DNA of 24,429 bases from a virus, in IMG/VR virus record IMGVR_UViG_3300010399_000077, positions 1 through 24,429 of that record. The stretch is one strand, 5' to 3'. The position numbers and the translations under genes were made by a program. This document shows positions 1-24,429 of this stretch, piece by piece. How positions within the stretch are numbered: the first letter of the stretch is position 1; the number at the start of each line of letters is the position of its first letter. The notes beneath the pieces are model-generated. The model was not told where the DNA came from. It did not search any database and saw only the letters and a list, made by a program, of their open reading frames with translations.

Positions 1-1
1 C

Positions 2-103
2 CGCGAGGAAGACATAAAGGCTGTGCGTGAAGCCAATCTCCCTCGGTTACTCGGCATAGCCAGTGCCGTCAAAGCAGCAATGGAGCGAAACAATGTCCGG
101 TAG
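2..103 (+). CDS. C-terminal end of an unidentified early phage gene (partial)
   Basis: An open frame enters from the left edge and runs 33 codons to a TAG stop. It begins REEDIKAVREANLPR and ends AMERNNVR. The piece is charged and helical-looking, with no recognisable domain. Its last 11 bases overlap the start of the ERF gene, and the same 11-base overlap recurs four more times downstream, which supports it as a real member of the early operon. The true start lies outside the window, so no function can be given. Confidence 0.6.
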   Translation, partial: REEDIKAVREANLPRLLGIASAVKAAMERNNVR

Positions 104-881
104 TGCAGTTGCAGAGCGCCAGGATCACGCGCCGGCCAATGTCGAGCAGCATCCGGCGAGCGATAGCGCCTCGCTGATCGCCGTCATCAGCCGCGCCGCT
201 TCCGACCCGAATGTGGACATCGACAAGATGGAACGGCTCATGCAGATGCACGAGCGGCTGACCGAGCGCGCCGCCAAGGCCGCGTACTTCGCCGCGCTCG
301 CCGAAATGCAACCGGAGCTTCCGGTGATCGAGCGCAACGGCAACATCGTCATCCACAAGAAGGACGCTCCGAAGACGGCGGAGAACGTCATCCAGAGCAC
401 GTCATACGCGCTTTGGGAAGACATTAACGAGGCCGTGCGCCCGCTTCTGGCGAAGCACGGATTCGCCCTGTCGTTCCGGGTCAAGAAGGACGCCGACCGC
501 GTAGAGGTTACTGGCGTTCTCTCGCACCGCGAAGGGCACTTCGAGGAAACCACGCTCAGCCTGCCGATGGATACCACAGGCTCGAAGAACAACGTCCAGG
601 CCATCGGCTCAAGCACCTCCTACGGCAAACGCTACACGGCCATGGCGCTGCTGAACATCACGACGCGCGGCGAAGATGACGATGGCAAGCGCGGCGGCGA
701 TCCGGGCACGATCACGGACGAGCAGCGGGACGAGCTGCTAGCCCTCCTTGCCGACGCCAAGGTCAACGTCGAGGACTTCTGCAAGTTCGCCAAAATCGAT
801 GCGTTGAGCGACCTGCCGGCGGCAAAGTTCGATGTCGCCAAACAGCGCATTCAGAACCGGAAGGCGAAGACCAATGTCTGA
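93..881 (+). CDS. erf: ERF-family single-strand DNA annealing protein (phage recombinase)
   Basis: This protein should bind single-stranded DNA and anneal complementary strands during phage recombination or genome circularisation. The 262-residue product has an ERF-like core at about residues 100-205: an SYALWEDINEAVRPLLAKHG segment, then SSTSYGKRYTAMALLNIT followed by an acidic GEDDDG. These are the hallmark stretches of the ERF superfamily. The start at 93 is chosen because GGAG lies 7 bases upstream; an in-frame ATG at 63 has no such site. The C-terminal third (after about 205) is charged and probably binds partners. The next gene is a YqaJ-type exonuclease, the usual partner of such annealing proteins, and it overlaps by 8 bases. 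Family assignment is by recognition; annealing activity is inferred. Confidence 0.88.
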   Translation: MSGSAVAERQDHAPANVEQHPASDSASLIAVISRAASDPNVDIDKMERLMQMHERLTERAAKAAYFAALAEMQPELPVIERNGNIVIHKKDAPKTAENVIQSTSYALWEDINEAVRPLLAKHGFALSFRVKKDADRVEVTGVLSHREGHFEETTLSLPMDTTGSKNNVQAIGSSTSYGKRYTAMALLNITTRGEDDDGKRGGDPGTITDEQRDELLALLADAKVNVEDFCKFAKIDALSDLPAAKFDVAKQRIQNRKAKTNV

Positions 882-1497
882 GCTAACCATCTACGATTTC
901 GAGCAGGGGTCGGCGGAGTGGCATCAGGCCCGCTGCGGCGTCGTCACCGCTTCGCGGTTCAAGGACGTACTGGCGGAAGGCGACGGCAAGATGCGCGGCA
1001 AGTATCTACGCGAACTCGCCTCGGAAACCATCCGTGGATGGGTCGAGGACGGCTATTCCAACGAGCACATGGCCAGAGGCCAGGAGCAGGAGGACGACGC
1101 CCGGCGCGCCTTTGCATTCGAGCACGCGATTGAGCCGATCCGCGTGGGCTTTATCCGCCGGGGTCGCGTCGGCTGCTCGCCGGACAGCCTCATCGGCGAA
1201 GACGGTGGGCTCGAAATCAAGTCTGCGCTCGGTCACATCCAGATCGATCGATTGCAGCGCGGCAGACTCCCGCCGGAGCACATCGCGCAAGTTCAAGGAT
1301 CGTTGTGGGTCACCGGCCGCAAGTGGTGGTCGTTCGTCTCGTACTCGCCCGACCTACCCTTGATGCATGTGCGCGTCGAGCGGGACGAGGAATACATCGC
1401 CCGGCTTGCCAAGGCGGTAGATGCGTTCACTTCCGAGCTAGACGCCCTAGTCGCCTCGCTCGCCCCTCGCGAAGCCTTCAGGAGGGCCGCAGCATGA
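874..1497 (+). CDS. YqaJ / lambda-exonuclease-like viral recombinase nuclease
   Basis: A 207-residue PD-(D/E)XK nuclease expected to resect double-stranded ends so that the upstream ERF protein can load. Visible features are an N-terminal GSAEWHQARCGVVTASRF segment typical of YqaJ proteins, and the catalytic core CSPDSLIGEDGGLEIKSA with D104, E114 and K116. The Asp-to-Glu spacing of 10 and the following E-x-K are as in lambda exonuclease. Downstream, AQVQGSLWVTG carries the conserved glutamines. Length is normal for the family. The start at 874 overlaps the ERF stop by 8 bases and lies about 9 bases after GGAAGG; the earlier in-frame ATG at 832 is deep inside ERF. The gene forms a two-gene recombination module with ERF. 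Confidence 0.88.
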   Translation: MSELTIYDFEQGSAEWHQARCGVVTASRFKDVLAEGDGKMRGKYLRELASETIRGWVEDGYSNEHMARGQEQEDDARRAFAFEHAIEPIRVGFIRRGRVGCSPDSLIGEDGGLEIKSALGHIQIDRLQRGRLPPEHIAQVQGSLWVTGRKWWSFVSYSPDLPLMHVRVERDEEYIARLAKAVDAFTSELDALVASLAPREAFRRAAA

Positions 1498-1697
1498 GCC
1501 CCGAAGGCATCGAACGCGCCGACTACGCCGAAGAGCTTGCTGCCGGCATGGCGCTGTCACTGGCGACAACGAAGGACGAACTGGTGTCGCTGTGGTTTCG
1601 GGACTGCGATCATTTCGAGGGCGAAGCGCGAGAGCGGCTACAGGCGATCTACGCCGAGGCGCTGGTCAAGTTCGCGCCGATGCAGAGAGCAGGTTAA
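1494..1697 (+). CDS. small acidic phage protein of unknown function
   Basis: This 67-residue protein is acidic and mostly helical: MSPEGIERADYAEELAAGMA leads into an amphipathic segment ending APMQRAG. The start is well supported by GGAGG 8 bases upstream and by a 4-base ATGA overlap with the nuclease gene, so translation is probably coupled. There is no zinc motif, signal peptide or membrane segment. Its position directly after ERF and the nuclease suggests an accessory role in recombination or replication, but the sequence does not show which. Confidence 0.75.
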   Translation: MSPEGIERADYAEELAAGMALSLATTKDELVSLWFRDCDHFEGEARERLQAIYAEALVKFAPMQRAG

Positions 1698-2218
1698 TGG
1701 CCGAGATCATCCCTCCGATCCTGATGCAGTGGAACGGCGAAGCAATGGTTCCGGCAACCTCGCGCTGGGCTGCGGAAGCCGACCAGCATTATGTCGTCGG
1801 CCAGCGTTATCGCATGGTCGAGGAACAGGAGCGCTCGGAGGTTTCGCACCGGCACGAGTTCGCGTGGCTCCGCACCGCCTGGGAGAGCCTGCCCGACAAC
1901 CTGCTCGACCAGTACCCGAACCCTGAAATTTTGCGCAAGCACGGGCTGATCGCCAAGGGCCACTGCACCATGACGCAGCACGTCTGCGCCAGCGTGGCAG
2001 AAGCCGAGCGCCTGGCGGCGATCCTCCGTCCATATGACACCTACGCCATCGTGCGGCAGCGCGGCCCCGTGGTCACCGTCTACAAGGCCGTGAGCCAGTC
2101 CTATCGGGCAATGGGCGCCAAGACGTTCCAACGCTCGAAATCTGACCTCATGGAGTTTGTCGGGGATCTTCTCGGCGTCGATCCGGCGACTCTCGGAAAG
2201 GTGCAGGAGGCCGCATGA
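1697..2218 (+). CDS. conserved alphaproteobacterial phage protein, function unknown
   Basis: A 173-residue soluble protein that starts inside the previous stop codon (TAATG). It opens with MAEIIPPILMQWNGEAMVP, then has a segment with paired tryptophans and acidic residues (FAWLRTAWESLPDNLLDQYP) at about residues 50-75, and a basic C-terminal half (SYRAMGAKTFQRSKSDLMEF). From memory this layout matches a family common in early regions of rhizobial phages, beside recombination and HNH genes and loosely like the DUF1367/NinB neighbourhood. I cannot assign a biochemical activity. Upstream in-frame starts (1592) lie inside the 67-residue gene and are not favoured. Confidence 0.78.
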   Translation: MAEIIPPILMQWNGEAMVPATSRWAAEADQHYVVGQRYRMVEEQERSEVSHRHEFAWLRTAWESLPDNLLDQYPNPEILRKHGLIAKGHCTMTQHVCASVAEAERLAAILRPYDTYAIVRQRGPVVTVYKAVSQSYRAMGAKTFQRSKSDLMEFVGDLLGVDPATLGKVQEAA

Positions 2219-2418
2219 GGAAGCTCACCGTCATAGAGATCGGCGCATACGAGGCGCTTTGCCGAGAGGGATCAGTACTCATCGCGGATGATGAACTACG
2301 CCCTGTTTCCCGGCAACTCATGCTCAATGTGATGAATGCGCTGGTCAAGAAAAAGCGCGCTGCGGTCGAGGCCACCGACGCCGGACCGCGATACTATCCT
2401 ATCGTGAGGGCGCTCTGA
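2215..2418 (+). CDS. small unknown protein, possibly DNA-binding
   Basis: A 67-residue product whose ATG overlaps the preceding TGA by 4 bases. The middle region (ELRPVSRQLMLNVMNALVKK) followed by a basic run and AGPRYYPIV resembles the helix-turn-helix plus wing of small winged-helix proteins. The similarity is only in pattern, and no family is recognised. It could modulate transcription or bind DNA ends. Translational coupling on both sides places it firmly in the early operon. Confidence 0.68.
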   Translation: MRKLTVIEIGAYEALCREGSVLIADDELRPVSRQLMLNVMNALVKKKRAAVEATDAGPRYYPIVRAL

Positions 2419-2819
2419 TGCCCCGTAGCGTGACTGAGTGGGTCGGGAAGACCGACGATACGCCAGCCCCGCCCCGCGTCCGGCTTCGCGTATGGGACAA
2501 CTGCAACGGACAGTGCCATCGGTGCGGGCGCAAAATCCCTGTCGGCGATGCCTGGATACTTGAGCACCTGATCGCGCTCATCAATGGCGGTCTGAATGCG
2601 GAATCGAACCTCTGCCTCACCTGCTCGTGGTGCAAGCCGATCAAGGATGCGGAGGACGTAGCCGAGAAGGCCAAGGTCGCGGCTGTCAAAGCGAGCCACG
2701 TTCTACCGCGCGGTCCGTCTCGGCTTCGCGGTCAAGGATTCCTCAAGGCCGCGCCGCAGCATCGAGCCACAACCCCACTCTCGGATAAATTCCCCCTCGC
2801 CCGGAAGGAACCCACATGA
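2418..2819 (+). CDS. HNH-endonuclease-like zinc protein
   Basis: This 133-residue protein has the outline of a small phage HNH nuclease. C33-x2-C36 and C69-x2-C72 would hold a structural zinc, and between them lie EHLIAL (E49-H50) and N64 in a GGLNAESNL stretch, where HNH proteins usually show D/E-H and N. The third catalytic His, usually just after the second CxxC, is not there: the sequence reads CSWCKPIK. It may therefore be an atypical or weakened nuclease, or a DNA-binding derivative. The following AEDVAEKAKVAAVKASH is typical of the family. Such genes often sit near packaging or recombination functions. The start overlaps the previous stop by one base (TGATG). Confidence 0.78.
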   Translation: MPRSVTEWVGKTDDTPAPPRVRLRVWDNCNGQCHRCGRKIPVGDAWILEHLIALINGGLNAESNLCLTCSWCKPIKDAEDVAEKAKVAAVKASHVLPRGPSRLRGQGFLKAAPQHRATTPLSDKFPLARKEPT

Positions 2820-3214
2820 CCGCCATGACAGACGAGAAGCGAGTGAGCGAGTTACTGCCGTGCCCGTTTTGCGGGGGCAAAGCTAGCGTTCGACACGAGC
2901 GCGACCTTTATCTTGATCGATACCAGCGGCACTTTGTGAAATGTGGTTCGTGCGGAGCCAGTGGCTCGGAAAAGATCGCCAATGAAGACGACGCTTACGG
3001 CGCGATCCAGTCCGTCCTCGCCGGCTGGAACCGCCGTTCACAAGAACCCGATGGGTGGCAGCTGGTGCCGGTAGAGCCGACACTGATCATGCAACAAGCT
3101 GGCCTGCGCCAGCTTCAAGACAACCTGGGCGAGTCCGCCGTGATCATCCGCGACCCGCTGCTTTGCTACCGCGTCATGATCGCCGCAGCTCCATCACCCA
3201 AAGAGGGGAAGTAA
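2816..3214 (+). CDS. Lar-like (restriction-alleviation type) zinc-ribbon protein
   Basis: The N-terminal 50 residues carry LLPCPFCGGKA (C16, C19) and VKCGSCGASG (C43, C46), the four-cysteine layout of the Lar/restriction-alleviation family of small phage and prophage proteins. Lar of the Rac prophage modulates type I restriction, but most relatives are untested. After residue about 77, DGWQLVPVEPT starts a second module that recurs in ea22-like phage proteins, so this is a two-module fusion of 132 residues. The start at 2816 overlaps the HNH stop by 4 bases (ATGA). An alternative ATG lies three codons in. An anti-restriction function is inference only. Confidence 0.78.
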   Translation: MTAMTDEKRVSELLPCPFCGGKASVRHERDLYLDRYQRHFVKCGSCGASGSEKIANEDDAYGAIQSVLAGWNRRSQEPDGWQLVPVEPTLIMQQAGLRQLQDNLGESAVIIRDPLLCYRVMIAAAPSPKEGK

Positions 3215-4012
3215 ATGACCCACCCCACCCATGGTCTCGATCCCAATGCGCTGGAGGCGGCGCCTCTCGGCTATGTCACCGAAACTGCCGCCGAAGCCAT
3301 GCGCGCTGCCAAGCCCGGCTGGCATTACCACGTCTTCGTCAAGGATCAGTCAGACCCGAAAGCGACCGTGGCCCTCTACACCCACCCCGCCTCCCCTCCT
3401 GTCGGGGGAGCGGTGAAGGTTAAGCCGCTGGAGTGGCATCCGATCAGCAATGGTGACTGGTCGGCTGACGGCGCACTTGGCAAATATCAGTGCCTTGTCT
3501 CCGGCAAGAAGTACATCGTTCTGTTGGATGGAATTAAGGCAGCAGTTCAACTAGTCGCCAAGGACTTGCGCACACACGTGGAAGCCAAAGCAGCAGCCCA
3601 GGCCGACTACGAGACCCGCATCCTCAGCGCCCTCGCCTCCTCCGAACGTAGCGAGAGAGAGGCGGAATACGTCCCGACGATCATTCGCAACGATAGCGCC
3701 GGCTTTTACGAGTTCGTCACGGAGGATGTGCCTGCTCTATACAGCGGCATCATGGCCGCGAACGTTGAGCGCATTGGGACGCTCAAGGGCGACCTTATCG
3801 GGTTCCGCATCTATGACCCCCTCGAACCCCGCGCGAGCGACAGAGCGCGGACGATAGAGGAATGCGCGAAGGTCGCGGATGGTGTGCGCCAACGCCTTGA
3901 GGCTGGCCGTAACGGCAAACCTCTGAGCCAGATCGATGAGCACACCGCCGGGACTGGCGATCGCATCGCCGCCGCCATCCGCAAGCTCTCTGAGGTCTCC
4001 CATGAGCACTGA
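3215..4012 (+). CDS. modular early phage protein (ea22-like mosaic), function unknown
   Basis: A 265-residue protein starting immediately after the previous stop. It reads as a chain of short modules seen in many dispensable early phage proteins: an N-terminal YVTETAAEAMRAAKPGW ... VALYTHPASPP segment (to about 63); a VKVKPLEWHPI ... GKYQCLVSG segment (about 66-95) with the AKAAAQADYETRI helix (about 125-137); an unknown middle with YVPTIIRNDS; and a C-terminal RTIEECAKVADGVRQRLE ... GDRIAAAIRKL tail. No catalytic motif is visible. The mosaic build suggests growth by recombination between phages. The last 11 bases overlap the next gene. Confidence 0.72.
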   Translation: MTHPTHGLDPNALEAAPLGYVTETAAEAMRAAKPGWHYHVFVKDQSDPKATVALYTHPASPPVGGAVKVKPLEWHPISNGDWSADGALGKYQCLVSGKKYIVLLDGIKAAVQLVAKDLRTHVEAKAAAQADYETRILSALASSERSEREAEYVPTIIRNDSAGFYEFVTEDVPALYSGIMAANVERIGTLKGDLIGFRIYDPLEPRASDRARTIEECAKVADGVRQRLEAGRNGKPLSQIDEHTAGTGDRIAAAIRKLSEVSHEH

Positions 4013-4015
4013 GGC
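4000..4015 (+). repeat. 16-base start-codon repeat, copy 1 (copy 2 at 4233-4248)
   Basis: CCATGAGCACTGAGGC occurs exactly at the starts of the genes at 4002 and 4235, giving both proteins an MSTEA leader. Their sequences then diverge completely, so only the entry to the gene is shared. Confidence 0.8.
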
Positions 4016-4238
4016 GCACCACCCTTGGGGCATTCACACGATAGGCGATATGATCGCGCCGAAGTCGATCGCCGCTGGAATGCCGGACGGCCGATACGTC
4101 CGCGCTGTTCCCGAGCCGTACTACGTGCTCGGCATTCGCGAGCGCCTGACCGCCGCATGGTGGGTGATGACGCACCGCGCCTTCGCCGTCCAGTGGCCGA
4201 AGCCGGGCGACCTCGAAAAGGCAATCGAACGGCCATGA
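4002..4238 (+). CDS. small unknown early protein with MSTEA leader
   Basis: This 78-residue product begins MSTEAHHPWGIHTIGDMI and contains an aromatic-rich segment (RLTAAWWVMTHRAFAVQWP). The hydrophobic run is short and interrupted by charges, so I do not call a membrane segment. Its first 14 bases repeat exactly at the start of the next gene. The start at 4002 is chosen over 3936 because it carries the repeated leader and overlaps the previous gene by only 11 bases. No family is recognised. Confidence 0.68.
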   Translation: MSTEAHHPWGIHTIGDMIAPKSIAAGMPDGRYVRAVPEPYYVLGIRERLTAAWWVMTHRAFAVQWPKPGDLEKAIERP

Positions 4239-4471
4239 GCACTGAGGCACTGACGAAGGCGCTCGACCGCGTGGAACTTATCGATTGTCCGGCGTGCGGT
4301 GGCGAAGGCGGCCACTACGAACCGGAACAGCGCTTCTCACGCTGGCACCTCGACCCTCCCGGCGAAATCTTCGTCCCGTGCGAAGAATGCCACGGCGCGG
4401 GGATGGTTGAAGGGGTTGCCGCCTCCCTTGACCTTTTCGACCTAGCCGAACGTTGTGGAGACGCCGCATGA
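4235..4471 (+). CDS. small DnaJ-type zinc-finger protein
   Basis: The 78-residue product has two CxxCxGxG-type knuckles, C18-PACGGEG and C49-EECHGAG. This is the pattern of the DnaJ central zinc domain, cut down to one zinc site. Proteins of this size with that knuckle pair are frequent in phage early regions; their role is unknown, with protein or nucleic acid binding most likely. The leader MSTEALTKAL is shared with neighbouring genes at the DNA level. The start overlaps the previous stop by 4 bases. Confidence 0.75.
   Translation: MSTEALTKALDRVELIDCPACGGEGGHYEPEQRFSRWHLDPPGEIFVPCEECHGAGMVEGVAASLDLFDLAERCGDAA
4241..4262 (+). repeat. 22-base start-proximal repeat, copy 1 (copy 2 at 4749-4770)
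   Basis: The stretch beginning ACTGAGGCACTGACG is identical at 4241-4262 and 4749-4770, giving TEALTKA near the start of both proteins. The following sequence is unrelated: one gene encodes a zinc knuckle protein, the other a winged-helix-like protein. Confidence 0.85.
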
Positions 4472-4749
4472 AATATCCAACGCCACGAGCCGAAGGCCAC
4501 TACTGGGCGAAGCTAGTCCATCCATCCGGCGTTCCGGAGGGCGAGGCCGACGACCTCCGTTCCGTCAATTGGGAAGTTGTCCAAGTCTATGAGAACGGCG
4601 GTCCAGATGGCAACCCTGATTTCTGGCGCGCCCATGTGCCGGGCATCCAATCCTCGCAATCCATCGAAGATTTTGTATGGGGTCCGCGCGTCCCGGATTG
4701 GCCCACGTCGAAGGACAGGGGCTATCTCAGCGGGAGGCGCCACTCATGA
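4468..4749 (+). CDS. small unknown early protein
   Basis: A 93-residue protein beginning MKYPTPRAEGHYWAKLVHP. It contains a compact, aromatic-rich region around NWEVVQVYENGGPDGNP and WRAHVPGIQ, a look shared by small single-domain phage proteins that read 'GHYWA(K/R) ... W ... V'. No catalytic or metal-binding residues stand out. GGAG precedes the ATG by 8 bases and the start overlaps the previous stop by 4 bases. Confidence 0.72.
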   Translation: MKYPTPRAEGHYWAKLVHPSGVPEGEADDLRSVNWEVVQVYENGGPDGNPDFWRAHVPGIQSSQSIEDFVWGPRVPDWPTSKDRGYLSGRRHS

Positions 4750-4967
4750 CTGAGGCACTGACGAAGGCGCAGCGGATGATGCTCGAAGCGGCGAACGAGC
4801 ACAATGGGCAGGGCGGCGTTCTAGGCTTCGGCCCACATCGCCAAGTTCAAGATCGGCTGCGGCTGCATGGCCTTCTCACGATAGAGCGCGGTGAGGACGG
4901 ATACTACCACATCACCCCCGCCGGTCGCGCCGCTCTTGCCACCAAGGAGAACAGCAATGGCCCGTGA
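4746..4967 (+). CDS. small winged-helix-like protein
   Basis: A 73-residue product. From about residue 34, QVQDRLRLHGLLTIER followed by GYYHITPAGRAAL resembles the recognition helix and wing of MarR-type or replication-type winged helices, with the common ITPAGRAAL ending. It may bind DNA as a local regulator, but there is no direct evidence. The 5' end repeats 22 bases found at the start of the gene at 4235. The start overlaps the previous stop by 4 bases, and the 3' end overlaps the next gene by 11 bases. Confidence 0.7.
   Translation: MTEALTKAQRMMLEAANEHNGQGGVLGFGPHRQVQDRLRLHGLLTIERGEDGYYHITPAGRAALATKENSNGP
4946..4959 (+). repeat. 14-base ribosome-site/start repeat, copy 1 (copy 2 at 5148-5161)
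   Basis: GGAGAACAGCAATG contains both the ribosome site and the ATG of the genes at 4957 and 5159. It also encodes the ENSN ending of the two upstream proteins. The repeat therefore duplicates a whole gene junction, including its 11-base overlap. Confidence 0.8.
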
Positions 4968-5169
4968 CGAACTCAATGCGGCACAAGAGGCCGACCTCTC
5001 ATTGTCCGGCAATGAGCTTAGCGCCGTGTGGGCAGCGCTCGTGGCGATGGTGGAGGATAACCACTCCCCGCAAGATTGTCTCACCGCAGCACAATGGGAA
5101 GCCGCCGCCGGTCTGCTTTCCCGCATCACGTCGATGATCGAAGAGCCGGAGAACAGCAATGCAGGCTGA
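4957..5169 (+). CDS. small acidic helical protein of unknown function
   Basis: This 70-residue acidic protein starts MARDELNAAQEADLSLSGNE and is predicted to be mostly helical. Both the sequence before its ATG and the sequence before the next gene's ATG are GGAGAACAGCAATG. As a result this protein and the one before it end similarly (ENSNAG and ENSNGP). That duplication supports both the start choice and a cassette history. No domain is recognised. Confidence 0.68.
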   Translation: MARDELNAAQEADLSLSGNELSAVWAALVAMVEDNHSPQDCLTAAQWEAAAGLLSRITSMIEEPENSNAG

Positions 5170-5398
5170 CGCCACAAGGGCGAAGGAACTGGCGCGAGTC
5201 CGCCGCAATCTGCATCCGCACGCTGAAGCTCGACTGGCCATGGCCATGTGGTCGCATGAGTACGCGCACGAGCAGAATGGCGGTTCAATGGACTTTTGGG
5301 ACTCACTCAGCCCGCAGCGCAAGCGGCTGTGCGTCGATGTAGTTACTGACATCATCGCGGCCAATGCCGAGAACGGTCGTGCGGAGGAAAAGCCATGA
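5159..5398 (+). CDS. small unknown early protein with TRAKELA leader
   Basis: A 79-residue product beginning MQADATRAKELARVRRN, followed by MAMWSHEYAHEQNGG and FWDSLSPQRKRLC. The HEYAHE stretch looks like a metalloprotease HExxH but lacks the exact spacing and the rest of such a fold, so I do not read it as an enzyme. Twenty-one bases near its start recur at the start of the next gene. The ATG follows GGAGAACAGCA and overlaps the previous gene by 11 bases. Confidence 0.68.
   Translation: MQADATRAKELARVRRNLHPHAEARLAMAMWSHEYAHEQNGGSMDFWDSLSPQRKRLCVDVVTDIIAANAENGRAEEKP
5174..5194 (+). repeat. 21-base start-proximal repeat, copy 1 (copy 2 at 5398-5418)
   Basis: A stretch beginning ACAAGGGCGAAGGAACTGG is identical near the 5' ends of the genes at 5159 and 5395 (TRAKELA in both proteins). 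The proteins are otherwise unrelated. Confidence 0.85.
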
Positions 5399-5757
5399 CA
5401 AGGGCGAAGGAACTGGCGGGGCTGATCGAGAGAGTCGAGAAGGCAACGGGGCCGGATGGCGCGATTGATGATCTTCTTTACTGGACGTTGAAACAGCATC
5501 CGGCGAAGGGGCCGTTTGCTCGCATCCCGGCCTATACCGCCTCCATCGACGCTGCCGTGGCTCTGGTTGAGCGGTTGCTGCCGGGCATCTTTTGGGTCAT
5601 CGGCCAAGGCAAGACGAACTCAGTCGAGAAGCTGTTCGGCTGCCAACTGCTGTTCGGAACCGAGGAGATCATTGGCTCGGGCGAGTCAGACCACGCGCCC
5701 CTCGCCATCCTCCTTGCCCTTCTCAAGGCCCTTCAGGAGTCCCAAGATGCACAGTGA
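5395..5757 (+). CDS. phage ABA-sandwich-like protein, function unknown
   Basis: This 120-residue protein starts MTRAKELAGLIERVEKATGP and contains YTASIDAAVALVERLLPG followed by a strand-rich segment and a C-terminal helix LAILLALLKAL. The 'LIERVE.A.GPD ... YTASIDAA..L' layout is what I associate with the small phage ABA-sandwich type proteins common in rhizobial prophages. Their role is unknown. The gene overlaps its upstream neighbour by 4 bases and its downstream one by 11. Confidence 0.72.
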   Translation: MTRAKELAGLIERVEKATGPDGAIDDLLYWTLKQHPAKGPFARIPAYTASIDAAVALVERLLPGIFWVIGQGKTNSVEKLFGCQLLFGTEEIIGSGESDHAPLAILLALLKALQESQDAQ

Positions 5758-6130
5758 AGTGGAGAAGTTGACGCCCGAAGAAGCATTGGCGATGTTAAAG
5801 GCTGATGCAGAGGTGCTTCGCGCTAATCCTGAGCCGAAGATCACTGACAAAGACCTGCTGGCCAACGACTTGGATCGGCTCGCATCCCTCATCGAGAGTC
5901 TTTACCGGGAGAGGGATGAGGCCGTTGCGCTCCTGGCGAAGGTCTCAAGATCGCTCACTGGTTTGACGCCGGGCGGCTCCGAATATCATTCGCATAGTCG
6001 CGACCTCGACGTTTATTACGCTGACACTGAGGCTTGCGAAAGAGTCATCCGCGACCAATTCGCCAGCGGCCACAAAGCGAAACTTGAAGCTGTAGAACTG
6101 CGCCGCGCCATCGCGGAGCAACCGCAATGA
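5747..6130 (+). CDS. helical early phage protein of unknown function
   Basis: A 127-residue, strongly helical and charged protein. It starts MHSEVEKLTPEEALAMLKAD, and LASLIESLYRERDEAVALLA (about residues 45-65) looks like a short coiled coil. A CAGGAG site lies about 7 bases before the chosen ATG, and the first 11 bases overlap the previous gene. The longer frame back to 5516 lies inside that gene and is rejected. No domain is recognised. Confidence 0.7.
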   Translation: MHSEVEKLTPEEALAMLKADAEVLRANPEPKITDKDLLANDLDRLASLIESLYRERDEAVALLAKVSRSLTGLTPGGSEYHSHSRDLDVYYADTEACERVIRDQFASGHKAKLEAVELRRAIAEQPQ

Positions 6131-6378
6131 GGTCAGTTGGCACACATCCGCATAAGCTCGATCATATCGTCGTAGAGCTTTGCCCAGGAGCCGGTACTGT
6201 CGGGATGTTCCTCGAGACAGACCCCAAGCACGTCCGCGTCAGCTCTGATCGCAGCTCGTCGTCCAGCCGATCGATCCCCGGCTTCAACCGCTCGCCTGTG
6301 CTCATGGAACCTGCGGCGCAGCTCTACGACTTCATCTGCCCAATCGATCTCGCTCATATCGTGGAGAGTGCTACGTGA
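6127..6378 (+). CDS. alternative + strand reading frame opposite the antisense candidate
   Basis: An 83-codon frame beginning MRSVGTHPHKLDHIVVELCP. It overlaps the previous stop by 4 bases (ATGA) and its own stop overlaps the next start by 4 bases (GTGA), exactly the spacing used throughout this operon. Against it, the middle reads SSDRSSSSSRS, typical of a shadow frame opposite an Arg/Ala/Asp-rich protein. Third-position GC is similar on both strands, so codon use does not settle it. I rate it slightly less likely than the - strand frame. Confidence 0.35.
   Translation: MRSVGTHPHKLDHIVVELCPGAGTVGMFLETDPKHVRVSSDRSSSSSRSIPGFNRSPVLMEPAAQLYDFICPIDLAHIVESAT
6133..6357 (-). CDS. possible antisense small acidic protein inside the early operon
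   Basis: Read on the - strand, 74 codons give MSEIDWADEVVELRRRFHEH at the start and YDDMIELMRMCAN at the end. The product is acidic and amphipathic with protein-like composition, more natural than the serine-rich product of the opposing frame. It fits almost exactly between the stop at 6130 and the start at 6375. No clear ribosome site precedes it, and its orientation is opposite to every neighbour. It is mutually exclusive as an interpretation with the + strand frame 6127-6378, unless both are used. Confidence 0.45.
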   Translation of the reverse strand: MSEIDWADEVVELRRRFHEHRRAVEAGDRSAGRRAAIRADADVLGVCLEEHPDSTGSWAKLYDDMIELMRMCAN

Positions 6379-6725
6379 CGACGACAGAGAGCAAGCCCGA
6401 GTTTCCGGCCGACGTGTGGAGGACGGCCAGCGACATGCCGCTCGATGATACTGGCGACATGGACCATGACATTTCGGTGGCAATCGCCCGCGGCATCATG
6501 GCCGAACGCGAGCGCTGCGCCAGCAAGTGGCTGCCGATCGAGAGCGCGCCGAAGGATGGGACTCTCATAATCGCATGGGCATCTGGCGATCTGCCGTACA
6601 TCTCAAGTTGGATGGTGGATCGCTGGTCGCATAATGTCAGCCGTCGCCGCAGCCTGATGCATCCGCAGCCGACGCACTGGCTCATCGCCCTCCCACCCCC
6701 TCCCAACGGAGACGTGCGGGGATGA
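6375..6725 (+). CDS. DUF551-like phage protein
   Basis: A 116-residue protein with a GTG start preceded by GGAGAG. After an N-terminal AIARGIMAERERCASKW helix (about residues 37-52) comes WLPIESAPKDGTLIIAW ... SSWMVDRW ... THWLIALPPPP. This is the W-P-I-x-S-x-P ... THW-x-x-LP-x-P pattern of the DUF551 domain found in many lambdoid and rhizobial early proteins. Its function is unknown. Four-base overlaps lie at both ends if the + frame at 6127 is real; otherwise only downstream. Confidence 0.78.
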   Translation: MTTTESKPEFPADVWRTASDMPLDDTGDMDHDISVAIARGIMAERERCASKWLPIESAPKDGTLIIAWASGDLPYISSWMVDRWSHNVSRRRSLMHPQPTHWLIALPPPPNGDVRG

Positions 6726-6871
6726 GCCGCAGTGCTGCACGGATTTGTGGCATGGACGCCCACGGCCGCTGTTCGATGGCAGGGACCGAGGACTGCGATT
6801 TTGAGTGTCCCCGCATGGCCCGCGAAAGAGGCCTGATCGCCCGCACCCCTGATACTGGAGGGAAGCCGTGA
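6722..6871 (+). CDS. very small Cys-rich protein
   Basis: A 49-codon product beginning MSRSAARICGMDAHGRC and containing EDCDFECPRM. Cysteines 9, 17, 25 and 29 could hold one zinc ion. The gene starts with a 4-base overlap on the DUF551-like gene and ends with a 4-base overlap on the next gene (GTGA), filling the operon without a gap, which is the best evidence that it is translated. No family is recognised. Confidence 0.68.
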   Translation: MSRSAARICGMDAHGRCSMAGTEDCDFECPRMARERGLIARTPDTGGKP

Positions 6872-7188
6872 GCGACGACCGTCAGGAATTTCACGACCGC
6901 TTCTATTTCCAGCGCGGACCGTGCTGCGCAGGATGCGACTGGTGGCGGTCGCTCAACAGCCGGGTAGGCGAATGCACCAAGAGCGCGCCGGTTGCTGGCA
7001 GGACGCGATACGCAATGCTGGGGATGGAAGGCAGTTCGTTGCTGTTGACCGCAGGCCACGTCCTGACCCGGATGGACCACGACTGCGGCGACTTCAAGGA
7101 TGATTTTGACTGGACCTCGTTGCCGCTTCCATACCGCAAACGTGTCGGCGCACCGCTTCCCGCCCCCTCCGGGAGTGAACAGAGGTGA
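6868..7188 (+). CDS. Cys-rich metal-binding-like early protein
   Basis: This 106-residue protein uses GTG (GTGA overlap; GGAGGG lies 5-6 bases upstream). It shows GPCCAGCDWW (C19, C20, C23), then GECTKSAP (C36), then a distal DHDCGDF (C73). The CxxC-x12-C-x36-C arrangement with flanking W and the GDF/GEF motif recurs in small alphaproteobacterial phage proteins and suggests a zinc or Fe-S site. Function is unknown. It directly precedes the helix-turn-helix/integrase pair and overlaps it by 4 bases. Confidence 0.75.
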   Translation: MSDDRQEFHDRFYFQRGPCCAGCDWWRSLNSRVGECTKSAPVAGRTRYAMLGMEGSSLLLTAGHVLTRMDHDCGDFKDDFDWTSLPLPYRKRVGAPLPAPSGSEQR

Positions 7189-7529
7189 GCGTAGCCATCC
7201 CAGAAATGATTAGCCCGCAGGATTTGGCCCGGAAATTGGGCTGGAGCACTAGGCGGCTCAAGGCTTTCGCGAGGGGCCTTGGCGCTTGCCGGATAATGGG
7301 CAATCGTATGGCCTTCACCCAGGCAGACGTTGACGCGATTTTGGAGGCCAGTCGGCCATGCCCCTCAAGCTCAAGAAGCGCGGCGAAATCTGGCACTACA
7401 CCGGCACCGTTGCCGGGCGGCGACTACGCGGCTCTACTAAGACTGCGCAACGCAAAGAAGCCGAGCGGATCGCGAACGAAGTCGAATCCCGAGAGCTCCA
7501 AGGTCGTCGCGATCCGGGCTCGGTCCTGA
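7185..7529 (+). CDS. excisionase-like helix-turn-helix protein overlapping integrase
   Basis: This 114-residue protein starts with GTG in a GTGA overlap. Residues 8-55 (MISPQDLARKLGWSTRRLKA ... MAFTQADVDAIL) form a MerR/excisionase-type winged helix-turn-helix. The tail (about 58-114), beginning RPCPSSSRSAAKSGTT, is basic and unstructured and is read from the same DNA as the first 57 codons of the integrase. I recall similar tails in rhizobial phage homologues, which suggests the overlap is conserved rather than an artefact. Its likely role is recombination directionality (Xis) or regulation of int. The position just before int supports Xis. Confidence 0.75.
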   Translation: MSVAIPEMISPQDLARKLGWSTRRLKAFARGLGACRIMGNRMAFTQADVDAILEASRPCPSSSRSAAKSGTTPAPLPGGDYAALLRLRNAKKPSGSRTKSNPESSKVVAIRARS

Positions 7530-8368
7530 CTTTTGCACAGGCTGCCATCGAATACCGGAAGGTCCATGGCGCCCCAAGATATCTCGAGCTGGTCGAGGAC
7601 TATTGGAAGGACACGCCGGTCCGGCAGATCACCGGAGGCGCGGTGAAGCGCGCCGCCGTTGCGCTGCTGCCCGAAGGGAAAAGCTCCTACCGGAATCGGG
7701 CCGTCGTCGCTCCGACGCTGGCCGTCATCAACTACGCGGCCTCGCTCGACATGTGCCCGCCGCTCAAGATCGAGCGCTTCTCCGAGGTCAAGGCGACGAA
7801 AGAGCCAGTGACGCTTGAATGGATCGAAGCGTTCGTGGCGCACAGCTCGGCGCACCTTGGCGCGCTCGCCTGCTTCATGTTCGGGACGGGGGCACGGATC
7901 AGCGAAGCGCTAGACGTGCACTGGCGCGACGTGGACCTGCAAGGCAGGCGCGCAACGATCCGCATGGGGAAGCTCGGGGGAGAGGAACGGCGCGCACATC
8001 TGCCGGCGCCCGTGGTAGCTGCCCTGGCCAACATCCCGAGCAACCGCGAGCCGGGTGCCAGGGTGTTCCCATACGCCAGCTATACGGGCTGTAAAGACCC
8101 GTGGGCGGTCGCCGTGCGGCGCGCCGGCATCAAGCCGCTGACGCCGCACTGCTGCCGCCACGGCTTCGCCACGACGCTGCTGCACGCAGGGGTCGACCCG
8201 ATCACCGTGGCGAAACGCGGCGGCTGGAAAGACCCGGCGCAGCTCTTCCGCACCTATGGGCATGCGATGGACGACGAGACCGTGACCGATCTGCTTTTTG
8301 ACACGCCACGGGCACATGTCGAAAAGGACAACGCGCAAAGCGTTGAAAATGCAAAGAAAAGCGCCTGA
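7358..8368 (+). CDS. int: tyrosine-recombinase integrase
   Basis: A 336-residue phage integrase catalysing site-specific strand exchange between attP and attB. The N-terminal MPLKLKKRGEIWHYTGTVAG ... STKTAQRKEAE is an arm/core-binding entry typical of this group, so the start at 7358 is kept although it lies inside the helix-turn-helix gene. The catalytic set is complete: R180 (GTGARISEAL), K205 (MGKLGG), H264-x2-R267 (HCCRHGFATT), W290 in the GGWKD position often held by His/Trp, and nucleophile Y300 (RTYGHAM). The gene is the last of the early operon, with no separate promoter visible. It faces the convergent late arm across a 207-base gap. Confidence 0.95.
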   Translation: MPLKLKKRGEIWHYTGTVAGRRLRGSTKTAQRKEAERIANEVESRELQGRRDPGSVLTFAQAAIEYRKVHGAPRYLELVEDYWKDTPVRQITGGAVKRAAVALLPEGKSSYRNRAVVAPTLAVINYAASLDMCPPLKIERFSEVKATKEPVTLEWIEAFVAHSSAHLGALACFMFGTGARISEALDVHWRDVDLQGRRATIRMGKLGGEERRAHLPAPVVAALANIPSNREPGARVFPYASYTGCKDPWAVAVRRAGIKPLTPHCCRHGFATTLLHAGVDPITVAKRGGWKDPAQLFRTYGHAMDDETVTDLLFDTPRAHVEKDNAQSVENAKKSA

Positions 8369-8463
8369 CCGCCTGGCCTAATGTAGGGCAAGCGGGCGTT
8401 CTGAGAAGATGGCCGGAAGGCCGGAAAATACGCGAGGAACTGAGGGATTTTGAGGATCGTCGC

Positions 8464-8491
8464 CATGCAAGATCGAGCCGCTTCTTGCATG
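8464..8491. repeat. 9-bp perfect inverted repeat in the int-rlpA junction
   Basis: CATGCAAGA and TCTTGCATG flank a 10-base loop in the 207-base gap between the convergent integrase and RlpA-like genes. No T-run follows on either strand, so it is a poor classical terminator. It could be a rho-assisted stop for converging transcripts, or an integrase/Xis arm site near attP. The same gap also has two tandem copies of GGCCGGAA (8411-8426). Confidence 0.55.
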
Positions 8492-8540
8492 AACGAGCCG
8501 GGAACGTGCCCGAAGTTGTGGCACGCCACAGGCACGCGGC

Positions 8541-8555
8541 GTTCACGATGGGTTC
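8541..8555. promoter_or_regulatory. LexA (SOS) box-like GTTC-N7-GTTC
   Basis: GTTC at 8541-8544 and again at 8552-8555, spaced by exactly 7 bases, match the core of the alphaproteobacterial LexA operator. The spacer (ACGATGG) is GC-rich, unlike strong boxes, and the site lies beyond the 3' ends of both flanking genes rather than at a promoter. An eight-base match is expected about once by chance in a window this size, so functional meaning is weak. Confidence 0.2.
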
Positions 8556-8575
8556 TAACGAACGCGGGAGGCCGT

Positions 8576-8965
8576 CTAGCCGACCCGCTCAAGGCAGACC
8601 CTAGCCGTCCCCTGCCCGAGCGGTGCAATCTTCGCGAACGCGGCCTTGCTGAGGTCCATAGCGCGACCGAGGCGCGCGAATCCGCCAGTGTCGTTGACCC
8701 GCACCACGACACTGCGCCCGGTATCGAGCGAGGTTGCCCGCCAGTGCTCGCCTATGTGGCGCGGATCGGCCATTGCCGCTGTCAGGTCGCGGCCGGTGAA
8801 GATTTCCCCGGAGCGAGTCCTGCAGGGTGAGGAAATGCAGCTCTCGTGGCCGTACCAGGAAACGCGGACGGGCTGGCACGCGAAGCCGCCGAGCGTCATC
8901 AGCACGAAGATCGCGACAGACAGCATCAGCGCGGCCGGAGTGAGGCCGATGGCAAGTTTCAGCAT
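8576..8965 (-). CDS. RlpA-like double-psi beta-barrel cell-wall protein
   Basis: A 129-residue exported or membrane-anchored protein. Residues 1-28 form a hydrophobic signal/anchor. Next come RVSWYGHE, RSGEIFTGRDLTAA, TGRSVVVRVNDTGGF and GRAMDLSKAAF, the ordered motifs of the RlpA double-psi beta-barrel (SWYG, SGE, LTAA, V-x-V-N-D, R-x-x-D-L-S). Some RlpA proteins are lytic transglycosylases on denuded glycan strands; the Asp in VND is present here. No SPOR domain follows. As the last gene of the late/lysis region it probably helps break peptidoglycan. It begins 11 bases after the preceding stop with a weak ribosome site. Confidence 0.8.
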   Translation of the reverse strand: MLKLAIGLTPAALMLSVAIFVLMTLGGFACQPVRVSWYGHESCISSPCRTRSGEIFTGRDLTAAMADPRHIGEHWRATSLDTGRSVVVRVNDTGGFARLGRAMDLSKAAFAKIAPLGQGTARVCLERVG

Positions 8966-8976
8966 GTCGGGGAGCC

Positions 8977-9303
8977 CTACTTCTCGATCTTATTGGCGAG
9001 CCGGCGCACCTCGTCTCCGAGGTTGCGGATTTCGGAGCGCAGTTCGCGCCCGCTCTCCTCGATCGCCTCGGCTCCGGCCTTGCCGACTTCCGTGTTGGCC
9101 TGGATCGCCAGCGTCAGGTCGCGGATCGAGCCGGAATCGACGATCGCGCCCATAAGCCTGCCCTGCTCCGACGTCTCGGGCGCTTCGCCGCGGCTGGCCC
9201 AGCCGAGCCGGACGACAACGGCGGAAATGATGATGCCGGCAGCGCCGGCAGCGTAGGAGAGCCACTGAGGCAAATCAGCAGCCGCGCTAGGTGCGTCCAC
9301 CAT
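8977..9303 (-). CDS. one-TM plus coiled-coil protein of the lysis region (spanin- or holin-accessory-like)
   Basis: This 108-residue protein has one membrane segment at about 11-32 (LPQWLSYAAGAAGIIISAVV). From about residue 68 to the end it has a long charged heptad-like region (EESGRELRSEIRNLGDEVRR). An inner-membrane anchor plus periplasmic coiled coil is the architecture of an i-spanin, but many phage accessory proteins share it. A lipoprotein that could act as outer-membrane partner is encoded 1.1 kb upstream. The start overlaps the previous gene by 17 bases. Confidence 0.72.
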   Translation of the reverse strand: MVDAPSAAADLPQWLSYAAGAAGIIISAVVVRLGWASRGEAPETSEQGRLMGAIVDSGSIRDLTLAIQANTEVGKAGAEAIEESGRELRSEIRNLGDEVRRLANKIEK

Positions 9304-9748
9304 GCGTCGCCCTCTTCATCGAAGTAGCCTTGCGGACGCCGACGCGTGCGTCCTGCGAGGCTCGGTAAAGATTGATGAACTCGGCGACGCAGGCCATTGG
9401 CCATGCCGCAATCCAAGTCGAGATATAGCCCGAGGCAAACAGGTTCATAGAAATGTAGAACCAGACGCCGCACCCGAGGAACGCACCACCGATCCGGAAG
9501 AACGGCGTGACGTTGGGCACGGCGCCGTTGATGATCAGCGCGCCGATGCGGATGACGCCCATGGCAAGCATGGCGAGCCCCAGCGTCTCCTCGGGGATGT
9601 GGAAACCCGAGAACGCGCTTGTCGGCGTGAACACGTCGTTTGGGGCAAGCAGGATCAGCCCCCACATGAGGAGCTGCGCCGCGACGTACCACTCGAGGAT
9701 GCGACCCGAGAACCTGTCCCGGATCGCCACGAGGACGGAGACCGCCAT
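9287..9748 (-). CDS. multi-pass membrane protein of the lysis region
   Basis: A 153-residue very hydrophobic protein with three or four likely membrane segments, around residues 18-36 (ILEWYVAAQLLMWGLILLA), 57-78, 85-105 and 108-123, and a basic C-terminal tail. From its place among small membrane genes and the endolysin it may be a holin or holin regulator, but its sequence matches no family I know. The start at 9748 follows the previous stop by 6 bases. Confidence 0.72.
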   Translation of the reverse strand: MAVSVLVAIRDRFSGRILEWYVAAQLLMWGLILLAPNDVFTPTSAFSGFHIPEETLGLAMLAMGVIRIGALIINGAVPNVTPFFRIGGAFLGCGVWFYISMNLFASGYISTWIAAWPMACVAEFINLYRASQDARVGVRKATSMKRATHGGRT

Positions 9749-9754
9749 GGTCCA

Positions 9755-9937
9755 TCAAGCCTTCGGCTTGTTGGGCACGACGTAGGTTGCCAGCATGGTG
9801 ACGAGCGCCATGATGACGGTCACCACGAGGCTTTGCGTGTCGGCCGAGACGGTGATGTTGAAGAAGTGGGTGATGATGTACTGGCAGACGAACGCCACGA
9901 CGCCAGAAACCCAGGCCTTGTCGAAGGTGGTCAGCAT
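9755..9937 (-). CDS. holin-like small protein with two membrane segments
   Basis: A 60-residue product: MLTTFDKAWVSGVVAFVCQY, a second hydrophobic segment (SLVVTVIMALVTMLATYVV), and a short basic tail PNKPKA. Two membrane helices, about 60-70 residues and a charged C-terminus fit small class II holins, and the 'TYVVPN' style ending is common in phage holins. Its ribosome site, AAAGGA about 9 bases upstream, lies in a 14-base sequence repeated before the lipoprotein gene. The longer frame starting at 10105 is rejected because it runs through the neighbouring gene. Confidence 0.72.
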   Translation of the reverse strand: MLTTFDKAWVSGVVAFVCQYIITHFFNITVSADTQSLVVTVIMALVTMLATYVVPNKPKA

Positions 9938-9940
9938 TTG

Positions 9941-9954
9941 GATTGGTCCTTTCG
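9941..9954 (-). repeat. 14-base ribosome-site repeat in lysis region, copy 1 (copy 2 at 10810-10823)
   Basis: On the - strand CGAAAGGACCAATC precedes both the holin-like gene (start 9937) and the lipoprotein gene (start 10809). It includes the AAAGGA ribosome site. The two are otherwise unrelated genes, which suggests duplication of a translation signal or past recombination there. Confidence 0.75.
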
Positions 9955-9956
9955 GG

Positions 9957-10139
9957 TCAGAGGAACATGAGGAGTGCGGCGCCGGCCGCGAGAAAGAGCG
10001 TTGAGCCGAGGGCCCAAAGGCGATCACCCACGGCCCATGGCGCGTTCGGAGAGGATTGCAGGGCGAGGCCAAGCATGATGAGCCCCGCCATTCCGGCAGC
10101 CGCAAGCACGGCGCCGACCACGTGCAGCGTGAAGCTCAT
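9957..10139 (-). CDS. small two-TM protein (second holin/antiholin candidate)
   Basis: Sixty residues: MSFTLHVVGAVLAAAGMAGL begins the first membrane segment, a short polar turn (QSSPNAPWAVGDR) follows, then a second segment LWALGSTLFLAAGAALLMFL to the end. The ATG overlaps the preceding stop by 4 bases (ATGA), so translation is probably coupled. Function is inferred only from context: it may be a holin, antiholin or membrane adaptor for lysis. Confidence 0.68.
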   Translation of the reverse strand: MSFTLHVVGAVLAAAGMAGLIMLGLALQSSPNAPWAVGDRLWALGSTLFLAAGAALLMFL

Positions 10140-10423
10140 GATGTGGCGTTCGGATCGGGTTGCGCCGCTGCGGCCTGCAACGCATCGCTGCCGGCGTCGA
10201 GCCGAGCATCCAGTGCCGCCCAATCATCGGCCGTCGGCTGCTGGCCGCTCAGCACCTTGATGAAGGCAAGGACGTAGGGAGTGGCGCTGACGACTCCGGA
10301 CTTGATGGCCGGGAGCGCCGCTTCAGCCGCCGCGGCAACCTGCAAGAGCGTCTGCAAATCCACGTGGGCGGTAAAGCCGGTGAAGCCGTTCTTCACATTG
10401 GCGAGGAGATCGGTGATGTTCAT
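10136..10423 (-). CDS. small Ala-rich helical protein of the lysis region
   Basis: A 95-residue protein beginning MNITDLLANVKNGFTGFTAH. It has an Ala-rich helix (LLQVAAAAEAALPAI), a moderately hydrophobic segment around ATPYVLAFIKVL, and an acidic tail with ADDWAALDARLDAGSDAL. One weak membrane segment is possible at about 44-60. Four-base overlaps join it to the lipoprotein gene before it and the two-TM gene after it. No family is recognised. It may be a soluble or membrane-associated lysis accessory. Confidence 0.68.
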   Translation of the reverse strand: MNITDLLANVKNGFTGFTAHVDLQTLLQVAAAAEAALPAIKSGVVSATPYVLAFIKVLSGQQPTADDWAALDARLDAGSDALQAAAAQPDPNATS

Positions 10424-10809
10424 GGATGCACTCCGTTCTGTGCTTCGATCTTGCTCATGGTCTGCACGGCAAGCTGGAACGCCTGCACGAGCTGGCCGTA
10501 GCTGAGACCGGGATAATTGGCGGGGTTCTGCACGAAGCTGTTGAGCGCCTTGCGGGCGATCTTCACGTCGGCATCGGCAGCGGCGAGTTTGACGACGATC
10601 GGCTGCTCTTTGCAGTAGAGCGTCGCGCTGGCGTGGAGGCCGGGCGGGCAGAACGGGAGGGCCGTGTAGGCGACGGCGGCGGACTGAGCGACGCCATAGG
10701 CGTTTTCGGCCTGATAGACGAAGGTCTTGTCGACCGGGTTGGTGACGGCGTTCATCGCGCATCCGGCCAAGCCGAAGGCGAGAAGCGCCGCCCCGAATAG
10801 GGCACGCAT
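10420..10809 (-). CDS. phage lipoprotein (possible outer-membrane spanin partner)
   Basis: A 129-residue protein with a clear lipoprotein signal: MRALFGAALLAFGLAGCAMN, lipobox LAGC with Cys17. The mature part contains two more cysteines (in FCPPG and YCKEQ), possibly a disulfide, and an amphipathic C-terminal helix (QLVQAFQLAVQTMSKIE). Placement in a lysis region suggests a role at the outer membrane, such as an o-spanin-like partner for the coiled-coil protein at 8977. The length is large for an o-spanin, so this is only a suggestion. Ribosome site: AAAGGA, 7 bases upstream. Confidence 0.72.
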   Translation of the reverse strand: MRALFGAALLAFGLAGCAMNAVTNPVDKTFVYQAENAYGVAQSAAVAYTALPFCPPGLHASATLYCKEQPIVVKLAAADADVKIARKALNSFVQNPANYPGLSYGQLVQAFQLAVQTMSKIEAQNGVHP

Positions 10810-10836
10810 GATTGGTCCTTTCGATGTTGAAGGGGA

Positions 10837-10950
10837 TTAGTTGCCGCGCCAGATGTTGCGCACGGCCTTGACGGTAGAGACGGTCGCAAGAATGGTCGCC
10901 AGCGACAGCCAGATGTAGATGAAGGGCGACAGATCGACGGAAACGGTCAT
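10837..10950 (-). CDS. 37-residue single-TM protein coupled to endolysin
   Basis: A very short product, MTVSVDLSPFIYIWLSLATI leading into LATVSTVKAVRNIWRGN. One membrane helix runs at about residues 9-28 with a basic tail, giving N-out/C-in or pinholin-like topology. The ATG overlaps the endolysin TGA by 4 bases, which argues that it is translated. The longer frame from 11064 lies inside the endolysin gene. It could be a pinholin or a holin modulator, but the sequence alone does not decide. Confidence 0.6.
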   Translation of the reverse strand: MTVSVDLSPFIYIWLSLATILATVSTVKAVRNIWRGN

Positions 10951-11462
10951 GGCGACACCATTTGCAGCGCAGCGGCTTCGACCCGAGCGACACGCGCGGC
11001 CCAGCCCTTGCCGAAACGTCCCCACGTCGGCAGCGTCTCGAGGAAGAACAGCCGACTGTTGCAAATCTGCTTGACGAGCGTTGCGGTGTCGCGGGCCTTG
11101 ACCGCTGCAAGGGTCTTTGGTCCAATCGAGCCGTCCATAGTGACGCCAATGAGCGATTGCAGCGCCTTTGCTGCCCTGCCGGGCCCCGAGTTCACGCCGA
11201 AGTCGAAGACGGCATAGTCGAGGCCAGCGGGCAGTTGATCGCCGCAGATCGCGTTCCAGTAGTCCTTGCGGTAGATCGTTGCGAGCTCGGCCTGCGTGAT
11301 GTTCTTGAGGTCCGCCACGGTGGCGCCGGGCTTCATCAGTTGGCGGTAGGTCGAAAGCGTGACGCCGTGGTTCGTCGCACCGCCGGGGTCCTGCGGGTCA
11401 TTGACGAACCCGCCCTCGTCCGCAAGCACGAGCTGAAGCGCTCGCTGGAAGGTAGCGTCCAT
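10947..11462 (-). CDS. GH108-family phage endolysin
   Basis: A 171-residue peptidoglycan hydrolase. The N-terminal domain has LADEGGFVNDPQDPGG followed by TNHGVTL, the signature of glycosyl hydrolase family 108 with catalytic E16. ATIYRKDYWNAICGDQLP and AVFDFGVNSGPGRAAK follow in the usual order. From about residue 95, SLIGVTMDGSIGPKT marks the C-terminal peptidoglycan-binding (PG_binding_3-type) region. There is no signal peptide, so release should depend on a holin from the neighbouring membrane genes. The ATG has CGGAG about 8 bases upstream. Length and architecture are normal for the family. Confidence 0.92.
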   Translation of the reverse strand: MDATFQRALQLVLADEGGFVNDPQDPGGATNHGVTLSTYRQLMKPGATVADLKNITQAELATIYRKDYWNAICGDQLPAGLDYAVFDFGVNSGPGRAAKALQSLIGVTMDGSIGPKTLAAVKARDTATLVKQICNSRLFFLETLPTWGRFGKGWAARVARVEAAALQMVSP

Positions 11463-11524
11463 GGATGGTCTCCGATGTTGCGATGAATTTGCCGAGCGAT
11501 TAAAGTTCGCGACCGTTGCGCCAA

Positions 11525-11540
11525 ATCCGATCGATCGGAT
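11525..11540. promoter_or_regulatory. 16-bp perfect palindrome upstream of the methyltransferase gene
   Basis: ATCCGATCGATCGGAT reads the same on both strands and lies 45 bases before the methyltransferase start, in the 122-base gap between divergent genes. A weak TTGCGC (11516-11521) and ATAAAG (11539-11544) with a 17-base spacer would place the palindrome between the -35 and -10 of a + strand promoter, the position of a repressor operator. The promoter is speculative; the palindrome is exact. Confidence 0.45.
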
Positions 11541-11563
11541 AAAGTCGGGTCGCCCCGTCGATT

Positions 11564-11576
11564 TGAACCAAGTTCA
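11564..11576. promoter_or_regulatory. second small inverted repeat before the methyltransferase start
   Basis: TGAAC-CAA-GTTCA lies just upstream of the AGGA ribosome site (11576-11579) of the methyltransferase gene. It could be an operator half-site pair or a weak RNA hairpin affecting translation. It is short enough to be chance. Confidence 0.3.
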
Positions 11577-11584
11577 GGATCCCC

Positions 11585-12199
11585 GTGTTGTTCGCAACAA
11601 AGACCGCTGAGGCCTCTCTATTCCGCGCCCGCCCTCTCGGGGACATCACCGAGCACGAGCGCTCGATTGTGCACATGGACGCCCAATCATTGTCGTTCTA
11701 CGCCGACATATCGGCCTTCATCCGAGACAACATTCCGTCCGGTACTTACAGCCTGCTCGATGTCGGCCCGCGCACCGGCTCCGGCCTTGCGCTCCTCCGT
11801 CTCCTTCACCACCCGTCATCGTATGCCAGCATTCGGTTCGATCCCGTGACAGGCATCGATCTCGATAGCAATTTCGAGCGGACGGCCAAGGAGCAGTATC
11901 CGGACATCAAGGCGATGACCGGTGACGCCTTCAACGTCGCCGGCAAGTGGGACATCGTTCTCTCGAGCCACACCGTCGAACATACAGCGGACCCGGCTGC
12001 CTTTCTGCATAAGCTCGGGACGCTCGCGAAGCGCTACGTCATCATCGCTTGCCCATACGAGGAGCAGGACTTGATCCGTCACCACCTCAACCGCATCGGG
12101 TACAAAACGCTGACCGGAGCCGGTTTCTGGAACATCAAGGTCTACCGCTCCGACCACTGGTTCAACAGCATGTGCTGCATCGCCATGCGGGCGATTTAG
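11585..12199 (+). CDS. class I SAM-dependent methyltransferase (moron-like)
   Basis: A 204-residue methyltransferase on the strand opposite to all neighbouring late genes. Motif I is LLDVGPRTGSG (about residues 57-67), binding S-adenosylmethionine. VTGIDLDSN follows as the acidic post-motif, TGDAFNV is the residue contact region, and WDIVLSSHTVEHTADP is the post-motif with the 'EH' typical of Methyltransf_11/23-type small-molecule or sugar methyltransferases. No DNA-methylase (N/D)PPY motif is present. A GTG start with AGGA 5 bases upstream is favoured; ATG at 11675 is an alternative that would trim 30 residues. Its own upstream region carries palindromes. It ends 4 bases into the convergent gene. 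Its role is inferred as modifying a surface glycan or another small target during lysogeny. Confidence 0.82.
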   Translation: MLFATKTAEASLFRARPLGDITEHERSIVHMDAQSLSFYADISAFIRDNIPSGTYSLLDVGPRTGSGLALLRLLHHPSSYASIRFDPVTGIDLDSNFERTAKEQYPDIKAMTGDAFNVAGKWDIVLSSHTVEHTADPAAFLHKLGTLAKRYVIIACPYEEQDLIRHHLNRIGYKTLTGAGFWNIKVYRSDHWFNSMCCIAMRAI

Positions 12200-12486
12200 G
12201 CGGCTGCCGGATCCAGCAGCGCGAATACCCTGCCAACCACCAGCGGCGGGTAGGCCCGGCCAACGCGATCCTTGAGCAGGACCACATCCTCGGCCGCGAT
12301 CTTGCAGTCGGCCGCCGTGTCGTTGATCTTCATGCTGAGCGCGTAGAGCTTGAACTTCTGCTCTCCTGTCAGCGTCTCGTCGCCACGCAGGACGTTCAGA
12401 AGGGCTCCCAGCAGCACCGTCTTGTAGGTGGCGCCGTCAGCAAAGGCATTGCCTTCTAGGTCCGTAAGCGGCTTGGTCAGGTCCAT
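12196..12486 (-). CDS. conserved small phage protein following the tail fibre
   Basis: This 96-residue protein begins MDLTKPLTDLEGNAFADGAT and ends VGRAYPPLVVGRVFALLDP. The layout 'L.D.EG......T....LL..LL......EK...Y.LA.KI......I..ED..LLK..VG..Y.PLVVGR...LL' recurs in short-tailed phages of several hosts, usually beside tail or lysis genes; its function is unknown. The start at 12486 has GGAG 9 bases upstream, while the longer frame to 12537 intrudes on the fibre gene. It overlaps the convergent methyltransferase stop by 4 bases. Confidence 0.75.
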   Translation of the reverse strand: MDLTKPLTDLEGNAFADGATYKTVLLGALLNVLRGDETLTGEQKFKLYALSMKINDTAADCKIAAEDVVLLKDRVGRAYPPLVVGRVFALLDPAAA

Positions 12487-12499
12487 GTGCGTTTCTCCG

Positions 12500-14935
12500 T
12501 TAATAGCAGGGAATGTAGCGGACAGTCCCGCTAGCATTTTTGATCGTCAGCCACTCTTGAATCGTGGTGTGCGACCCGGTCGGGCCAAGGCTCGTCATAG
12601 TAGTGGCAACAGCGCCGTTGGCACTCATGCTCGCCGAATTGCCGACTTGTAGAACGCCAGTTCCTTTCGGGACAAGCTTGAGATCTGCGTTTGTGCTGGC
12701 GCCGAGCACCAACAAGGACGGAGCGCCAGCGTTTGAACCTGTCGCTCCGAGCCAGTTCGTCGCGCCTGCGGTATGCGCCACCTGGAACTGGACCGGGAAG
12801 GTCGAGAGCGTATCAGTGTAGAAGCTTATCGATCCGGCGCCCTTCGAGCCAAAATTCAGTGACACATCGGTATCGCTGCCATTGCCGATGAAGAACGGGC
12901 CGGTGCCGGTGTTTTTCGCGGTCACCTGAAGGTAGTTCACCGCGCTCGCATCGGAGGTATAGGTCGCAGTGAGGTGGCCGCCTGTGTAAATGCCGACAGT
13001 ATTGGTCGTGCTCAGATCGAGGCGGTTATTCGCAGTGCCTGTGCCGGTGAGAGCGAGCGATGTCGCGGAAGCAACCCCAAGGGTCGGAGAGGACAAAGTT
13101 GGCGAGGTATCCAGCACCACCTTCCCTGTGCCGGTCTTGTCCGAAATCGCAGTCCCGTTCACCTTGAGAACATTGCCGGTTCCCGCAGTGTCGAACGTCT
13201 TGTTCGTCAGCGTGTCGGTCGTTGCCTTGCCCACGAGGGTGTCGGTAGCGGCAGGCAGGGTGAGCGTGCCCGATGCCGCAGCTGAGGGCTGCAGAATGGT
13301 CTGACCGGACGTCGATCCATCGAGATAGATCTGCCCCAAAGTAGAGCCGATAACTCCGAGCTCGATTGCACCAGAACTGGCAATGGAGAAACCGTAAGAC
13401 TTGAAGGCCTTTCCGCTGATTGTGGCGCCTGTAAAATCAAGGCCATCGGTGAAGTAGCCAGAGACCTTCGTGTGCGCCAACGGCGCATTCCCGACGACAG
13501 AACCGCCATTATCCCGGTTTACGTAGCCGCCGGCCATGATGGCGTCCGTCCGAACGAGCTTGCCGGTCCACCACTTGTGCCCGCTATTAGACGGGGTGAT
13601 GACGATGCCGAATGACCCAGGATAGATGGCCGCAGTCGCGCCGTCATTGGCCGGCAGCACGTCGGGCGCGACCTGCAAGCCTACGGTGTAGCGTGTTGCT
13701 CCGACATCGCTGAGCAGACCGAAGTCAGCCCAGCGGTTTCCGGCATTGATCTCCATGCCGACAGCCGCGCCACCAGTGTAGGTCTCACCGAGCGCATTGG
13801 AGGGGGTGTTTGCGCCCGCCCACATCCCGAAAACCTGACCGCCTGTCAGGTTGTAGTTAGTGCTCCACGCGGTGATGCCTACATCGAACTCACCCACTCC
13901 GGTTGCAGTATCTATGATACTGTGGACCAGCACGTTGCCGTATTGCCCGGTCCCGCTGGTTCGCGTGGTCTCTGCGAATAAGACGCCCTGCCCGACGGAG
14001 ATCAGTGTTGCAGTGGCGACGCCGTCCAGGTTCGGCCGCTGGATGTTGATCGACACGCCGGTAACATCGCCAAAGTTGAGCGTCTGAAGGTCAACAGAAC
14101 TCTCAAACACCAGATCATCGGTGTCGAGCGTGCCGCCCTTGTCGCTGGTGCAGCGCCAGAGCCTGTCGGCGTAGCTCGTGCCCTCCATCACCGAGATGTA
14201 GACGCCCGGCATCGAGTCGTAGGTATTGAAGGCCGTCGTACGGCTAGCGGCGCCGGATGCCGGCACGGTGTAAATCCCGTTTTCCGACAAAGTTGTCTGC
14301 CCCCCGAGCAGCACAAGATCGTTGACGGCCAACGTTACGCCGTCAACCACTTGGCCCGCAGCCAACCCCGTCGACAGCGCTACGTTGCTGGTCGCGACGG
14401 CACGCACGCGCACCATGACCCCAATGGTGTCACGCGGCTGAGCGCGAACCCACGCGCCTGAGGTTGACGCGGCGTCATCGGCGGCAATGAAGTTGATCTC
14501 ACTGGTGTCGGCCGCGACCAAGGCGGAATAGTCGCCGGAGCGGAAGACGAATGTGCCCTCGCGGCCGGACTCGGTGAGGTAAGCAGTGGTGTCTTTGGTA
14601 GTGTCGAGCGCCTTGAGCACGGTGCGCGACGCGACATAGCTGGCGGTGTCCAAATACCCACGGACGTCAGCTGGAGCGCCGAGCGAGATAACCGGGTGCG
14701 TTATGTCGGTCGAATCGACCGCAACTCCAGTTCCCGCACCAATGCGCGCGACGGGTCCCGTGATATCTACAAGATTGACAATATCGGTCCATGCGCCTGT
14801 ACCGCCTACGCGCCACTGGATCGCAATACCATCGTTGCGAAACTGCGCCTGCAACGGAGGGATCGCAGGAAGAACTCGAGCGCGAAGGACCGGAGTGGCC
14901 GAAGTGAACCGTAGCCGGATAGTTGGAACCGTCAT
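12500..14935 (-). CDS. large tail fibre protein
   Basis: An 811-residue fibre, probably trimeric and involved in host-surface recognition. The N-terminus (MTVPTIRLRFTSATPVLRAR ... WRVGGTGAWTDIV) looks like a virion-attachment segment. ALDTTKDTTAYLTESGREGT ... SALVAADTSEINFIAADDA (about residues 105-160) is a segment common to phage fibres and spikes. The middle is beta-rich with short repeats such as LVGKATTDTLTNKTFDTAG and VVLDTSPTLSSPTLG, seen in many fibres. The C-terminus is WLTIKNASGTVRYIPCY, with no obvious chaperone domain. The start overlaps the stop of the preceding 116-residue gene by 4 bases. It lies next to the methyltransferase. Confidence 0.85.
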   Translation of the reverse strand: MTVPTIRLRFTSATPVLRARVLPAIPPLQAQFRNDGIAIQWRVGGTGAWTDIVNLVDITGPVARIGAGTGVAVDSTDITHPVISLGAPADVRGYLDTASYVASRTVLKALDTTKDTTAYLTESGREGTFVFRSGDYSALVAADTSEINFIAADDAASTSGAWVRAQPRDTIGVMVRVRAVATSNVALSTGLAAGQVVDGVTLAVNDLVLLGGQTTLSENGIYTVPASGAASRTTAFNTYDSMPGVYISVMEGTSYADRLWRCTSDKGGTLDTDDLVFESSVDLQTLNFGDVTGVSINIQRPNLDGVATATLISVGQGVLFAETTRTSGTGQYGNVLVHSIIDTATGVGEFDVGITAWSTNYNLTGGQVFGMWAGANTPSNALGETYTGGAAVGMEINAGNRWADFGLLSDVGATRYTVGLQVAPDVLPANDGATAAIYPGSFGIVITPSNSGHKWWTGKLVRTDAIMAGGYVNRDNGGSVVGNAPLAHTKVSGYFTDGLDFTGATISGKAFKSYGFSIASSGAIELGVIGSTLGQIYLDGSTSGQTILQPSAAASGTLTLPAATDTLVGKATTDTLTNKTFDTAGTGNVLKVNGTAISDKTGTGKVVLDTSPTLSSPTLGVASATSLALTGTGTANNRLDLSTTNTVGIYTGGHLTATYTSDASAVNYLQVTAKNTGTGPFFIGNGSDTDVSLNFGSKGAGSISFYTDTLSTFPVQFQVAHTAGATNWLGATGSNAGAPSLLVLGASTNADLKLVPKGTGVLQVGNSASMSANGAVATTMTSLGPTGSHTTIQEWLTIKNASGTVRYIPCY

Positions 14936-15282
14936 GCGAGGCCACCGTCAATCACAGGCAGGTCAGCAACAAATATCTGAGTGATATTGCCGTCCGCATC
15001 CTGGGCCACGCATCCGACCTTGTAAGTCTTGTCCTTGCAGAGCGTGCCCATCTGGTCTTTGGTAAACCGCCAGAAAATCTGATTGTTAGCGGGCCTGGTT
15101 AGGGACCCATCAGCGGTCTTCGCAGTAAGCAACGCCTGCCCGCAGTCGGTGATCTCGACGGTGAAGTCGAGAGCCGACGCATTGTACGGCGCGTTCGTCG
15201 CATCATCGGTTAGATCAAGCGTCATCGCCCAATCTGCGTCGTCGGTCGCGGCCGGGAAAGGGCCGATGTAAAATCCAGCCAT
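14932..15282 (-). CDS. small beta-rich tail-associated protein
   Basis: A 116-residue protein starting MAGFYIGPFPAATDDADWAM and ending ITQIFVADLPVIDGGLA. The strand-rich composition (LDFTVEITDCGQALLTAKT, TYKVGCVAQDADGN) resembles Ig-like or baseplate/fibre-adaptor domains. It sits between the two fibre genes, coupled to the 811-residue fibre by a 4-base overlap, which suggests it joins a fibre to the tail. GAGG lies about 9-10 bases before the ATG. No specific family is assigned. Confidence 0.72.
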   Translation of the reverse strand: MAGFYIGPFPAATDDADWAMTLDLTDDATNAPYNASALDFTVEITDCGQALLTAKTADGSLTRPANNQIFWRFTKDQMGTLCKDKTYKVGCVAQDADGNITQIFVADLPVIDGGLA

Positions 15283-15292
15283 CTATTGCCCC

Positions 15293-16264
15293 TCAGAGCT
15301 TAATATACCATGTAATGAGCACGCTCGGCTGAGCGTTCGCATGTGCGCCGTCCCCGCCGGTATTGCTGTTCGTGCCAGATGGAGTGCCGGCGCTGACGGA
15401 ACTCGTGGGCGTGGTCGACGTCTGCGCGCCGGCGCCGTCCGCGATACCGCCCGCGGAGTCCTGCCCGAGAGACGCCACTGTGTGGTTATGCGCCGGGAGC
15501 GCATTGCCGGTGAACGTGTGGGTATGCGACGGCATTTCGCTCGTGATGAGCGTGTGCGTGCCGGCACCGAGGGTCGCACCAAGCGTCGTTGTGGTTTCGC
15601 TGTTGTCGACCGTGTTCCCGCTGAGCAGCGAGCCGGCGGTGTTGCCCATGTCGGCAAGGCCGACCAGCGTCCGCTCGCGATAATCGGGCAGAGCAATGGT
15701 CTTGTTGGCGGCAAAGTCGGAGGCAGCATTCGCGCCACGCCCCCCTGAGACAGCCAAGGTGCTGTCCGCACCCCACAGGAACGAGTAGAGATCGGAGGTG
15801 TCGGCATTGGCGCGCTCAGTCGCGCCCGAGGCGGCGTTGCCGATCGTTCGGCCGGCGCAACGCACCCATCCCGAGTGAACGCCCGTCCCATGCCGAGCCT
15901 TGATGTCGCCGGTCGCAAAGAGCAGCGTCGTGTCGGTCGATCCAGCGGAAGGGGGGACGTAGGTCGCCGACTGATAGACGGCGATCCCGTCGTCATCGAA
16001 CAGAACCACCGAGCCATCGGCATTTGTGGCGCGGACGCGATAAGAGCCGGGATTGGTGCTAAGAAAGATCGCCGGCCACTGTCCGCGGGAGTTGGCGGCG
16101 ATGCCTTGGCTTTGGTCGATCGGGTTCGCCAGACCCGCATCGGAATAGACCGTCTGCGGCGTGGTTGTCCCTTCATTGTAGAAATAGGCCAGGGCCCCGA
16201 CGTAAGGCGCTGCCGACTGATCAAGGAACGGCACGCGCGAAAGCGGCCACATCGAAGCCGACAT
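15293..16264 (-). CDS. tail fibre with phage tail-collar domain
   Basis: A 323-residue fibre. Residues about 20-75 (VGALAYFYNEGTTTPQTVYS ... NSRGQWPAIFL) form an N-terminal segment shared by many podovirus fibres. About 118-170 (GDIKARHG ... GWVRCAGRTIGN) is the tail-collar domain. LPDYRERTLVG then leads into a His-rich C-terminal region with PSHTHTF and PAHNHTV, the H-x-H pairs that bind metal along the fibre axis in gp12/gp37-like tips. It ends PSVLITWYIKL, typical for collar proteins. AGAGG lies about 11 bases upstream of the ATG. It likely acts in receptor binding, next to the larger fibre. Confidence 0.88.
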   Translation of the reverse strand: MSASMWPLSRVPFLDQSAAPYVGALAYFYNEGTTTPQTVYSDAGLANPIDQSQGIAANSRGQWPAIFLSTNPGSYRVRATNADGSVVLFDDDGIAVYQSATYVPPSAGSTDTTLLFATGDIKARHGTGVHSGWVRCAGRTIGNAASGATERANADTSDLYSFLWGADSTLAVSGGRGANAASDFAANKTIALPDYRERTLVGLADMGNTAGSLLSGNTVDNSETTTTLGATLGAGTHTLITSEMPSHTHTFTGNALPAHNHTVASLGQDSAGGIADGAGAQTSTTPTSSVSAGTPSGTNSNTGGDGAHANAQPSVLITWYIKL

Positions 16265-16295
16265 GGGCGATACCTCTGCGATTGTGTTGAACGTG

Positions 16296-16317
16296 GCGCG
16301 GGTCTAAGTTCCCGCGC
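16296..16317. repeat. 7-bp GC-only hairpin between ejection and collar genes
   Basis: GCGCGGG and CCCGCGC flank an 8-base loop (TCTAAGTT). On the - strand it lies in the leader of the collar-fibre gene, about 32-54 bases before its ATG. On the + strand it directly abuts the ATG of the small 59-residue frame. No T-run follows on either side, so it is not a classical terminator. It may be an operator, an RNA processing signal or a translation-masking hairpin. Confidence 0.5.
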
Positions 16318-16497
16318 ATGCCTGAGATCGAATTGGACCCGAAAGACTACCGGGCGATCGGCGCCAAGAAGCCCTCTTGGTGGGCCCGCCTCAACGCCAA
16401 GCCAGCGAATTGGGATGAACCCGGCGCACGGGCCAGTCGGTTGATTATGGCCGTCATCTTGGGGCTGGGCCTGATGTGGATTCGTTCCCGCCATTGA
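16318..16497 (+). CDS. small one-TM protein on the strand opposite to late genes
   Basis: A 59-residue frame starting MPEIELDPKDYRAIGAKKPS. A Trp-rich polar segment (WWARLNAKPANWDEPGAR) follows, then a C-terminal membrane helix LIMAVILGLGLMWIRSRH. The order of charged head, W-rich linker and tail anchor looks like a real membrane protein, and it fills an otherwise empty 190-base gap. Against it, there is no ribosome site, and a stable hairpin abuts the ATG. Its last 44 bases lie opposite the 3' end of the ejection-protein gene. Confidence 0.5.
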   Translation: MPEIELDPKDYRAIGAKKPSWWARLNAKPANWDEPGARASRLIMAVILGLGLMWIRSRH

Positions 16498-18574
16498 CGG
16501 TTATCGTCACCGGTGCTGGGCGGCTCATCGCCGTCTGACCGGCCCGCACGGTTCCCTGCAAGCCGTGCTCGAGGGCCCGGATCGCGTTGCGGAAAGCCGG
16601 GCTCCATGCGGCGCTCTTGACCGCGTTCTGAAGCGCCTTCGGATCAGAACTCGTCAACATGTCGGCGACCCGCTGCATCACCTTCTGCTCGAACTTCTGC
16701 CCGAGCGCGCGGGCACCCATCCGGCCGAGCGCAAGGAAGGTGGCGCCCGAGGCGACCGATTGCAGGTTCCAGTCGAGAGGGTTGAAGCCGCCCGTTGCAA
16801 ACCCGCCGCCGAGACCGCCGAGCGCGCCGGCAGCGAGCAACTGCCGCGCCGTTGTCGAGTTCCCGGTCGTCGCCTGGCGGGTCATGTTCATAATGTCTTC
16901 GATGCGCACGAAGTGCTCGAGCTGATCGGCGACATTCTTGCCCAGCGCCAATTCGACCTGAGCCCGCGCGGCCGGCGAGCCGAATACCTGGTCGATGACG
17001 TTCACCTTGTCCCGAACGGCCCCGATCTTGTCGATCAGCTCGGAGGCGAAGCCGACCGCGAACGCCTTGCGCTCGGCCGGCGTGAATTGCGCATAGGCCT
17101 TTCGCGCCTCGGGCAGGTTGCCCTTGGTCATCGCGAACTTCTTGCCCGCGTCGAGTGCGTCTTCGGCCCCGAAGAACCCGGCCGCCCCACGCCGCGCCGT
17201 CGCAAAGGATGGAACAGTCTTGTCGAGCTCGCCGAGAAGCTGCGTGCGCAGATCCCCGAGTTGGCTGCCCAACAGCTTGTTGCCGCCGTTGTAGGCCTGT
17301 TCGGAGGTTGCGCGGAGGTTGCGTTGCACCACGTCCCAAAACGGCAGGTTCGGCAGCGACACGGTGCCGCCCGGCCCCTTGCGCAGGCCGATATTGCCCT
17401 GGGCATCGAATATGAAGGGATTGCGCACGGCTTTGACGCCGGAGATCGCTGCATCGTTCGCCGCGGTGCGTTCGGCGCCCTTGATTGCCGCGATGAAATC
17501 CGACGACTGGAACAGCTGCTTGATGCCGGGCGTCCAGATCGCTTGGGCAGCTGGATCGGCATAGGCGCGTCCATAGGCAGCGCCATTGGACTTGCGCGCC
17601 GCGGCGTCGAGCGCATCCTGAAGGGCGACGTCGTTGGTGGCGCCTCCCGTGATGCGATTCACGAAATCCTTGGCCCGCTGCGATTGCGTGAGGAACCGCT
17701 GCTGCATCAGGTCGGACAGCGTTTGCCGCGCCATCGGATCACTGTTCGCCGCCGTGCGCGCGAGATTGCGCATGCCCTCACCATAGCGATCGGCGTTGAC
17801 GACGGGCTGGCCGTTGAGGGCCGCCGTTGCTTCGTCGGCCGGCGTCATGGCGCGGCCGAGATTGGCGTCGTTCTGCGCGACTTTGCCGGCGAGCGTCGAG
17901 GCAGCCCGATCCGGGTTTGTCGCCGCGTCGATCACCTGGCGCGCGTTGGTCGCGAGTTTCCCGGCGCCGGTGGCGATGAGTTCGCCAGCCCCAGGAGCAA
18001 TCGTCCCCACCACCCCGCCCAAGGCAGCATCCTGGAGCGCCTGTTGCGGCGAGCCGCCCCGAGCGAGACTGTCGGCGCCGGAGATCGCTGCCTGCGTGCC
18101 TCCGGACGCCAGAGAGCGCGTCAGCAGCGGCACGGCCCCGTCCATGCCGAGCACCTTAGCCACGGCGGGAATCTCGCCGCCGACAGCGAACGGCAGCACG
18201 TTTCCGGCAATCGTTCCAACCGTCGAAGCCGTCGGGTTCTGCTGGACCTGCTGCTGATCCGAGGCCGCAACGTCTTGAGCCGTTCGACCCTGCACCGCAG
18301 CCTTCAATTGCTCGAGGCCATTGAGGACGGTCGGCCCGACAATCGGAAGCGCGTTCACGCCCGAGGTAAAGCCGGCGGAAAGCTGGTCGCCGATCGATGG
18401 TTGCGGCGCCGGTGTGTCAAGCTGGAATCCAGCCGGCAAGGACGGCGCAGCGGCCGGCGCAGCCGCAGTAGCCGGTGGCGCGGCGTCGAGCTGGAATCCC
18501 GGCGGCAATTGCGGAGCAGTCGGCGTCGCCGAGACAATGGTGATGTTGCCGCTGGTCACTGGAGAGGCACCCAC
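16454..18574 (-). CDS. large internal/ejection-type virion protein
   Basis: A 706-residue protein expected in the virion interior and ejected with DNA. The N-terminus has two copies of an LPxGFQLD motif (LPPGFQLDAAPP and LPAGFQLDTPAP) in a Pro/Ala-rich tract, a feature I associate with ejection proteins of short-tailed phages. Long Ala/Gly-rich stretches follow (GLEQLKAAVQGRTAQDVAAS; LLAAGALGGLGGGFATGGF), then a helical C-terminal domain. No enzymatic motif is seen. The GTG at 18574 has AAGG about 7 bases upstream; a second GTG at 18559 would give a GTGA overlap and remains possible. It follows the transglycosylase-bearing protein and the 223-residue protein as a three-gene set. Confidence 0.75.
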   Translation of the reverse strand: MGASPVTSGNITIVSATPTAPQLPPGFQLDAAPPATAAAPAAAPSLPAGFQLDTPAPQPSIGDQLSAGFTSGVNALPIVGPTVLNGLEQLKAAVQGRTAQDVAASDQQQVQQNPTASTVGTIAGNVLPFAVGGEIPAVAKVLGMDGAVPLLTRSLASGGTQAAISGADSLARGGSPQQALQDAALGGVVGTIAPGAGELIATGAGKLATNARQVIDAATNPDRAASTLAGKVAQNDANLGRAMTPADEATAALNGQPVVNADRYGEGMRNLARTAANSDPMARQTLSDLMQQRFLTQSQRAKDFVNRITGGATNDVALQDALDAAARKSNGAAYGRAYADPAAQAIWTPGIKQLFQSSDFIAAIKGAERTAANDAAISGVKAVRNPFIFDAQGNIGLRKGPGGTVSLPNLPFWDVVQRNLRATSEQAYNGGNKLLGSQLGDLRTQLLGELDKTVPSFATARRGAAGFFGAEDALDAGKKFAMTKGNLPEARKAYAQFTPAERKAFAVGFASELIDKIGAVRDKVNVIDQVFGSPAARAQVELALGKNVADQLEHFVRIEDIMNMTRQATTGNSTTARQLLAAGALGGLGGGFATGGFNPLDWNLQSVASGATFLALGRMGARALGQKFEQKVMQRVADMLTSSDPKALQNAVKSAAWSPAFRNAIRALEHGLQGTVRAGQTAMSRPAPVTITVNGGNESTSGPAPR

Positions 18575-20505
18575 TGGCCGCCCTTGAACACGATCTTGGC
18601 GCCTGTCTGCGGATTGGTCGCGGTCGCGCCTTCCTGAATACCCGCGGGGGCATTGCCAGCGGCCGGCGCCGAAGGAGTTGACGCCGTCGCGGCCGCTTCG
18701 GGATCAAGCGAGGCCGGATTGATGCCCATCTTCGAGAGCGTGGCGAGCGACTGGCTCGACAGGAAGCCCGGCAGCTGTTGGCCGCCCATGACCTTCTGGT
18801 ACTGCTCCTGGATGGTGTTGAGTTTGGCCTGCATCAGATTGCCAACGGCGTTCTGGATCGCCGCATGCAGCTGCGCGGGCGACGAGGCGGAAGAGAGCGT
18901 GCTCTGCCAGTCGCGGATGGACTGCACGTCCGATGCACCAGCGCCCTTGAAGAACTTCGCCATTTCATCGGCGGCAGCCTGTGCCGTCTGCGCAAAGGTC
19001 GTCTGCGCCGGATTGCCGGTCGCGCTCTCATAGGCGTTCTTGACCGAGTTCCACGGCGTGAAATTCGTGTTGCCGAGGCTTTCGACCTGGTTGTCGAGTT
19101 CGCCCAAGTGCTGGATGGTCGTGTTGACCGAGGTCAACGTCTGCTGGAGCGGACCGGAAGCGAGCGATTTCACCATGGCGGCGCGGGCCGGATACTGCGC
19201 CATGTCGAAGCTCGGATCGGCCGCCTTCGCCGCCGCGATGAGCTGCGTCCGGGCGTTACCCTTGAGGGAGACGACTTTGTTGGGGTCCATGGTGTAGGTG
19301 ACGACGCCCTTGACGAGCGGCTGGAGCCCGGGCGGCAGGCTCGAGATATAGGCCTGCTGCTGCGTCGGATCGGGGCGACCATCCTGTCCGAGCTGCACCG
19401 GCACTTGATCGGCGGTCGGCGCACCCCCGGAACCATCCGGCGCGGTCGTCTGGCCGAACGGATTGACCTTGTTGTAGTTGAGCGGGTTGTTCGGGTCTGC
19501 GGGGCCACCGGGAATAGGCGACAGGCCGTTCGGGCCGACCTGGTAGCCAGGGGGGATTTTGCCGCCGAACTGCGAGTACATTTTGGCCTGCGCAAGCTTC
19601 AGCGCATTGTCCGCTTCCTTGCCCTGCAGGTCGAGCTGATAGGTCGGATCGATCTGGCGCGACAGGAGCGTCATGCCGACGTCACGGGTGACGGGGTTCT
19701 GCAGCAGCGAGGCCAGCACATCCTGCGACGGCAGCCCCGGCGCCATCGGCTGGCCGGCAGTCGGGGGTGCATAGCCGCCACTGGGGTTTGTGCCGCTCTG
19801 TCCGGCCCACGCCTTGAACTGCCCCACGGTCATGTGCTGAAGCTGCGGATTGGCCTGCACGACGTCATTAGGCACGACCGACGCCATCGGGGTCTCGTCG
19901 GCATAGCCGAGAACCTGCGTGGCCGTCGGCGCACCGAGCAGATGAGCAGCGTACAGCGTCGAGGGATTGATCGGCTGACCAGCCTGCCGCAGCGCATTGG
20001 CATTCTGGTTGGTGAGCAGCCGGACCGCGATCTGCTGCTGCTGCGGGTCCATCTTGCCATCGGGCGTGAGCCCGGCATTGGGGTTCTGCTGGACGAGCGC
20101 TTGCCAGGTGGGATCGGTGATCTGGTACAGACCGCCGGCCGATGAATTCGGATTGGTCGCGTTGGGGTTGTTGCTGCTCTCGCGCGTCGCCAGCGTCTTG
20201 AAATAGCCCGCGAGAGCCGGATCGGTGGCGTTGGTCGCCGCGGCCGCGCTGCCGCCGACGATCTGGTTCCCCGGATCGGGCGACTGGATAAGATCGCTGA
20301 GGCTCTGCGGCTGTGCCGTCGGTGCAGCCGATGCCGGCGCGCCCTGCTGGACGCCGAGCGACCGCGCAAGGTCGGAAAGGGTCTGTTCGGCGTTGATCTC
20401 GTCGGTGACCGAACGAGCACCCTGAAAGCCCCTCGCGAACGAGCCGGCAATATCGGGGTTCTGAACGTAGGGCTGCGGGACATTGTAGCTGTAGGCGAGC
20501 GCCAT
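18556..20505 (-). CDS. ejection-type virion protein with lytic transglycosylase domain
   Basis: A 649-residue protein. After an N-terminal helical segment (NPDIAGSFARGFQGARSVTD), residues about 97-195 form a lysozyme-like SLT domain: TRESSNNP with catalytic-type E109, AGGLYQITDPTWQAL, and STLYAAHLLGA. Such domains in virion proteins locally open peptidoglycan during DNA entry. The rest is Gln/Pro/Ala-rich and helical (LKLAQAKMYSQFGGK; TTIQHLGELDNQVESLG). The C-terminus ends GAKIVFKGGQWVPLQ, a motif common at the end of such proteins. The true start is the ATG at 20505, overlapping the previous stop (TGATG), not the longer frame. Activity is inferred from fold motifs. Confidence 0.85.
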   Translation of the reverse strand: MALAYSYNVPQPYVQNPDIAGSFARGFQGARSVTDEINAEQTLSDLARSLGVQQGAPASAAPTAQPQSLSDLIQSPDPGNQIVGGSAAAATNATDPALAGYFKTLATRESSNNPNATNPNSSAGGLYQITDPTWQALVQQNPNAGLTPDGKMDPQQQQIAVRLLTNQNANALRQAGQPINPSTLYAAHLLGAPTATQVLGYADETPMASVVPNDVVQANPQLQHMTVGQFKAWAGQSGTNPSGGYAPPTAGQPMAPGLPSQDVLASLLQNPVTRDVGMTLLSRQIDPTYQLDLQGKEADNALKLAQAKMYSQFGGKIPPGYQVGPNGLSPIPGGPADPNNPLNYNKVNPFGQTTAPDGSGGAPTADQVPVQLGQDGRPDPTQQQAYISSLPPGLQPLVKGVVTYTMDPNKVVSLKGNARTQLIAAAKAADPSFDMAQYPARAAMVKSLASGPLQQTLTSVNTTIQHLGELDNQVESLGNTNFTPWNSVKNAYESATGNPAQTTFAQTAQAAADEMAKFFKGAGASDVQSIRDWQSTLSSASSPAQLHAAIQNAVGNLMQAKLNTIQEQYQKVMGGQQLPGFLSSQSLATLSKMGINPASLDPEAAATASTPSAPAAGNAPAGIQEGATATNPQTGAKIVFKGGQWVPLQ

Positions 20506-21176
20506 CAATATCCCCCGTATCCGCCGAACGAGGCCGGCTGCCCGAGTTTCCGCATCCCCGTTGCCGCGCCAATCGTGGCGCCGGCAACCTGCCCGACGTT
20601 GCCCAGGAGGTTCCACAGACCACCCTGCCCGGCTTCCTGACCGGCAGCCTGCTGGTTATTGGCGGAGATATTGCCGCTCGCGATGTCGGATTTGAAGTTG
20701 AGCAGATCGCCCAGTGAGCCGTTGGTCATGTTGGTGCCGGTCACGTCGAGGCTGTTGTAGGGCTGCAGATCGCTCAGCCAGTTGTTGTAATCCTGATTGG
20801 CAGCGCCCGTGACGTACTTTCCAAGATCGATGCCGACCTGTCCCCCGCCGAGGCCGCCGCGGGCATCGGCCGTCCGCATGATCGCCTGCGTGCCTTCGTC
20901 GACCGCCTGCTGATAGCCCGGCGAGTGCTGGAAGGCCGCCGTCGCATTCGCATTGCCGGTCGACCCGTTCACGCCGAGCGCGTCGGCGTAGAGGCCCGCG
21001 CCCCTCTGCCCGAGGTCCATAACCGACTGGGAATTGCCGAGGGCATCGGTGAGGTAGCCCGTTCCGGTCGTATCGAGGTTGCCGAGGAGCTGTTGGTTCT
21101 TCTGCGCCGCCTGCTGGGTGGCCTGCCCCTTGTTGAGGCCAAGAAAGTCCCCGATCGCAGTCAAAAAATCAGCCAT
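20505..21176 (-). CDS. DNA-transfer/ejection-type protein (P22 gp7-like position)
   Basis: A 223-residue protein beginning MADFLTAIGDFLGLNKGQAT and rich in Gln, Gly, Asn and Ala (QQAAQKNQQLLGNLDTTG; NISANNQQAAGQEAGQGG). The C-terminal hydrophobic segment (LWNLLGNVGQVAGATIGAAT) ends with FGGYGGY. The composition and its place just after the tail-completion genes and before the two large ejection proteins match the gp7-like DNA-transfer protein of P22-type gene order. Sequence similarity is not obvious by eye. It starts 3 bases after the previous stop. Confidence 0.7.
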   Translation of the reverse strand: MADFLTAIGDFLGLNKGQATQQAAQKNQQLLGNLDTTGTGYLTDALGNSQSVMDLGQRGAGLYADALGVNGSTGNANATAAFQHSPGYQQAVDEGTQAIMRTADARGGLGGGQVGIDLGKYVTGAANQDYNNWLSDLQPYNSLDVTGTNMTNGSLGDLLNFKSDIASGNISANNQQAAGQEAGQGGLWNLLGNVGQVAGATIGAATGMRKLGQPASFGGYGGY

Positions 21177-21179
21177 GCG

Positions 21180-21485
21180 TCACCCAATGAGCCAGTTTGT
21201 CCCGTCCGAGACCACTGGAACCTTGTTCGTCCCACCGCCGGCCACGGTTGCGTGAAATGTCGTCGAGGTCGCGTCCGTCACGAATGCGCGCGCGCCCGCC
21301 CCGACCGTTGCTGCCGAGGGCAGCGAGCCGACCACGGTTGAGCCCGTGCCCACCATCGAGATCAGCGCGTTTATCCGGTCGACGACCGTCTTGAGGAACG
21401 TGTACCAGTCGCGCGTCACGCGGCCGGAGGGAACATCCACAAGCGGGACTTCCGGCGCCGGCAGTGGATTGGTCTTGCCGATCAT
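21180..21485 (-). CDS. small tail-associated structural protein
   Basis: A 101-residue protein: MIGKTNPLPAPEVPLVDVPS, then RVTRDWYTFLKTVVDRINAL, and a C-terminal beta module (GARAFVTDATSTTFHATVAG ... NKVPVVSDGTNWLIG). The GARAFVTDAT ... VPVVSDGTNW ending is a short module recurrent in tail and fibre genes of alphaproteobacterial phages. The start is the ATG at 21485, overlapping the gp10-like stop by 4 bases; a longer frame reading back to 22283 is a shadow. Its role in the tail is inferred. Confidence 0.78.
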   Translation of the reverse strand: MIGKTNPLPAPEVPLVDVPSGRVTRDWYTFLKTVVDRINALISMVGTGSTVVGSLPSAATVGAGARAFVTDATSTTFHATVAGGGTNKVPVVSDGTNWLIG

Positions 21486-22900
21486 GCGGCTAACTGCGCA
21501 ATCTCGTCGGCGCCCCCGAACAGCACCACGTCGACCGGATCGGCCACGACGAGCCGGAACTGGATTCCAAGCTCTTTCGTCGTCTGCCGTGGCCGCACGG
21601 TGATCGGCACCTTGCGCCCCTGCGGCCCGAGGGCACGGAACAGTGGATTGCCGAAGGTTCTGCCGCCATCGATCGACCAGGAGATTTGCACCGTCGGGTC
21701 TGTCTCGATGGGGTCGATGCCGTTGGCGATGCCGACGCCCGTCATCATGTCGAAGTCGGCGCGCTCCACATAAACGCGGCCGGGGAAGCGGTGCGCCTGG
21801 GTCGAGCGCGCTTCCCAAACGAGTTGATCGGTGTTCTCGCGCTTGTAGGTCGGATCGATCCTGTAAACGTCGTTGGTCACGGTGTCGAAGACCAGCCATT
21901 CGTCGAAAGCGCTGATGCCGCCATGCGCACGCCAGCGGGTCTTGCCGATGGATTGGCGCTCGTTCCACTCGCCGTTGCAGTATTCCCAGGTCCATGTCGG
22001 CGACGACAGGACGAAGACGGCCCGGCCTCGATGCACATAGACCGATGCCTCGATGGCGGTGCGGTCGGTCTCTGCCGCGATCAGCGCCTCGAGATCGGGC
22101 TTGCTGATCACCTGCGGTTCGTATCCAACCATTTCCCGCACGGTATTGTCGCTCGCGACGAACATCACGTTTCCGGTGAAGCCATCTTCGTAGCCGGCGA
22201 CCGCATATGGCCCCCACAGGCCGATCTTCTTGACCGTTGAGCGCGAGAAGGGATAACCCGTGGCGTTGCCGGTATTCGACCACACCTCGATCGAGGTTGT
22301 GCCCATGAGCAGCTGATCGAGGCCAGAGGCTACTGCCCGCAACAGGCCATCCGCGTAAGCCTCCGCCCTGGTCTCGTCGGTGCTCGCAAACGTCGTCGCG
22401 TTGATGCCCGAGGCGAACGAGTAGCCGTTGAGCGTCGTCACGAAGAAATAGCCGTCGAGGAACGACAGCGAGTTTCCCGAGGGCAAATCCGGGTCGGAGA
22501 AATCGCTGACGGTCGAACTGGAAATCTGCGACATGCCGTCGGAGTGAAGAATCAGGATATCCGGCGTGCCCGCCATGTTGGCCGCCATGAACACCGGCCC
22601 CGTGCCCGGCAAGGTGCCGCTCTGCGCCGTCACCGTATAGACGCCGGTCACGGCATCCTTGGTCACGAGATAGACCGCCGCTTCATTGGCGATGTAGAGT
22701 TGGCCGTTGACTTCGACCGCGCCGCGGTACGTTCCTGCGCCCGCCTGAAATGCCGGATAAAGACCGGGAGCCCGGCGAATGAGGATCGTCGAGCGCGCGC
22801 CATCGTTGGCCTTCTCGGCATAGGCGTTGATCAGCCGGCCGCCGCTCTCGGTGGGGGCCGTGCCCTTCAATATAAAAGGGTTGAAGACGATCTCCGGCAT
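21482..22900 (-). CDS. packaged-DNA stabilisation / tail protein, P22 gp10-like
   Basis: A 472-residue protein resembling the Phage_stabilise family (P22 gp10, the tail hub that plugs the portal after packaging). Typical features in order are RLINAYAEKANDGARS near the start, RAPGLYPAF, repeated beta-strand units (AVEVNGQLYIANEAAVYLV; LSFLDGYFFVTTLNGYSF), LMGTTSIEVWSNTG with FPF-like YPFSRS, then GPYAVAGYEDG, VFVLSSPTWTWEY and a C-terminal PQGRKVPITVRP strand pair. These suggest a beta-propeller. It directly follows the gp4-like adaptor with a 1-base overlap, as in P22-type tail modules. Confidence 0.82.
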   Translation of the reverse strand: MPEIVFNPFILKGTAPTESGGRLINAYAEKANDGARSTILIRRAPGLYPAFQAGAGTYRGAVEVNGQLYIANEAAVYLVTKDAVTGVYTVTAQSGTLPGTGPVFMAANMAGTPDILILHSDGMSQISSSTVSDFSDPDLPSGNSLSFLDGYFFVTTLNGYSFASGINATTFASTDETRAEAYADGLLRAVASGLDQLLMGTTSIEVWSNTGNATGYPFSRSTVKKIGLWGPYAVAGYEDGFTGNVMFVASDNTVREMVGYEPQVISKPDLEALIAAETDRTAIEASVYVHRGRAVFVLSSPTWTWEYCNGEWNERQSIGKTRWRAHGGISAFDEWLVFDTVTNDVYRIDPTYKRENTDQLVWEARSTQAHRFPGRVYVERADFDMMTGVGIANGIDPIETDPTVQISWSIDGGRTFGNPLFRALGPQGRKVPITVRPRQTTKELGIQFRLVVADPVDVVLFGGADEIAQLAA

Positions 22901-23238
22901 CAGAAATAATCCGTCTGCTGCGGCTGACCGCTGAGGAACGTCTGGTTCAGAGCCCGCAGCCGGGCCTCGGCATTGAGCCGCACCTGATCGTCCTTTTGCC
23001 GGCCAAAATCCGGCGCCGTCGCATTGGCGAGCAGCACGGCAAGGTGTTCGAAGGCATCATCGTCGATCTGGTCGGGATCGCCCCACTGCCAGATATTCCG
23101 GGTGGCCAGATCGCTCATGACCGGTTCAAGCATCTCGTCGACCACATCGTAGTCTTCGGGAGCCGCAGCCTGACCTGTGGGGAGCGCGCCGTTATTCCGG
23201 AGCGCGCGGTTCACCAGGTCTTCTCTGCTTTTGATCAT
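22900..23238 (-). CDS. head-tail adaptor, P22 gp4-like
   Basis: A 112-residue protein: MIKSREDLVNRALRNNGALP ... DVVDEMLEPVMSDLATRNIW ... EHLAVLLANATAPDFG. The small helical layout ('L.NRAL...G......D......L.P....L') and the position just before the gp10-like gene fit the gp4/tail-accessory adaptor that sits under the portal. It is shorter than P22 gp4 (about 166 residues) and lacks any visible muramidase region. The ATG has AAGG 12-13 bases upstream, weak but usable, 13 bases after the previous stop. Confidence 0.72.
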   Translation of the reverse strand: MIKSREDLVNRALRNNGALPTGQAAAPEDYDVVDEMLEPVMSDLATRNIWQWGDPDQIDDDAFEHLAVLLANATAPDFGRQKDDQVRLNAEARLRALNQTFLSGQPQQTDYF

Positions 23239-23251
23239 GAGCGATCAGCCT

Positions 23252-23620
23252 TCAGGCCGCGGGAGCCGGCGGGGCAGCGTCTTCGAGCGCCGCCTGCACA
23301 TAGGTGGCCTTATCGTCGTCGGTCATGGCGTTGAACGCCTCGGCATCGGCCTTGTTCAGACCTTCGACGAGCGTTTCATCGCCGCGAACGATGGCATAGA
23401 CGCCCCTGCCCCGGTGCCGGGCCTCGAGAACAGGAGTCGACGTTTCGGCCTCATCGGCACCCGCGACTTCGAAGTGCGGGTTTCCCCGCAGCTTGCCGAT
23501 CAGAGCGGAATGCTCGTCCCGGTTGAGCTCGACGGGTTGGCCATCGAAGAACCGGACGCCGCGGGTCGTGACGACCTCGGAATCCTTGTCCGGCGCGTGA
23601 TAGGTTGCAGTGATGGTCAT
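23252..23620 (-). CDS. small structural-region protein of unknown function
   Basis: A 122-residue acidic protein. The first part (MTITATYHAPDKDSEVVTTR, GVRFFDGQPVELNRDEHSAL) is a small beta domain of a kind seen between capsid and tail genes. A helix ADAEAFNAMTDDDKATYVQA follows, then an Ala/Pro tail. The strongest ribosome site in the region (AGGAGGG, about 5 bases before ATG) suggests high expression, as for a head or connector component. No family is firmly recognised. Confidence 0.7.
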   Translation of the reverse strand: MTITATYHAPDKDSEVVTTRGVRFFDGQPVELNRDEHSALIGKLRGNPHFEVAGADEAETSTPVLEARHRGRGVYAIVRGDETLVEGLNKADAEAFNAMTDDDKATYVQAALEDAAPPAPAA

Positions 23621-23629
23621 GGCGCCCTC

Positions 23630-24049
23630 CTACTGCATGAAGCCTTCGAGGTAGAGGTCGAGCGTGCCGGCCACCGCGGTCGCCGATCCCGTGGTCGCGG
23701 TGACCAGGATGTCGGTGTCCGTGGTGTACTGATAGAGCAGGCCCGTCGATGCCAGCGTCTGCGTGCTCGTGCCGCCCTGGCCGATGGTCGAGGACGAAAG
23801 GTGGCGCGTGCCCGAACCGGAATCGCCGACGCTCAGCGCGAGGGTCGGAGAGCCGTTGCTGTCCATGTCCGACGCAACGGCGATGATCCCGGTGACGGTA
23901 AAGCCGGCGGGAACCTTGAACGCCGCGGTGACGGCCCCCGTGGCAAGATCGGTGGTCGCGAGGTTGACGCGGCGACCGAATGTCTTTTGGGTGCGGGCAA
24001 AGCCCTGTCCGCCCTGCTGCGGCTGGGTATAGTCGATGCGAGTGGTCAT
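23630..24049 (-). CDS. capsid-associated (decoration-like) protein
   Basis: A 139-residue beta-rich protein, MTTRIDYTQPQQGGQGFART at the start. The middle (FKVPAGFTVTGIIAVASDMD; LALSVGDSGSGTRHLSSSTI) alternates strands and Gly/Ser/Thr loops, and the end reads AGTLDLYLEGFMQ. Such proteins beside N4-gp56-type capsid genes are often decoration or head-fibre components; this is an inference. ATG at 24049 is preferred over GTG at 24052; GGAG lies 7 bases upstream of the ATG. It starts downstream of a terminator-like hairpin that separates it from the capsid gene. Confidence 0.72.
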   Translation of the reverse strand: MTTRIDYTQPQQGGQGFARTQKTFGRRVNLATTDLATGAVTAAFKVPAGFTVTGIIAVASDMDSNGSPTLALSVGDSGSGTRHLSSSTIGQGGTSTQTLASTGLLYQYTTDTDILVTATTGSATAVAGTLDLYLEGFMQ

Positions 24050-24082
24050 CACTCGTCTCCTTCGATTTCAAAATGAGGGGAA

Positions 24083-24103
24083 AGCGGGGCGCGAAGCCCC
24101 GCT
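24083..24103 (-). terminator. hairpin terminator/attenuator after the capsid gene
   Basis: AGCGGGGC and GCCCCGCT form an 8-bp GC-rich stem with a 5-base loop, 8 bases after the capsid stop. On the - strand the stem is followed by a short pyrimidine run (TTCCCCTCATTTT), so termination is probably partial. It would let capsid be made in excess over the downstream genes. Confidence 0.6.
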
Positions 24104-24111
24104 CAATTGGA

Positions 24112-24429
24112 TCAGGCGTTAGCAACGGCCGCCACAAAACCTGTGCACATACCCCAATCGACAAGATCGCCGATGGTGGCGCCGGACACGCTCAGCGGGG
24201 CCTTGGCGATCTTGCCAACACCGTACTGCGCCTCGATGCCCATGCCGGTGACGAAGTCGTAGTCGCCATCCTCGAGCGTGGTCGGGCGCGGCATTTGGCC
24301 GATCGCATAGGCCAAGGCGCCCTGCCCGCAGAGGAAGAACGGCTCGACGTCGATCGAACCGGCACCGACGCCCTTGAGCAGGAGACGCTGGGTGATCTCG
24401 GGAATCTCCCTGTAGATCACGCCGTCGAA
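24112..24429 (-). CDS. major capsid protein, C-terminal part (N4-gp56-like, partial)
   Basis: The frame is open to the right edge; 105 C-terminal residues are visible. FDGVIYREIPEI, then GVGAGSIDVEPFFLCGQGAL, AYAIGQMPRPTT, DYDFVTGMGIEAQYGVGKIA and the end DWGMCTGFVAAVANA match the C-terminal pattern of the N4-gp56/DUF4043 capsid family: a 'G-V-I' strand, then a segment where the protein names a particle-wall residue run L-x-G-x-Q-A, then a D-Y ... G-V-G-x-x-x-x-Y-G-x-x-K motif. The GTG at 24420 is internal, not a start. The hairpin after the stop and the structural genes downstream support the capsid call. Confidence 0.75.
   Translation of the reverse strand, partial: FDGVIYREIPEITQRLLLKGVGAGSIDVEPFFLCGQGALAYAIGQMPRPTTLEDGDYDFVTGMGIEAQYGVGKIAKAPLSVSGATIGDLVDWGMCTGFVAAVANA

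What the first reader, a model, noticed from the sequence alone, without database searches (positions are those of the whole stretch)
4000..5418. Exact short repeats at gene starts suggest a cassette-shuffling array of small early genes
Four different exact repeats (14-22 bases) sit precisely at start codons or start junctions of consecutive, otherwise unrelated genes: 4002/4235, 4235/4746, 4957/5159 and 5159/5395. Together with the operon's uniform 4- and 11-base overlaps, this makes each small gene an exchangeable unit bounded by short homology that also supplies the ribosome site and start. Such repeats could be recombination points for gene gain, loss or reordering.
Basis: partly seen in the sequence, partly recalled or inferred. 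Interest (0 to 1): 0.62.

Follow-up and report, generated by a model that had tools for sequence, protein, structure and literature searches.

The report
Start-site repeats marking inserted phage genes
In this phage's crowded operon of small genes, neighbouring unrelated genes share short identical stretches around their start codons; related phages show that such stretches sit exactly where single genes have been added or lost, so they look like scars left each time a new gene is spliced in front of an old one.

Summary
All four exact repeats exist at the stated places (16, 22, 14 and 21 nt) and are far beyond chance. Across 51 related phage loci, start regions of unrelated genes share exact repeats of 14 nt or more in 18 gene pairs (0.25-0.9 expected). 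Fourteen of the 18 are immediate neighbours (14/1,313 adjacent pairs against 2/10,910 pairs three or more genes apart), and all 18 are in frame. Two further sets of loci show the same pattern. Paralogy and a dispersed regulatory element do not fit. Relatives supply natural experiments: three times a gene (or two) is present in one phage and absent in a near relative, with the joint inside a 15-16 nt start repeat (L004/window at 1494, L091/L092, L178/L184). In L178 the newcomer took over the resident gene's ribosome site and the resident keeps a 15-nt copy, which points to insertion. Window gene 5159 carries an N-terminal graft, matching its neighbour's start, that eight homologues lack. Best reading: start-site duplications left when single genes are inserted into an operon of overlapping genes; the same repeats allow clean, in-frame loss. 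No relative covers 4000-5418, so the history there is inferred. Known kind (phage mosaicism); the signature appears to be a new variant.

The parts
4000..4015 (+). Repeat D5 copy 1, CCATGAGCACTGAGGC, start of gene 4002-4238
4233..4248 (+). Repeat D5 copy 2, start of gene 4235-4471
4241..4262 (+). Repeat D1 copy 1, ACTGAGGCACTGACGAAGGCGC, codons 3-9 of gene 4235 (MSTEALTKA)
4749..4770 (+). Repeat D1 copy 2, codons 2-8 of gene 4746 (MTEALTKAQR; a similar small protein in L158, MVKLTKAMR, suggests that LTKA is native here)
4946..4959 (+). Repeat D8 copy 1, GGAGAACAGCAATG: ribosome site plus ATG of gene 4957, inside the 3' end of gene 4746
5148..5161 (+). Repeat D8 copy 2: ribosome site plus ATG of gene 5159, inside the 3' end of gene 4957
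5174..5194 (+). Repeat D2 copy 1, ACAAGGGCGAAGGAACTGGCG, codons 6-12 of gene 5159; N-terminal segment absent in eight homologues
5398..5418 (+). Repeat D2 copy 2, codons 2-8 of gene 5395
4002..4238 (+). small gene, 78 aa, weak match to phrog_21988 (unknown function)
4235..4471 (+). small gene, 78 aa, CxxC zinc-ribbon-like (weak DnaJ_CXXCXGXG / Anti-TRAP matches below cut-off)
4468..4749 (+). small gene, 93 aa, no family; lies with gene 4235 between the two D1 copies
4746..4967 (+). small gene, 73 aa, winged-helix-like (PadR match below cut-off)
4957..5169 (+). small gene, 70 aa, no family; flanked by the D8 copies
5159..5398 (+). small gene, 79 aa (RNLxPHAEARLAM...GGSMDFWD family), flanked by the D2 copies
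5395..5757 (+). small gene, 120 aa (LIxRVExATGPDREID family)
1480..1497 (+). Empty site: YqaJ-gene end and start of gene 1494; in relative L004 a 217-bp unit with one extra gene sits here between two copies of AGGAGCGCAGCATGA
93..881 (+). Erf-like single-strand annealing protein gene
   Evidence: phrog_155, 1.1e-50
874..1497 (+). YqaJ/RecE-like exonuclease gene
   Evidence: phrog_149, 1.8e-37

Best explanation
The repeats are start-site duplications: scars of single-gene insertions into a packed operon. A new gene enters at a resident gene's start through two short-homology joints placed a little past each other: the left joint at or just after the resident's ATG, so the newcomer takes over the resident's ribosome site, ATG and sometimes its first codons; the right joint upstream, so the resident keeps its own start. 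The overlap of the two joints is present twice, as a 14-22 nt direct repeat at the starts of newcomer and resident. In an operon where genes overlap by 4 or 11 nt and ribosome sites lie inside the upstream gene, an insertion must leave a start for both genes, so selection keeps mainly insertions that duplicate the start. The repeats then also allow clean in-frame deletion of the inserted gene (slippage or annealing), and fade by mutation. Shown: the repeats; adjacency and frame; three gene presence/absence cases with joints inside such repeats; start takeover and likely insertion polarity in L178. Inferred: that the window's four repeats arose this way; the molecular machinery (the phage's Erf/YqaJ pair is a candidate); the role of selection.
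For: Chance and adjacency: 18 pairs >=14 nt against 0.25-0.9 expected; 14/1,313 adjacent against 2/10,910 at distance 3 or more (Fisher p about 2e-12). Independent sets: L166-L226 6/891 against 3/7,992, p 6e-5; L154-L163 same trend. Frame: 18/18 in frame with every shift allowed, 15/18 at the same offset to ATG. Natural experiments: L178 has one extra gene between GAGGTGAGACATGAA copies, L184 has the joint; L091 has two extra genes between CCATGACCGAACAGAA copies, L092 has the joint, matching copy 1 to its left and copy 3 to its right; L004 has one extra gene between AGGAGCGCAGCATGA copies, the window has a single site. Polarity: the ~30-nt leader of gene Y in L184, L189 and L191 stands before the extra gene in L178, and Y keeps only the short copy. 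Graft: gene 5159 has TRAKELA (the D2 repeat) that eight homologues lack, while 5395 has about the N-terminal length of one homologue. Given the same peptide, identical codons have p about 0.001 for each of D1 and D2, so the sharing is at DNA level.
Against: No relative covers window 4000-5418, so insertion there is inferred. Polarity rests on one case; deletion between pre-existing repeats would give the same joints, and L191 also holds the extra gene, at another position. In distant pairs and in the marine set, gene indels show little repeat: repeats fade fast or are not always made. D1 flanks two genes, which needs a second event. Gene starts come from my own simple caller, and loci in the sets are partly related to each other.
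Confidence: 0.7

Rival explanations
1. The repeats pre-exist as recombination sites: short homologies that phage recombinases use to swap genes between phages and to delete genes.
For: Joints fall inside the repeats. The phage encodes Erf and YqaJ homologues. Single-strand annealing recombinases promote exchange between short, diverged sequences (PMC3945230, PMC2327257).
Against: At 14-22 nt the repeats are below the 23-27 bp minimal pairing segment cited for Red beta (PMC3945230). Many gene indels in relatives have only 3-8 nt. In L178 the polarity suggests the repeat was made by the insertion.
Confidence: 0.17
2. Selection for a shared translation-initiation element or a regulator's binding site at gene starts, like the start-associated sequences of cluster K mycobacteriophages.
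For: Repeats include ribosome site and ATG in part of the cases.
Against: Each repeat has its own sequence and almost only neighbours share it; the known element in TM4 is dispersed: none of 52 adjacent pairs, found with the same test. D1 and D2 lie inside coding sequence, without a ribosome site.
Confidence: 0.05
3. Whole-gene tandem duplication followed by divergence, the start being the last similar part.
For: Neighbours share starts.
Against: No paralogy flagged for any of the 18 pairs; flanks of the window's exact 14-22 nt repeats have 22-33% identity. Divergence would not leave an exact start next to unrelated bodies of different families.
Confidence: 0.04
4. Chance or assembly artefact.
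For: The window is a metagenomic-type virus record.
Against: Expected 0.25-0.9 against 18 observed; also seen in records whose identifiers suggest cultured-isolate genomes (L178, L184) and in a sequenced Bradyrhizobium prophage (L003).
Confidence: 0.02

Closest known systems
Phage genome mosaicism with joints at gene boundaries (illegitimate or homeologous recombination; lambda Red/Rad52-like recombinases, PMC3945230, PMC2327257)
   Same: Gene exchange with edges at gene boundaries; phage-encoded annealing recombinase present
   Different: Here the edges are start codons within overlapping genes, and an insertion leaves a direct repeat of the start region at both ends of one gene
Start-associated sequences (SAS/ESAS) of cluster K mycobacteriophages (PMC3203893)
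   Same: Repeated sequence at the starts of unrelated phage genes
   Different: SAS is one 13-bp consensus upstream of many dispersed genes and kept by gene family; here each repeat is private to neighbours and can lie in the coding region
PeSL mobile regulatory cassettes of T4-type phages (Arbiol et al. 2010, Comeau et al. 2014; known here only as cited in PMC4503421)
   Same: Short repeated elements at gene junctions in regions of gene shuffling
   Different: PeSLs are promoter plus stem-loop elements; these repeats lie in overlapping genes and span ribosome site, start or first codons
Conserved boundary sequences of lambdoid phages (recalled from memory, not read here)
   Same: Short shared sequences at edges of exchangeable segments
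   Different: Those are shared between phages at the same position; these are direct repeats within one genome flanking one gene; lambda and HK97 show none in the same test

Membership tests
Phage mosaic gene exchange at gene boundaries | Relatives differ by whole genes with flanks conserved and edges at gene boundaries | tested here: met
   in the window's own operon at 1494 only
Phage mosaic gene exchange at gene boundaries | Phage-encoded annealing recombinase present | tested here: met
   Erf-like phrog_155 1.1e-50, YqaJ/RecE-like phrog_149 1.8e-37
Phage mosaic gene exchange at gene boundaries | Gene gain or loss seen within 4000-5418 itself | tested here: inconclusive
   no relative covering that stretch was found
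Start-associated sequences (SAS) | One consensus upstream of many dispersed genes | tested here: not met
   each repeat has its own sequence, 14 of 18 pairs adjacent; TM4 recovered as dispersed
Start-associated sequences (SAS) | Lies upstream of the start codon | tested here: not met
   D1 and D2 lie wholly inside coding sequence
PeSL cassettes | Intergenic promoter plus stem-loop | tested here: not met
   the genes overlap by 4 or 11 nt, so there is no intergenic space; folding and promoter scans were not run
Tandem gene duplication | Bodies of the repeated genes are homologous | tested here: not met
Integron-type cassette array | Recombination sites (attC-like) and an integron integrase | not tested
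   the site-specific recombinase recognised among the early genes scanned is a phage integrase; attC folds were not searched

The most novel reading that the evidence does not exclude
Small-gene operons of temperate phages grow one gene at a time by a start-capture insertion: the newcomer seizes the resident's ribosome site and sometimes its first codons, and the duplicated start is a readable, fading mark of recent insertions that also makes each insertion reversible and creates N-terminal chimaeras.
Probability: 0.45. Interest if true: 0.68.

Novelty: new variant of a known kind. Interest (0 to 1): 0.54.

Why it matters
How single small genes are added to packed phage operons without breaking translation is largely unresolved. 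A start-site duplication is a signature readable in one genome that marks recently inserted genes, predicts clean deletions, and explains odd N-terminal extensions in phage proteins. It can be searched for in any phage genome and tested by passage and sequencing.

Tried and rejected
Direct relatives of 4000-5418: single-protein and 21-mer scans of viral contigs, phage records and 297 genomes found nothing close for 4235, 4746 and 5395, only weak distant hits for 5395; 5159 gave ten homologues in viral contigs. The one genome-contig scan gave only two Mesorhizobium prophages. Marine YqaJ relatives: gene indels with short repeats of 7 nt or less. Conserved neighbours with inserted genes: 38 cases, only the two closest pairs show 15-16 nt repeats. 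The first gene-call run missed two of the window's pairs because a different training set changed the called starts; it was repeated with the first training set. A blastn match to ppBeUSDA76-2 looked at first like the 4235 gene but is the xis-int region, as query coordinates are relative. Rejected: SAS-like element, tandem duplication, chance, assembly artefact (see rivals).
Full report
WHAT IS THERE. The window is a whole virus record of 24,429 bases. Its + strand early operon runs from an Erf-like annealing protein (93-881) and a YqaJ/RecE-like exonuclease (874-1497) through a run of small genes to an excisionase-like gene and an integrase at 7358-8368. The closest named relative by integrase is Bradyrhizobium phage ppBeUSDA76-2 (51% identity). 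Small genes overlap by 4 or 11 nt almost throughout, so ribosome sites lie inside the preceding gene.

THE OBSERVATION. The four exact repeats are real: 16 nt at 4000/4233, 22 nt at 4241/4749, 14 nt at 4946/5148, 21 nt at 5174/5398. Two classes exist: ribosome site to ATG (4946/5148), and ATG or early codons (the other three; the 22- and 21-nt repeats lie wholly in coding sequence). Flanks have no similarity (22-33% over 60 nt), and no repeat-sharing pair was flagged as paralogous. Given the same peptide, using the same codons has probability about 0.001 for each of the two coding repeats, so the sharing is at DNA level.

IS IT MORE THAN CHANCE. I wrote a simple gene caller and compared start regions (-18 to +36) of all same-strand gene pairs in 51 related loci (1,409 genes, 13,445 pairs). 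Exact matches of 14 nt or more: 18, against 0.25 (order 1) or 0.9 (order 3) from position-specific Markov models, which keep the ribosome-site and ATG consensus. Windows shifted inside or upstream of the genes gave 0-1. Fourteen of the 18 pairs are immediate neighbours (14/1,313), two are two genes apart, two are further (2/10,910); Fisher p about 2e-12. With all shifts allowed, 18/18 are in frame and 15/18 at the same offset to ATG. Two further sets agree: L154-L163 and L166-L226 (6/891 against 3/7,992, p 6e-5, 10/10 in frame; one distant hit there is a true paralogue pair). Controls: TM4's known start-associated sequence is recovered by the same test but is dispersed (no adjacent pair); lambda and HK97 show none. 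A common element would be dispersed; this one is local.

NATURAL EXPERIMENTS. (a) L004 (96% identical to the window over the recombination genes) has one extra gene between YqaJ and gene 1494, with AGGAGCGCAGCATGA at both ends; the window has a single such site. In L004 the first copy encodes the end of YqaJ while most of the second is noncoding, so protein constraint cannot explain the identity. (b) L091 has three consecutive unrelated genes starting CCATGACCGAACAGAA; L092 lacks two of them, and its joint follows L091 copy 1 to the left of the repeat and copy 3 to the right. (c) L178 has one extra whole gene between two copies of GAGGTGAGACATGAA; L184 has the flanking genes joined through one copy. 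In L184, L189 and L191 the resident gene Y has the same leader of about 30 nt; in L178 this leader stands before the extra gene and Y keeps only the 15-nt copy. The extra gene also occurs in L191 upstream of that leader, behind a different ribosome site, and there its end reads ACCGACTGAGG; in L178 that end runs into GAGGTGAGACATG. This suggests two staggered joints, GAGG on the right and ATGAA on the left, whose overlap is the repeat.

GENERAL PATTERN OF EDGES. Between close relatives, 37 of 69 right-hand homology edges lie within 20 nt of a start codon (8% expected), many of them 2-14 nt after the A of the ATG; 23 of 60 left-hand edges also (counts are not independent, as each edge is counted in both loci). 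Of 45 clean gene-sized indels among the prophages of L166-L226, about a third have both ends at start regions, usually with 4-8 nt of microhomology such as GGAGG or GCATGA (my count from the table). Long repeats are therefore a subset, expected for recent events or wider overlaps.

THE WINDOW'S OWN GENES. Eight homologues of gene 5159 start 2-8 residues before the shared RN motif or little more; the window protein has 15, and the extra part contains TRAKELA, the D2 repeat. Gene 5395 has about the N-terminal length of its homologue in L088. So 5159 carries a start segment matching its downstream neighbour, as expected if it was inserted at the start of 5395. Similarly LTKA looks native to 4746 by comparison with a similar small protein in L158 (a weak lead), making 4235 the candidate newcomer. 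Deleting between each repeat pair leaves intact reading frames.

EXPLANATION. Start-site duplication on insertion explains adjacency, frame, exactness, lack of flanking similarity, the range of 14-22 nt, N-terminal grafts and the empty sites. The machinery is not shown. The repeats are shorter than the 23-27 bp minimal pairing segment cited for Red beta (PMC3945230), so annealing, replication slippage or template switching at short homologies are all possible. Deletion between the repeats would give the same joints, and both directions probably occur.

LIMITS. No relative covers 4000-5418. Polarity rests on one locus family. Starts are computed, not measured. The literature search covered only open-access full texts, so a prior description of adjacent start duplications may exist elsewhere.

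Noticed in passing
window 7185-7529 and 7358-8368: The excisionase-like gene overlaps the integrase start by 172 nt in another frame; the arrangement recurs in many relatives, which keep high DNA identity across the overlap.
   Followed up: no
L191 5640-6077 and L178 4519-4959: The same small cysteine-containing gene (MKELGYEEGSIC / MNELGYEEGATC) sits at two different places of one locus in related prophages, each time joined at a start region; distant homologues occur in L204, L205 and L210.
   Followed up: partly
L184 about 6365-6403: A possible 12-codon leader reading frame (MTAIRRMHANAR) lies between two genes just before the start of gene Y.
   Followed up: no
L091 9622 and L092 8005: Two genes share the first about 14 codons (MTEQNKQSDTPAP) but have unrelated bodies: a second joint inside the coding region.
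   Followed up: partly
L155 559, 1380, 1684; L160 4958, 5277, 5469: Further triplets of nearby genes with shared ribosome-site/start repeats (AGGCTGGAGGCTGAT, GAGGGGTAAATGA).
   Followed up: no
L004 3533-3950: NinB-like gene after gene 1494 appears frameshifted, where the window has a different NinB-like family (phrog_15346).
   Followed up: no
L170, minus-strand positions 3678 and 5243: Two genes with identical starts (LKLLPYKPNVKCYCDFCG) eight genes apart: probably a true recent paralogue pair.
   Followed up: no
window 2816-3214 and 4235-4471: Lar-like restriction-alleviation protein and the 4235 zinc-ribbon-like protein show weak similarity around their CxxC motifs (E 7e-4).
   Followed up: no
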